From the NCBI GenBank assembly GCA_000508305.1, contig CP006977.1, positions 1,086,621 through 1,150,620 of the forward strand: a stretch of DNA of 64,000 nucleotides. Reading direction: 5' to 3'. Source of the DNA: Sulfolobus acidocaldarius SUSAZ. GTDB taxonomy: Archaea > Thermoproteota > Thermoprotei_A > Sulfolobales > Sulfolobaceae. This document shows positions 1-64,000 of this stretch, one piece after another. Every line of letters starts with the position of its first letter. Positions within the stretch are counted from its first letter, which is position 1. Under the pieces are notes generated by a model. The model made no database searches, was not told the origin of the DNA, and saw only the letters and a program-made list of their open reading frames with translations. Position numbers and translations under genes: made by a program.

Positions 1-903
1 CTTCATAACTTCTACTAGTCTAGATATTTCTTCATCAGACAGATTTGTTATCTTTTTATTTTTAGAGATTTTAGATAGTTCTAATATCTTATCAGCTGTA
101 ACATCGCCTACACTTTGAAACTCTTTTACTAAAAAGTCTCTAATATCTAATGGTTTATCGATTTTAGCTATCATAAACTTTATCAGCTCAATATCTACAC
201 CATATGGATGAGGCTTAACCTCCTCAGGTGGTTTTGGCAATTTTGTGGTAAGCCTCTGAAAATATAGCACGTTACCTTCAGGGTCTTTAAAAACGATCTC
301 AGAATATGGTGCTATTATATATGTTCTTTTAACATATTCATACACCTTAGCCTTTGAACGTTGCCAATCAGCTAAAAGGTAAATACTTACTGACGTTCCA
401 TGCCACCCTTTATCGTTACTTATTGAATACCTCTCCATTATTACGGGCTCATTCTTAGTAACGTCTATTTTTAATCTAAAGAAGTAAATGCGTTTAGAAT
501 TGAGTGGAGAAGTGTAAATTTCAAGTGGTTTATCTTGATACATCTGGCTGTACAATACGGCTGCCTTAACGCCTAGTCCATACATTCCTCTAGTTTGTCG
601 TAATACATATTTGGAACTATATAGAACTTTTCCGAATGCGTTTGGAACAACATGCGGCGGTATACCGATGCCATCGTCTTCGACGTTTACCTTATATATT
701 TGTTTTTGTTGGTCCACGAGCTCAATGCTAATTTTAAGTGAAGGTAATAGATTGTGAACATCTGTTGCGTCCAAAGCATTTTCTATTAATTCTCTCACAG
801 TTTGATAAAGAGCTCTAGCAGGATTACTAAAACCAGCTAACTCTGGATTTCTTTTAAAGAATTCTGCGGGAGAAATGCTACTATATTTCTCTTCTTGTGG
901 CAT
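1..903 (-). CDS. top6B: DNA topoisomerase VI subunit B, 3' part outside window
   Basis: ATPase subunit of the type IIB topoisomerase that relaxes and decatenates DNA with subunit A. The reverse strand is open for 301 codons from ATG at 901-903 to the window edge, so the C-terminus is missing. The GHKL ATPase motifs are visible: the N box 'ELIENALDA', the G1 box 'DDGIGIP' and the G2-like 'GMYGLGVKAA', in the order and spacing of Top6B. Start context is MPQEEKYSSISPAEFF, a typical N-terminus. The dys gene follows upstream on the same strand after 35 bases. Subunit A would be expected beyond the left edge; that is inference. Confidence 0.95.
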   Translation of the reverse strand, partial: MPQEEKYSSISPAEFFKRNPELAGFSNPARALYQTVRELIENALDATDVHNLLPSLKISIELVDQQKQIYKVNVEDDGIGIPPHVVPNAFGKVLYSSKYVLRQTRGMYGLGVKAAVLYSQMYQDKPLEIYTSPLNSKRIYFFRLKIDVTKNEPVIMERYSISNDKGWHGTSVSIYLLADWQRSKAKVYEYVKRTYIIAPYSEIVFKDPEGNVLYFQRLTTKLPKPPEEVKPHPYGVDIELIKFMIAKIDKPLDIRDFLVKEFQSVGDVTADKILELSKISKNKKITNLSDEEISRLVEVMK

Positions 904-938
904 AGCAAATCACTCCTGATTCTATTATTTACACCATT

Positions 939-3319
<2,381 letters not shown>

Positions 3320-3369
3320 AAGGTTTCCTACTTACATCATACTTTATATTCTAATAAAATTACTTTACA

Positions 3370-3423
3370 TTAATGATGATTATAGCGGACACTGAACATG
3401 ATGACGCTGAGCGTACTGATAAC
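3370..3423 (+). ncRNA. C/D-box methylation guide RNA candidate
   Basis: In the rtcB upstream gap, on the plus strand, all four boxes occur at canonical spacing: C box ATGATGA 3373-3379, D' box CTGA 3392-3395, C' box ATGATGA 3398-3404, D box CTGA 3416-3419. The D' guide is 12 nt (3380-3391) and the D guide 11 nt (3405-3415). A short TTA/TAA terminal stem flanks C and D. All boxes match consensus exactly. It would direct 2'-O-methylation through L7Ae, Nop5 and fibrillarin, the last two encoded at 27-29 kb. Target RNAs were not determined. Confidence 0.85.
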
Positions 3424-3426
3424 TCT

Positions 3427-3666
3427 TCATATTACTTTCTTCTTTTTCTCTCTGAATTTTTCTAGTATTTCACTGTATTTTTTCTCAGTTGTCTTAAAAG
3501 CTTCAACGACTTGGTCTGCATCCATATCATATATAGCTTCTTTAAGGAACTTATACGCACACGCTTTACTATGAAATAAATAATCTCTGCCTTTTACTGT
3601 TATTTTGATTCCTTGACCTTCATAAAATATTCTACCACACACGATGCACTCGTTTCTTCTTTTCAT
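3427..3666 (-). CDS. small zinc-finger protein, TRASH-like
   Basis: A 79-aa basic protein with an N-terminal CxxC knuckle (ECIVCG, C8 and C11) and a downstream HSKAC half-site, so C-C-H-C metal ligands in a treble-clef/TRASH-like arrangement. The remainder is charged helix ending in a Lys-rich tail. I do not recognise a specific family name; similar short archaeal proteins are annotated as hypothetical. It starts at ATG 3664-3666, divergent from the Lhr helicase gene (62 bases apart), with the guide RNA candidate at its 3' side. Function is unknown; nucleic acid binding is only a guess from size and charge. Confidence 0.75.
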   Translation of the reverse strand: MKRRNECIVCGRIFYEGQGIKITVKGRDYLFHSKACAYKFLKEAIYDMDADQVVEAFKTTEKKYSEILEKFREKKKKVI

Positions 3667-3727
3667 ACGACGATAGTAGAATTTAAATTTTAAAAAATAT
3701 CCGTTTAATGTGCATTGAACATATCCG

Positions 3728-6541
3728 GTGGTATATGTGGATAAAAATGATCTTAGCTACAAGCTACTATCACTAATACGTGAAAAAGGATGGGATGACC
3801 TAACATCAATACAAAAGAAAACACTCTCACCCATTCTATTGGGTAAAAATGTTTTAATCATAGCCCCCACGGGCTATGGTAAAACCGAAGCAGCATTATT
3901 ACCTATATTTAACTCAATGTTAAATGATACAACACTCTCTCCCGTAGCTTTACTTTACATAACCCCATTAAAGGCACTTATTAATGATTTAACTCACAGA
4001 ATTGATTGGTGGGCTTCCAAGTTAGGTTTTATAGTTAGTAGAAAACACGGGGAAGTTCCCCAAAAAGAGAAGAGTATAAGGTTAAAAAGGGTTCCCCACA
4101 TTCTTGTCACAACCCCAGAGGGGTTGGAAGTAGATTTAGATTGGGCAACTAAGTTTAGGGAGAATTATAAAAATATTAAATGGGTAGTAATCGATGAAGT
4201 ACATGAGCTCATCCACTCTAAAAGAGGAGCACAGTTATCAGTTCTATTGGAAAGACTAAAGGAGTATTCTGGTAATGATTTTCAAAGAATAGGCTTATCA
4301 GCTACTATAAGTAATGAGAAGAAAGTTGCTCAATTACTTTTTGGATCTTCTCAGAGAGACTTCAACATAATAAAAGTATCTTCAAACAAAAATTTTGAGT
4401 TAAAAATACATAAATTAGAACATCAAGGAGAAACTTGGACCACAATAGCAAAAACGGTTATTAATAAGATAGAAAAACCTACCTTATTATTTACAAATTC
4501 ACGTTTTAGCACAGAGCGACTATTTGAAGAATTAGAAAAATATAACATACCTTCTGTTTTTGTCCATCATTCGTCTATATCTAGAGATGATAAGAATAAA
4601 GTGGAGGAAAATTTAAGGGAAGGTAGAGCGAATTTAGTTATTTGCACAAGAACGCTAGAGCTTGGAATACATGTAGGAGATGTTAAAAAAGTTATAATGT
4701 ATAGACCTCCACCAAGTGTGTCATCTTTCTTACAGAGATTGGGAAGAAGTGGGCATTTGATAGATCATGTCTCTTGTGGCGAAATATTATGTTTATATGA
4801 TCATGAGGTCATAGAAAGTTTGGCACTTTCTGAGCTTGCTATGCAAGGTAAGTTAGAGAGCGGAAAAGTAATGCCATTTCTTGATGTCGTTGCCAGAGAA
4901 GCTATAGGTATAGCCTTACAATATGGAGAAGTAGATGTGAATAGACTTTACTCCATAATCAGCTCTTCTACGTATTTTAGAGCACTATCATTTGAAGAAT
5001 TTTTAAAACTCATCGAATATCTAGCAAACAATAATTTACTGAAAGTTGAGGGAAATAGAGTAAAAGTAGGAAAAACATTTTTCAAAATCTGGAGTTTCAA
5101 TAAAAATAATAAGTTAGCATGGATGAAGGATTTTTCAGAGTTCTTCTCGTTTGTAAGTAGTGATGAGACATTTTTACTTAGGTTCGAGAATAAGACTGTT
5201 GGTGAAATAGATGCGATTTATGTCTATAAGCATTTAAGAAATAATGATACAATTAGAATAAGCGGTAAACTCTGGAGAATTGTCTCAATTGACCTAAATA
5301 AGATGACTATAACAGTTGTTCCTGCAAATGATGGAGAAGGAGAAATACCTATATGGAAAGGAGAAAACGTATCAAGATCAAATCTTTTACCTAAAAAGAT
5401 AAGTAAAGTTATACGTAACTACAAAAGGTATTTGGATCTGAATATTATAAATAATGCGGCAAAGAACGATCTCAAAAATTTTGTTAATTTCTATATTTTA
5501 CACGGACTTCCATTACCTAATAGAAAAACTATTTATGTCGAAAAAGATAAAAATGAGATAATTTATGCAACACTTATCAACGAGAAAGTCTCAAATACAT
5601 TAGCTCATTTACTTCTATATTTAGCAACGAAAGATCTTTCACTAAACGTTTCGGTTAGATCTTCTATATATGGTTTCTCCATAAGAGGAGTAGAAAATGA
5701 TCTAATGAGTGAGATATTGAATATGAATGAGGATGAACTAAGGAAATTAATTATAAAGTCAATCATGAGATCTCCTTTGTTTTATACAGTATTGAAAGAA
5801 ATTAAATACAGTTTCGGCAAGATAGGAAATGTCTCACTTCATGATGATAAGTTATTAATTAAAGAGGCAATAAAGCAGACAGTATATAAATATTTCAGCA
5901 TTAAAAATACGTTAAAATATATTAAAATGATAAAGAACAAAGATATCGACATCATACATATAGAGGGAATCTCCCCACTTGGAAGAGCTGTACTCAATCA
6001 TACCCCACTTAGACCATGGATTACAGATTTGAGCATAAGGATTTATCAAGCAATGAAAGGAGGAGCTTATACAGTAAGCGAGTTATCCGAAATGCTAGGA
6101 ATTTCAGAAAAGAGCCTGGAAAGTAGATTAAAGAAAATGAGAAAGTATGACTCAAAATACAGAACATGTAACTTTATAGACATAGATACGAAAGACATGA
6201 GATGGGTATTATTAGAGGATTTTGAAGAGATAGTAGAGACAGGAGACTACTATAACTCTTTTGAACCCATAAAACTTGACGAGACATATGTTGCAGTGAT
6301 CAGACCTATTAACAATGAAGGAAATATTGAAATTGTATTTAGAGTTAAGGAATTAGTGGAAAACCCTGAAAATGTTACGAGAAGAATACCTTACGATGAA
6401 GTTTTTGAATTGAAACTAAAAGACCCAAGTGATCCACTTGTTATGTCTATATCTCCTAGATATTACTTCGTTAATAAAAATGTAATAAAGTTTTTAATTT
6501 TAAATGCAGTTAGCTACATACAGAATACCAGGTTTGGATGA
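3728..6541 (+). CDS. Lhr-type superfamily 2 helicase
   Basis: A 937-aa ATP-dependent helicase with Walker A 'APTGYGKT' (residues 46-53), 'TPLKALIND' (Ia), 'TTPEGLE' (Ib), DEVH (156-159), 'LSATISN' (III), and motif VI in 'FLQRLGRSGH'. Motif II as DEVH with a GRSGH-type motif VI and about 900 residues is typical of Lhr-core enzymes, which unwind DNA or DNA-RNA hybrids in repair or recombination. The C-terminal half contains winged-helix and Lhr-specific regions. Start is GTG at 3728; a second GTG at 3737 is possible. The stop codon overlaps the C box of the next guide RNA candidate. Confidence 0.93.
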   Translation: MVYVDKNDLSYKLLSLIREKGWDDLTSIQKKTLSPILLGKNVLIIAPTGYGKTEAALLPIFNSMLNDTTLSPVALLYITPLKALINDLTHRIDWWASKLGFIVSRKHGEVPQKEKSIRLKRVPHILVTTPEGLEVDLDWATKFRENYKNIKWVVIDEVHELIHSKRGAQLSVLLERLKEYSGNDFQRIGLSATISNEKKVAQLLFGSSQRDFNIIKVSSNKNFELKIHKLEHQGETWTTIAKTVINKIEKPTLLFTNSRFSTERLFEELEKYNIPSVFVHHSSISRDDKNKVEENLREGRANLVICTRTLELGIHVGDVKKVIMYRPPPSVSSFLQRLGRSGHLIDHVSCGEILCLYDHEVIESLALSELAMQGKLESGKVMPFLDVVAREAIGIALQYGEVDVNRLYSIISSSTYFRALSFEEFLKLIEYLANNNLLKVEGNRVKVGKTFFKIWSFNKNNKLAWMKDFSEFFSFVSSDETFLLRFENKTVGEIDAIYVYKHLRNNDTIRISGKLWRIVSIDLNKMTITVVPANDGEGEIPIWKGENVSRSNLLPKKISKVIRNYKRYLDLNIINNAAKNDLKNFVNFYILHGLPLPNRKTIYVEKDKNEIIYATLINEKVSNTLAHLLLYLATKDLSLNVSVRSSIYGFSIRGVENDLMSEILNMNEDELRKLIIKSIMRSPLFYTVLKEIKYSFGKIGNVSLHDDKLLIKEAIKQTVYKYFSIKNTLKYIKMIKNKDIDIIHIEGISPLGRAVLNHTPLRPWITDLSIRIYQAMKGGAYTVSELSEMLGISEKSLESRLKKMRKYDSKYRTCNFIDIDTKDMRWVLLEDFEEIVETGDYYNSFEPIKLDETYVAVIRPINNEGNIEIVFRVKELVENPENVTRRIPYDEVFELKLKDPSDPLVMSISPRYYFVNKNVIKFLILNAVSYIQNTRFG

Positions 6542-6590
6542 TGAGGCCCTTTCAATAGATTGGTGATAAAGGCCCGTGTTTCTGATATGA
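6534..6590 (+). ncRNA. C/D-box guide RNA candidate overlapping helicase stop
   Basis: C box ATGATGA 6538-6544 includes the TGA stop of the upstream helicase gene. A 12-nt D' guide (6545-6556) leads to a degenerate D' box TAGA (6556-6559). C' is GTGATAA (6563-6569), followed by a 12-nt D guide (6570-6581) and a perfect D box CTGA (6582-6585). In C'/D' the C'-box G6 is A and the D'-box C1 is T, so the base pair that stabilises the k-turn is kept. C-to-C' spacing (25) equals that of the 3373 candidate. The complement of the D guide resembles the conserved large-subunit rRNA stretch GAAACACGG (from memory). Confidence 0.72.
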
Positions 6591-6643
6591 ACACAAAGCA
6601 CAGATTTATTTTTCCACATGTCTCATTTTTAAACGACCCATAA

Positions 6644-6916
6644 ATGTCCACAAAAAAACCAAATGAAATTGTTATTACCAAATCTAAAAGAATAGAGGAT
6701 TATGTACTAGATACAATAATACTCTTTAACCAAGGATATGAAGAGGTAGAAATTAGAGGAAGTGGCCAGGAGATAAATAAAGCTATAGAAGTTTATAACC
6801 AACTAGTCGATAGGCTTAAAGAAGGTGTAAGATTAGAAAAAGTAGATATAGGGAGTGAAGTCAAAGATAGACGCAGAATATCATATATATTGCTCCGATT
6901 GAAGAGGATTTACTAA
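6644..6916 (+). CDS. albA2: Alba2 chromatin protein
   Basis: A 90-aa paralogue of Alba, a small abundant dimeric DNA/RNA-binding chromatin protein. It keeps the Alba fold signature: '[19 protein letters not shown]', '[15 protein letters not shown]' and '[11 protein letters not shown]'. The lysine of the 'GKKP' loop of Alba1 corresponds to 'KSKR' here. In Sulfolobus, Alba2 forms heterodimers with Alba1 (known of the family). It starts at ATG right behind an A/T-rich region and overlaps the 3' end of the convergent reverse gyrase gene by 36 bases. Confidence 0.93.
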
Positions 6917-9900
6917 TTTAATATTCTTAATCTCGTTCAACAGATCCATAATGACGTCTTCTGCATTTAATTCATTTCTGTTAATCTTATCTATCTTTGT
7001 GATCAAATGACTAGTTCTATTCTCACTCACCATATCTGAGAAATACTTGTTAAGGATTTCATAGACTCTCTGGCCTTTATTAGTAGCTATTAAGAATGAC
7101 CTCTTCTTACTCTCCACTACATATCCATGTCTTATTAATGACTGGACAGTTCTAACATATGTACTTGGTCTACCTATATTCGTATCTTTCATCAACCTTA
7201 TTACATCCGCATATGTTAGTAAAGATACTAATGAGCCCTTTCTTATTCTAGTTGTTAAGCGGTTCTCGTCCAAATTATAAACTCTTATTCCGTATACTGA
7301 AGAGAAACCTCCATGCACTTTTGTAGGAAGCTCTACCGTGTATAACTCACCATTAATGTTTATCTCATAGGTCGTATATATTGCTGTGGCAGACGACATC
7401 TGACTTCCTATAAACCTCCTAAATATAAGATCGTATAGCCTATAATGTGCCCATGTAAACTTTATGCCAAATTGGAATGGATTTTCTTCAATCTCTTTTC
7501 TTAATTCCTCTACGTCCATTGATCTTGTTGGTCTTATAGCTTCATGTGCTCCTTCATTACCCCAGCTTCTGCCTACAAAATCATTACTACCTATCTTTTC
7601 CAAATATTCTCTAGCTATAGAAATTCCGTAAGGCGAAATATGTATACTGTCTGTCCTATGGTACGTTATAAGCCCAGCTTCAAATAGTTCTTGAGCAACC
7701 TTCATAGCTAATGAACTATTAATCCTAAATTTACTGTAAGCGTCAATTAGCAGTGAGTCTGTAGTGAATGGAGGTAGAGGGTCTATAGTTGAGGTTCTTT
7801 CGGCAAGCTTCGCAATCTTTACGTTTAATTGGCTAATGAAAGTTTCTGCATCTTTCTTAGTCTTGAAGAATTTTCTTATAACATAATCTCCAATGTTTAT
7901 GTCAACCACGTATCCAATGTTCGCCTTATACTCCGAGGTTTTTCCTACAACCCATTTTAAGACTGGACCCTGAACTCTTCCTGTACCGTTATTGTTATCA
8001 TTAAGCGCTGATCTAAGGATACTGCTCAACTCGAACCCTATCCATCTATCTTCAATTCTTCTAGCAATTTGAGCCTTAACTAGACTCTCATTTATTTTTG
8101 CTTTGCTTTTTATTGCGTTAAGAACAGCTGTTTTAGTTATTTCATTATAAGATATTCTAAAGATATTTTGATTATATGGTGATATCAGAGAGTAGATATC
8201 ATAAGCTATTTTTTCTCCCTCTTGATCAGGATCAGTAGCTATATAAACCTCATCTACTTCTGTACTAATGAGCCTTATAGCGTTAACAATCTTCTCCGAG
8301 GAATTTATCATACTCGATCCACAGTAGGGACAAGTGGATACTTTCTTGGTTATTGTTTTTCCACAACTCATGCATCTATACAGAGGAGAATAGTTAACAA
8401 CAATGTCCTTATCGTTAATTTCGACGCCGTAATAACCTAATTCTTCAGTGGTGAGATCAGTTAAGTGACCCTTAGAGGCTATTATATTAGTATATATGAT
8501 AGTATTACTATGATCATCTATAATTATGGTTTCGTATACTGGTATTCCATATATTTCTCTCCTGACTCCTCTACCAAAAATCTTGGATATAGTTCTAGCT
8601 TTAGTAGGTGACTCTACAACCAATAGGGCTGTTTTAAAGTTCATACTTCTGCATTCAGAGCCATTACTTCTGCTCTTGTTTAACTTCTCTCTTACTTCGT
8701 CAAGTTTCAGCTCGTTGAAATTCATAAAGGCAATTTCAGCTATACGTCTTAGCTTCTTATTGAGAATATCAAATAATTCCAAATCGTCAACAAGAACTAC
8801 GCTTAAACCTAGTGTAAGACCGCCATTCATGATTCTACTACTTCTACCAGAACCTTGTATGTATGTTATTATATCTGGGAAGAATATATAGTGTTTATTC
8901 GTATCTTTCTTTATGACGAAAGAATCTGATACTAATTTATCGATCTTGTTCGCTTTTATAGTATCTAGTATAATATCCTTAAGTTTTGCTAAATCTTCTA
9001 CTAACTCACCTAGTTTTCCATTTAATGAAACTTTATTTCGTAATGCTATTTTTACAGCTTGAAGTTCTGCAGGACTCAAATAAATGAGTCTTTTTCTATA
9101 TTCTGTAACATCCAATTTTAACAACTCTCCTATTTTTAATGCAGTTAATGGATTATTTAGAGAGTCCTCTAAAGGTAGCTTAGTTTTGGGAACACCGTAA
9201 AATATGACATATTTTAGCCTTTTTGGTTCATCTATTCCCCTAACTGCAACTCCGTAATAGCTAGCTGAGCCAACAAGAAAATCTACATCACCATTACTAA
9301 ACTTTTCCAAGAATTTCCTCCCTGATATAGCCTTCATAGCTCTATATCCTTCTGCGTTTAGATTGTCAGTTATTTGTTCAACGTATTTCTTGCCATAATC
9401 TTTACTAACTAAAATAAGACCCCCTACGTCACCGATTTCCCTTACTAGTTCATTTACGTTCTTGGAGTAGGTAAAACTATCTATAACGTTCCTATTATAT
9501 ATTTGTATGGTAGATGGCTCGAAACCTACTAAAAATCTTAACGCCATCTGCTTATATCCTTTAGGTTTTAGTGTAGCACTGGAAACTATAAACTGCACAG
9601 ATGATTTATATCCTAGGATTTTCGATTCTAACTCCTTTACCTGATTTATCAGGTCCTCGTCTTCTTTAAACCTTAACATTCTTTTGAGCCTTAACATCTT
9701 GATAGTATCGTCGAAAACTTCCTGGGGGATCTGAAGAACTTTAGCTATTCTCTCTGTTGTTTTCCCACTCTTTAATATCATATCTGCATCGTCCACCATT
9801 AGCAGTTTAGGCTTTATTCCAACGAATTCGTCAATATTCTTATTTATAGAATGAAATGTGACTACGTTAACTTTGTCCTCCTCAGGCTTATTACAACTTA

Positions 9901-10342
9901 CTAAATGACTTATTTTCTTTAGTTTTTCGCATATTTGATCTCTTAGAGATTTTGTTGGTACTACAAATAGAGAAGTTGTGTGACTATATACAGAATATAC
10001 TATAAGCGTAGTTGTCTTTCCAACACCTGTAGGAGCTGATAGGGAGAAACTTTCTCCTCTTATTAATTTGTTTAACCAATATCTCTGTAAAGACCATGGC
10101 TCTCCTCCTACAATTTTCTTAAAGAGTCTCAATATATCATCATACATTTCCAGATCCATGTAGAGCTCAGAGTAGCCTTTCAATGTAGAGTATTTAACAA
10201 GTAAATCATAAATAGTCCTGATATCTAATTTCTCCACAGTACCAGGAAGGCAGGTCTCGCAAGGAATACCTGCATGAAGTCTGTCAACAGATATTGAGCC
10301 ATTACAGTTAGGGCAACCAAATAGGTAGTTCACTTTTAGCAT
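6881..10342 (-). CDS. rgy: reverse gyrase, TopR2 type by context
   Basis: Fusion of an SF2 helicase-like half and a type IA topoisomerase that introduces positive supercoils, a hallmark of hyperthermophiles. 1153 aa. An N-terminal zinc finger uses C10, C13, C28 and C31; Walker A 'APTGVGKT' is at 103-110 and motif II is 'VDDAD'. The topoisomerase half begins near '[14 protein letters not shown]', has a second zinc finger (CxxC...CPYCG), the metal site 'TDPDQEGEK' and catalytic Tyr894 in '[10 protein letters not shown]'. Sulfolobales have two copies; the one next to alba is TopR2 in S. solfataricus, so I assign this one by synteny (inference). Confidence 0.96.
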
Positions 10343-10659
10343 TCTAGCATTTCCGTTAGATAGTATGATCTTATAAATATGAGGACTAAATGTTACTTTT
10401 GACTACATAAGCAGTAACTCGATTTAGAATAATTCGGTTTGTTTTATATTTTAATATATGAAAACATTATATAATTCAAAGCTTTTCAGACATGATTATC
10501 TGCATAACATTCTTTGCTACTAATCTAGAACTAATAATATTAATTTTAATATTCTCATTTTAATATTGACGAACTCATAAAAATCACTCTTGTAAATGCG
10601 TATAAGCTAGATAACTTTATTATCCTATTTACCTTCTGATAATGCGATAGGTGGTTTAA
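10343..10659. promoter_or_regulatory. divergent intergenic region between reverse gyrase and alba
   Basis: A 317-base non-coding gap, the longest in the window, about 70% A+T. Reading left, TTATAAATAT near 10372-10381 is a TATA box for reverse gyrase about 35 bases from its ATG. Reading right, CGTATAAGC near 10599-10607 is a probable TATA box for alba, followed by a leader with GGTGG at 10651-10655 before the GTG start. The middle (10440-10590) is very A/T rich with no ORF above about 20 codons and no convincing RNA motif. Confidence 0.6.
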
Positions 10660-10953
10660 GTGAGTTCAGGCGCAACCCCAAGCAATGTAGTATTGGTAGG
10701 TAAAAAACCTGTAATGAACTATGTATTAGCAGCCCTAACTCTACTAAATCAGGGTGTAAGTGAGATAACAATAAAAGCTAGAGGCAGAGCAATAAGCAAA
10801 GCAGTTGACACTGTAGAAATAGTGAGGAACAGATTCTTACCAGACAAAATAGAGGTAAAAGAGATTAGAATAGGAAGCCAAGTTGTAACCAGCCAGGACG
10901 GAAGGCAGTCTAGAGTTTCCACAATAGAAATAGGAATAAGAAAAAAGGCATAA
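10660..10953 (+). CDS. albA: Alba1 (Sac10b) chromatin protein
   Basis: A 97-aa major nucleoid protein binding double-stranded DNA and RNA as a dimer. The sequence is nearly that of Sac10b of S. acidocaldarius as I remember it, including '[13 protein letters not shown]', '[12 protein letters not shown]' and '[18 protein letters not shown]'. The KK of 'GKKP' is the known acetylation/DNA-contact site. The start is GTG at 10660, preceded by a strong GGTGG ribosome-binding site 5 bases upstream. It follows reverse gyrase divergently, linking two architecture genes. Confidence 0.98.
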
Positions 10954-11037
10954 AAAGATAGTTAAGGTTTTTATGAACCCTTTTCTTGTTATGAATAACT
11001 TAAAAGTGTTAGATTAGTAACATAATATTGAGAAGTA

Positions 11038-11364
11038 ATGTCTTCAAATCAACCTTCATATAAGGTAGAATTTGAAGGTAAAGCTAAGATTGGAGAAGTT
11101 TTAGGAAATTTAGTTTCTGTACAGTTAAAACCAGAAGACTTTGCTAGCCCTCTTTCACTACAAATGGCTATATCCAGATTATATAACGACTTAATGCAAT
11201 CATTATCTCAAGGTCCAAAGAAGCATTATGTGGCTGAAGTAAGATTCAATGACTCCATGGGAAATCCTGTTAATGTAGGAGTGGACTTTGGACAAAATAT
11301 ACCACCACTAAGTAGAAAGGAAGTGAAAGTGAAGATAACTATTGAGTTTTATGATGAAGAGTAG
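11038..11364 (+). CDS. conserved small protein of unknown function
   Basis: A 108-aa soluble protein starting at ATG 11038, 84 bases downstream of alba. No known motif is recognised. Predicted pattern: an N-terminal beta strand pair (YKVEFEGKAKIGEVL), a central helix (LQMAISRLYNDLMQSL) and C-terminal strands (HYVAEVRFND, VKVKITIEFYDEE), an alpha/beta layout that recalls small nucleic-acid-binding folds, but this is a guess. A/T-rich sequence (ATGAATAACTTAAAAG) before it may hold its own promoter. Its 3' end overlaps the convergent winged-helix gene by 26 bases. Confidence 0.75.
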   Translation: MSSNQPSYKVEFEGKAKIGEVLGNLVSVQLKPEDFASPLSLQMAISRLYNDLMQSLSQGPKKHYVAEVRFNDSMGNPVNVGVDFGQNIPPLSRKEVKVKITIEFYDEE

Positions 11365-11614
11365 CTCTTCTACTAATGTAACTTACTGATATTTCTAAAA
11401 GATATTCCTCCATGGATAACAATCTATATTCAGTCTCATTTAATTTTATTACGAGACCAACTTTGGTTAAATATCTGATCACATTTATTGAAACCTTCTT
11501 TGAGAAATATGGTGAAAGGATTTGTATAGCTTCACCTATATTGAATTTTTCGGTTTCAAATTTCTTGTAAAGTAGAAAATATATTATTATTTCCCTCTTC
11601 TTTAGCCATCTCAT
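11339..11614 (-). CDS. winged-helix-like small protein
   Basis: A 91-aa protein from ATG 11612-11614 (MRWLKKRE); an in-frame TTG two codons upstream is a less likely start. The segment 'KKVSINVIRYLTKVGLV' followed by 'ETEYRLLSMEEYL' has the pattern of a recognition helix plus wing of a winged-helix DNA-binding domain. No effector domain is present. Its 5' leader coincides with a C/D-box RNA candidate (11613-11669). The 3' end overlaps the convergent upstream gene. Function unknown; a regulator is plausible. Confidence 0.6.
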   Translation of the reverse strand: MRWLKKREIIIYFLLYKKFETEKFNIGEAIQILSPYFSKKVSINVIRYLTKVGLVIKLNETEYRLLSMEEYLLEISVSYISRRATLHHKTQ

Positions 11615-11669
11615 AATCAACAGCCTAGTTAATCATCATTTCTCAGACCTTACGAGACCTATCACTACA
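11613..11669 (-). ncRNA. weak C/D-box guide RNA candidate
   Basis: On the minus strand: C-like GTGATAG (11665-11659), 12-nt guide, perfect D' CTGA (11646-11643), 3-nt spacer, perfect C' ATGATGA (11639-11633), 12-nt guide, D-like TTGA (11620-11617). C is degenerate, but its A at position 6 can pair with the T at position 1 of the D box, preserving the k-turn pair. Spacings (C to C' 26, C to D 45) match the stronger candidates. It overlaps the start of the winged-helix gene. Confidence 0.4.
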
Positions 11670-11705
11670 TTTTTAGATAGGTAATAAGAGTTAATATATG
11701 TTAAT

Positions 11706-12212
11706 ATGCCATATGTTGATGTTGGAGCTAAAATTTGTAGACCAACTGAGTATCAAAAAGTAGAAAAAGGAGATATCATACTAGTATATCCTGCAACACT
11801 AAAGATAAACAAACAGTTAATACAATTTCCGCCTTTATCTGTAATATCAGAAAATTGTAAGAATTTAATTGAAAGCCCAAATTGGGTAGATGGATATATA
11901 GTTAAAGGGAATGAACGAATTGAATTTTTAGAAGGAAGAGACTTAATAAAAGGAGAAATCAAAGTCCATGAAAACTTACTTACAGCTTTCACTTTAAAGA
12001 AATTACTGCCTAAAGAGCTAGAGATAAAAATCCTTAAAATTAAGGTTAAAGCACAGCCCATAATCTCAGTTCAGGATGTTCCGTTAGTATACTTAGCTGG
12101 AAATTTAGTTATTATACCAAGTGTAGACTATAAGAAGTATTTGGAATTGTTCGCGTATTCTTTATATTATTATATATCATCATCAGCTGACGACAGAAAC
12201 ATATCCATTTGA
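11706..12212 (+). CDS. conserved hypothetical protein
   Basis: A 168-aa protein from ATG 11706 with an A/T-rich promoter region just upstream. There is no signal peptide or membrane segment. The N-terminal half is mostly beta ('[13 protein letters not shown]'), and the C-terminal part has a hydrophobic helix rich in Tyr ([12 protein letters not shown]). I do not recognise the family. The last 43 bases overlap the 3' end of the convergent XPB gene, so the final residues are written opposite XPB codons. Coding reality is supported by length, start context and position rather than by homology. Confidence 0.65.
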
Positions 12213-13798
12213 GTCTCCTTGCGTTTTAATGCCTGATATTCTTCTGCAGTACCCCTAACCATTATTTCATAGAGCCTTGCCTTTTTATTAACACCGGGTC
12301 TTAGTAATCTACCTAATCTTTGAATAAACTGCCTTCTTGACCCAGTTCCAGTAACTATTATACCTACATTCGCATCAGGTATATCTAGTCCTTCGTCACC
12401 TACAGTGGTCAATACTAAAACTCCGCTCTTCATACTCTTAAAAATGTTAAGTATTCTTTCTCTTTCGCTCTTAGAAATTTTTCCTGTTATCAAAAGACCA
12501 TTAATAGCCCTAGCAATTTCTTCAGCCTGATCTACATATTGTGTAAATATTAAAATCTTATTACCTTTTTCATTCTCTACAATCTTCTTTACAGCGTCTA
12601 TTTTCTGTTTAGCAAGATTTACAAGTTTACGCATCTCGTTATATATCTTTAAGGCTTCTATAGCATCACTGTCACCTTTTTTTGCCAACATAAGCAGTTC
12701 TGAGACTTTTCTTGATTTAGAATATTTTTTAAATTTATTTAGTAGCTCGTTGTACATCATTCTTTCATCAATTGATAGTTGAACCTTTTCTTGAACAACT
12801 TCATATGGAGCTAAATAACCCTTCTCGATTAATTCCTGAGGAGATTTAAAATAAATTAAACCACCCATAAACTTAAAAAGTTCTTCATGCTTTCCATCAT
12901 CTCTATACGGAGTAGCCGATAAACCTAGTCTCTTGGTAGCTATAGAGTTAAGGGCTATTCTTTTAAATTTTTCAGCAGGTAAATGATGAGCCTCATCGAT
13001 AACCAGAACATCGAATTTGTATGAAAGTTCTTGAATATGCCTATATGCAGTCTGGTAAGTTGATATTGTTATAGGTCTAATCTCTTTTTTCTCTGAGTAG
13101 TATAGCCCAATCTTGCGTTTTTCTATATTGGTGAATCTTATGAAAGCATCTCTCCACTGTAACATCTGCTCCTTAGTGTATGTCACTATTAATGTACTTT
13201 GCTTAACAGCACATGCAGCACTTATACCAATTAAGGTTTTCCCTGCTCCTGTGGGGAGAGCTATTACACCTGACCCCTTTTCTAACCATTTTGACAGTGC
13301 TTCTTTTTGGTACTCTCTTAATTCACCTTTAAACTCTAAATCCAAAACATCGAATTGCAAATCCAATGGCTTAACTATCAATCCATTTTCTTCAAATCTT
13401 GATTTCAAGAAAACATAATAGTAAGGGAACGTTATAAAGATCTTCCTTGTTTTATCATATTTAATAATCTTTTGCTCATAATAATCTTTGATTAATTCCA
13501 TTAAATACACATGTGGTTTAATTATAAGTCCTTCAGAGTTTAATTCGAATTCTACGTCGTAAGAAGGCAAGTATTTTTTTAGACTTTCAAAATCCTCCTC
13601 TGAAAATTCAACTCCAATCTCTTCTAATATATTCTTTATATCAATTAATCTAATTCCATTTTTTATAGCACGATCCACATCTATTACAAAAATTGACCCA
13701 TTATTGGAATCTCTGCCTAAAAATCTACAAAATGTCAAGAGTTTTTTAAAAGTTTCATTATCTATCCATTGTTGAATGTAAAAAGTCTTCAAGGTCAT
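12170..13798 (-). CDS. xpb: XPB/Rad25-type DNA helicase
   Basis: A 542-aa SF2 helicase of the XPB family, 3'-5' translocase of nucleotide excision repair and transcription in eukaryotes; archaeal roles are less clear. Motifs: '[10 protein letters not shown]' Q-like motif near 159, Walker A 'LPTGAGKT' (181-188), DEAH (268-271), '[10 protein letters not shown]' carrying the RED-like element, '[14 protein letters not shown]' and motif VI '[10 protein letters not shown]'. The N-terminal 150 residues are the damage-recognition-like part. The Bax1 nuclease partner common in archaea is not adjacent. The start overlaps the upstream 125-aa gene by 41 bases, implying co-translation. Confidence 0.93.
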
Positions 13799-14135
13799 CC
13801 TTTATCACTTCTACATAAATTACTTCAAGACCGTCACAATACTTTTTTATAAACTCATTGAAATTTAAGATTTGGTAAATAAAATAGGTATTATCTCCTG
13901 TATTAAATAAACAACATAACTTTAGATTTTCATCTTTAATTTCATTTTTAATGTACAAAAAAGTATAAATAATCTCGTCGTTAAAAGGATCTACGTAAAA
14001 AATAATTCCATAGCCATTAGACAAAGTGATACCTAGAATATCTTTTCCTAACTCCTCAGCTTCAGATAAACCTAATAATAGAGCCTCTTTAAAACCCTTT
14101 ATACTAACCTCTGATAAAAGCTCCCTTAGTTTCAC
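13758..14135 (-). CDS. small protein upstream of XPB, unknown function
   Basis: A 125-aa protein from GTG at 14133-14135, overlapping the XPB start by 41 bases. No motif recognised. It begins with an amphipathic helix ([20 protein letters not shown]), then strands typical of a small alpha/beta domain ([29 protein letters not shown]). The strong overlap and shared strand suggest a partner of XPB, but that rests on context only. It is too short to be Bax1. The gene is divergent from cutA. Confidence 0.65.
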
Positions 14136-14179
14136 AATTATTAACTATTTTATACCTTTGACTTATATGCTTAATTGAG

Positions 14180-14512
14180 ATGACTTACATACTTGTTCTA
14201 ACCACCACAAATACCATGGAGTCTGCTAACAAAATTGCAAAAACTTTAGTTGATGAGAGAGTAGCTGCTTGTGTAAATATAGTTCCTTATATTAAATCCT
14301 ATTATGTATGGGAAGGAAAGACTACTGCAGATGACGAGATTCTACTTTTGATTAAGAGCCATAGTAGCATGACACAAAAGTTAATACAAAGAATTAAGGA
14401 ACTTCATCCTTACAAGATACCCGAAATTATAATAATTAATTTTAATGAAGGGTTTGACAAATATTTAGATTGGATCAAAGAGAGCGTGACATTAGATGAA
14501 AATAAAGATTGA
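14180..14512 (+). CDS. cutA: CutA1-like trimeric protein
   Basis: A 110-aa member of the CutA1 family, trimeric ferredoxin-like proteins linked to divalent cation tolerance in E. coli; the physiological role in archaea is unsettled. Signature segments: 'VLTTTNTMESANKIAKTLVDE', 'RVAACVNIVPYIKSYYVWEG' and 'IKELHPYKIPEII'. It starts at ATG 14180 and overlaps the gatC start by 17 bases, heading a cutA-gatC-gatA operon. Confidence 0.93.
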   Translation: MTYILVLTTTNTMESANKIAKTLVDERVAACVNIVPYIKSYYVWEGKTTADDEILLLIKSHSSMTQKLIQRIKELHPYKIPEIIIINFNEGFDKYLDWIKESVTLDENKD

Positions 14513-14789
14513 TGAGAGTTATTTAAGTAAATTAGAGCAGTTAGCTCTTATTAGACTAAAAAATGAAGAAAAGGACAAAATTTCAAATGATTTGCAGAGG
14601 ATTATAGACTTCTTTGAAAAAATTAATGAGTTAGAATTAAAAGATGTAGAGCCTTTATTTCACCCTATTTCAAGCGGAAAATTAAGAAAAGACGAGCCTT
14701 TGAAACCATTAAACAGAGATGAAGCTTTACAGAATGTAAAAAGAAAGGAAAACGGATACATAGTCGGACCAAGAACTTACGGTGAGTAA
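14496..14789 (+). CDS. gatC: Asp/Glu-tRNA amidotransferase subunit C
   Basis: A 97-aa scaffold subunit of the GatCAB transamidosome, which converts misacylated Asp-tRNA(Asn) to Asn-tRNA(Asn) in archaea. Typical GatC layout: N-terminal helix '[13 protein letters not shown]', the conserved 'VEPLFHP' and a C-terminal '[12 protein letters not shown]'. It overlaps cutA upstream and gatA downstream (8 bases), so all three are translated as a block. No gatB is seen in this window; the 30.9 kb gene is gatE, not gatB. Confidence 0.92.
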
Positions 14790-16221
14790 CTTGATTGAAG
14801 ATATAGTGGAAAGCCTAAAGAGCGGAAATTTGACTCCTGAGGATTACGTAGAAAAAACATATGAAAAAATAGAAAGAGTTGAAAAGCTAATACACAGCTT
14901 TATAACAATAAGAAATAGGCAGGAAATAATAGATGAAGTGAAGAAAAATATTAGTAAAAAATATGGGAAATTAGCAGGAATATTGATCGCGATCAAAGAT
15001 AACATTTCTACTTTAGGAATCAGAACCACATGTGCTTCTAAGATATTAGAGGACTATATTCCACCTTATGACGCAACAGTTATAGAGAAACTCAAAAGCG
15101 AGGGTGCAGTAATAATAGGAAAGACTAATATGGACGAGTTTGCAATGGGATCAACTACCGAAACAAGTTATTTTGGTCCCACAAAAAACCCATGGGATTT
15201 GGAAAGAACACCTGGAGGATCTTCCGGAGGAAGTGGCGCAGTTCTAGCTAGTGGAATTGTGGAATTAGCATTAGGTAGTGATACAGGAGGATCAATACGA
15301 GCTCCTGCAGCCTTTAACGGAGTATTTGGCTTGAAGCCCTCTTACGGAACAGTTAGTAGATATGGACTAATTGCATATGCAAACAGTTTAGAGCAAATAG
15401 GTCCTATGGCTAAAAATGCAGAAGACCTAGAATTATTATATGATGTTATAGCAGGTGAAGATTGGAGAGATGCTACTAGCATAAATATAAATAAAAATGA
15501 GTATAAACGTGACGGTTCATCTAAAGTTGATCTAAAGAACATTAAAATAGCTGTTCTTAAGGATATAGTCGAGGCTTCAGAAAAACCGGTAACATCAGCG
15601 TTCAATGAGATATTAGATAAACTCGTTTCAGAAGGAGTATCAATAGATTACATAGAATTTAAATTGGCAGAGTATGCATTACCAGCATATTATATTATTG
15701 CAATGTCGGAAGCTAGCTCTAATCTAGCTAGATTCGATGGAGTTAGGTATGGATATAGCGCACATCATGATGGAATTTGGAAAGATACTTATGGAAAAAA
15801 TAGAGGAGAAGGATTTGGAATAGAGGTTAAAAGAAGAATTATGCTTGGTAGCTTCATCTTAAGTGCAGGATATTATGAACAATATTATATTAAGGCATTG
15901 AAAGTGAGAAGGTTGATAAAAGATGAGATAGATAGAATCCTAAAGCAATATGACTTCATTGCGTCACCAACAATGCCAATAATTCCTCCAAAATTAGGAG
16001 AAGTAGTAGGAGATCCACTAAAAATGTACGCAATGGATCTTAACACCGTTATAGCAAATTTGGCTGGTGTACCTGCTCTATCACAACCTATAGGATTTTA
16101 CAATAATCTACCAATAGGTTTGCAGTTGATGGGTAGTTATCTGTCAGACTATAGATTGATAAACATTTCTAAAAACATAGAAAAAATATCTAAATATTAC
16201 AATTTAACAGCTAATATTTAA
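14782..16221 (+). CDS. gatA: Asp/Glu-tRNA amidotransferase subunit A
   Basis: A 479-aa glutaminase subunit of GatCAB; it releases ammonia from glutamine for transfer to the misacylated tRNA. An amidase-signature enzyme with the full Ser-cisSer-Lys triad: Lys72 ('AIKDNI'), Ser147 ('PGGSSGGS') and Ser171 ('GSDTGGSIR'), spaced 75 and 24 residues as in the family. The start is GTG at 14782, overlapping gatC. It ends 45 bases before taw1. Confidence 0.96.
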
Positions 16222-16266
16222 AGCGCCTACATAAAGCTTTTTTACTTAACTAAATAGTTTTTACTG

Positions 16267-17343
16267 ATGGAAGGACAATTAAAGATAGATACGTTTAGCA
16301 TAATTATGAAAGAGCTGGAGAAGGAGAAATATCATGTAGTGGGAAGCCACAGCGTGTATAAAAAATGTCATTGGACTCATGAAGCTTTGACTACTGGTAG
16401 ATACTGCTATAAGGGTAAGTTCTATGGTATAGAAAGCCATAGATGTGTACAAATGTCTCCCTCTGCTGCATGGTGCTGGTTCAGATGTATACACTGCTGG
16501 AGATTGGAGCCTGAGGATATAGGTATTGAGTGGGACGAGACTAAAATTCCGATAGAGGATGAACCTGAAATTATTGTGGAGAGATCAATAGAGGAACATA
16601 AGAGGGCAGTTTCAGGATACTTTGGAAGAAACGGTGTTCCTAAAAATAAAGTTATAGATGCGTCTATGCCAAGACACGTAGCAATTAGCCTTACAGGAGA
16701 ACCTACTTTATACAATAGAATTGGAGAGCTAATTAAAGAGTATCATAGGAAAGGATTAACTACATTTCTGGTCACAAGTGGTGTAAGACCTGATATATTG
16801 GCAAGCTTGGAGGAGGAACCAACACAGCTTTTTGTATCCATACAGGCACCAAACTATAAAAAACATAAGATAATGAATAGACCTATAGTTCCTAATTCAT
16901 GGGAACTGTTCTTAGAGACCCTAAAAATCCTTCCAAGTTTCAGCTCTCCAACAGTAATTAGAATGACAATGATAAAAGGGTATAACATGAGTGAGGAAGA
17001 TGCAAAAGATTTTGCAAAACTTATTGAACTATCACAACCCACTTACATAGAAGTAAAATCTTATATGCATGTAGGACCCTCCACATATAGATTAACGAAG
17101 GATGCTATGCCAAAACATAATGAAATCAGAGAGTTTTCTAAAATCTTAGCTAATTACACGGGTTATAAGATAATATCAGAACATGTTCCTAGTAGAATAC
17201 TTTTACTGAGCAGGCTTGATAAACCAATCCAAATAGGAAATGCATGGTCAGAGAAGTGGAATTGGAGCACAAAGGACACAGAAGATGATATGAATGGAGA
17301 ATATAAGGAAGCAGAAGAAAGTTGTACGGAGGGTGGAATTTGA
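16267..17343 (+). CDS. taw1: tRNA 4-demethylwyosine synthase Taw1
   Basis: A 358-aa radical SAM enzyme that condenses pyruvate with N1-methylguanosine-37 of tRNA(Phe), forming the tricyclic wyosine core. The radical SAM motif CxxxCxxC is C70, C74 and C77. Three upstream cysteines, C34, C47 and C60, are spaced 13 and 13, the same spacing as the second iron-sulfur cluster of methanogen Taw1. '[10 protein letters not shown]' follows. ATG at 16267 is used; ATG at 16306 ([10 protein letters not shown]) is an alternative. An A/T-rich promoter-like stretch lies in the 45-base gap after gatA. Confidence 0.94.
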
Positions 17344-17367
17344 AAAGCCCAAATTACTTGTGAAAAT

Positions 17368-17997
17368 ATATTAATTTTAAATTATACTATAAACAAAATA
17401 ATTGTACAATCCGAGGTTGCAAAGAGTCTAGGTATTTCACAACAGACGGTATCAAGAAAACTAAAGGAGTTAGAGGATAGTGGAATAATAACCAGAACAT
17501 TACTTAAAGAAGGCGAATTGATAAAACTAACAGATGAGGGAGAAAAAATGCTTAGAGAATGTGCAGAATCTTTAGTAGACTTATTTGCAAAAAACAGGAT
17601 AGTAAAAATAAAGGCAAAAGTCACTTCAGGACTTGGTGAGGGCAGAATATTTGTATCCCTTCCATATTACATGGAGGCATTCAATAAGTTTCTAGGATTT
17701 CAGCCTTATCCTGGCACATTAAATGCCGTAATATACGATAGAATATCTATGGAGAACAGGCTTCTTTTAGATCTAAGTAGGGGTATTTTAATACCAGAGC
17801 ATAAGGAACCAAATAGAGTTTTAGGGAGCGTTAAAGCATTTCCAGCATCCATAAATTCAGTTTCTCCTGTTGCTGTTGTAATCCCAACTAGAACCACACA
17901 CCCAAAGAGTGTTGTAGAATTATTATCTCCTCATAAACTTAGAGAGAAACTAGAAATAGAAGATGGAGACGAAATAGAAATAGAAGTTTATTTATGA
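17368..17997 (+). CDS. ribK: CTP-dependent riboflavin kinase with N-terminal winged helix; non-standard start
   Basis: The archaeal riboflavin kinase (DUF120) domain begins near 17590: 'SGLGEGRIFVSLPYYM', 'GFQPYPGTLN', 'PTRTTHPKSVVE'. It makes FMN with CTP. Upstream in the same frame the sequence encodes an unmistakable winged helix ('SEVAKSLGISQQTVSRKLKELE' around 17410-17475), yet no ATG, GTG or TTG occurs in frame between the stop at 17341-17343 and TTG 17518, which would delete the HTH. I place the start provisionally at ATA 17368, preceded by GTGA; ATT 17374 is equally possible. The exact start is therefore uncertain; the frame is not. Confidence 0.8.
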   Translation: MLILNYTINKIIVQSEVAKSLGISQQTVSRKLKELEDSGIITRTLLKEGELIKLTDEGEKMLRECAESLVDLFAKNRIVKIKAKVTSGLGEGRIFVSLPYYMEAFNKFLGFQPYPGTLNAVIYDRISMENRLLLDLSRGILIPEHKEPNRVLGSVKAFPASINSVSPVAVVIPTRTTHPKSVVELLSPHKLREKLEIEDGDEIEIEVYL

Positions 17998-17999
17998 TA

Positions 18000-18686
18000 T
18001 TAAGTTGAATTACAATATCTTTTTAGTACCTCGTTTATTATTGATGATGTACTTGAATGAGCCCAATTATTTATCCTTGACGGTATTCTAACTATCTTTT
18101 CAACTATAACACCTCTATTCTTAAGATCATCAATAAGTTTTTGTTCATCAACCTTTTGATCTGGTCCTAAAACTATAATATTTGGTTTAACTCTTTCCAC
18201 ACTCTTTAGAAAATCTTTTTCATCCCCTAGAAACGCATCATATACGTATTTTACACTTTTAATAACTTCTAGTCGCTGATTCTCGTCATTTATTGGCTTT
18301 CTTCCCTTTATCTTTTCACTGTTTTTATCCCTCGCAACTGCAACATATACTCTACCATATTTAGACGCTTCACGTAGGAAAGCTATGTGTCCAGGATGCA
18401 AAATATCGAAAGTACCGGCTACAAATACCCTCTTAGATACTTGTCTCTCAATGTCTAGCTTCTCCATTTCGATTATCGCATCAAGTAAACCCTCTGCATA
18501 AACCACATCTACCAATGCAGTTACTTTATCATTAAGATTAAGATAATACTTAGCATCTTCAACATATAGCTTTGCTAAGTTATATATTTTTTCATATTTC
18601 TGTATGATTTCTGGCGGTATCTTAGATAGTCTATCCTCCATTCCTTGTATATATCTCCTCACTCTATCAGCTATTTCATCAACCAT
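18000..18686 (-). CDS. ribL: DUF357-nucleotidyltransferase fusion, probable FAD synthase
   Basis: 228 aa: an N-terminal helical domain (residues 1-85, DUF357-like) followed by a cytidylyltransferase-fold domain starting '[19 protein letters not shown]' with the HxGH motif, then '[14 protein letters not shown]' and '[12 protein letters not shown]', close to methanogen RibL, which adenylylates FMN to FAD. The gene ends 2 bases from the ribK stop, tail to tail, so the two steps from riboflavin to FAD sit side by side. It overlaps dphB by 16 bases. The FAD synthase assignment is by similarity; another nucleotidyl acceptor is possible. Confidence 0.82.
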
Positions 18687-19426
18687 TTTAGACCCTCTAT
18701 CTCCATATAATGTAAGGATTTTGAAGGAAATATTATTATATGTGGTGGGGACTTTAGATTGTATTTTGCTATTTCCTTAATTTTAAGGCTGACTATTTCT
18801 TCATCATCACATCCTAGATGTTGACCTATTATGATAAGTGAATCTTCATTAATTATCCTCTGTTCTTCAATCTTTTCCATTTGTAAAAGCAATGAAACTG
18901 CATCCGTCGCACTCATATTAGGTTCTAAATAAAATATAGTATGAAGATTTCTTTCCAAGTTTTCCTTTAATACTTTGTAAGGAGTTGTGTCAATTTTGCC
19001 ATAATCTGTGGGTGATATTATAGTTACCGACTTACCAAATTTGTACGACGATAACATGCTTTTCGAAATAATATAGCAATGAACTGAAACTCCAGGAATT
19101 ATACTTACCTGATGACCTTTAGTTCTAGCCTCAGTAACTAAACTTATATGAGTTGTAGCTATCATTGGATCACCTATAACTGCAATTCCTACACTCTTAC
19201 CCTGGTCTAACAATTCTAATATTTTCTTGTAGTTATTTTCTATGAAATCTCTGCCAACTGGTATAGGATTTATACCTAATTGATGTAATTTACTCATTAG
19301 ATCGCCACAAGTTAATGAAGTGTAAGTATCTGCATAGACAATGTCTGAGGTTCTTAGTTCATTCAATGCTATTTCCGTGATGAATTTATATGATAACCCT
19401 AAACCTATGAGCTTAAGTACACCCAC
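18671..19426 (-). CDS. dphB: diphthine synthase
   Basis: A 251-aa SAM-dependent methyltransferase of diphthamide biosynthesis on elongation factor 2. Tetrapyrrole-methylase fold with '[10 protein letters not shown]', '[15 protein letters not shown]' and '[13 protein letters not shown]', diagnostic of Dph5/DphB. Start GTG at 19424-19426. Length is normal. It is in an operon with the nucleotidyltransferase downstream and divergent from the phosphoesterase gene 46 bases away; that short gap holds A/T-rich promoter-like sequence for both. Confidence 0.94.
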
Positions 19427-19472
19427 TTGTTAATACGGAAATTTATAAGATATAAGATTTTAGTAATACCAG

Positions 19473-20237
19473 ATGATAAGTATATTTAATGATATTTACA
19501 TAGCTGAAGATTTACCTGTACTTTATATTAAGCCACTTAATGCTGTAGTATTATCTGATGTTCACATAGGCTTTGAGCAGGAAATGGCTAATAAGGGAAT
19601 ATACATACCAAAGGTTCAGAAAAAAAGGTTCCTTACGATATATAGAAAAGCCTTAGACTATTTTAAAACAAATAAACTAATTATTAATGGGGATTTCAAG
19701 CACACATTTAATAAGATAACCAAACAAGAAAGAGATGAATTAACGGAAATTCTTACTGAATTAAACGAGAACAAAATAGAAGTTAAAATAGTAAAGGGTA
19801 ATCATGACAATTATATTTCAGCAGTAACAGAAAAATTCAGTAATGTGGAATTAGTTGAAGATATTAACGTTAATGATATATCAATATTTCATGGGCATAA
19901 GAGAATTGACGTGCAAGAGAATGAAAATAAAGTATATATTATAGGTCATGAGCATCCACGACTAAGTATAAAAGATAGACTAGGATTTGCAAGAAAGTTA
20001 CAATGTTTCCTTAAAGTACCATTGAGAAACAACAGTACAGTTATAGTTTTGCCCGCTACAGGTACCTATCAGTCAGGTAATGATGTTACCTTATCTCACT
20101 CCACCTATATGTCCCATATTATGAGAGAACATTCTATTTTGGAAAAAGCACGACCTTACGTAATAGTGGAAGGACAAGGTATTATGGAGTTTCCAGAACT
20201 AGGATTACTTAAAGATATTATTCACTCAATGGTTTAA
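19473..20237 (+). CDS. metallophosphoesterase of the calcineurin-like fold
   Basis: A 254-aa enzyme with the five phosphoesterase motifs: 'VVLSDVHIG' (DxH), 'LIINGDFKH' (GDxxH-like), 'VKGNHDN' (GNHD), 'SIFHGHK' and 'IGHEHP' (GHxH). The metal ligands are complete, so it should be active on a phosphoester, but the substrate is unknown. Family members in other archaea are often encoded beside Lhr helicases; here the Lhr-like gene is 13 kb away. ATG start at 19473, about 115 bases (with two TATA boxes) before tbp begins. Confidence 0.88.
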
Positions 20238-20248
20238 GAGAAAGTAGC

Positions 20249-20291
20249 TATTTATAAATATAGGTTTTATAAATATTGAGTAAGGTGATAT
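20249..20291 (+). promoter_or_regulatory. tbp promoter and ribosome-binding site
   Basis: Two TATA-like elements in tandem: TTTATAAATA at 20251-20260 and TTTTATAAATA at 20265-20275. Initiation from the first would leave a leader of about 12 bases containing AAGGTGATAT (20282-20291), whose GGTGAT matches the archaeal anti-Shine-Dalgarno sequence. An in-frame TGA at 20286-20288 bounds the start of tbp to the right of this site. Confidence 0.65.
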
Positions 20292-20885
20292 ATTATACCT
20301 GATGAGATCCCGTATAAAGCAGTCGTAAATATAGAGAATATCGTTGCCACAGTGACTTTGGATCAAACATTGGATTTATATGCGATGGAAAGAAGCGTAC
20401 CAAACGTGGAATATGATCCTGATCAATTTCCAGGATTAATATTTAGGCTTGAATCTCCCAAGATAACCTCATTAATATTTAAATCAGGAAAAATGGTCGT
20501 TACCGGAGCTAAAAGTACAGATGAGCTAATAAAGGCTGTAAAACGAATTATAAAAACCCTTAAAAAATATGGAATGCAACTAACAGGAAAACCTAAGATA
20601 CAAATACAGAACATAGTCGCATCAGCCAATCTGCATGTTATAGTTAACCTTGATAAAGCAGCATTCTTACTAGAGAATAACATGTACGAACCAGAGCAGT
20701 TCCCAGGTTTAATATATAGAATGGATGAACCCAGAGTTGTTCTATTAATTTTTAGCAGTGGTAAAATGGTTATTACAGGAGCTAAGAGAGAAGATGAAGT
20801 TCATAAGGCTGTTAAAAAAATATTCGATAAACTGGTAGAGTTAGATTGTGTAAAGCCCGTTGAAGAAGAAGAGTTAGAATTTTAA
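20292..20885 (+). CDS. tbp: TATA-box-binding protein, ATT start
   Basis: General transcription factor TBP; binds the promoter TATA element and recruits TFB and RNA polymerase. It has the two direct repeats of the TBP saddle ('[13 protein letters not shown]'...'[16 protein letters not shown]'; '[14 protein letters not shown]'...'[14 protein letters not shown]') and an acidic C-terminal tail. The frame is closed by TGA at 20286-20288 and has no ATG, GTG or TTG before GTG 20352, which would remove the first conserved strand (residues [12 protein letters not shown]). Translation therefore most likely begins at ATT 20292 ([11 protein letters not shown]), behind GGTGAT; 197 aa, the normal size. Confidence 0.93.
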
Positions 20886-20914
20886 GATTGAATTCGTAAT
20901 AAACGTGATTGAGT

Positions 20915-21142
20915 ATGCTTAAACATCAGAAATACGTGTACGTTGATATTGGAGATCAGAAAAAATTTTTGAAAATTAGATTCCTGAAATCCAGGAGTGA
21001 AAATAACAATCCTGAGGCGTATGTAATATTAGACAAAATATCAATTAAATTACCTAGAAACGCTAAAGTAATAAAATATGACGATTTACCTGCAGAAGTA
21101 AAGGATAAATTAAAACTTAAGCTTTCTTCTTCTAAGAAGTAG
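20915..21142 (+). CDS. small conserved protein after tbp
   Basis: A 75-aa basic protein from ATG 20915 with GTGAT 5 to 10 bases upstream; TTG at 20909 is less likely. It begins 'MLKHQKYVYVDIGDQKKF' and has a strand-rich body ('EAYVILDKISIKLPRNAKV') with a Lys/Ser C-terminal tail. No family recognised. The 29-base gap suggests cotranscription with tbp. The 3' end overlaps the convergent DUF373 gene by 11 bases. Confidence 0.65.
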   Translation: MLKHQKYVYVDIGDQKKFLKIRFLKSRSENNNPEAYVILDKISIKLPRNAKVIKYDDLPAEVKDKLKLKLSSSKK

Positions 21143-22193
21143 TTGAAGGATTATTAAATTTATATTTTTCTAATAATATTAATAGAATATAAATCCCTAT
21201 CAGCACTATTGTGGTTATAGATAACGAATAAATTATTTGAAGTTGCAATACCTGGAGACTACTACCTATACTTTTATATATTGTAACCATCATATAATAT
21301 ATCACTACAGTGGTTATTATTCTATAAATATCATGCCATACTCTTATATTTCTATCTAGAAGCTTAGTTACTGCTCTTCCTCCAAATAATACTACTATCC
21401 CGAATATCAAGAATGGCATAATAGAAAATAGTACCTGGAGAACTTCTAACAAACCATAAGACTTTAATGTAGTAAATACAGAATATCCGTAAACTATACC
21501 TAATACCACAGAAAATATAAAAATAATTGAAACTACAACCATTATGGAAGAACTTTTCCATAACTCTTCTACTGTTTCGTCTAACCTTAAACCTCTAATT
21601 ATAAATGCAGCACCTATGATAATTAGCACAACGGGCGTTGCATATGAAGTTAAATTTAGTATTGAAAGAAGACCTATTATCAGAAGAATTATACCAGGGA
21701 CACCTAAAAATATCTTAGAAAATCGAGGCTCAGAAAGAGCCTTTTTTATATATCTACCCAACAAAACATATGTTTCCTCTACAGACCTATACTGCTCAAC
21801 TAGAACTCTTTCTATTCCAGCGACTTGTAACCTAGATTCTATAATAGGTATAGCTTTAGCATCCTCTGGGCTATCGTAAACTATAATAGCTTTTGTAGGA
21901 TTTACAGCTTTTATTACCATATCTAGCTTTTCCGTAAATGCAAGCTGGCTTTCTAAGGAACCCTTTTGAGACCCAGATATTAATGCAATCTCTACATCAG
22001 AGCCTTCATTTCTAATCTTATTATATATATTATAGGCTACTAACAGCGTATTAAGATCGGAATCTGTCGGTATTTTCTCCTCCGCTATTCTTATAGCCTT
22101 AACTACTTCCTCTTGACCAATCACTGGTGTAGAAATCCCAATACTTCCTAGATCATCATCAATATCAATGTATATCACTATTAGTTTATCCAT
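21132..22193 (-). CDS. DUF373 family membrane protein
   Basis: A 353-aa archaeal protein from ATG 22191-22193 (MDKLIVIYIDIDDDLG); GTG one codon upstream is possible. The N-terminal 150 residues form a soluble Rossmann-like domain ('VEIALISGSQKGSLES', 'TKAIIVYDSPEDAKAIP'), followed by about six hydrophobic segments from residue 165. This arrangement is the DUF373 family, whose function is unknown. The 5' end overlaps the coiled-coil gene by 8 bases, so the two are likely translated together. Confidence 0.85.
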   Translation of the reverse strand: MDKLIVIYIDIDDDLGSIGISTPVIGQEEVVKAIRIAEEKIPTDSDLNTLLVAYNIYNKIRNEGSDVEIALISGSQKGSLESQLAFTEKLDMVIKAVNPTKAIIVYDSPEDAKAIPIIESRLQVAGIERVLVEQYRSVEETYVLLGRYIKKALSEPRFSKIFLGVPGIILLIIGLLSILNLTSYATPVVLIIIGAAFIIRGLRLDETVEELWKSSSIMVVVSIIFIFSVVLGIVYGYSVFTTLKSYGLLEVLQVLFSIMPFLIFGIVVLFGGRAVTKLLDRNIRVWHDIYRIITTVVIYYMMVTIYKSIGSSLQVLQLQIIYSLSITTIVLIGIYILLILLEKYKFNNPSTTS

Positions 22194-23106
22194 CACTATT
22201 ATCCTTATTATAATAGAGGATTAAAAGTTCATCAAAGGAAAGTCTCTTATTATTTTTAAGCTTCTCTTCAACCTGTTTTCTCTTGTTTTCCAAAGCTTCT
22301 GAGTTTATTGTACTCCTTAATTGCTGCTCATATAAGTCTGTCACGTTCATATTTCTAACTTCTTCCCTTCTTTTCTTTAATTCCTCTTTTATACGACCAA
22401 TTTCATTTCCCTTCTCGTTTACCTTGGCTGTTAGCTCGTCAATTCTCTTGTTCAAATCTTGTATTTTATTGTTTAGATCTTCAAGCTCTTTCTGTATAAC
22501 GTCTCTTTCAGACTTAAGTTTCTGAAGAAGCTCCTTTTTACTCTTTATTTGTTGGCTTAATTCAAGCATCTTTTGTCTTATAGCAGACAGCTCAACTCTC
22601 TTTGCTAATAACTCAGCTCTATTTTCTGTGTTTTTCTCCTTAATTTGCGCAACCTTTTTCGCTACCTCTAGTTTCCTCTCCAGCTCAGCTATTTTAATTA
22701 TTATTTTTTTCTCTTCTTCTAAAGTGAGAGTTGATGTTTGAAGCCTCCATTCTAATTGCTCAATTCTTCTACTTATGGTTGCAGGATCTAACTTATCTTT
22801 TACTTTTGTAACATTCTTTAGTTCTTCAAACTCTTTCTTAATTTCTCCTATAATTTGAATGAGATTCTGTCTCTGTGATTTGAGTTGCGTTATTTCATTA
22901 ATTTTAGATTTGATCTCTTCTCTTATTTGTTGTAACTGCTGTCGAATAGACTTTAGTTTTTCTACTTTCTCTCTTCTTTTTTGCTTAATCTTCTTGACCT
23001 CATCTATCAACTGTAATTTTTCTGATTTAAATTTCCTTAGTTCTTCTACAGCTTTAGAATACCTTTCTTGAATTTCGTCTTCTGAAGATGATGTCGCTTT
23101 TGACAT
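22186..23106 (-). CDS. long coiled-coil protein (COG1340-like)
   Basis: A 306-aa protein that is almost entirely predicted coiled coil from about residue 10 to 280, with dense K/E/Q/L heptads and no globular catalytic domain. The conserved short tail 'KRLSFDELLILYYNKD' resembles the C-terminus of the archaeal COG1340 proteins. Function is unknown; earlier annotations as phosphatase are not supported by any motif here. It overlaps the membrane protein gene downstream, suggesting a membrane-tethered filament or scaffold, which is inference only. Confidence 0.85.
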   Translation of the reverse strand: MSKATSSSEDEIQERYSKAVEELRKFKSEKLQLIDEVKKIKQKRREKVEKLKSIRQQLQQIREEIKSKINEITQLKSQRQNLIQIIGEIKKEFEELKNVTKVKDKLDPATISRRIEQLEWRLQTSTLTLEEEKKIIIKIAELERKLEVAKKVAQIKEKNTENRAELLAKRVELSAIRQKMLELSQQIKSKKELLQKLKSERDVIQKELEDLNNKIQDLNKRIDELTAKVNEKGNEIGRIKEELKKRREEVRNMNVTDLYEQQLRSTINSEALENKRKQVEEKLKNNKRLSFDELLILYYNKDNSDG

Positions 23107-23302
23107 TCACAGAAAGTATAAGGTAGGAAAGTTATATATTTATCCATTAGATATGAGGGAGCATCACATTTAGAATGAACCCTACTGTAAATCACACTAA
23201 TCTCTGAAATATACTCTTGCTATTTTCACAGATATTTTGTATTAGCCACTTTATTAGATATTAATAAACCATAAAACCCATAATTTCAATCCTAAGCACC
23301 GT

Positions 23303-23331
23303 AATACCACGCCCTAAATTTAGGTGGTATT
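23303..23331 (+). promoter_or_regulatory. inverted repeat upstream of gar1-tfb promoter
   Basis: Arms AATACCAC (23303-23310) and GTGGTATT (23324-23331) are perfectly complementary over 8 bases and enclose a second palindrome, CTAAATTTAG (23314-23323). The element ends at the BRE/TATA region (TTATAAATATTAT at 23333-23345) of the operon whose GTG start is at 23374. Position and dyad symmetry suit an operator for a dimeric regulator. The rest of the 267-base gap (23107-23302) holds nothing else I can name. Confidence 0.5.
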
Positions 23332-23373
23332 ATTATAAATATTATCTAATATACAAAATGCGAGTTTAATAAT

Positions 23374-23642
23374 GTGAGACAAATAAAGCTTGTTGAAGCT
23401 GGTCGGTTCTACAAAAAGACTCTAAAGGACAAATGGATAATTTTTGGAAACAAGCAAATAGACTTCAGTAAACAAGAATATACAGGTAAGATAATACTAG
23501 ACGAAAAAGGGAATAGAGTAGCTAAAATCCTTGATGTAATTGGTAATGTTAAAGCTCCATATATATTAGCTTATCCATTAACAAAGAAAGAACCAAGTGG
23601 GAAACTATTTATAGAAATAGTAGAGAAAGGGAGGAGAAGAAG

Positions 23643-23646
<4 letters not shown>
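23374..23646 (+). CDS. gar1: H/ACA RNP protein Gar1
   Basis: A 90-aa small beta-barrel subunit of the H/ACA ribonucleoprotein that guides pseudouridylation with Cbf5, Nop10 and L7Ae. Recognisable Gar1 core '[20 protein letters not shown]' and a basic RRRR tail. The start is GTG 23374, the first in-frame initiator in the ORF, about 35 bases after the TATA box. It overlaps the TFB start by 4 bases, so expression is coupled to transcription-factor genes. Confidence 0.9.
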
Positions 23647-24518
<872 letters not shown>

Positions 24519-24539
24519 AGTCGGAAATAAAGTAAATAA

Positions 24540-24956
24540 ATGGGGAAAGAGAATATATTATTTGGCTCTGGTGATTTTAGATTGGAACTCAGTAGTTCAT
24601 CATATGAAGAACTTATTTATCAGAAAATAAAAGAGGCTGGTGATAAAGGAATCCCACAAAGGGATTTAATAAAAAATTTGGGTCTTGATGCACGGGTCGC
24701 AAATACAGTTATTAAGAAATTAATTGAACAGAAAAAGATTAAGAAAAAGTCAATTAAAGAAAATGGTAAGAATGTTATAAAACTATTTCCGAATGAAGAA
24801 GAAAGAATAGTAGTTTATGTGAAATTAGAAAATATAGTTGAAGTACCCTGCTTTACATGTAAGAATCTAAGTAAGTGTGGAAATGGAGGAATTACAACTC
24901 CGTCCTCGTGTTCTATTTTGTCTAAATATATCTTAATTAGTGTTTCTGCCGGATAA
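24540..24956 (+). CDS. tfeB: transcription factor E subunit beta
   Basis: A 138-aa protein with an N-terminal winged helix (residues about 20-85, 'GIPQRDLIKNLGLDARVANTV') and a C-terminal iron-sulfur domain with C104, C107, C113 and C124 ('VPCFTCKNLSKC'). This is the TFEbeta/RPC39-like architecture, which pairs with TFEalpha to help open promoters. ATG start, 21 bases after tfb. The 3' end overlaps the convergent trm1 gene by 24 bases, covering the residues just after the last cluster Cys. Confidence 0.9.
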   Translation: MGKENILFGSGDFRLELSSSSYEELIYQKIKEAGDKGIPQRDLIKNLGLDARVANTVIKKLIEQKKIKKKSIKENGKNVIKLFPNEEERIVVYVKLENIVEVPCFTCKNLSKCGNGGITTPSSCSILSKYILISVSAG

Positions 24957-26081
24957 CTTCTTAATACACTCCTTAATCTCATCTATGTTTTTACTTGTTT
25001 TAACTCCTAGAGGATCTAGGTGTGTTCTTGATGCTTCAGCTAAACAATTAATAACATTATTTCTTCGCGGAACATTAACTCTGGCCAAGGATGCCAGAAA
25101 ATCTATTCTATAATAATTTTCATTATACTTACTTTCATCTTTAATGGTTAATAGAATAGATTTAAGTTTATTAAATGTCTGGAAATAATTAAATTTGTCT
25201 AGTTCCGAAATCATATTATTTAAAAACTCATAATCTACTAGTGATTCTTTATACGCTGGACCATAAGTCTGCATAACTAAATTACAATCCGGACATTTCA
25301 TTTGCTGCAAATATTCACTTTCAATCCTATATCCACATTTAGGACATTCATAATAATACACGAGCTTCGAAAGTTGCCTATCTACCTTTTTTGCTCCACG
25401 TTCCACCTTGAAAATAACCCGGTAATAATAGTCATTATAAAAGGAAAAAACTGGGGTAACAGCCTTTTCAACCACTGCTGCCTCTGTTATTGCCTTAGAT
25501 ATTAGTCCTCTAAGACCTAACTCACGCGAAAAACTCATTTTATTGCATATTAGTCCATACTTTCTTCTGGCTGAGGTTTTAGAACTGCACATAAGCGCCG
25601 CAAGATCTGTAGCAGTTATAGCAACGTATTGTTTTGATTTCGCTGCACTAAATGAGCTTAACAAAAATGGAGCAGGTGATCCGAAAGGGTCAATATCTAC
25701 GTAATCTACTTTTATCTCATATAACAACGAGTTGATGTTCTTATTATATATCTTAGCCCTACTTTCTAGATCGTTAATCTTAACATTTTTCTTTATAAGC
25801 TCTACTGCATCACTGTCTATATCATTTAATATTATCTCTTCTACTCCATTAATTTCTAAACCATACCTTATTCCTCTTACTCCAGTTGCTGAAAGACCAT
25901 CAATTAAAGATTTAGGCTTAACAACATTAGCAACTAATACGCTTAAATCTCGATTTAAGATCATTTTAGGATTGTAAAATACTGGCGCCCAACTGGGATC
26001 AAATTTTCCATCCTTCATGTAATCTTTATAGTTAGGAATTAAAATTCTAGCCTTTCCTTCAATTATTTCAACTAGACTCAT
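24933..26081 (-). CDS. trm1: tRNA (guanine-26 N2)-dimethyltransferase
   Basis: A 382-aa SAM-dependent enzyme that dimethylates G26 of tRNAs. Features: 'LIDGLSATGVRGIRYGLE' SAM site, 'VDYVDIDPFGSPAPFL' catalytic DPFG, 'AITATDLAALMC', and a C-terminal zinc finger (YYECPKCGYR...CPDC). Normal length. ATG start; overlaps the HTH gene by 14 bases. It is head of nothing: the operon order is nop5, fibrillarin, UPF0216, HTH, trm1, all on the minus strand. Confidence 0.94.
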   Translation of the reverse strand: MSLVEIIEGKARILIPNYKDYMKDGKFDPSWAPVFYNPKMILNRDLSVLVANVVKPKSLIDGLSATGVRGIRYGLEINGVEEIILNDIDSDAVELIKKNVKINDLESRAKIYNKNINSLLYEIKVDYVDIDPFGSPAPFLLSSFSAAKSKQYVAITATDLAALMCSSKTSARRKYGLICNKMSFSRELGLRGLISKAITEAAVVEKAVTPVFSFYNDYYYRVIFKVERGAKKVDRQLSKLVYYYECPKCGYRIESEYLQQMKCPDCNLVMQTYGPAYKESLVDYEFLNNMISELDKFNYFQTFNKLKSILLTIKDESKYNENYYRIDFLASLARVNVPRRNNVINCLAEASRTHLDPLGVKTSKNIDEIKECIKKLSGRNTN

Positions 26082-26985
26082 CTACGACCTTATCTATATC
26101 GTTATAAATATACACATTAAAATTCTCCTTTTCATATACCTTAGAGGTTTTAGAAGACTTAGCTATAACTAGTAACTTTGCATTAATTTTAGAGGCGATC
26201 TTATTGGCTTCATTAAATTTCTTTAATGAATTAGCTAGTGTATTAACCTCAGTACAAAAGATAAGTTTCTCAGAACCCTTAATTGCAGCCATGTCTATTG
26301 CAGTAAAGTTAAATTTCACGGTCTTGTAATTGGCATCAGATAATACTCTGTCTAATTTCTCTAATATCCTTATTTCTTCATTATAGTCAGATTGTAACTC
26401 CTTTTTCTTTTTTGTATTGCTATCATAATCTTTGATTATATCACCTATAACCTCATCCCCAAAAATCTCAATCAGCTTCTCAGCTACTTCAATAGAAACA
26501 TATGAGTCTTCTTTCTCGTAATCATAGACAGATATTCTAGATACTCCTAATCTCTGAGATAGTTCTCCTAAGCTCATGTTCTTCTCTTCTCTTCTTTCTC
26601 TCAATTTCTTAGAATCCACTCTGACAAATATTCCCCCTCTAGTTTTAAGCAAGAATATTTTCTCTCCCCTTAAAGATCTTTCCAGGGTATAGAGATTCAT
26701 ACTGAATACTCCATCTTTTTCGGATACAACATCGTCCTCAATGTTGTCATCTATTATTAAAGGAAGGCTTTCGGTTACCTCTGAGATTTTCTTCAGATCA
26801 AAGAGAATTCTGAAATTTCTTCTATCACTAGTAGAATTATTTATTTTAAGTACTAGAATTCTTCTTTTATCATTTTGCTCTTCAGTTATTATATCTATTG
26901 ATTTCTTCTTCTCAGGATAATCTATTATTGAATAATTTATTGTATTCCTACTCAGTAAATTTGCCACATCAGAAATAGTAACCAT
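26068..26985 (-). CDS. XRE-type HTH protein of archaea
   Basis: A 305-aa protein with an N-terminal domain, a central XRE-like helix-turn-helix ('LRERREEKNMSLGELSQRLGVSRISVYDYEK', about 130-160, seen in pieces) and a C-terminal domain with restriction-endonuclease-like strand pattern ('KFNFTAIDMAAIKGSEKLIF'). This matches a conserved archaeal family annotated as putative HTH-type regulators (COG1395). Its targets are unknown. Overlaps trm1 by 14 and the UPF0216 gene by 17 bases. Confidence 0.85.
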   Translation of the reverse strand: MVTISDVANLLSRNTINYSIIDYPEKKKSIDIITEEQNDKRRILVLKINNSTSDRRNFRILFDLKKISEVTESLPLIIDDNIEDDVVSEKDGVFSMNLYTLERSLRGEKIFLLKTRGGIFVRVDSKKLRERREEKNMSLGELSQRLGVSRISVYDYEKEDSYVSIEVAEKLIEIFGDEVIGDIIKDYDSNTKKKKELQSDYNEEIRILEKLDRVLSDANYKTVKFNFTAIDMAAIKGSEKLIFCTEVNTLANSLKKFNEANKIASKINAKLLVIAKSSKTSKVYEKENFNVYIYNDIDKVVDESS

Positions 26986-27397
26986 CCCTGCCTTCCTCTG
27001 TTATAATATTTCCTACACTACTTATTGTTATGAATATCAGTGACTTATATTCTTTTATAAGTTTTTCCACATCACCTGTGCTTAAAAAAGTATTTTTGAT
27101 TTCTTTTTGCAATATAATAGACAAAGACCTCACTTCCCATTGACTTCCACTTATCGCATACTCTCCGGTATTTAAAGTCTTGACGACAATAAATGGCAAT
27201 TTGACTAAATCCCATAAGTATATGGGAAGAGCTTGAGATAATTTTTCAACTTCTAACTTATCAAACTTATGTCTCAAATCTTTACTTTTTAATCTTATGC
27301 TGAGTTTACCGTTTAATGCATCTTTTAAGGTAACAAATTCATCAGGGTAATAAGAAAGTAAGCTTTTGAAACCAAGATCAAAAACCTTATCTATCAT
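26969..27397 (-). CDS. UPF0216 (DUF61) family protein
   Basis: A 142-aa archaeal protein of unknown function. The body contains 'LPIYLWDLVKLPFIVVKTLNTGEYAISGSQWEV' (quoted only in outline: LPIYLWDLVKLP, then GEYAISGSQWE), which is the conserved centre of the UPF0216/DUF61 family. ATG start, 4 bases after fibrillarin. Its fixed place between fibrillarin and an HTH protein suggests a role near RNA modification, but nothing in the sequence shows one. Confidence 0.82.
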   Translation of the reverse strand: MIDKVFDLGFKSLLSYYPDEFVTLKDALNGKLSIRLKSKDLRHKFDKLEVEKLSQALPIYLWDLVKLPFIVVKTLNTGEYAISGSQWEVRSLSIILQKEIKNTFLSTGDVEKLIKEYKSLIFITISSVGNIITEEGRDGYYF

Positions 27398-27401
27398 TAG
27401 A

Positions 27402-28097
27402 TCACTTATACTTTACTACTATCATGGCATGGTCTTTATCGTAGGGATCTAACTCAAGAACTTCTCTAATATCAAACCCAGCATCTTCCAACTTCTTCGC
27501 TTCTGCATTATAAATCTCCCTAGGATCTTTGGTAACATCTATGCTTCTTGATTTTATTGCAATCATCATATACCCATTCTTCTTTAGAAAGAATCTAGCA
27601 TTATACATTGCTATTTCAGTCTCGTTGGGCTGAGCTATATCGACATAAACTATGTCCACATTCTCAACTAATGACTTATAATATTGCGGAAATCTGGCAT
27701 CTGCAAGGATAGGAAACATATTAGGTCTATACTGAGCAACAAGGAGTAATTCTCTAATTACTCTCGGAGAGAATTCTACGCTATATACTTTACCCTGTAA
27801 TTCGACAATATCGGATATATGGCTCGGAGTTGTTCCAGATGCAGCACCTAAATATAGAATTTTAGAACCCTTCACTATTGGATTATATTTTAGACCTTTA
27901 ACTATAGCTCCCGCAAGTTTACTTCTAAATGCGTTCCATTCTCTATACTCAACTCCACCATACTTTATTAACCTTTCACCATAAACATTGTGACCAGGTG
28001 ATAAGTTTTTAGTACATAACCTAGTAGTCCCATCATTAAATATGCATTCATATACATTATCGAATTGCGTCTTTGTAACTTTTTCGATTTCAGACAT
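27402..28097 (-). CDS. flpA: fibrillarin-like rRNA/tRNA 2'-O-methyltransferase
   Basis: The 231-aa catalytic subunit of archaeal C/D-box ribonucleoproteins; uses SAM to methylate the ribose at guide-selected positions. Motifs: '[19 protein letters not shown]' (SAM), '[14 protein letters not shown]', '[14 protein letters not shown]' and '[17 protein letters not shown]'. Catalytic residues K-D-K-H expected of the family can be placed. It follows nop5 without a gap, reflecting the obligate complex. Guide RNA candidates occur at about 3.4, 6.5, 45.7, 53.1 and 55.9 kb. Confidence 0.97.
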
Positions 28098-29339
28098 TTA
28101 TCTCCTTCCCTCTTTTTTACCTCTTCTCTTATCCTTCTTATTCTTTCTCTCTTTTTTACCTTTCTGTTCCACTTTTTGCTCTTGTTTTCTTGGGGGTGGT
28201 TGAGCATACTTTTCTCTTATCTCGTCTATTCTCTTCTTCAATTCTTCATTTAACTTATTACCTATGAATTTTCCGCTAAAGTAGTCCACTCTAGCAGCAA
28301 TAGCTAATTTAGCTGCTAACGCTCTTGCTATTTTTCCTCTTTGCCATCTGGGTGAGTTATGTATTGCAGGGTATTGGAATATCACACCGTGTTTTGGTGG
28401 TCTTCCTCCCTTTCTTAAAGCCCTAAATAAAGCTTTCTCAGCGCCAAGAACTTGTATAGTACTTGCAGGCATCTTTGCTAAATCTTCTAAACTTCCGGCT
28501 AAACTTAGAAGCCTGGCACCTAATGTAGGTCCAACCAGCGAAGTAACATTTGGAGCTACTTCACGCATTACTGACTCCGTATAATCAGTAAGCTCTAATC
28601 TTTCTTCATATAATTTTAATATGATATCACTTAGCGTCTTAACTGATTTTATGTCTACATCAGTTATATCTGCTCCAATGCTGTTTTTGGCAGCATTGAT
28701 TATTTTCTCTATTTTTTCCTTGTTTAAACCTATTTCTTCTAAACTAGTATCGGATAGATTATCCCTATGTCCGAATTTAGAAATTATACTTGCATAGAGC
28801 CAATGATCCTCAATCAACTTATCAAGTTCAGGAAAATGAATACTATACCATTCTCTCAGCCTCTCTGAAAATAAATTAATAGTTTTATCTATATCGTCTA
28901 TTGCTCTAATTGCCTGAATTGCTAATAGATCTCTTTTACTTGCCGCACCTCTTAACTTTCTTCTAGTATATTCCATTGATAATTCATAAAGGAAATTGTA
29001 CAACTCGTCTTCTGAATTCACTATTTTCGTTTGAATAGCTACATTTACTAGATTTTCTCTAAATATCTCAGTTCCCATATTACGTATCTCTGAAGAAGCC
29101 TTAATACCAAGCTTCTGAAGAGCAGGTACCTCTGCGTCATTTTCCACAACCACTTGATCTGGCTTAAGCTTATTTATAAGTTCGATTGCGCTCGGTAATG
29201 GTGTTCCTTTCTCGTTTTCAATTAAAGCTTCAGTAACTTTTCCAATATCTTTACTATTTGGTACAAAATCTACTAATTTTCCACTCTCGTCATATCCAAA
29301 CGATCCTATTGCATGTTCCACTAAATATATCTTCATCAA
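28098..29339 (-). CDS. nop5: C/D-box RNP core protein Nop5
   Basis: A 413-aa Nop56/58 homologue that bridges fibrillarin and L7Ae-bound guide RNA. N-terminal fibrillarin-binding domain, central coiled coil (residues about 120-240) and C-terminal Nop domain with the signature '[18 protein letters not shown]', '[25 protein letters not shown]' (seen in parts) and '[18 protein letters not shown]'. A long Lys/Arg/Glu-rich tail follows. ATG start. Divergent from rps30 with a 57-base gap. Confidence 0.97.
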
Positions 29340-29396
29340 TTCTCACTTACTCTATTATTACTTAAGTTTAAATTTTTCCGCTGACTATTAATATAT

Positions 29397-29561
29397 ATGC
29401 CTTCGCACGGTTCATTAACAAAGGCAGGCAAAGTAAGAAACGCAACACCTAAAATGCAAAAGAAAGAGAAACATAAAGAAGTTCCTAGGGTTAGAAATAG
29501 ATTAGAGTATGAGAAAAGAGTCTTAAAGTCAGGTCAACAAAGTAGAGCAGCGGCAAGGTAA
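29397..29561 (+). CDS. rps30e: ribosomal protein S30e
   Basis: A 54-aa, strongly basic protein ([19 protein letters not shown]... ending QQSRAAAR) that is recognisably the archaeal/eukaryotic small-subunit protein S30e (eS30), including the '[11 protein letters not shown]' start. ATG at 29397-29399, TAA at 29559-29561. It is leaderless or nearly so: the A/T-rich stretch TTAAGTTTAAATTT at 29363-29376 is about 25-30 bases upstream. Stops 31 bases before gatD. Confidence 0.93.
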
Positions 29562-29592
29562 TTTTTTAGTTTGTGTAACTCTCTTTTTATAA

Positions 29593-30933
29593 ATGCCTGA
29601 AACTTATTGGGGTAAAGCAAGGGAATTTTTATCCAAACATAACCTCGATGTCGGAGATATTATTGAATTAGAAAAGAATGGAATCCAAGTTAAAGGCATA
29701 ATAATGCCTACGTACTCTAATAATGATGATATCATCGTTTTGAAGTTAGACAATGGATACAACATAGGAATTTCAGTAAGTAATATACAAAACGTAAAAT
29801 TGATAGAAAAGAAGAGAAAAGAAGAGAAAAGAAGAGAGGAAGCTGTAAGTACAACTAATAGTGAAGTAATGATAATAAGTACAGGAGGTACTATAGTTAG
29901 TAAGATAGAATACGAAACAGGTGCTGTAAGACCTGCACTTACCCCAGATGAGATAATAGAATTTATGCCGGAGATCAAGGAAATAGCGAGAATTGACGCA
30001 GAAATCTTGTTCTCGATTCTAAGCGAAAATATGAAACCAGAATACTGGATAAAAATCGCTGAAGAAGCTAAGAAAGCCTTGGATAAAGGGAATAAAGGAG
30101 TAGTAATAGCCCACGGTACTGACACAATGGCATATACTTCAGCTGCATTATCATTTAGTTTTAGAAAAATGACTGGACCTATAGTATTAGTAGGATCGCA
30201 GAGAAGTAGTGATAGACCTAGTAGTGATTCTTCAATGAACTTACTAACTTCAATTCTTGTCGCAAAGAATGCTCCATTCGGAGAGGTAGTAGTAAATATG
30301 CATGGCGAAAGCTCTGACACTTACACACTTGTTCATAGAGGAGTAAAAGTTAGAAAAATGCATACCAGTCGAAGAGACGCTTTTCAGTCAATAAATGATT
30401 TTCCTCTGGCAAAGGTTCATTACGTCGACAAGAAAATCGAAATTTTGTCAGATAATTATAGGTCAAAAGAATCAGAAAACATTCTAGATGCTAAATTTGA
30501 TAATAGAGTCTTTCTATTGAAATATTATCCTGGTCTTTCCTCTGATATAGTTGAACATCTTATTTCAAGTGGAATAAGGGGGATCATTATTGAGGGAACT
30601 GGGTTGGGGCATACGTCTTCAGACTTTTATGAAGTGTTTAAAAAAGCCTCAAAGGATGGCATATTTATAGGTATGACATCACAATGTCTCTTTGGACGAG
30701 TAAATATGAATGTTTATACAACAGGAAGATTATTACAGGAAGCAGGTGTTGTACCTCTAGAAGACATGCTACCAGAAACTGCATTAGTAAAGCTGATGTG
30801 GACATTAGCACATGAAAATGACCTAGATAGAATTAAAGAGATAATGTTGACTAATTTGGTAGGAGAGATAAATTATATTCATCACTATGAAATGTTCCCA
30901 AGGTGGTACCATGACAGAATTAGATTACAGTAA
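29593..30933 (+). CDS. gatD: Glu-tRNA(Gln) amidotransferase subunit D
   Basis: The 446-aa asparaginase-like subunit of archaeal GatDE, releasing ammonia for conversion of Glu-tRNA(Gln) to Gln-tRNA(Gln). An N-terminal SH3-like extension (1-80) precedes the amidohydrolase core with '[12 protein letters not shown]' (nucleophilic Thr), '[14 protein letters not shown]' (second Thr, Asp) and '[16 protein letters not shown]'. ATG 29593 lies next to a TTTATAA element, so the mRNA is probably leaderless or starts with rps30e. Overlaps the gatE start by 23 bases. Confidence 0.96.
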
Positions 30934-32815
30934 GTTAGGGCTTAAAGTAGGTCTAGAAATACATCAACAATTAAATACTAATAAAAAACTCTTTTGTGAT
31001 TGTAGCACTACATTAGATGAAAAGCACCATGGAACTTTACAAAGGTATCTAAGACCTTCATTTAGTGAGATAGGAGAAATAGATACTGCAGCTTTATTTG
31101 AGTGGCAAAAAGGTAAAAAATACTTGTACCAGATACCATTTAACTCTTGTCTAGTGGAAGCTGACGAAGAGCCCCCTCACGGTTTGAATAGAGAAGCGTT
31201 AGCTGTAGTGTTAGCAGTTGCAATATCTCTTGAGAGTAATATAGTAGATGAAATATACGTAATGAGAAAAATTGTTATAGACGGATCAGATACTACTGGA
31301 TTTCAAAGAACTTCTATAGTAGCTATGGGTGGTCAACTAATAATAGAAGGGAAGAAGATAGGAATTCAAACTATTGCACTGGAAGAAGATGCTGCAAGAA
31401 AAATATCCGAGAGTGCTAACGAGACCACGTATAGTCTCGATAGGCTTGGTATTCCACTTATAGAAATTTCTACAGCGCCGGATATAACGACTCCAGAAGA
31501 GGCGGAAAAGGTAGCTTTTAGAATTGGACAGTTATTGAGACTAACAGGTAAGGTTAAAAGAGGAATAGGAACAATAAGGCAAGACTTAAATGTTTCAATA
31601 CAAGGAGGCGTGAAAACTGAAATAAAAGGAGTACAAAGACTCGAATTGATACCTGAAATAATTAAAAATGAAGCAAGAAGACAATATGAGTTACTTAGGA
31701 TTAAAGACGAATTAATAAATAAAAGAGGTTTATCTAAGACAATAGTTGAAAACGAGATAAAAGAATTGGAGCTTACACATTTGTTTAGAAACACTAATAG
31801 CAAAATAATTAAGAAAGAACTGGAAAAAGGCGGATTAATTTATGGAATTAAACTCAAGGGATTCAAGGGAATATTTGGAAGGGAGTTGATGCCAAACAGA
31901 AGGTTCGGAACTGAAATAGCAGATTACGTGAGAGCATTAGCAGGACTTGGCGGAATATTTCACTCTGATGAACTGCCAAATTATGGAATAACAAACGAAG
32001 AAGTAGAGAGTGTTAAAAAAGAACTAGGCATAGGAGAGAATGACGGATTTGTGTTAGTAATAGGGGATAAAGAAAAACTAAAGGTAGCTATAACAAAAAT
32101 TAAGGAAAGAGTTTTATATGCTTTCGTTGGTGTACCCAAAGAAACTAGGGTTGCTCTAGATGACGGAACAACTAAATTTATGAGACCTCAACCAGGCTCG
32201 GCAAGAATGTATCCAGAAACTGACATCATTCCAATTAAAATAGACGAAAGTATCTTGAATTTTGCAAAGAGTTTTGTACCAGAAAACCCGGAGACTAAAT
32301 TAAGAAAGCTAATAGAAATGGGACTAAGCAAAGAACTTGCAACAGAAATACTAAATAGCCCAAGACTTGATCTTTTTGAGGAGCTTAGCAAAAAATATTC
32401 TCCCAAAGTGAGTCCTATCGTAATCGCCACGACATTAGAAAATTATATAAAATATGCCAAAAGTAAAGGTGGAGATATAAGTGTAATAACAGATGATGTG
32501 TTAGAGGAAATAATTAATGCGTTATATAATGATAAAATAAGCAAAGATTCTATCCAAGAAATTTTAGTAGATTGCTCTACTTCTAAGAAACCCATAAGAA
32601 ATATTATAGATAATTACGCAAAAATAACAGATGAAGAATTAAGCAGAATTATTGATAAAATATTAGATGAAAATAAAGACATTATCAACCAAAAAGGTGA
32701 AAAGGCATTTAATGTAATAATAGGTAAAGTAATGAATGTAGTTAAAGGTAGAGCTGAAGGTAAAAAAGTTGTTGACACATTAAAACTAAAGATGAAGAAT
32801 TACCCCCGAACCTGA
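30911..32815 (+). CDS. gatE: Glu-tRNA(Gln) amidotransferase subunit E
   Basis: A 634-aa kinase/amidotransferase subunit of GatDE. It has the GatB/E cradle ('[15 protein letters not shown]', 'LFCDCSTTL', '[13 protein letters not shown]', '[12 protein letters not shown]') and, unlike GatB, an inserted AspRS-like domain at about residues 275-400, followed by the helical and YqeY-like tail. The ATG at 30911 is chosen because AGGTGG lies 5 bases upstream and the first residues match the family; an upstream ATG at 30887 would add eight odd residues. Coupled to gatD by overlap. Confidence 0.96.
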
Positions 32816-32867
32816 AAAGTGATGAAAAGGCATTTGTCAGATTATTTAGTGATGAGCTTGACCGCAT

Positions 32868-33926
32868 ATGAAAATTGATGATTTAATAAAGGTAGCCTCT
32901 GATTTTCCCTTCCCTGTAATAGGGGAAATTGAGTTGGCTGACGAGATATTAGATTTAGAGCAGTCACCCCAATTAATTTCGTATCTTTCTCCATCAAATA
33001 TCAGATGGAAATATAATGCAGAAATTATAGGGAAAGACGGAAGCATAATAAAAACTAATGGAAATGAGTTAGCTGACAAGAAATTTCTGATTAGAACACC
33101 AATACAAAAACGTCAATTAGGTTGGGATTTTATTTTAGATACTAAAAGTATTCAAAAATTATTACTGGATCTTATACCTTGCGAAGAGGGTGAAGGATAT
33201 TTAAATCCCTCTCCATGGATTAGAAAGGATTGGATTGAAAGCAAGAAAATTATAATGGCACCAGGGGAAGTTACAATAACACCTCAGTTCAGAGATCATG
33301 AATTAATTAAAGAAGAAAGTGGAACCATTAAGTTAGATAGCAACTTCTACAATCCTAAATATTATTATCTAAATCCATTTATCATATCAAGTAGTTCTTC
33401 TGTTGAGGGAAAGTCAAACTTCTTCTCGTTAGAACTGGATAACTGTATCTCTTTCGTTAGTGGAAGTAATTTAAGTATCAGTAACAATATGGGTTCAATA
33501 ACTGTAAACGCCGATAGCCAGGTTATCATAACTAGAAGTAGAACTTGGAATGAGAGTAAACCTTATGAGATAGTTTGGAACCTTAGAACACCTATAATAA
33601 AACTCAATTGCAAACCAAAATATAGAGTAAGCCTTTATAGCATATATCCTTCAGGAATCATACCATTTTGGATTAATTACGATAAAGGTGAATTAAAATT
33701 AGGATTGGTTAACCTAAATAAAGAGCCTATTTTATCAGATTTTAGTCTAGCAGGTAGAATAACTAAAGCTCTAATATTAGATTCTCATGGCAAAATTACT
33801 GATGAATTAGAACCTGAATTTGATAGAGTAAAAATACCAATAAGAAGTTTAGGAATAACATTTGTAAAATTAGAAGTAAAAAAGCTATTAGATCCTCTTT
33901 TGAGACGGAAAATTATAACCATCTAA
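32868..33926 (+). CDS. conserved hypothetical protein, possible beta-rich domain
   Basis: A 352-aa protein of unknown function, ATG at 32868. No catalytic motif is obvious. Residues 150-350 look all-beta; the last segment ('RVKIPIRSLGITFVKLEVK') vaguely recalls C-terminal domains of family 38 alpha-mannosidases, but this is weak. There is no signal peptide. The gene follows gatE by 52 bases, in a gap with two GTGATGA elements (see findings). The 3' end overlaps the convergent HTH gene by 39 bases. Confidence 0.72.
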   Translation: MKIDDLIKVASDFPFPVIGEIELADEILDLEQSPQLISYLSPSNIRWKYNAEIIGKDGSIIKTNGNELADKKFLIRTPIQKRQLGWDFILDTKSIQKLLLDLIPCEEGEGYLNPSPWIRKDWIESKKIIMAPGEVTITPQFRDHELIKEESGTIKLDSNFYNPKYYYLNPFIISSSSSVEGKSNFFSLELDNCISFVSGSNLSISNNMGSITVNADSQVIITRSRTWNESKPYEIVWNLRTPIIKLNCKPKYRVSLYSIYPSGIIPFWINYDKGELKLGLVNLNKEPILSDFSLAGRITKALILDSHGKITDELEPEFDRVKIPIRSLGITFVKLEVKKLLDPLLRRKIITI

Positions 33927-34286
33927 GAAGTCCTCAACCATGCAATGCGTTAAACTATATCCATTTTTCATAAGCACCTTTTTACCTTCAGTACAAAGAA
34001 TACAGTAATATGAGGCAACACCCTCGCTCTTTCCATCCTTAACCAACCTGTTTACAAAAATATTTATCAGATCCATGAATTCCCTGTCATTTTTTAACAG
34101 TTGTTGAATACTAGTACCTCTTTTTTTCTTGATATAATTTTCTATAGCAGCAGGCGTAACGCCTAATAATTCTGATGTTTTATATATAGATATCTTCCTC
34201 TCAACTACAAGCTTCTCAGCAATAATAGCCCTTATTGCAGGCAATAACTCCTTCACCGAATACTCGCAAGGTAATGTAATATCCAT
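33888..34286 (-). CDS. HTH regulator with C-terminal Cys/His cluster
   Basis: A 132-aa protein from ATG 34284-34286 (MDITLPCEYSV); four extra residues from an upstream ATG are possible. The N-terminal half contains an HTH ('KTSELLGVTPAAIENYIKKKRG'). Near the C-terminus 'YYCILCTEG' followed by 'THCM' gives Cys/His ligands for a possible metal or iron-sulfur site. It resembles an archaeal family of predicted regulators (COG2522). Upstream of the class II reductase gene's end on the same strand, but separated by its own promoter-like A/T tract. Confidence 0.8.
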   Translation of the reverse strand: MDITLPCEYSVKELLPAIRAIIAEKLVVERKISIYKTSELLGVTPAAIENYIKKKRGTSIQQLLKNDREFMDLINIFVNRLVKDGKSEGVASYYCILCTEGKKVLMKNGYSLTHCMVEDFLDGYNFPSQKRI

Positions 34287-34344
34287 AATTATCTCCACTA
34301 TATGTTTAGGATACGCAAAAAATATATAAATACTTAGCTATAAA

Positions 34345-36858
34345 TTAGAGTTCGCAAGTTTTACAACCGCCAGCATAAGTCTCATTAACTTCCACAAATT
34401 TCTTCTCCATTCTTAATGAGGATGTTGGAACCATTTGAATTTTCTTCTGTTGCTTTTGTTGCTCTGCTTCTTCTCTTTCCTTCTTTATTCCAAAGTAGAT
34501 TACTTGTTGTGACTTGCTCCTGTCTCTATAAACTGTTACTCCTTTAATCCCAAGCTTCCAGGCTAGCATGTAAACTTTCTCTACAGTTTCTGGTGGTTCT
34601 TCGCTCTTCAAGTTTATGGTCTTTGAGGTACCAGAGTCGTTCCATTGTTGCCACATTGCTTGATGTAATACATGGTATTCAGGTGGGACTTCATGAGCTG
34701 TCCTAAATAGTTTCTTCATTGTCCTCGGTATAAATGGGTTTTCTGCTACAGTTCCAGTTTCTGCGATCTTTTGTACAACCTCAGGATCATCTAGTTCATA
34801 TTTTCTAAGATATTCAAGGAAAAGCGGATCTATCTCAATAAATTTGCCAACTGCAACATTTCTAACAAAGGCTAATGCGAAAAGGGGCTCTATAGACGAT
34901 GATGTACCAGCTATAATTGAAATCGTACCAGTAGGAGCAACTGAAACCACAGTGGAATTCCTTAGACCAAACTTAATCCTCTCCTCCTTCAATAACGAAA
35001 AATCTAGCCTATCAACAACTTCCGTCAATCTCCTCACATAATCACTAGGTTTATCTTTAATGTTAGAAACCTCTAACAAACTTCCGAAATCTCTAGCACT
35101 CTCCCAAATATCATGATAGTAATATGGGTCATAAGCTGGGAATGAACCCTTCTCCTTAGCTAAATCTATTGAAGTTTTCAATGCGTGATAATAAATAAAC
35201 TTAGCTAATTGGTAAGAGATGTATAAGGCATCAACACTATCATAAGGTATACCAAGCTTAATCAACATCCTAGCTAATCCCATTACACCTAAACCAACCT
35301 TCCTAGTCCTCTTTGTAGCTTCCTCTATTTGTTTTAATGGATAGCGGTTAGCATCAATAACATTATCAAGGAAACGAACACCATACTTTATAGCCTCAAC
35401 CAGTCCATCCCAATCAATAGTCTGTTTACCATCCTTTTCGACAACAAACTTCTCAAGACTAATGGACCCTAAATTACAACTCTCCCAGGGTAATAGTGGT
35501 TCCTCACCACAAGGATTTGTGGCATTTATCTTTCCTATATACCAAACTGGATGCCTCCTATTTATCTCATCTATAAACAGTAAACCAGGATCACCACTAT
35601 CCCATGCCCCCTTAACTATTTCATCAAACAATTGCCTAGCATTTACCCACTGAACAATGGCATTCTCCTTTTCTGCTATAACTAGAGCTTCATCCACTGT
35701 AATTATCCTACTCTCGTCCAGATAAACTGAACCGCCCTTCTCCTCTAACTCCTTGAGTATGTACTCCTGCACACTCTCATCATGCATATAACCCCTTGCA
35801 TTTGTCATATAGTAGTCCCAGTCTTTGCCAGGTATTCTAGTCTTCCTTGGATTAATTAACGGTACAGCTTCTCCTCTCTCAACTGCATTCATGAAGTAAT
35901 CGTAAACACCAACCGATATGTTGAAATTTTGCAAATGCGTGTCCCTTAATTCTCCAGTTTTAGCCCTTATGAAATCCTGAACATCAGCATGCCAAGCATG
36001 CATAACCCCCATATTCGCCCCTCTCCTCTTACCTCCTTGCTTAACCACGTCCGTGGAAACATCAAATATCCTCATAAAGGATACAGGACCAGAAGCAACA
36101 CCTGCTGTGGAAGCTACAATATCTCCTTTTGGTCTCAATTCAGAGAAGTCGAAGCCCGTCCCACCACCCTGTTGATGAACCAAAGCCATAGCCCTTAAAG
36201 CATCATATATACCATCACCATTTGGAGTAGACATTGCGTCCCTAACAGGTATTACGAAACAGGCTGACAGAATGCCTAGCCTAGTACCACTATTCATTAA
36301 TGCCGGAGTATTAGGTATAAATTTCAGGTTACTCATCATCTCATATAATTTACCCTCAATCTCCTTAACCTGTTTTTCATCCTTACCATAAAGCTTTTCT
36401 ACATTAGCTATATGCCTAGCAACCCTCCTAAACATCATTTGAGGTGTCTCAATATAACGTAAAGTGTTTGGATCCTTGAGTAAATATCTAGCCTCTAGCA
36501 CCTTTAGTGCATTATATGAGATTAGAAGATCGCGTGAATCAAACTCCTTCCACTTACCTTTGCCGTACACATGATTATATATCCTAGCTAAGACATACCG
36601 CTTAGCTAAATCCATTAGATTCGGATACTCAAGAGAATGCTCAATTAGATTTCTTTCTACAATATCAGCTAAAGCTCTAGTATCAATCGCGTTTTCCTTA
36701 GAATTTTGTAGAACGTCTTGGAGAATTCCATCCATAACAACTTCTGGTAGTGAACCTAATTTAGAGAACACTTTTTCAGCTTTAAATTGCTCATAACCAC
36801 CATTACGCTTCAATACTTTAATTTTAGCTACTGAAGTTACTATAGTTAGTCTCTGCAT
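34345..36858 (-). CDS. nrdJ: adenosylcobalamin-dependent ribonucleotide reductase
   Basis: An 837-aa class II reductase making dNTPs from ribonucleotides with a B12 radical. N-terminal ATP-cone-like region (1-95), then 'SACFVIPV' and '[20 protein letters not shown]', containing the N-C-E active site, '[21 protein letters not shown]', and a C-terminal 'GGCKTCEL' redox pair. No separate small subunit gene is nearby, as expected for class II. No intein interrupts it. ATG at 36856-36858. Codon use shows more C-rich patches than neighbours but no sign of transfer otherwise. Confidence 0.96.
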
Positions 36859-37019
36859 TTATTATCATTATTTACTTAGCTTAAACCCATATTTTTGGTT
36901 ATGTATCTTGAATTCCGGTAACACCAAAGAATAGGCAGTTTACTAGCTCGAAATTATGAAATACTATTTAAAATATACTTATATTTTTAAGGGAGTAAAA
37001 TATTAGCGAGGAAAATATA

Positions 37020-37766
37020 GTGATCATCAAATTTTTCAAAAGAGATAATGATGATAGGACAGTAAGCGTTTCAGACGACTATGGAGAATGGTTAATTATA
37101 AGAAGAGATAAGCAAATGATAACTGTGAAAAAAATTATAGATAAAACATTGAAAAAATTAAAGATTAAAAACGGAAATATAGGTTTTATTGAAGCATCTA
37201 AAGACGAAAATTTCAAAGATCTAGTGTCCTTTAAGGCTATGATATCATTTCAGGAACAAATAAAAGATGTAGACTTCTTTAAAACATTTAAGGAAATAGC
37301 AGCAGACAGATTAACTTTAGGTGAAATGAGAGTAAGTAAATTAAGATTATGCAGTACAACATTTCTATTTCTAAACCTAAGTACTATAATTAGAGAGACT
37401 GATAATGAGGAAAATAATGTAAAACTACTCTTTCCGCCCAAAGGCGTTTATTCAGCTGAAATACCTTATGCATTAGTTGACTTATTCTCTAAAATAATCG
37501 AAAGAAACGCGATCTCTGCTTGTAATCCATCATCAGTAACAGTAAACGGTGAAACTTTTGAAAGCGTATTCCTTTGTAAAGGGGTAAAAGGAAGACTAGA
37601 TGAAATAAAGGATGCTTTTACGTATTTTTCTTATGAAGAACCGATCATTAATCTTAAGAATTCTGGAAATAGAATTGAATTAAATGTCACGATTAAGAAG
37701 TTTAAAAGTAAATACCTTATCCCCCTGTTATGGAACAATATAGTAATATCTCATATTACATGCTGA
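37020..37766 (+). CDS. hypothetical protein, unknown family
   Basis: A 248-aa soluble protein from GTG 37020, 160 bases after the divergent nrdJ start. I recognise no motif. It appears to be made of alternating strands and helices without conserved polar residues that would suggest an active site; cysteines are few. An A/T-rich promoter (TTAAAATATACTTATATTTTTAAGG around 36968-36992, about 25-50 bases before the start) is present. It precedes pgk by 41 bases, but that gap contains separate promoter-like sequence. Confidence 0.7.
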   Translation: MIIKFFKRDNDDRTVSVSDDYGEWLIIRRDKQMITVKKIIDKTLKKLKIKNGNIGFIEASKDENFKDLVSFKAMISFQEQIKDVDFFKTFKEIAADRLTLGEMRVSKLRLCSTTFLFLNLSTIIRETDNEENNVKLLFPPKGVYSAEIPYALVDLFSKIIERNAISACNPSSVTVNGETFESVFLCKGVKGRLDEIKDAFTYFSYEEPIINLKNSGNRIELNVTIKKFKSKYLIPLLWNNIVISHITC

Positions 37767-37807
37767 TAAAAGTTATTAATACATAAACAAGATTAAATAC
37801 GAATAGT

Positions 37808-39055
37808 ATGATTAAGGTTTCAGATCTTGTTATTCCTAGTATAAATGACTTAGACTTACAGAACAAGAAGGTACTGCTAAGAATTGATGTTAATTCACCT
37901 GTGGATAAAAATACAGGAAAACTTTTAGATGATTCTAGAATAAAGGCACATTCAATAACTATAAAAGAATTACTAAAGAAAGGAAATTCAATTGTTTTAA
38001 TTTCACATCAAGGAAGACCTGGAGATGATGATTTTATATCACTAAAAGAACATTCTCTACTACTATCAAAATATACAGGGACAGAGATAGAATTCATAGA
38101 GGACATAATAGGTCCATATGCGGTAGAAAAGATTAAAAAACTAGATGAGAAAAGGGTTATAATGCTAGAAAATATACGATTAATGTCTGAAGAACTAATA
38201 GAAGCACCACCTCAACAACACGCAAAAAGTTTTTTGATAAAGAAACTATCTCCTCTTTTCGATGCGTATGTAAACGATGCTTTTTCTGCAGCTCATAGAA
38301 GTCAACCTAGTTTAGTAGGTTTTCCACTAGTTCTCCCTTCTGCAGCAGGTGTAGTAATGGAAAAAGAAGTTTCTGCATTGTCAAAGATATTCAACTATGA
38401 GGACTCTCCTAAAATATTCGTGTTGGGAGGAGGAAAGGTAAATGATACATTGAAAATTATAGAAAATCTGATCAAGAACAGAGTAGCTGATAGAATATTA
38501 ACAGGAGGTCTAGTAGCAGAGCTTTTCGCTGTAGCTAAAGGTATAAATCTCGGCAAGAAAAACATGCAAGTACTAGAGAATAAAGGACTATTAAGCCTAG
38601 TACCAAGAGCTAGAAAAATGTTACTTAGCGGAGCCCCCATAGAAATTCCAGTAGATTTCGTCACTGAACAGGAGAATAACCAAACCTTAGAAGAACCAAC
38701 AAGCAATCTAAAGGGAACCATCAAAGATATAGGAAATACCACTATAGAGATGTATTCCTCATTCATCAAAGAATCTAAAGTAGTAGTTCTGAGAGGACCA
38801 ATGGGCGTAATTGAAGATGAGAGATTTAGACGTGGTTCTAAAGCCTTATTAACTTCCGCAGTAGAAGGACCAGGTTATGTAATCATAGGCGGAGGACATA
38901 TGATTAGCATGATCGATAAGAACATACAAATTAATGAAAATAAAGTGCACGTTTCTACAGGTGGAGGTGCATTACTTTTATTCTTAGCCGGAGAGAAATT
39001 ACCAGTACTAGAGTCATTACACCTTTCATGGGTGGTAAGAAGTGGTAAAAGTTAA
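37808..39055 (+). CDS. pgk: phosphoglycerate kinase
   Basis: A 415-aa enzyme interconverting 1,3-bisphosphoglycerate and 3-phosphoglycerate with ATP. Signatures: '[15 protein letters not shown]', '[12 protein letters not shown]', 'ALHRSQPS'-like '[13 protein letters not shown]', '[17 protein letters not shown]' and C-terminal 'ISTGGGA'-like '[21 protein letters not shown]'. ATG 37808. It overlaps the gap gene by 14 bases, giving the classic archaeal pgk-gap pair used in gluconeogenesis. Confidence 0.97.
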
Positions 39056-40073
39056 AGTTGCAATAAATGGTTATGGAACAATAGGAAAGCGAGTTGCGGA
39101 TGCAATAAGATTACAGCCAGATATGGAACTGATTGGTGTTGCAAAAACATCTCCAAACTATGAAGCATTTACAGCAATGAAAAAGGGATACAAACTTTAC
39201 ACAACTAAAGAGAATATCCAGAAATTCCAGAATAGCGGAATTAATGTAGCAGGAAGCATTGAAGATATGATTAAGGATTCAGATATAATAATTGATGCAA
39301 CGCCTGGAGGAGTAGGAGCTAATTATAAGAAAATATATCAAGAATATGGAAAGAAAGCAATATTCCAGGGAGGAGAAAAATCGGATGTAGCTGATGTCTC
39401 ATTTTCCGCCTTATGCAACTATAATGATGCCATAAATAAAAACTACATTAGAGTTGTGTCTTGTAATACGACAGGAATTTTAAGAGTGCTTTGTACTATA
39501 AATAATTTTGATAAGATAGAAAAAGTCAGAGGAACTATTGTTAGACGAGCTGCAGATCCCAAAGAAGTAAAAAAGGGACCTATAAATTCTATTGTAGCTG
39601 ATCCAGCGAGAATACCTAGTCATCATGCAAAAGATGTTCTAACAGTACTTAAGGGGATAGACATAATAACTAGCGCTCTGGTTGCTCCCACTACCTTAAT
39701 GCATCTACATACTCTATTCATCACAACAAGGAATAAAGTTTCCAAAGAGGATTTACTGAATATCTTATCTAATACCCCAAGAATCTTGCTCCTTAACACC
39801 GAGAAAGCAGATGCTGAATCTACAGCTGAGATAATGGAAATAGCAAGAGATCTTGGTAGATATAGAAACGATGTCCCTGAGACTATAATATTTGAAGACT
39901 CTGTATACACAAACGGAAATGAAATCTTCCTGATGTATGGAGTGCATCAAGAGTCTATAGTAGTCCCTGAAAATATTGACGCAATAAGAGCGTCATTAAA
40001 TATTATGAGTCGTGATGAGTCAATAAGACTTACAAATGAGACCTTAAAAATAAGTAAAGGGTATCTAATATGA
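39042..40073 (+). CDS. gap: glyceraldehyde-3-phosphate dehydrogenase, archaeal type
   Basis: A 343-aa phosphorylating GAPDH working mainly in gluconeogenesis. Rossmann motif '[17 protein letters not shown]', catalytic Cys in '[13 protein letters not shown]' and '[16 protein letters not shown]', all typical of the archaeal enzyme. The start is GTG 39042, inside the last codons of pgk. The stop overlaps the usp start by 4 bases (ATGA), so pgk-gap-usp form one translated chain. Confidence 0.97.
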
Positions 40074-40477
40074 CTGAGCCCACCTATATAGTAAGTTTTT
40101 GGTTAAGAAGAATATTGGTTCCTATTGATGGTTCTGAAAATAGTCTAAGAGCTCTGGATCTTGCTGTAGACTTCGCGATGAGGTATGGTTCAAAAGTAAC
40201 TGTATTACATGTATGTGAAAACTGCAATGAAAAAGAAGTAGAAGAGCATATAAAAAAGAGAGTTAACGGAAGAATAGTATATGACTTTAAAGTACTGAAA
40301 TATTCCAGCAAAGAAAGTAGCGTGTCAAATGAAATTCTAAAACATATAAACGAATCGACTTATGATGCAGTAATCATGGGTGCCAGAGGACTCTCAATTA
40401 GTAGTGAATTAAACGTTGGTTCGGTTGCAGTCTCAGTTGCCTTAAATGCTCCAACAACAGTTATTTTGGTTAGATAA
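40070..40477 (+). CDS. universal stress protein, UspA domain
   Basis: A 135-aa single UspA domain. '[21 protein letters not shown]' begins the alpha/beta fold and '[23 protein letters not shown]' carries a GxRG...GSV nucleotide-binding motif, so ATP binding is expected. The N-terminus is about 10 residues longer than usual. Coupled to gap by ATGA. The stop overlaps the convergent glyA gene by 8 bases. Confidence 0.9.
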
Positions 40478-41771
40478 GTAATGATATTACCTTGCTGGAG
40501 TACTTTGTCAAATCCACATTAGTAAATGTATATTTTACCTCTAAGAACTCTTTTCTAAACTCTGTTACTTTTTTCTTTACTTCCTTGACATCCTTATTTT
40601 CAATTGCTACTTCTCTCATCAGCCTAGCTATAATTCTCATTTCTTCCTCTTTCATCCCAAATCTTGTCATTTCCTGAACTCCCAATCTTACACCACTAGG
40701 ATCTTTTACTGCACTAGGTGGATCGTACGGGAGCAAGTTCTTATTAGCTATAATATTAGCTTCCTCAAATAGCTTAGCTACCTTAGCACCTCCTCCCAAA
40801 TTTCTTACATCTATCGCTACTTGGTGGCTTTTAGTAAAACCTAAATGTTCACCTATTACCTTAAATCCTTCTGCTGCTAAGGCTTCAGCCAATGCTTTAG
40901 CGTTCTTCACTATCTGTTGGGCATATTCCTTTCCAAAATACTTCATCTCTAATGCTGTTATTGCAGTACTTGGCAACCTATGAAGATGATGATTACTGAC
41001 AAACCAAGGGAAAATAGTATCACTCACTTTCTTATACAAAGAGTCATCGTTAGTAACTATGAGACCGCCTTGAGGACCAGGAAATGTTTTATGAGTAGAT
41101 GCAGTTACGACATCTGCGCCTTCTTCCAAGGGATTATGCCAAGCCTTACCTACAATGAGTCCATATACGTGAGCTGAATCATACACAAGCTTAGCTCCTA
41201 CTGCATGGACATGAGGAGCTAGTTCTTTTATAGGATGCGGAAATAGATATAAACTACCGCCTAATGTTACAAACTTAGGTTTTACCTCCTCAATAAGTTT
41301 TATAGCTTTATCTACGTCCACATTCATTGATTCTTGATCATAAGGCATTTCAATTTGCTCTATACCCAATGCACCTAATGTACCAAATCTTGTATGACTC
41401 ACATGTGCACCAGCCTGAACAGGAGCAATTACAGCCTTATCTCCTGAATCGGCAAGAACCCTAAAAACGCCTGCATTTGCTATTGTTCCACTAACAGCTC
41501 TTAAGTCTGCATACTTAGAAGAGGATATTTCAGAAACAAGCTTCATTGCCAATTCTTCAATTTCGTCCGCGTATTTAGTACCTTGATAATATCTTTTAAA
41601 AGGTTTCCCTTCAGCGTATCTATACATAAAATCGCTCATATAAACTGCCTCAGCTAGAGGACTCATTACATTCTCTGAAGGAATGAGATTTATAGTCTCT
41701 AGCCTTCTCCACCTATTCTGTTCTCTTGTGATCTGAAGAATCTTTTCTAACTCCTCAGGAATTTTATCCAT
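40470..41771 (-). CDS. glyA: serine hydroxymethyltransferase
   Basis: A 433-aa PLP enzyme interconverting serine and glycine with a modified folate (tetrahydropterin) in Sulfolobales. Motifs: '[20 protein letters not shown]', '[15 protein letters not shown]', and the PLP lysine in '[15 protein letters not shown]'. I use ATG 41769-41771 (MDKIPEEL) rather than the in-frame start seven codons upstream. Together with serA and the gcv genes this region contains most of serine/glycine metabolism. Confidence 0.95.
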
Positions 41772-41796
41772 GAAAATAATACGTAATAACAAGTTT

Positions 41797-43032
41797 TTAA
41801 ACTTTCATACCACGGCCTAATTTTGCATGGGCTTTACCTAGTTCCTTATTAGCTAATGCTGAAAGCAGGTTAAGCTCACCAGCTAATACAGCTGATGAAA
41901 CTATTTCGGCAAACTTCCTAGCATTGGAACCAGGAGGATTCCCACTTCCTAAGACTCCCATAATCGATAATGCTTCCCTCTGGGTAGGCAATCTAGTTCC
42001 TCCTCCAACTGTGCCCACTTCTAGAGAGTTTAAAGTTATAGAGATATAAAGCCCGTTTTCCCTAACCTCAGTCCACGTGTATCCCATACTACTCTCAACA
42101 ACTTGGGCTATATCTTGACCTGTTGCAAGAAATATTGCTGCTATAATATTTGCGAAGTGTGCGTTATACTGAAATATATTACCAGCCCTAGCACCACCTA
42201 ACCAATTCTTTCTTAAGTTAACCTCATGAATCAGATGTTTATCTGATTTAAGAGCTGATTTGACTATGCTATCAGGTATTAGTGCCTCTGCAACAACTGT
42301 TTTCCCTCTTCCATGCAAAGCGTTAATCATTGATTGTTTCTTATCGCTACATACATTACCACTTACAGCTAAACAAGTTGCCTTCCCAAATTCTTTCTCT
42401 ATGAATTCACATAATTTCTCAGATGCAATAGTAGCCATATTCATACCCATAGCGTCACCGGTACTAAAAACAAACCTCAGCCAAACATTATTACCCAGGA
42501 TCAGTGGTTCAATCTTAGATAATTTACCATGAGAAGTAGTACTATTTGCTACTTGCTCTAATTTTTCCTTATTCTTATCTACCCACTCTAGAAACTCTGC
42601 AACATCTCTTATACTATCTAATTTGAATATAGGTGCTCTCGTCATTCCATCATAAAATATCTTAACTCTGGTTCCTCCGCTTAGAGTTACTGCTTTCGCG
42701 CCTCTATTAACACTTGCAATTAATGCCCCCTCAGTGGTTGCTAATGGAACATAAAAATCGCCTTTTGTGTACTCACCATCTATTTTTAGTGGACCTATAA
42801 TCCCTAATGGGACTTGAACTGCCCCTATTACATTTTCAGCATTTTTATTTCTTATTTCTGCATAATCTATAATTGTAGAACCTATAGATGGAAGTTTAGC
42901 TCCTGTCAGTTTCTCTATTGCTAATCTTCTTGCAACCATAGCCGCGTTAGCTTCAAGCAAATTATCTATTTCATGAAATTGTAGTTGACCTTTAACAACT
43001 TTGTCTACAATGTTATCAATTGTTTCCTGCAT
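41797..43032 (-). CDS. hmgA: HMG-CoA reductase (NADPH), class I
   Basis: A 411-aa enzyme reducing HMG-CoA to mevalonate, committing carbon to archaeal lipid isoprenoids. Motifs: '[18 protein letters not shown]', '[17 protein letters not shown]', 'DAMGMNMAT' and '[12 protein letters not shown]'. Start ATG 43030-43032 ([11 protein letters not shown]) gives the usual N-terminus; nine additional upstream residues are possible. It overlaps the DUF35 gene by 17 bases and is last of a four-gene mevalonate operon. Only 25 bases separate it from glyA. Confidence 0.96.
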
Positions 43033-43429
43033 CCAATACCACTCTAAATTTAATACCATACTGTATTAAACCGTTATATGAATCATTCCTCATTCTCCTA
43101 AATACTGCTTCCACTCTTACACCTTCTTTAAGCTTAGAAGGTTCGGCATCAGTAATAGGTGCAACAATGTCCACACCTTCATCAAGTCTGACTAAACCTA
43201 CTATCATCGGAGATTGTTTTTCAAATCCGTCTCTTGCTTGATATAATATAGTGTAATCAACTAAGGAACCAGTACCTTTGCTAAATATTTTTTCTACATC
43301 CAAAGAACCACAAACTTCACATATCTTCTGGTAAGGGAATTTTATATTCCCACATTTTTTACATTTACCTAGAGCTAATCTATATAAAGTATCTTTTAGT
43401 CTCCAGCTTGTTGAAGGACTAATTTTCAT
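43016..43429 (-). CDS. DUF35 zinc-ribbon OB-fold protein
   Basis: A 137-aa protein from ATG 43427-43429. An N-terminal zinc ribbon ([19 protein letters not shown]) is followed by an OB fold. In methanogens such a DUF35 protein bridges acetoacetyl-CoA thiolase and HMG-CoA synthase and channels the intermediate; the same gene order here supports that role (family knowledge plus context). ATG three codons downstream of another possible start was chosen. Coupled on both sides. Confidence 0.88.
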
Positions 43430-43434
43430 CCAAA

Positions 43435-44529
43435 TCACCTACTTAGAACAGCTAAATAAGAAGTATTTCCCAGATCATCATTTGAAAGAATTATTCCTTT
43501 TTCAGCGTTTGCACTCTTACCCTTAAACTGATTTGTTAAATGAAGGAATACCTCCCCTAACTGATATATTGCAGTTCCACCACCGATATAGCCACGTGCC
43601 TTTAATCCACCACTAAGGTTAATGTCAAGAGAATCAACAACATCTAAACCTTTTCCTCTCTCTGCTAACTTGAGCTCTTCAATTTCTAATGCAGCCATAA
43701 TACTATAAGAGTCGTGAATTTCGTATACAACATCCCTCTTTGGCAAATCCCCTAACTCGTTTCTAGCTTTAGCTACTGATGGTAATGAAGGGTCAGACAG
43801 ATTCATAGCTCCTATATTTCCTACTATTCCATCAATCTTTACGGGAGAGTCAAAATATCTCTTTGCTACTTCATCTGCAGTTACTAGGACTACTGAGGCA
43901 CCATCAGCTCTGGCACCTACATCAAATATTCTTAATGGATCTGAAACTATTTGAGAATTAACCACCGTGTTTTTGTCTACTTTAAATTTCAAATAAGCTA
44001 AAGGATTCTCTGATGCGTTTTGATGCATCTTTATAGGCCATTTAGTAAAATACTCATAATCTACGTTGTATTTCTTCATGTATTTCTTCATTAATAATGC
44101 ACTATATGCATGAGGGGTTATTCCAACGTGGTACGTATAATCGTTATCTAGATTATATGAAAGATATTCATTTACATATTTGGACGGATAATCAGAGAAT
44201 TTCTCTATTCCAATAAGTAACACTTTTTTTGCAACTCCTGATTTAATAAACGAGTAAGCGGTGAATATCGATGCACCGCCATTATCTCCGTTCTCAATTC
44301 TCATAACCTTTGTATTTTGAAGACCTAAACCAGATGATATCTTGTAAGATGAAAGAATATTTTTCCCTAATACATCTATATATCCACTGGATACTATTAC
44401 AATATCTGGCTGGTCATACTCCTTAATCTTTGTAATTAGTTGTTTATAAGCCTCAGAAACAAGATCCTTTTCAGAAAGCTCATAATATCTATCTAGCTTA
44501 GTTAGTCCACAACCAACTATTGATACCAC
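43435..44529 (-). CDS. thiolase-fold protein of the mevalonate operon, active-site residues missing
   Basis: A 364-aa thiolase homologue. The position and the 'YEIHDSYSIMAALEIEEL' and 'INLSGGLKARG' segments are those of archaeal acetoacetyl-CoA thiolase. However, the nucleophile loop reads 'MRIENGDNGGASIF' (residues 76-89) with no Cys, and the C-terminal GHP motif reads RGYIGG (Tyr314 instead of His). The only Cys in the protein is C7. I infer either a catalytically dead scaffold or altered chemistry. GTG start shares one base with the HMG-CoA synthase TAG stop. Confidence 0.85.
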   Translation of the reverse strand: MVSIVGCGLTKLDRYYELSEKDLVSEAYKQLITKIKEYDQPDIVIVSSGYIDVLGKNILSSYKISSGLGLQNTKVMRIENGDNGGASIFTAYSFIKSGVAKKVLLIGIEKFSDYPSKYVNEYLSYNLDNDYTYHVGITPHAYSALLMKKYMKKYNVDYEYFTKWPIKMHQNASENPLAYLKFKVDKNTVVNSQIVSDPLRIFDVGARADGASVVLVTADEVAKRYFDSPVKIDGIVGNIGAMNLSDPSLPSVAKARNELGDLPKRDVVYEIHDSYSIMAALEIEELKLAERGKGLDVVDSLDINLSGGLKARGYIGGGTAIYQLGEVFLHLTNQFKGKSANAEKGIILSNDDLGNTSYLAVLSR

Positions 44530-45575
44530 TATTCATACACCTTATATTTACCGGTCGTCTTTGCATATGTAGAATATGGAACAAGCACTTTTCTTTCAAT
44601 ATAATAATTAACCGTTGGTGCTAATTTTTGCTTTTCTAGAATCTTATCTGTAACTAATATGCTGAAAGCATCGCTGCCTGCACCACTACCGAAGGGTGCA
44701 ACAAGAATCCTCTGACCTGGTTTGGCCATGTCAAGAACCTTAGCCAAACCCAATAAAGCTGAGGCATTATAGGGATTTCCTATATAGGGAGAAACTAAAC
44801 CATCTTTAACTTTATCCATACTAATTTCTAACTTTCTAGCTACTTGAAGAGGAAACTTGCCGTTAGGTTGATGGAAAACGAAGTAATCAAAATCAGATAT
44901 CTTGTAGCCATTTTCTCTGAACAACAAGTTAACAGCTGACAATATATGATCGAAATATGCTGGTTCTCCAGTAAATCCCTCGCCATGCACTGGATAAGGC
45001 ATACCATCTCTTCTCCAGAAGTCTGGTGTATCTGAGGTATATGAAACAGCTGCCTCTATAACTGCTCCAGCCTCATTCTCTGGACCGACAATATATGATA
45101 CAGATGCAGCAGCAGAACTTAACTCCAGTACATCACCAGGATTAGACTGTGCTGTGTCACTCCCTATCACCAAGCCATATTTTATTTTAGAAGCTTCAAC
45201 CATACCGCCAACTAGTCTCAACGCAGCTGATGCTCCCCTACAGGCAAATTCCATATCTGCACCTAAACTATCATTAGTCACTCCTAATGCGTCTATAAGA
45301 ATTGTTGCAGTAGGTTTTACTGCATATACTTTAGACTCGGATCCGAATAAAACAACGCCTATCTGAGAAGGATCGATATTTGCCCTTCTCAAAGCATTCT
45401 TTGATGACTCCCATGCCATTGTTGTTGAATCTTCATCAACATCCGGAACTGCTTTTTCTGAGAGACCTAGGTTTTTAACAACCTGACTTTCTAATCCCCA
45501 TAAATTAGCTATTTCGTTTACATTTATTCTATACCTAGGAATATATGCGCCCCATCCTACAATACCGCTTCGCAT
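44529..45575 (-). CDS. hmgB: HMG-CoA synthase, archaeal
   Basis: A 348-aa enzyme condensing acetyl-CoA with acetoacetyl-CoA. The nucleophile is C112 ('[13 protein letters not shown]'), with '[18 protein letters not shown]' containing the catalytic His and '[12 protein letters not shown]' following. N-terminus '[14 protein letters not shown]' is the archaeal form. ATG at 45573-45575. It leads the operon hmgB, thiolase homologue, DUF35, hmgA; the 150-base upstream region has TATA-like sequence (CATATAAAATTTTC on plus, 45603-45616). Confidence 0.95.
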
Positions 45576-45683
45576 ACTATCCTTATTATAACACTTATTA
45601 ACGCATATAAAATTTTCGACACTTGTTGAAACCTATATAGTCAATTGTCGAAAAACTAATTAGGGAAATTAGTTACAAATAGG

Positions 45684-45738
45684 TAGATGATGAAATTAAA
45701 AAAAGAGATCGATGATCAACTCAGCTCACTCTGAACTT
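45684..45738 (+). ncRNA. C/D-box guide RNA candidate, antisense to argDC 3' end
   Basis: Plus strand: C box ATGATGA 45687-45693; A-rich 11-nt stretch; D'-like GAGA (45705-45708); C'-like ATGATCA (45712-45718); 12-nt D guide (45719-45730); perfect D box CTGA (45731-45734). C' has C instead of G at position 6 and D' has G instead of C at position 1, a compensated pair. C-to-C' is 25 and C-to-D 44, as in stronger candidates. The 3' end overlaps the arginine decarboxylase 3' end on the other strand. The A-rich D' guide may be idle. Confidence 0.55.
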
Positions 45739-46118
45739 CTATCTGCGAAAAACATTTGATGACGTTTAGGTTTTAAATTAGATACAATAAACTCAAAGGC
45801 AGCTTGAGGATTACTGTCAACTCCGCATGTATAGACGTCTAGTGTTGCATACTTATACTCATTCCATGTATGTAAGGCGATATGACTTTCCTCTACTAGG
45901 GCTATTACAGATACACCGCCCTTCTTACCACCGAAACTCCATGACTTTATCTCTACTAGGTTCATTTTAGCTATTTTAACAGCTTCTAAAACTAGTCCTT
46001 CTAGCAGATCCTTATCCATGAGCAATTTATCATCGATATCATATAAGTTTCCGAAAACATGCTTACCTACTATTCTATCCTGATTAGAGGGGGTTTGAGA
46101 AGAAAGTTGTTGTGACAT
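45726..46118 (-). CDS. argDC: arginine decarboxylase proenzyme, pyruvoyl-dependent
   Basis: A 130-aa SpeD-family proenzyme. Self-cleavage is expected at the E-S bond in '[12 protein letters not shown]' (S78 becoming the pyruvoyl group), with the conserved '[10 protein letters not shown]' Cys98. In Crenarchaea this subfamily ('[14 protein letters not shown]' N-terminus, '[13 protein letters not shown]' end) has been shown to decarboxylate arginine to agmatine rather than SAM; I follow that, with SAM decarboxylase as the alternative. GGAG precedes the ATG. Agmatine feeds polyamines and hence deoxyhypusine. Confidence 0.82.
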
Positions 46119-46230
46119 CTCCTTTTCTATTACCCTCCATCACCACATGTACAGAATGAGATATATAAAGTAAACTATTCCTGTTATCCTTTGAAATAAA
46201 CTAATATACGAGAATGTAATATGGCTCTTG

Positions 46231-47070
46231 ATGGCTAATAAATACCTTATTGCACTTGGAATAGTCATACTCGTTTTAGTATCTATAGGAGTACTCTTCT
46301 ATACCCAGAACAGAGATATAGTAGTTTATCCGGAGATTTATAGTTTTAGTCTTAACTACAACACAGGAAACCTAACGTACGTTTTCTATATTAATGGGGT
46401 AAATAATGGGTTATTCTCCACCACACTGAATATGACCCTCTACGTCCAGGCAGCCACCTTAAGTCAAAGTAATAACTTTTCACATTACGTATACAAGAAC
46501 TTTCAAAAAAGTGTAACATTATCACTGCAATCACACTCTTCTGAAGGAGCTTTTGTAACAGTTACTATTCCTGTCAGCTATCAGATAACCGATGTAGGAA
46601 TATATGGAACTGGTAGTTTTAATTATGTATTACAATATAAGCCAAATAGTACCTTAGCTTCCCAGCTGTTCACATATGAACAATTAGCTAGCCGTTTTCA
46701 GACTCCTTCATCAGCTTATTCAAGTACTACAAATGCTAGTATTAAACCAATAAGAGGAATTGCCTATGGAATTATGCAAAGTCCGCTTTATGTTACCTAT
46801 TATGTTAAGAATAACACCGTAATTAGAGTCGATTCCTTCTTCCTTAATGAAAGTCTATTAAAAATACAGCCTGGTGAATACACTGTTAAGGTTTATGCTA
46901 ATAATATTCTAGTTAATCAGACACAAATAACCTTAAATCCTAATCAAATTTCTACTGTATCATTTCCATTATCGTATCAGTCGACATCTGAGAAGTATAA
47001 TATTTCGGTATATCTTTATAACGACTCAGGTACTTATTACTTTTATTTCGAGGATCTGGAATTAGGGTAA
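46231..47070 (+). CDS. membrane-anchored extracytoplasmic protein, unknown
   Basis: A 279-aa protein from ATG 46231 (a TTG one codon before is possible). Residues 4-24 form one transmembrane anchor or uncleaved signal ('YLIALGIVILVLVSIGVLFY'). The rest is all-beta, Ser/Thr/Asn/Tyr-rich, with many NxS/T sequons (such as NYNTGN, NMTL, NSTL, NASI, NESL), as usual for Sulfolobus surface glycoproteins. No catalytic motif. It is divergent from argDC with about 110 bases between them. Confidence 0.78.
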   Translation: MANKYLIALGIVILVLVSIGVLFYTQNRDIVVYPEIYSFSLNYNTGNLTYVFYINGVNNGLFSTTLNMTLYVQAATLSQSNNFSHYVYKNFQKSVTLSLQSHSSEGAFVTVTIPVSYQITDVGIYGTGSFNYVLQYKPNSTLASQLFTYEQLASRFQTPSSAYSSTTNASIKPIRGIAYGIMQSPLYVTYYVKNNTVIRVDSFFLNESLLKIQPGEYTVKVYANNILVNQTQITLNPNQISTVSFPLSYQSTSEKYNISVYLYNDSGTYYFYFEDLELG

Positions 47071-47215
47071 ATATTAACCTTTATTTTTACCTTTTAACCA
47101 AGAACATAATTAAAGAAAGCCTAATTAGCCTATCAAAATCCCTAAATTTGCCTTACGTGATTATTAGTCAGATTAACGATAAAAGTTTATAAGCATGATA
47201 TTCTAAAATAAAATC

Positions 47216-47310
<95 letters not shown>

Positions 47311-47476
47311 TTAGAGAATTTTTCAGTATTTCTAGTTTCACATCATATATGTTAAGGCAAAAATTGCTGATAGACATAGAAAATTACATGAGTAAGTTTA
47401 ATTGCTTATTCATACCTTAAAGCATTAGAAGAAATTATTTAATATTCTGCCCGATCTAATAAATGCTGAATTCAAG

Positions 47477-48010
47477 TTGAAGGCTACTGTGACATATTAT
47501 AAACCAGAAGAGATTACCATTGTTCCAGGTCTTATTGGAATTAAAGTGATAAAGGTTCAGGAAGAACAAATAGAGTATAGAAAGGAAGAAGAATTGGAAA
47601 ATATTGAACGTGAAAATTTGATAGTATATATCGTTAGTAATAATGGGCTAAGAGTAGTAAACGGGCTAAAAAGTAAATACGCATTACCTGAGCCCCTTAA
47701 AGTGCTAAGAATTGGTGTACCAAAAGAAGTTAACTCTGAAAATATTACGTTTGAATACGTAACATTTTTCGATAAGGATTACGTATTAATAGGTTTTTAT
47801 ATTACTAATGAATTCGACAAACCTTTTGTTGTGTTAGAATTTGAGAAAAATCAGACTAAAATAATTTCAAAGAGTGAGAACGATAGAGCAGAAGTAGTGA
47901 CAAACCAAAAAGTTAAGAAAAAAACCAGCAAGAAAAAGAAGAGAAAGAAAAGTGCTAAGAAGTCTAGTTCTAAACGAAAAATTAAGGGCAAGAGTACTAG
48001 AAAGAGCTGA
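47477..48010 (+). CDS. protein with basic Lys/Arg-rich tail, unknown
   Basis: A 177-aa protein; the start is TTG 47477 (GTG 47489 is the next option). The first 135 residues are strand-rich and acidic in part; from about residue 144 the tail is almost pure Lys/Ser/Arg (KKKTSKKKKRKKSAKKSSSK and on), suggesting RNA or DNA binding or ribosome association. I do not know the family. The last 59 bases overlap the beginning of the ogg gene in another frame. Confidence 0.65.
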   Translation: MKATVTYYKPEEITIVPGLIGIKVIKVQEEQIEYRKEEELENIERENLIVYIVSNNGLRVVNGLKSKYALPEPLKVLRIGVPKEVNSENITFEYVTFFDKDYVLIGFYITNEFDKPFVVLEFEKNQTKIISKSENDRAEVVTNQKVKKKTSKKKKRKKSAKKSSSKRKIKGKSTRKS

Positions 48011-48563
48011 AGAATTCCTGCTAAATAACAAAGCAGACGAAGAGGTATGGTTTAGAGAACTAGTACTATGTATATTAACGTCTAATTCTTCATTTATCTC
48101 AGCTTACAAATCAATGAACTATATATTTGATAAAATATTATATATGGACGAGAAAGAAATATCTGTTCTTCTTCAGGAATCTGGATACAGATTTTATAAC
48201 TTAAAAGCTAAATACCTTTACCAAGCAAAGAACCTTTATGGTAAGGTTAAGAAAACTATTAAAGAAATAGCAGACAAAGACCAAATGCAAGCAAGAGAGT
48301 TTATTGCAACCCATATATATGGTATAGGCTATAAAGAGGCTAGCCATTTTTTAAGAAACGTCGGTTATCTGGATCTTGCAATAATAGATAGACATATTCT
48401 TAGGTTTATTAACAACTTAGGAATACCTATAAAACTGAAAAGTAGGAGGGAATACTTACTAGCAGAAAGTTTACTTAGAAGCATTGCAAATAATCTTAAT
48501 GTTCAAGTGGGTTTGTTGGATTTATTTATATTTTTCAAACAAACTAATACTATCGTAAAATAG
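47952..48563 (+). CDS. ogg: 8-oxoguanine DNA glycosylase/lyase, Ogg2 type
   Basis: A 203-aa bifunctional base-excision enzyme removing 8-oxoguanine. Helix-hairpin-helix 'HIYGIGYKEASHFLRNVGY' supplies the catalytic Lys and 'LAIIDRHILRF' the Asp. N-terminal 'EVWFRELVLCILTSNSSF' is the archaeal Ogg2 pattern. Length fits the roughly 205-aa family, which favours the GTG start at 47952 although it lies within the Lys-rich tail of the preceding gene. Promoter elements for the next transcription unit begin right after the stop. Confidence 0.92.
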   Translation: MLRSLVLNEKLRARVLERAEEFLLNNKADEEVWFRELVLCILTSNSSFISAYKSMNYIFDKILYMDEKEISVLLQESGYRFYNLKAKYLYQAKNLYGKVKKTIKEIADKDQMQAREFIATHIYGIGYKEASHFLRNVGYLDLAIIDRHILRFINNLGIPIKLKSRREYLLAESLLRSIANNLNVQVGLLDLFIFFKQTNTIVK

Positions 48564-48590
48564 AACAAAAAAGTATAAAAAGGAGTATAA

Positions 48591-48731
48591 ATGATTAGTT
48601 GTGAAACAAAAATGCTAAGACGTGAAAATTTCAATCGTCTTGCAGTTGAATTAAAAGTTGAAAATTCTCTTATAGATTTATTTTTACTTGTATCCTCTGT
48701 TTCTTGTTCATCATCAATCTCATCATGTTAA
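48591..48731 (+). CDS. Ser/Cys-rich upstream ORF before serA, possible leader peptide
   Basis: A 46-codon ORF (ATG 48591-48593, TAA 48729-48731) with GGAG 48582-48585 upstream. An internal ATG at 48612 lies about 25 bases after a TATA-like GTATAAAT (48584-48591) and would give a 39-codon leaderless peptide. The peptide ends 'LLVSSVSCSSSISSC': eight Ser and two Cys in the last twelve residues. The next gene, 36 bases on, is serA, first enzyme of serine synthesis. A hairpin with arms AAGACG and CGTCTT lies within it at 48615-48640. The function as leader is inference; it could also be spurious. Confidence 0.5.
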   Translation: MISCETKMLRRENFNRLAVELKVENSLIDLFLLVSSVSCSSSISSC

Positions 48732-48767
48732 ACACTCTTTGATAATTCTTGAATGGGTGGGAAGACT

Positions 48768-49700
48768 ATGCAAGTCAAGATACTAATAACAGACCCTATA
48801 AGTGAAATTCTCATAAATAAATTAACAAAATATAATATCAAAATAGATTATAGACCCGATATATCAAAAGAGGAATTACAAAAAATAATCTATGATTATG
48901 ATGTGATAGTAGTAAGAAGTAGAACTAGAATAGATAAAGAATTAATAGAGAAAGGTAAAAAATTAAAAGTAATTGCAAGGGCAGGCATAGGAATAGATAA
49001 TATAGATACTGAAGAAGCTGAAAAAAGAAATATAAGAGTTGTATACGCACCAGGTACATCTACTGATTCTGCTGCAGAATTAACAATAGGACTAATGATA
49101 GCAGCAGCAAGAAACTTATATAACGCTATAAATTTAGCAAAATCAGGTGTATTCAAGAAAGTTGAAGGAGTAGAGCTTGCTGGCAAGACAATAGGAATTA
49201 TCGGGTTTGGAAGGATCGGAAGTAAAGTCGCTACCGTTGCCAACGCTCTCGGAATGAAAGTACTAGCTTATGATATACTTGATATTAAGGAGCGAGCTCT
49301 GAAAGTGGGAGCAGAACCTTGTACGTTAGATGATATGTTACCAAGAGCCGATATAATAACACTTCATGTGACTGTGGGTAAAGAAACAAAGTATATTTTA
49401 GATAAGGAACAATTTGAGAAAATGAAAAACAACGTTATTATAGTTAACACCAGTAGAGCAGCTGTGGTAAACGGAAAGATATTACTTGAATTTATCAGAA
49501 AGGGAAAAATATTTGCATATGCTACCGACGTATTCTGGAATGAGCCTCCTAAAGAAGAATGGGAGCACGAATTACTTAGACACGAGAGAGTAATAGTCAC
49601 CCCTCACATTGGAGCACAGACCAAAGAAGCTCAAGATAGAGTGGCAGAAGTTACCGCACAAAATCTGATAAACGTAATGAAAGAGATGAGGTTGATTTAA
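48768..49700 (+). CDS. serA: D-3-phosphoglycerate dehydrogenase, short form
   Basis: A 310-aa NAD-dependent dehydrogenase opening the phosphorylated serine pathway. NAD motif '[17 protein letters not shown]', '[17 protein letters not shown]', '[16 protein letters not shown]' and 'VTPHIGAQT' with catalytic Arg, Glu and His positions. It lacks the C-terminal ACT domain that gives serine feedback inhibition in longer enzymes. ATG 48768 ([10 protein letters not shown]) with GGGTGGGA upstream is preferred over ATG 48753. It is one base from the aminotransferase gene. Confidence 0.94.
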
Positions 49701-49701
49701 A

Positions 49702-50817
49702 ATGTTATTAATACCGGGACCTGTAGAGGTTCCAAAAAGTGTTCTAGCTGCAACTAGCCTAGTAATAGACCATCGAGGGAATAAATTCAAAGATATAGTT
49801 AATAGACTTGAAAAACTTATGATTAAACATTTCTCTTCTGAGAGAGTAGCTCTTCTTACAGGTTCGGGCACACTTGCAGTTGAAGCTATGGTTTATTCAT
49901 TTACTAAAAGAGGTGAAAAAATACTAGCACTTTCTTATGGCGAGTTTGGACGAAGACTTGCAGAGTCCATAAAGAGAAGGGGAGCAACATTAAGACTGTA
50001 TGATAAACCTATGGGACACTCCTTTTCATTGGAAGAAGTAAAACAGATTATAGAAGAAAATAAAGATGTTACCACAGTAGCACTAGTGCATAATGAGACT
50101 AGTACAGGAATTGCACTGAGAAACTTAGAGGAAATAAGTAGGTTCATTAAAAACAAGGGATTAAGACTAATAGTAGACTCTGTATCTGGCTTTGCTGCTT
50201 ATCAATTAATGGTTAATGAATGGAAAATTGATGCTGTTGCAACTGGTAGTCAAAAAGCTCTAGCATCGGTACCTGGATTGGGCTTTGTAGCGGTGTCTAG
50301 AGATGGCTTAAACGAAATAGTGAATGAAGATTTGCCAACATATTTAGACGTATCATTACATTTGAAGTTTCAAGACAAATACGAAACACCGTTTACCCCT
50401 GCAACAGGAGTATTTAACGCTACGTTAAGAGCTGCAGAATTACTTGAGTTAGAAGGAGTAGAACGAAGATGGAAAAGACATGAAGCTTGTACAAAGTATG
50501 TAAGAGACGCTTTATCCTACTTTGGTTTCAGTCTATTAGGTAACGAGAATAACTTTTCTAATACAGTTGTCGCTGCAATTCCACCTATAAAGGATTATAG
50601 AGCTAAATTAAAGGAGTTTAATGTCGAAATAGCGGGAGGTATGGGAGAACTTAGAGATAAAGTTGTTAGAATAGGTCTTTTAGGTATAGTGGATGATAGA
50701 GCAGTTATGAAGCTAATAGGAATAACAGCAAGAATGTTTCACAGCCAATATGAAAAAGAACCTCCATTAGAATGTAAACTTCCAGAAGAATTAAGAGAAG
50801 AGATTGAATGGAGTTAA
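49702..50817 (+). CDS. class V aminotransferase, serine-pyruvate/alanine-glyoxylate type
   Basis: A 371-aa PLP enzyme. '[14 protein letters not shown]' is the N-terminal hallmark; '[13 protein letters not shown]' holds the PLP-binding Asp and '[18 protein letters not shown]' the Schiff-base Lys. Coupled tightly to serA, it may provide phosphoserine or serine-glyoxylate transamination, so the pair could make serine from 3-phosphoglycerate; a phosphoserine phosphatase is not seen here. The exact substrate is uncertain. Confidence 0.9.
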
Positions 50818-50849
50818 TCTTTTTTCCTGAAGTTTAATATGTAGCATGT

Positions 50850-51119
50850 ATGACAATAGACAAGATTAACGAAATATTTAAAGAAAATTGGAAAAATAAA
50901 TTAACAAAATATGAAATTGCAAGAATAATAAGTGCGCGCGCATTACAATTATCTATGGGAGCCTTACCACTAATAGATACTTCTAACCTAAAATCTGATG
51001 ACGTAATAAGTATAGCGGAGGAGGAATTAAAAAGAGGAGTTCTTCCGATAACTATAAGGAGAATTTATCCCAACGGGCAGGTTGAACTTATAAGTGTAAG
51101 AAAAATAGAGAACAGATAA
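50850..51119 (+). CDS. rpoK: RNA polymerase subunit K (Rpo6)
   Basis: An 89-aa homologue of eukaryotic Rpb6 and bacterial omega, which latches the largest subunit. The signature '[21 protein letters not shown]' followed by '[17 protein letters not shown]' is clear. ATG 50850, 32 bases after the aminotransferase; TAA is 6 bases before topA. Placement between serine genes and topoisomerase looks like an operon of convenience. Confidence 0.95.
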
Positions 51120-51125
51120 ATACAA

Positions 51126-53132
51126 ATGTCATGCAAAACTCCAAAAAACTACACACTTATAATTGCTGAAAAAAGTAAGGCAGCAAGAAAAATCGCAGAA
51201 GCGTTGTCAAATAACTATTCGTATTGTAAAAAATTCTACGTCAACTTCTGGATTGTAAATTACTCCTCTAAATATTACATAATATCACCAGCTGCAGGTC
51301 ATTTGTTCAACTTATATGGCAATTCCTCATTTCCTGTATATGGAACAGAATGGAAACCTTTATGGCAAATAGATCCTTCAGCTAGATATACAAAGAAATA
51401 TTACGATTTAATTAAATCTCTCTCTAAAGATGCGCAGGAGTTTATCAATGCATGCGATTACGATATAGAAGGATCACTGATAGGTTATCTAATAATAAAT
51501 TTTTTAGGTGATATAAAAAGAGCTAAGAGAGCAAAATTTTCTACTCTGACTAAAGAAGATATATTAAACTCTTTCAGAAACTTAAAACCTTTAGACTATG
51601 ACATGATTCACGCAGGTATAGCGAGACATAAAGTAGATTGGTTGTGGGGCATTAACGTAAGTAGAGCCCTTATGAAAAGTGTATATATAGTTACACGAAA
51701 AAGAGTAATCCTAAGTGCTGGCAGAGTTCAGAGCCCGACATTAATACATGTAATAAACAATACACTAAAGAGAGAATTATTTGTTCCTTTACCATACTAT
51801 TCAATTAATTTAACCATTAATTTAAAAAATAAAGAATTTAAGATAACAATACCGAAAACTTTCGAGAATAAGAACGAAGCAAAACAATACTTAGAGGAAA
51901 TAAAAAAGGTAGGCGAAGTCGTAGTAACTAACATAGAGTTAAAAGATGCTGTAATTTATAGACCACCACCATTTAATTTAACAGATTTACAGCTAGAAGC
52001 TGGAAGACTTTTTGGTTATTCGCCATATTTAGTTGAAAGAATTGCGGAGAACCTGTACCTAAATGGACTAATAAGCTATCCTAGAACTAATAGTCAAAAA
52101 ATACCACCTTCTATAAATATTTATCAAATAATTGACTCCCTCTCTAAATCAAAAAGATACGGATCACTGATAAACACATTGTCTCAAATTACCAAGGGAA
52201 AGTATATAGTAAGGCAAGGAGAAAAAGATGATCCAGCCCATCCTGCAATATATCCAACTGGAGAGTTACCCTATAATTTGGATACTAAGGAATTGAAACT
52301 ATATGAATTAATTTTGAGACGATTTTTAGCTTCAATGTCCACAGATGCTAGAGTTAGAAAACAAGAAATAACTTTAAGGATTCCTAAAGTTGATATTGAA
52401 CTAAAACTGAACATACAGAGCCTGATATATAAAGGTTGGATAATCTTATACCCATACACTAAGTTCTCAGATGAGGAACTTCTGGATGTAAAAAAAGGAG
52501 ATAAAGGGCGTATTGTAAGGGCTAACAGTTCAATGAAAGTCACAAAGCCTGATACACAACAAGTATCAAAGATTCAATTACTTAAATGGATGGAGTCGAA
52601 TAACTTAGGAACTGAAGCTACAAGAGGTAGAATTATAGAGACACTATTCAAAAGAAAGTACTTAATGAGTAAGGGTAAATACGCTTATCCCACACCCATC
52701 GGAATCGTAGTAACTGATGTTTTATCATCTTATTTTAAGGACTTGACGGATGTGAGATTAACATCGGAGATGGAGAAAAAATTAAACGGAATTATTAGCG
52801 GAAAATTTTCTGAAAACGAAGTAGTGGAGGAAACTAAGAAACTAATAGAGAGATACATTAATGAATTTGAAAATTCAAAGAACGATATTGGAACTAAAAT
52901 AGGAAAAATTCTAGGTTTATTAGAGTATAAAAAATGTAAATATTGTGAATTAGAAGTCTATAAAGATAATCTATGTAAATATCACTTAAATGCAGTAAAA
53001 CTTCTTAAAAATAACTTAAAAATATGGAAGGAGAGGACAGATCTAACAGAAGAATCAATTATTAAAAAACTTAAAAAGCTTAACACTGCAGGGAAATTTA
53101 TAAGAGATGTATTGAATACATACCATAACTGA
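51126..53132 (+). CDS. topA: type IA DNA topoisomerase
   Basis: A 668-aa type IA topoisomerase (topoisomerase III-like) relaxing negative supercoils or decatenating via single-strand passage. TOPRIM 'YTLIIAEKSKAARKIAEAL' and 'FINACDYDIEGSLIGYL' supply the acidic metal site; catalytic Tyr318 lies in 'NGLISYPRTNSQKIPPS'. A possible zinc-like cluster 'KKCKYCELEVYKDNLCKYH' is near residues 600-618. ATG 51126. The stop TGA (53130-53132) overlaps the C box of a guide RNA candidate. Confidence 0.95.
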   Translation: MSCKTPKNYTLIIAEKSKAARKIAEALSNNYSYCKKFYVNFWIVNYSSKYYIISPAAGHLFNLYGNSSFPVYGTEWKPLWQIDPSARYTKKYYDLIKSLSKDAQEFINACDYDIEGSLIGYLIINFLGDIKRAKRAKFSTLTKEDILNSFRNLKPLDYDMIHAGIARHKVDWLWGINVSRALMKSVYIVTRKRVILSAGRVQSPTLIHVINNTLKRELFVPLPYYSINLTINLKNKEFKITIPKTFENKNEAKQYLEEIKKVGEVVVTNIELKDAVIYRPPPFNLTDLQLEAGRLFGYSPYLVERIAENLYLNGLISYPRTNSQKIPPSINIYQIIDSLSKSKRYGSLINTLSQITKGKYIVRQGEKDDPAHPAIYPTGELPYNLDTKELKLYELILRRFLASMSTDARVRKQEITLRIPKVDIELKLNIQSLIYKGWIILYPYTKFSDEELLDVKKGDKGRIVRANSSMKVTKPDTQQVSKIQLLKWMESNNLGTEATRGRIIETLFKRKYLMSKGKYAYPTPIGIVVTDVLSSYFKDLTDVRLTSEMEKKLNGIISGKFSENEVVEETKKLIERYINEFENSKNDIGTKIGKILGLLEYKKCKYCELEVYKDNLCKYHLNAVKLLKNNLKIWKERTDLTEESIIKKLKKLNTAGKFIRDVLNTYHN

Positions 53133-53187
53133 TGATGTGAGTCATGCCATCTTGATTGATGATATGAACCCTGGGGTAACTGATTTG
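53126..53187 (+). ncRNA. C/D-box guide RNA candidate between topA and cdvC
   Basis: Two similar half-modules TGATGATRTGA + spacer + YTGA follow each other: C region CTGATGA 53129-53135 (longer TGATGATGTGA), D'-like TTGA 53152-53155, C' TTGATGA 53156-53162, and perfect D CTGA 53180-53183. ATAA/TTAT can form a terminal stem. Guides are long (16-17 nt). The D guide contains CCCTGGGGTA, whose complement TACCCCAGGG resembles a conserved 23S rRNA stretch near the peptidyl-transferase centre (memory, not searched). The C box includes the topA stop codon. Confidence 0.5.
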
Positions 53188-54312
53188 TTATAGAGCCTTA
53201 TACTTCTCGTGCCAAGCCTCATATACCTTGATTACTTCTGAATTTACACTGGGTTTCCTTATCTTAAGGATCTCCTTAAAGTCCTCCATATTAACAGCTC
53301 TAGGTTGCTCTAATTTTTTGTCGAACATCTCCTTTACTACCCTTATATGGGCAGCTTGAACTATGTCTTTTATATCACTTGCAGTATACCCTTCTGTCAT
53401 TTTAGCTAGTTCATCTATATTAAAATTGTCCATTTTTATCTTTGAAGTATAGTGTAATAATAGTGACTTTCTTTGCTCAACATCTGGTAAGCGTATGTAT
53501 ATTCTCTTCTGAAATCTTCTTAAGAACGGCTCATCTAGTCTCCAAGGCTTATTGGTTGCACCTATAACATAGACCTTGAAATTCTCAGATTTGTCCTGCA
53601 AACCATCCATTTCTTTTAAGAATTGATTTCTTACCCTAACTTCCCCACCATTTTCACTATTATATGTACCAAGTAATGCATCTATCTCGTCTATGAATAT
53701 TATCACAGGTTTACCATCCTTCTTGGACAATTCTCTAGCACTGTTGAATATTTTTGCTACATTTTTTTCAGCCTCACCTAGCCACTTAGACATCACTGAT
53801 GCTGCATCGACTTGAATAAAATATGAGTCAATCTCGTTAGCTACAGCAGCTGCGATCATCGTTTTACCACAACCTGGAGGTCCATAAACCAATATACCTC
53901 TAGGCCATCCTAAAGGAAATAGGTCTGGTCTTCTTGTAGGATAAACAATAGCCTCTTTTAGAGCCTCTTTAACGTCTTCCAAACCCACGATGTCATTAAA
54001 GCTTACTTTAGGTTTCTCCTTCATTACTAAATCGTCTACAGAGACTTGGCTATGTTTGCCATTCCCATTACCCGCACCATCAGCAGGAATTAATTCCTTT
54101 AAAACCTCTATTCGCCTTTTATACTCATTAATCATTTGCTCATATATAGCAGCTGTTGATCCGTCCCTATATAGAGAAACTAGTTGTGCTAATACCTCGA
54201 TCGCTTTCTTGTAATTGGTAATTGCCTCTTCAGCATTTCCCTCTTTGTCGGCTTTTACAGCATTTATAGCATACTTTCTTGCCATCTCTTCAAGCATTAC
54301 TTGGGCAGACAT
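53188..54312 (-). CDS. cdvC: CdvC, Vps4-like AAA ATPase of cell division
   Basis: The 374-aa ATPase that remodels ESCRT-III filaments during Sulfolobus division. N-terminal MIT domain (residues 1-75, three helices), Gly/Asn linker (80-87), AAA core with Walker A 'GPPGCGKT' (144-151), Walker B 'FIDEIDAL' (D208, E209), sensor '[17 protein letters not shown]' and C-terminal helix. The MIT domain binds the MIM2 motif of CdvB (family knowledge). ATG start; 2 bases downstream of cdvB. Last gene of the cdvABC cluster. Confidence 0.98.
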
Positions 54313-54314
54313 GC

Positions 54315-55100
54315 TTAACCCTCAAGCACAATTAGACCTTTTTCTTCAAGTTTTCTTAACATATTAAAGACTTCCTCTTTACTGACATCAAAATTCTTTG
54401 CTATATACTCTACATCAATAAATCCACCAGTAGTCTTTATGTAATTTAGTATCATGTCCTCTGATAAACTCTTCTTATTGCTACTCTGAACTTGTTTAGC
54501 TACTCTCTTTGGTAACTCTGAAGGTGGATGGGGTAGTTCTGGCAATAATTCTCTGACTTTTACTTCAGCCATCTTCTGAGCTTCTTCCATTATCTGTTTC
54601 GCTTGTTCGTCAGAAACTGTTGGAACAAACGTCTTTTCGCTTAATGCACCAGTTTCAATAGCTATACTATTTACGCTACTTGTTATTGAATCTAAAGCGA
54701 GAGCCACTTCTGGTGCTATACCTCTAACTTGCTCCTTTAATTCTCCCAATATACGCATTACTGGGAATAGCACTAGAGAAACTCCCTGTAGCTCCTGGAC
54801 GGTATCTAGTTTTAATCTTACCTTTTCTATGGCTAAATATGCAGTATATATTATTTTAATCATTTTTCGTATGTCCGAGATCTCTTGTGCATATATCGTA
54901 GCTCTCGCTATATCTCCTTCAATTTGAGATCTAATGACTTTCTCAAAGAGATCTTTGTCTCTCTCCCTTAATCTCCTTATCGCTTCGTCTAATCTATCCT
55001 GCTGCTCTTTTAATTTTAAAGATATTTCAGTTATCGCTTTGGACAAATGCACCTTTCTCTTTCTATCGCTATTAAAAATTATCGATAACTTATCAAACAT
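54315..55100 (-). CDS. cdvB: CdvB, ESCRT-III homologue of cell division
   Basis: The 261-aa filament-forming division protein, removed by the proteasome before constriction in Sulfolobus (known). ESCRT-III core of helices about 15-150 ('[20 protein letters not shown]' start), MIM2-like '[15 protein letters not shown]' at about 185-199 for CdvC binding, and a C-terminal winged helix (210-261) that binds the CdvA tail. ATG 55098-55100, 17 bases from the cdvA stop. Confidence 0.98.
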
Positions 55101-55117
55101 CCTATGTCACTAATTCT

Positions 55118-55834
55118 TCATAAAGTATTTATTACCCTTACTGGTATTGGAACAGACACTTCAGACTTATTACCCTCGTTCTTATTTGACTGTTCTGTTG
55201 ACGTGTTTAATGAGGCAGAAGGCTTAAGTTCTATTACCTCCTTATCCAATCCGTCAAGTTTATCTAGAGTTTTCTTTATATCGTCTCTTTCCAATGCATA
55301 ACTATCCCTAGATAACCTCAGAATTTCCATAGAATTTTTATATGCAAGTTCTGGTATTTCACCCGATATGTAATTTATCTTCAATGCAATCATAGCTCTA
55401 TCAATTTGAGCAACTTGGTCCTCTATTGAGTTTAATCTATCTTTTAATCTTCCCTTTAATCTTGAATGCTCATCTCTTATCTTTAGTAACTCACTGTCTA
55501 ACTTCCTCTTCATATCCTCATATGTACTTTTAGGTATCTCTTGCCTAGAGTATAACTCCTCGAGCGCTCTTTGTCTCTTCCTTATCTTCTCCATCTGTCC
55601 TAACACTTTCAAAGAGTCAGTTTTCCAATCAGGTAATATTACTACAGAATCTCCATCAACTTTTACGCTATTCGGAGAATATGTCTTGATTTCTTCACCT
55701 TTAAATAATTCAATACCTGTTATTGTACCATCAATTTCAGTATAAACATGAACTATTACTCCAGCATCACGGCCATAAACGTCCTTTACCTTTTGCCCTA
55801 TGAACTTTGTTAATACCTCAACCGGAATGCCCAT
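55118..55834 (-). CDS. cdvA: CdvA, membrane-recruiting division protein
   Basis: A 238-aa crenarchaeal protein that marks the division site and recruits CdvB. N-terminal PRC-barrel-like domain (1-70, '[20 protein letters not shown]'), long coiled coil (75-200) and C-terminal peptide '[11 protein letters not shown]', which inserts in the CdvB winged helix. I choose ATG 55832-55834 (MGIPVEVL) with GAGG upstream rather than an ATG five codons earlier (MRSNT extension). A TATA box lies about 40 bases upstream. Confidence 0.97.
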
Positions 55835-55867
55835 GGTATTACTCCTCAAAGTTATCAGCTATGATGA

Positions 55868-55882
55868 TTATATTTATAAGAA
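55868..55882 (-). promoter_or_regulatory. TATA box of cdvA
   Basis: On the minus strand CTTATAAATATAA (plus TATTTATAA at 55871-55879) is a good archaeal TATA box. Initiation about 26 bases downstream, near 55849, leaves a 15-base leader that contains TGAGGAG before the cdvA ATG. The guide RNA candidate at 55889-55945 sits immediately upstream on the same strand. Confidence 0.6.
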
Positions 55883-55888
55883 TTTAGG

Positions 55889-55945
55889 CTCTTCAGTAGG
55901 TAGAGGTTCATCATCAATAAGCGCTTTTAACCCTCATCATTAGCC
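55889..55945 (-). ncRNA. C/D-box guide RNA candidate upstream of cdvA
   Basis: On the minus strand: C box ATGATGA (55940-55934), 12-nt D' guide, D'-like CTTA (55921-55918), C' box ATGATGA (55914-55908), 11-nt D guide, D box CTGA (55896-55893). A terminal stem GGCT/AGCC closes the molecule. C, C' and D are perfect and spacing matches the 3373 RNA. Targets undetermined. It is head-to-tail with cdvA and ends within about 10 bases of the cdvA TATA box. Confidence 0.8.
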
Positions 55946-55999
55946 CCATAATATTACGCTAATCAGCTTATAAACATTTAAAGATGAACCTAATAATTA

Positions 56000-56248
56000 A
56001 TGAGCCTGGAAACATTTCACTATATTGCTAATCAATTATCAGGTATATTTAACTTCAATGGAGAGCCTTTAGCATCAGCCTTAATAATACTAGGCTTAGC
56101 AATACTTTCAATAATGATATTGGCTGGGTTAATTTATGGAGCAATAAAGGTAGTTAAAGCAGTTCCAAACATGCCTTTTAAACAATTCATCATAGTTATG
56201 ATAATGATAGCAGTATTCTTAGTAATCGTTGGAGTACTAATACCCTAA
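56000..56248 (+). CDS. small two-helix membrane protein
   Basis: An 82-aa protein, ATG 56000, with two hydrophobic segments at about residues 25-48 and 60-82 separated by a short basic loop ([13 protein letters not shown]). No family recognised. It is divergent from cdvA and its stop overlaps enolase by 4 bases. Sequence before it (TTATAAACATTTAAAG near 55969-55984) provides a promoter about 20-30 bases upstream, consistent with a leaderless mRNA. Confidence 0.72.
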
Positions 56249-57495
56249 AGGTAAAAATTTTTACCGTAAAACTCTAATCCATAATCCAACTCTATTTCTA
56301 TTAACCTGTTATACTTACTTGTTCTCTCTCCTCTTGAAGGAGCACCAGTTTTGATGAACTCACTTTGGGTACCTACTGCAAGATCAGCTATTATGGAATC
56401 TTCAGTCTCTCCGCTCCTGTGGCTGACAATTGTCTTCACAGCATTTCTTCTGGCGAAATCTATATAATCTAAAGTTTCGGTTATGGTTCCAATTTGATTG
56501 GGCTTAACTATGGTACCTTTACTTGACATTCTTTCTATTCCCTTCTTCAAATATTCTATATTTGTCACATACAAATCGTCACCGGTTACAATAGTTTTTT
56601 TCAGCTTACTTTGCAACTGAGAAAACGAATCATAATCGTTCTCCTCAAAGGGATCTTCAATATACATCAAAGGATACATATCCGCTAATTGCTTGTAGTA
56701 ATCTATCAATTCACCTGCAGTATACCTTTTACCATCCATTTCATAGTGAGACTCATGAAAGAAATTAGAGGCTGCAGCGTCCATACCCATAAAAATCTTG
56801 TCCTCATATCCTAGGCTTTTTATAGATGCATAAACGAGATCTAATGCGTCCATCGTCTTTTCAAGTGGAGGAGAGAATCCCCCTTCATCACCTAAGGCTG
56901 TATATATCTTTCCATATCTTTCAGTGATTAAATCCTTTAGCCTTTTATATACTTCAATGGAGGCTTGAATGGCTTCAGTAAACTTATCAAAATTCTTGGG
57001 AATTATGATAAATTCCTGAATCTTTAGATTATTTCCTGCGTGAAGGCCACCATTTAATATATTTAAAAGAGGTATTGGAATGTATTTGGCTCTGGGACCT
57101 CCTATATATTCAAAGTACTCCTGTCCTAACGCTCTCGATGCGGTTTTCAAAACAGCTATAGAAGTAGCTATCATAGTATTACCACCAATTCTTGATTTAT
57201 TTTGTGTACCATCAAGCCTTATTAGCGTTGTATCTATAACCCTTTGCCTTCTCACATCATAATCTCTTAGAGAATCGTTCAATACAGTATTTACTAATTC
57301 TACAGCATCAATCACTCTCCCATTTTTATCCTTGAGCTCTACGGCTTCATTTGCACCTTTTGATGCACCTGCAGGAGCATCACCAAATCCTACTATTCCG
57401 TCATACGTTTCCACTCTAACTCTAATTGTCCTATTGCCTCTAGAATCAATTATCTCATAACCCTTTAATTTCCTTATTCTAAACCTATCGTTCAT
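56245..57495 (-). CDS. eno: enolase
   Basis: A 416-aa enzyme interconverting 2-phosphoglycerate and phosphoenolpyruvate. Motifs: '[19 protein letters not shown]', '[19 protein letters not shown]', '[10 protein letters not shown]' (metal Asp), '[13 protein letters not shown]' (catalytic Lys) and '[11 protein letters not shown]'. ATG 57493-57495 ([12 protein letters not shown]) is used; the ORF extends 22 codons further upstream but those residues are unlike enolase and would overlap the divergent gene. Confidence 0.97.
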
Positions 57496-57533
57496 TTTAA
57501 GTCTGTTTGTGTATATTTTGGATAAGATAATAA

Positions 57534-57845
57534 ATGTTAGTCTCGGAGGCTGTGCTTCCATTATTATTTTATGGAATATTAACGCCTATATATCAAGTAA
57601 TTTTAAGGGAAAAAATTAGTAATGTAAAAGGATTTTATCTAGCTTGGATAACTGCACCGTTCCTGGTGGGATATTTCTTTTACTCAACTTTAGTTGAGGT
57701 TTTTCTATTACTTATATTCAATGTAATTGGATATATTATTGTTCTTAAAAATAAATACAAGTACATATTTCCACTACTTCTTTTTTCAGCAGTGATAATA
57801 CAAATATTTTATATCTTAACAACACTACATACTATTCATGGTTAG
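57534..57845 (+). CDS. small membrane protein, unknown
   Basis: A 103-aa protein with three to four hydrophobic segments (about 5-22, 33-50, 52-70, 76-96) and a basic inner loop (LKNKYKYI). ATG 57534, divergent from enolase by 38 bases. It overlaps the zinc-ribbon gene by 8 bases and precedes signal peptidase, so these three form an operon. No family recognised; a helper of secretion is possible but unsupported. Confidence 0.7.
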
Positions 57846-58155
57846 AAAGAAAGCAGTTGAAGCAGACGTTTGTCCTAACTGTGGTAAAAAAGCTGAAAAA
57901 CCAGTTAAGACGTGGCAATTGGTATCTCCATTACCAGACGCCTACGGAAGAATAACAATTACAGTTATGGGATCATATGAATGCGGTAATTGTGGACATA
58001 AATGGAAAGCAGTAGTTTCTAAGATAAAAGCTGGTGGAAGCTCAGTAGAAATTGAAGGAAAGAAAGGAAAGAAAACTATAGGAGAGGAGAAAGAAGATAA
58101 AAGAGAGGGAGAAGTTATAGAATTGGATATAAGTGATTTAGATGAAGAAGAGTGA
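57838..58155 (+). CDS. zinc-ribbon protein with acidic tail
   Basis: A 105-aa protein with a four-Cys zinc ribbon: CPNCG at residues 12-16 and CGNCG at about 49-53 ('SYECGNCGHKWK'), 30-odd residues apart. The last 35 residues are Lys/Glu rich, ending in 'ELDISDLDEEE'. Related proteins are conserved in Crenarchaea (memory); a nucleic-acid role is common for such ribbons. Overlaps the genes on both sides (8 and 14 bases). Confidence 0.78.
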   Translation: MVRKKAVEADVCPNCGKKAEKPVKTWQLVSPLPDAYGRITITVMGSYECGNCGHKWKAVVSKIKAGGSSVEIEGKKGKKTIGEEKEDKREGEVIELDISDLDEEE

Positions 58156-58555
58156 TGTAGCAATAGTACTTGTCGTGATACTAATTTACGTTGTATTGTT
58201 CTCTGGAATTGTCCAGACAGCCAGTATTGAAGGAGTATCCATGTATCCAGTTTTCCAAAACGGATTCCTTACTTTTTATGTATCACCATCTGATATCTCA
58301 GTAGGAAACATAATTATATATAAGTCAACTGTTGGTACTTATGTTATCCATCAGGTGATACATATTGATGGAAATTCTTACGTGACAAAAGGTGTTGATA
58401 ACATAACAAATTACCTTCCAGATAATAAAATAGGTTTAGAGCCTCAATCTGGAATTCCAAAAACGTTAGTTATTGGAAAAGTAGCTGAGGTAAATGGGTT
58501 TGTAATAAGTATACCCTACTTAGGTTACATTTCTATATTGTTCTCTTCATTGTAG
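58142..58555 (+). CDS. type I signal peptidase (S26B, Sec11-like)
   Basis: A 137-aa membrane serine protease cleaving secretory signal peptides. An N-terminal transmembrane helix (residues 6-24) precedes Ser33 in 'GVSMYPVF', His70 in 'GTYVIHQV' and an Asp-containing 'TKGVDN' box, the Ser-His-Asp pattern of archaeal/eukaryotic enzymes instead of the bacterial Ser-Lys pair. Length is on the short side but includes all boxes. Overlaps gcvPB, which converges on it, by 9 bases. Confidence 0.9.
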   Translation: MKKSDVAIVLVVILIYVVLFSGIVQTASIEGVSMYPVFQNGFLTFYVSPSDISVGNIIIYKSTVGTYVIHQVIHIDGNSYVTKGVDNITNYLPDNKIGLEPQSGIPKTLVIGKVAEVNGFVISIPYLGYISILFSSL

Positions 58556-60064
58556 ACTTTTTACCTTACCCTCTTGTCTTAATCTATAAACTCTGTATGT
58601 AGGAGTTATTGTGCTTGGATGATTTGCAGTAACTTGATCTATTCTACCTACAGTAGTATTGGTAGGAGATGAGATTACATTATTAGGATTGTTGTAAGCC
58701 TCTCTAACTATCTCAGTTAGAGCCTCTGCAAAAGAGTCTAATACTTCCTTAGGCTCAGTCTCTGTTGGTTCAATCATAATAGATTCCTCTATATTTGGAG
58801 GAAAATATATTGTTGGTGCATAGAAACCCCTATCAATTAAGGCTTTAGCTATATCGAAAGCTGTCACACCCTTATCCCTCGCTAACTCCTTTGCTGAAAA
58901 TACAACCTCATGTTTTCTTGGTCTATACGGAGCAATTAGATCTAAGCCTTTAACATTTCTAAGCTTAGAAATAATATAATTAGTTGCTAAGGTACTTAGT
59001 TTTCCTATCATGGACAATCCCTCAGCTCCAAGTCCTAGAATGTATACATATGATCTTACAACATTTCCTATGTTACCATAAAAAGATGCAATCTTTCCTA
59101 TAGTGTGCTTTGGAATGTAATCTATGGCATATTTGCCATTTTTCTTTTCTACTATTGGATAAGGTAGAAAATCTACCATATCTCCTTTAGCACATATAGC
59201 ACCTGCACCTGGTCCTCCTCCTCCATGTGGAACTGCAAATGTTTTATGAAGATTAAGATGAACTATATCAAAACCCATGTCTCCTGGTCTCACTAGACCC
59301 AATATTCCATTCATATTAGCTCCATCATAGTATAACTTGGCATCTACATTATGAAGCAACTTAGCTATTTCTACTATATTTTCTTCGAAAAGACCTAAAG
59401 TATTTGGATTAGTGAGCATAAATCCAGCTGTTTTCTCTCCTACTACCTCTCTTAATAAATCAATATCCACTAACCCCTCTTTATTAGATCTAATATAGAT
59501 TACCTTATAACCAGCCATCGCAGCACTTGCTGGGTTAGTTCCATGTGCAGTATCTGCAACTAACATTTCGTCTCTACTAAACCTCTCCTTTAATTCATGA
59601 TACTTCTTTATCATCAGAACGCCAGCCAACTCGCCTGCTGAACCAGCCGGTACTTGCAAACTACATATATCAGTCCCTGTTATTTCAGCTAACATAAGTT
59701 GCATTTCATAAATGATCTCTAGGATTCCTTGGACAGTCTCAGAATCCTGCAAGGGATGTAAACCTGAAACGACGTCGCTTATCTTCTCTTCGACTTTTGG
59801 ATTATATTTCATTGTGCAGGAACCCAGGGGTACAAATCCTGTATCTACACCGAAACTCATTTGGGATAATCTTATGTAGTGCCTTACAGCCTCTAACTCA
59901 CTAATGGAAGGTAGATTAGGCTCATTTCTCCTCTTTAGATTTTCAGGAATGTTTAAGGTTATTTCTTTTCTTAAACTATCATCATGAGGAATTAAAGTTC
60001 CTACTCTCCCATTACCCTTATATTCAGTTATTAATGGTTCATCCCACTTTGCTTGTCTCCACAC
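58547..60064 (-). CDS. gcvPB: glycine dehydrogenase (decarboxylating) subunit 2
   Basis: The 505-aa PLP-binding half of the split P-protein of the glycine cleavage system. 'SFGVDTGFVPLGSCTMKYNPK', 'LADTAHGTNPASAAMAGY' and 'VHLNLHKTFAVPHGGGGPG', the last with the PLP lysine. ATG at 60062-60064, immediately after gcvPA. Split P-proteins are normal in archaea and many thermophiles. Together with glyA at 40.5 kb it links glycine and one-carbon metabolism. Confidence 0.96.
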   Translation of the reverse strand: MWRQAKWDEPLITEYKGNGRVGTLIPHDDSLRKEITLNIPENLKRRNEPNLPSISELEAVRHYIRLSQMSFGVDTGFVPLGSCTMKYNPKVEEKISDVVSGLHPLQDSETVQGILEIIYEMQLMLAEITGTDICSLQVPAGSAGELAGVLMIKKYHELKERFSRDEMLVADTAHGTNPASAAMAGYKVIYIRSNKEGLVDIDLLREVVGEKTAGFMLTNPNTLGLFEENIVEIAKLLHNVDAKLYYDGANMNGILGLVRPGDMGFDIVHLNLHKTFAVPHGGGGPGAGAICAKGDMVDFLPYPIVEKKNGKYAIDYIPKHTIGKIASFYGNIGNVVRSYVYILGLGAEGLSMIGKLSTLATNYIISKLRNVKGLDLIAPYRPRKHEVVFSAKELARDKGVTAFDIAKALIDRGFYAPTIYFPPNIEESIMIEPTETEPKEVLDSFAEALTEIVREAYNNPNNVISSPTNTTVGRIDQVTANHPSTITPTYRVYRLRQEGKVKSLQ

Positions 60065-60065
60065 A

Positions 60066-61409
60066 TCAAACCACCTCCGCTATATTTTTGACTAGCTCAT
60101 CAATCATAACCCTTGTATGGACTTCAGTAAAGCAAAATAACGCACAATAATCATTTAACTGTAAACCCCCGTGTATTCCTTTATTTAAGAGACTCGAATG
60201 GATCAAATTATAATTCTTAGGAAATTGTATTACAAATTCTTCAAAGATCTCCCCTGAATATGGAGATTTAAAACCGAGTTCCTCGAATTTCTTTTTGGCG
60301 TAGTGACTTCTTACATATATTTCTTCTGCTAGATCCCTTAGACCATGTTTACCTAATAACGAAAGATAGACCGCTGAACCTATTGCCATAAGTGTTTCAT
60401 TTGTAGTTATATTTGATGTGGCTTTCTCCCTTCTTGTAAACTGTTCTCTTGTTTGCAATATTAATGTGAAAGCCCTATTCCCTTTTTCATCTTTTGTTAA
60501 ACCAACAATCCTACCAGGCATTTGTCTCACTAGTTGAGAGTCCCACCTTACAGCAAAAATGCCCATAAGCGGACCTCCATAGTTTAGTGGTAATCCAATT
60601 TCTTGTCCATCACCTACTGCTATGTCAATACCATATTCCCCTGGGGGCTTAATTAAACCAAGAGATAATGGAGACACCCCCATAATAGTTATTATATTTT
60701 TCTTCTTTGCGAAATCCACTATATATTCTATGTTTTCCTCAAAAATTCCGTAAAAATTAGGTTGCTGAATATAAATAGCAGATACATCGTCTGTGTTAAT
60801 TTGTTCTAATTTTTCAATATCTATTTGACCAGATGTAGAATTTATAGGCAATTCATTTATTTTGATACCTTTACCGTAAACCCATGTCTTTACTACCTCT
60901 CTATGATAAGGATTCATATTTGAAGGCAAAAGCACACTCTTTCTCCGATTTATTCTATGTGCCATCAGAACAGCTTCTGCTATAGCACTAGCCCAATCGT
61001 ACATTGATGCATTTACAAACTCCATTTCTAATAATTCAGCCATAAGGCTTTGATACTCATAAATTGCCTGCAGAAGACCTTGAGAGATTTCAGGCTGATA
61101 CGGAGTATAAGCAGTATAAAACTCCGATCTAGACATAATGAACTTTACAGCCTCAGGTATATAGTGAGGGCATAGACCCCCTCCTATAAAAGGAGGGTAT
61201 TTGAGTTCTAGATTTTTCTTCTTCAGTTCATTAAGCCTTTGGGAAATCTCGTATTCGGAAAGAGGTTTATCATAAGGTATGTTAAGTTTCCTTTTAAGTA
61301 TCAAATCTTGAGGAACGTCAGAAAATAAATTCATAATGTCATTAACGCCTATTTCCTTAAGCATTTCCTCGGTATACTTTAAGTTAGGTAACCAAGGATG
61401 CATTTCCAT
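60066..61409 (-). CDS. gcvPA: glycine dehydrogenase (decarboxylating) subunit 1
   Basis: The 447-aa partner of gcvPB. 'HPWLPNLKYTEEMLKEIG', 'AYTPYQPEISQGLLQAIYEYQ' and 'MYDWASAIAEAVLMAHR' are P-protein signatures; the PLP lysine is absent as expected. The GTG at 61425-61427 would add six residues; I prefer ATG 61407-61409 because TATATAATG lies about 23 bases upstream, typical of leaderless genes. Divergent from gcvT across only 40 bases. Confidence 0.94.
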   Translation of the reverse strand: MEMHPWLPNLKYTEEMLKEIGVNDIMNLFSDVPQDLILKRKLNIPYDKPLSEYEISQRLNELKKKNLELKYPPFIGGGLCPHYIPEAVKFIMSRSEFYTAYTPYQPEISQGLLQAIYEYQSLMAELLEMEFVNASMYDWASAIAEAVLMAHRINRRKSVLLPSNMNPYHREVVKTWVYGKGIKINELPINSTSGQIDIEKLEQINTDDVSAIYIQQPNFYGIFEENIEYIVDFAKKKNIITIMGVSPLSLGLIKPPGEYGIDIAVGDGQEIGLPLNYGGPLMGIFAVRWDSQLVRQMPGRIVGLTKDEKGNRAFTLILQTREQFTRREKATSNITTNETLMAIGSAVYLSLLGKHGLRDLAEEIYVRSHYAKKKFEELGFKSPYSGEIFEEFVIQFPKNYNLIHSSLLNKGIHGGLQLNDYCALFCFTEVHTRVMIDELVKNIAEVV

Positions 61410-61449
61410 ATTTAAGGTCATTCTCACATTATATACCAGATGGTTAATA
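61410..61449. promoter_or_regulatory. compact divergent promoter of the gcv genes
   Basis: Forty bases separate the proposed gcvPA ATG (minus) and the gcvT ATG (plus). The sequence ATTATATA at 61428-61435 can serve as the TATA box for gcvPA at about -25. For gcvT the best upstream element is ATATTTAAGG (61407-61416), inside the first codons of gcvPA. The two core promoters therefore overlap, so polymerase binding may be mutually exclusive. Confidence 0.5.
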
Positions 61450-62505
61450 ATGTTTAGTTCACCACTTTTGGATATTGAGACAAAACTAAATGCAGATATA
61501 GGAGAATTCGCAAACTGGAAAATGCCTATGAAATATACTAGTTATCAAGACGAACATCTTCTAGTAAGAAGATCAGTAGCATTCTTTGACATATCCCATA
61601 TGGGTAGACTTAAAGTTTCAGGAAACCAAAATGAACTGGAATTACTTGTCTCCAAAGAAATTTCTAAAAACAAACCAAATTCAATAATTGGACCAACAGC
61701 ATTTCTTAATGACAAGGGAGGATTCGAAGATGATGTAATGATTTATAAGGTATCAGAAAATGAATTCTTAATCGTAACTAATGCTATAAATCGTGAGAAA
61801 ATAACTAATTGGATAGGAAAAAATTCTGGATTGAATGTTGAAGATCTGACATTTAAATATGGTATGCTTGCAATTCAGGGAAGGAACGTCTGGAATTTCA
61901 TAGAAAAAGCTGAGGTTAAACCACTAGAGTTTATTTTAAATACCAAGTTTCTTGGGGAAAACGTATTTTTACTAAGTAGATCAGGGTGGACAGGAGAAGA
62001 TGGCTTAGAAGTTTGGGCTGATGCCAACACACTAACTTCGATAATTCAGAAATTATTGAAACTTGGTATAAAACCGGCAGGATTAATAGCTAGAGATAGT
62101 TTGAGGCAAGAAATGGGGTATGTATTGTACGGAGAGGACATAGATTCTAACATTACACCAGTGGAAGCAAGATATTGGGTGTTTTCACTCGATAAGGATT
62201 TCATAGGTAAAGAAAAAATAATGGAACATATAGAGAATGGTGTTAATAGAATAAGATTAGGATTCAAACTTAAGAAAGATGATAGACTTCTTCCTCGAAA
62301 AGATTATAAGATAAAGTCTCCCTTAGGCTCAAGGGATGTCGGATACGTAACAAGTAGCACATTCAGTCCTTATTTAAACAGGGTTATTGGAATGGGGTAC
62401 ATAAAACCTGAGTACGCTTACATAGGTTATGAGCTTGCAATAGATATTAGAGGGAAACAAGTAAAAGCAAAAATTTCCGATTTCCCTCTTATTAATACGA
62501 GGTGA
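61450..62505 (+). CDS. gcvT: glycine cleavage system T protein (aminomethyltransferase)
   Basis: A 351-aa tetrahydropterin-dependent enzyme that releases ammonia from the lipoyl-bound intermediate. ATG 61450 ([10 protein letters not shown]) is the correct start; the frame is open further upstream but reads antisense to gcvPA. Motifs '[22 protein letters not shown]', '[12 protein letters not shown]', '[15 protein letters not shown]' and '[16 protein letters not shown]'. It precedes gcvH by 7 bases. Confidence 0.95.
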
Positions 62506-62512
62506 AACTTTA

Positions 62513-62929
62513 ATGAGTGTAGTAATCGATGGTAAATATCTGATTCTTAAAGATAGGCATTACACCGAGACCGATGAGTGGATATTAATCAACGGGAACA
62601 TTGCAACAGTTGGAATAACAGATTATGCTCAGAAGAAACTTAAGGATATAGTAGGAATAGAACTACCACAAGTGGGTAGAGAAGTAATTATAGGAGAACA
62701 AGTTGCTGTTGTGGAATCTGTTAAGGCTGCTGCAGATATATTCTCGCCTCTCTCCGGTAGTGTGCTAGAAGTAAATAAGGAATTACAGAGTTCCCCTGAG
62801 ACAATTAATAAGGATCCTTATGGTAGGGGATGGATATTCAAACTAAAGATAAAAGATGAGAAAGAGGTATCTAAATTACTAAATTTCGAACAATACATTA
62901 TTTCGATAAAACAAAGAGAGGGAATTTGA
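62513..62929 (+). CDS. gcvH: glycine cleavage system H protein
   Basis: The 138-aa lipoyl carrier shuttling the aminomethyl group among P, T and L proteins. The lipoylation lysine is K71 in '[19 protein letters not shown]'. Sequence '[24 protein letters not shown]' marks the family. ATG 62513 with GGTGAA upstream. The stop overlaps the ATG of the PAC2 gene by one base. No lipoate ligase or L protein lies in the window. Confidence 0.96.
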
Positions 62930-63675
62930 TGAGTAATATAGAAATATTAGAGGATTATATACCACAGTTAACAAGACCTTCTTACCTTATTGTTGGATTA
63001 CCCGATGCTGGATTAGTAGGTACAATTGCTACTGAATTCCTTGTTAAAAAATTAGGATTAAGTGAATTTGCTACTATTCATGCACCTGATATTTTACCAC
63101 CGATAATGCATGTAAGAGACGGAATAGCTAAATCACCATTGAAGTTTTATCATAATGGTAAAAACATGATAGTATTTCACTCATATATAGCATTACCTTT
63201 CTCAGTGATTAACCAGATAGCTAAAACTTTGATCGACTTCGCAAAGAAGTATGGGATAAATAACATAATTTCCATAACAGGCATACCAGTAGAGAACAGA
63301 TTATCTGCAACTACACTAAATTCATTTGTAATAGGAAATAATCAACAAGTAACTGAAGAGATAGAAAAAATGGGATTGTCGAAAAAGTTTGGTGAAGGAT
63401 ATATAGCAGGTCCTTATGCTCCCATATTATCCTATTCCCAAAGGGAAAAGTTAAATAATATAATAATAGTCGTCGAATCTTTTATGGATTTGCCAGATCC
63501 AGAAGCTTCCGCAATAGCTTTATCTATCTTGTCAAAATACATTGGTTTCCCCTTGGATACAGAAGAACTACTTAAAGAGGCTGAGGAAGTTAGAGAGAGA
63601 ATTAGGGGACTTATGTCTCAGACTAGAGAGGAATTACCAAAGTACGCAACAGGTAGACCGATGACATACGCGTGA
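62929..63675 (+). CDS. PAC2-family protein, proteasome assembly chaperone-like
   Basis: A 248-aa archaeal homologue of eukaryotic PAC2 and the PbaA/PbaB proteins. 'PSYLIVGLPDAGLVGTIATEF' start, 'IISITGIPVENRLSATTLNS' and 'MDLPDPEASAIAL' match the PAC2 fold. Possible role in proteasome assembly or as an ATP-independent adaptor; the Sulfolobus function is unproven. The ATG at 62929 overlaps gcvH's stop by one base. Confidence 0.85.
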   Translation: MSNIEILEDYIPQLTRPSYLIVGLPDAGLVGTIATEFLVKKLGLSEFATIHAPDILPPIMHVRDGIAKSPLKFYHNGKNMIVFHSYIALPFSVINQIAKTLIDFAKKYGINNIISITGIPVENRLSATTLNSFVIGNNQQVTEEIEKMGLSKKFGEGYIAGPYAPILSYSQREKLNNIIIVVESFMDLPDPEASAIALSILSKYIGFPLDTEELLKEAEEVRERIRGLMSQTREELPKYATGRPMTYA

Positions 63676-63679
63676 GATT

Positions 63680-64000
63680 ATGCCAGTTTTTAAAGATTTA
63701 GAGGACTTAATTAATAACTTGATAAAGAAAGAAGAAGAGAGACTAAAGAAGATAAGGAGAGAGATCGAGAAAGAAATCAAGGAAGTAGAAGAAAGTATAG
63801 GGTTCTCCAGAGAGCCCTTGTACACAATGAGAGAATTAATGGATGAATATGAATATATAATTGATATACCAAAAGCAGACTTACAGAGTCTAAAAGTTGA
63901 TGTAGTTAAAGATATGATGAGAGTAGAGTGTATGACCAAATCTGGTGGAAGATACTTTCTGAGGATAAGATTACCACCAGACATTGACCCAGGTACAGCT
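63680..64000 (+). CDS. Hsp20/alpha-crystallin-like protein, cut at window end
   Basis: An open frame of 107 codons from ATG 63680, without stop at the right edge. The first 40 residues are a charged coiled coil ('KKEEERLKKIRREIEKEIKE'); from residue 55 'MDEYEYIIDIPKADLQSLKV' and 'YFLRIRLPPDIDPGTA' match the alpha-crystallin core of small heat shock proteins (IDxP...LRIRLPxDID). Chaperone activity is expected of the family. The C-terminal IxI motif would lie outside. It starts 4 bases after the PAC2 gene. Confidence 0.82.
   Translation, partial: MPVFKDLEDLINNLIKKEEERLKKIRREIEKEIKEVEESIGFSREPLYTMRELMDEYEYIIDIPKADLQSLKVDVVKDMMRVECMTKSGGRYFLRIRLPPDIDPGTA

Follow-up and report, generated by a model that had tools for sequence, protein, structure and literature searches.

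In nearly all Sulfolobaceae genomes, serA is preceded by a short open reading frame (ORF) with a terminal run of serine and cysteine codons, and from comparison of these loci we conclude that the ORF appears to be a conserved amino-acid-coding leader peptide. Most likely, this leader works through ribosome stalling, sensing charged tRNA-Ser (and tRNA-Cys) and so controlling serA and the aminotransferase gene next to it. To the complete reading, in which a Ser/Cys leader sensor acts through release of the serA Shine-Dalgarno (SD) sequence, we give a probability of about 0.6. In the window (the whole 64,000-nt stretch of DNA that was analysed), the gene order is ogg (with an Ogg-HhH domain), leader ORF, serA. 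The Ser/Cys-rich ORF that a preliminary description of this DNA had reported before serA is indeed present: it runs from ATG 48591 or ATG 48612 to a TAA at 48729-48731, its final 12 codons before the stop (SSVSCSSSISSC) hold eight Ser and two Cys, and its stop lies 36 nt from serA. The features of the locus are as follows.

48573-48580, plus strand: TATA-like box GTATAAAA, predicted promoter of leader and serA; its centre lies ~35 nt before ATG 48612
48612-48731, plus strand: leader ORF of 39 codons, product MLRRENFNRLAVELKVENSLIDLFLLVSSVSCSSSISSC; frame and position kept in 29/30 serA loci
48693-48728, plus strand: Ser/Cys codon run (8 Ser and 2 Cys in 12 codons) proposed to act as the sensor
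48720-48724, plus strand: UCAUC within the terminal Ser codons, predicted to pair with the serA SD (RNAalifold and single-sequence folds; no covariation)
48755-48761, plus strand: serA Shine-Dalgarno region GGGTGGG, ~7 nt before ATG 48768
48768-49700, plus strand: serA, D-3-phosphoglycerate dehydrogenase without ACT domain
49702-50817, plus strand: class-V aminotransferase, starting 1 nt after serA

Of the two starts originally considered for the leader, ATG 48612 fits both the relatives and the TATA-like box. ATG 48591 is unlikely, because related leaders align to ATG 48612 and the TATA-like box places the transcript start downstream of 48591; this upstream ATG lies just 14 nt from the centre of the box, is not conserved and was rejected. 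A TATA-like box is found 27-38 nt (mostly 31-38, about 34 overall) ahead of the leader ATG in 28 of 29 loci, while none was consistently present directly ahead of serA across the loci examined. Placing the transcript start at the usual distance from the TATA box predicts a leader 5' UTR of only ~5-12 nt. The relatives carry GGTGA or a close variant at the position of the serA SD. Most Sulfolobus mRNAs are leaderless (PMC11627041, PMC10653856); unlike this majority serA has an SD, which fits a gene that is not the first on its mRNA. Presumably, serA and the class-V aminotransferase gene share one transcript, which would then probably carry two adjacent serine-pathway steps, where we infer the pathway assignment of the aminotransferase. 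A domain search of SerA matched two 2-Hacid_dh domains only and no ACT domain, as the preliminary description had stated.

For the family survey, we used 31 Sulfolobaceae genomes, all with serA, and examined 30 loci with their flanks closely. In 29 of these, from nine genera, an ORF of 31-40 codons occupies the same place, with 5-9 Ser, usually plus Cys, within its last 14 codons and a spacer of 18-41 nt, containing the serA SD, between its stop and the serA ATG. Directly before the stop, the tails read, for example, FSSSSSSSC, SSISSSLSSC, FSSSFSSSC, VSSLSCSS or RSCSSSSQ. Across species, the last 14 codons comprise 49% Ser and 8.1% Cys, compared to 6.8% Ser and 0.2% Cys in the remainder of the ORF. 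In the 30th locus (L031, genome G004), the ORF at the orthologous place ends in FYWSCWQ before its stop, the Ser run being replaced; the W, S and C of this tail are all serine or derived from serine. No similar ORF was seen upstream of serA in genome G005, whose assembly is incomplete (low completeness). In the spacer, at 48732-48754 in the window, the motif ATTCT recurs in most genera, e.g. taaACTAATTCTT.

The leader DNA is alignable only in a sister genome, plus 52 nt in one other genus, and the N-terminal 20-25 residues differ almost wholly between genera, with the reading frame kept. Ser codons drift synonymously among TCA, TCT, TCC, TCG, AGC and AGT, and relatives also differ by in-frame gain or loss of entire Ser codons. 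Since the leader DNA has diverged while the Ser tail stays, the coding pattern outlives the DNA. Within the genus, dN/dS of the tail is just moderately low (0.70, gapless alignment). The alignment of relatives that had been put forward as a check thus shows frame, Ser run and position kept across nine genera with synonymous drift, and we regard it as nearly certain that this leader is a genuine ORF under selection for its Ser/Cys codons. The conserved open frame could also mean that the ORF encodes a working small protein whose tail is rich in Ser and Cys; it had no Pfam match, but small proteins often escape such searches. It is Ser density rather than exact residues that is kept, however, the N-terminal part differs between genera and the ORF invariably adjoins serA, all of which makes such a protein improbable.

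A chance pyrimidine-rich stretch, the accident that the preliminary description had allowed for, can account for the Ser run only with very low probability. Dinucleotide shuffling of the last 14 codons of this locus gave a mean of 3.0 Ser (p = 0.0025). The tail is dominated by two pyrimidine-rich codon families (Ser and Phe), and p values for single loci are often just 0.01-0.1, as a compositional accident would have it; combining one locus per genus, however, yielded p = 1.7e-9, and the alternative frames hold 0-3 Ser in nearly all loci. Moreover, the Ser run is accompanied by its position, an ATG, the TATA box and Cys enrichment. When the window's 320 ATG ORFs with 20 or more codons are ranked by the number of Ser in their last 14 codons, the leader comes first with 8, followed by 6 in the next.

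Conservation might instead lie at the nucleotide level, in an antisense C/D box RNA (TTAACATGATGATGA), in an operator or in an RNA motif at TCATCATG. Indeed, several genera share an almost unchanged TCATCATCATGTTAA, the complement of which includes RUGAUGA. In genus g9, however, the corresponding stretch is TCGTCGTCGCAGTAA, without RUGAUGA, and genera g2 and g10 differ too, with Ser codons in frame throughout; ATG, frame and stop are also conserved, and there was no Rfam match near any gathering score. A nucleotide-level element is thus a marginal explanation, and the antisense C/D box RNA and other RNA families were rejected for want of Rfam support and for the loss of RUGAUGA in g9.

The choice among Ser codons is biased as well. 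TCA/TCG are over-used in leaders compared to neighbouring genes in 8 of 9 genera (p from 1e-2 to 1e-14), for example 41/53 in leaders versus 96/413 in neighbouring genes (p = 1.6e-14). In g9, TCG takes the place of TCA and makes up 8 of 14 leader Ser codons, compared to 1 of 36 in its serA. The genome encodes one tRNA-Ser each with the anticodons UGA, CGA, GGA and GCU, of which UGA reads UCA, and the preference for codons of the UGA/CGA isoacceptors fits a sensor of tRNA charging. As TCA/TCG would favour SD pairing as well, the two reasons are confounded, except in g9, where TCG gives no clear gain in SD pairing.

Folding of ten diverse leaders with RNAalifold returned a single consensus helix, pairing UCAUC of the Ser codons with GGUGA of the serA SD over five base pairs, with no covariation and a consensus energy near zero; this arrangement is suggestive of translational attenuation. 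In single-sequence folds, the SD is paired mainly with Ser codons in ~17 of 29 species, and in most species pairing with the SD is greater for the natural codons than for randomly chosen synonymous ones, at modest p values. The predicted pairing has little strength at 75 °C, and some species (g11, one g9 genome) lack it. Simulated stalling raised SD accessibility in many species, though not in the genus of the window at 37 °C. Apart from the Ser-codon/SD helix, the folded leader alignment holds no Rho-independent terminator or antiterminator, so that classical terminator/antiterminator attenuation was rejected. The serine-sensing leader proposed in the preliminary description is supported by conservation, but its hairpin switch is not: the window does contain the AAGACG/CGTCTT hairpin and, before serA, AAGAC, but both are confined to the two genomes of this genus, and we rejected them as the mechanism.

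From these comparisons, it is very probable that the leader would sense serine/cysteine supply to control serA. The leader product itself would be irrelevant, with the Ser (and Cys) codons serving as the sensor. At low seryl-tRNA, above all of the UCA-reading isoacceptor, or low cysteinyl-tRNA, a ribosome would stall in the terminal Ser/Cys run, cover UCAUC and block its pairing with the serA SD (GGUGA), allowing translation of serA and the aminotransferase gene. With plentiful serine, the ribosome would finish and depart, and this pairing or another leader structure would damp serA. Given a sensing leader, we put the freeing of the serA SD at roughly even odds. We prefer SD release on account of its sign, since starvation should raise SerA, which neither reinitiation nor factor-dependent termination would do.

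If the sensor worked via transcription instead, stalling or release would alter ribosome-RNA polymerase coupling and thereby FttA/aCPSF1-type termination before serA. This version shares the leader evidence with SD release, archaeal polarity has been attributed to FttA (PMC12548453), and the spacer is AU-rich with the recurring ATTCT; yet no conserved terminator-like element was recognised by eye in the spacers, and a stalled ribosome should favour termination and so lower serA when serine is scarce, which is the wrong sign. We therefore consider transcriptional control unlikely. Still less likely is a leader that merely delivers ribosomes, feeding serA by termination-reinitiation with the Ser run as a secondary feature. 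The spacer is short in all species (18-41 nt), as such a device would need, but spacings above ~30 nt between ORFs allow little coupling of this kind (PMC12548453) and about half of the loci exceed that; in addition, serA owns an SD, and the restriction of 49% Ser and 8% Cys to the ORF's terminal part would be left unexplained. By acting on SD release, the leader would instead provide gene-level feedback on an enzyme without a serine-binding ACT domain, and such control would explain how Sulfolobaceae regulate SerA in its absence.

In bacteria, regulation of amino-acid genes through the translation of a leader peptide is textbook knowledge. The proteobacterial his, leu, thr and trp leaders carry regulatory codons for the end product of the pathway, with particular codons over-used. 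Both end-product codons and codon bias are found in the Sulfolobaceae leaders too, whereas the proteobacterial attenuators switch Rho-independent terminator hairpins, of which none was seen here; to our knowledge, archaea lack this type of terminator. T-box riboswitches likewise sense tRNA charging upstream of amino-acid genes, but do so by binding the tRNA directly, and a T-box covariance model had no match in the leader-serA region. In translational attenuation of the ermC type (described in PMC10219788), stalling of a ribosome on the leader is taken to release the main gene's Shine-Dalgarno, as we propose for serA; stalling there depends on drug and nascent peptide, whereas here it would depend on codon and tRNA, and the SD helix is short and predicted. 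The nearest studied system, going by its description in PMC9031893, appears to be the polycysteine leaderless short-ORF attenuators of mycobacteria (Canestrari et al. 2020). By that account, these resemble the serA leader in having a short ORF at or near the mRNA 5' end, a run of codons for the sensed amino acid and operonic linkage to the target, and their elongation speed depends on that amino acid, as would be the case in our proposal. They differ in being bacterial and sensing Cys only, whereas the leader here is archaeal, with mainly Ser plus Cys codons, and its regulation is predicted.

Our literature search, which covered neither subscription papers nor preprints, yielded no named case of an archaeal leader-peptide attenuator, and one review devoted to translation initiation in archaea uses neither "attenuation" nor "leader peptide" nor "upstream ORF" as a term. 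A paper describing a tool makes the general remark that leader ORFs also function in archaea (PMC10219788), and ribosome profiling of Methanosarcina lists candidate uORFs without an assigned mechanism (PMC11456600). A family-wide leader in genetically tractable archaea makes control of downstream genes by stalling at hungry codons directly testable, and also lets one ask how such control would operate at 75-80 °C despite the weakness of RNA structure there.

Outside the Sulfolobaceae, a Ser/Cys leader was absent from ~60 other serA loci of the order (39 from other families and 20 further ones), as well as from the named Thermoproteales and korarchaeal serA loci examined. The tail VGCQWSCFRC (before its stop) in genome G047 was dismissed as a parallel leader, as it overlaps a conserved N-terminal part of serA and G118 does not retain it. 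At locus L049 (G108), a single case, the upstream gene has a Ser/Cys/Trp-rich end (FSPSSSCSWC before its stop) ~50 nt before serA, possibly an independently evolved sensor. In family f8 (L038-L047), GGAGGTGGTGCCGTTGGATTCGGC directly precedes serA and is nearly identical in nucleotides across several genera; a short out-of-frame ORF (GTG GTG CCG TTG GAT TCG ... stop) overlaps it.

A shared arrangement, SD(GGTG)-N7..9-TTGTC(G/A) with the serA frame NTT-GTC, was found at 23 serA loci from five families and one korarchaeote. With a spacing of 7, an in-frame GTG is present; with 8 or 9, twelve loci (L050, L053, L055, L057, L061, L063, L072, L085 and L259-L262) have no canonical in-frame serA start. 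Loci with spacing 8 would require either frameshifting (+1 at NNT-TGT-C, a Cys codon, or -1 from TTG) or initiation at a non-AUG codon. It is conceivable, though doubtful, that serA of Thermoproteota is generally under translation-based serine/cysteine sensors, with leaders in Sulfolobaceae and a recoding signal at the serA start in several other families. The latter would consist of SD-N8-TTGTCG, in which the only GTG/ATG close by has serA in its +1 frame and the Cys codon UGU sits at the shift point, and would permit SerA synthesis when Cys-tRNA is scarce.

In a screen of 2040 upstream ORFs covering ~99% of the genome, the leader was the top match that overlaps no other gene, and none of the remaining top matches stands before a gene from the pathway of the amino acid that it is rich in. 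As the screen holds no second amino-acid-matched leader, a general archaeal leader mechanism for many pathways was rejected. Elsewhere in the window, a short intergenic ORF on the minus strand (29415-29474) has 4 Cys in its last 14 codons; it lies 75 nt before a Nop5/Nop56-like gene (identified by eye), with no link to cysteine metabolism seen.
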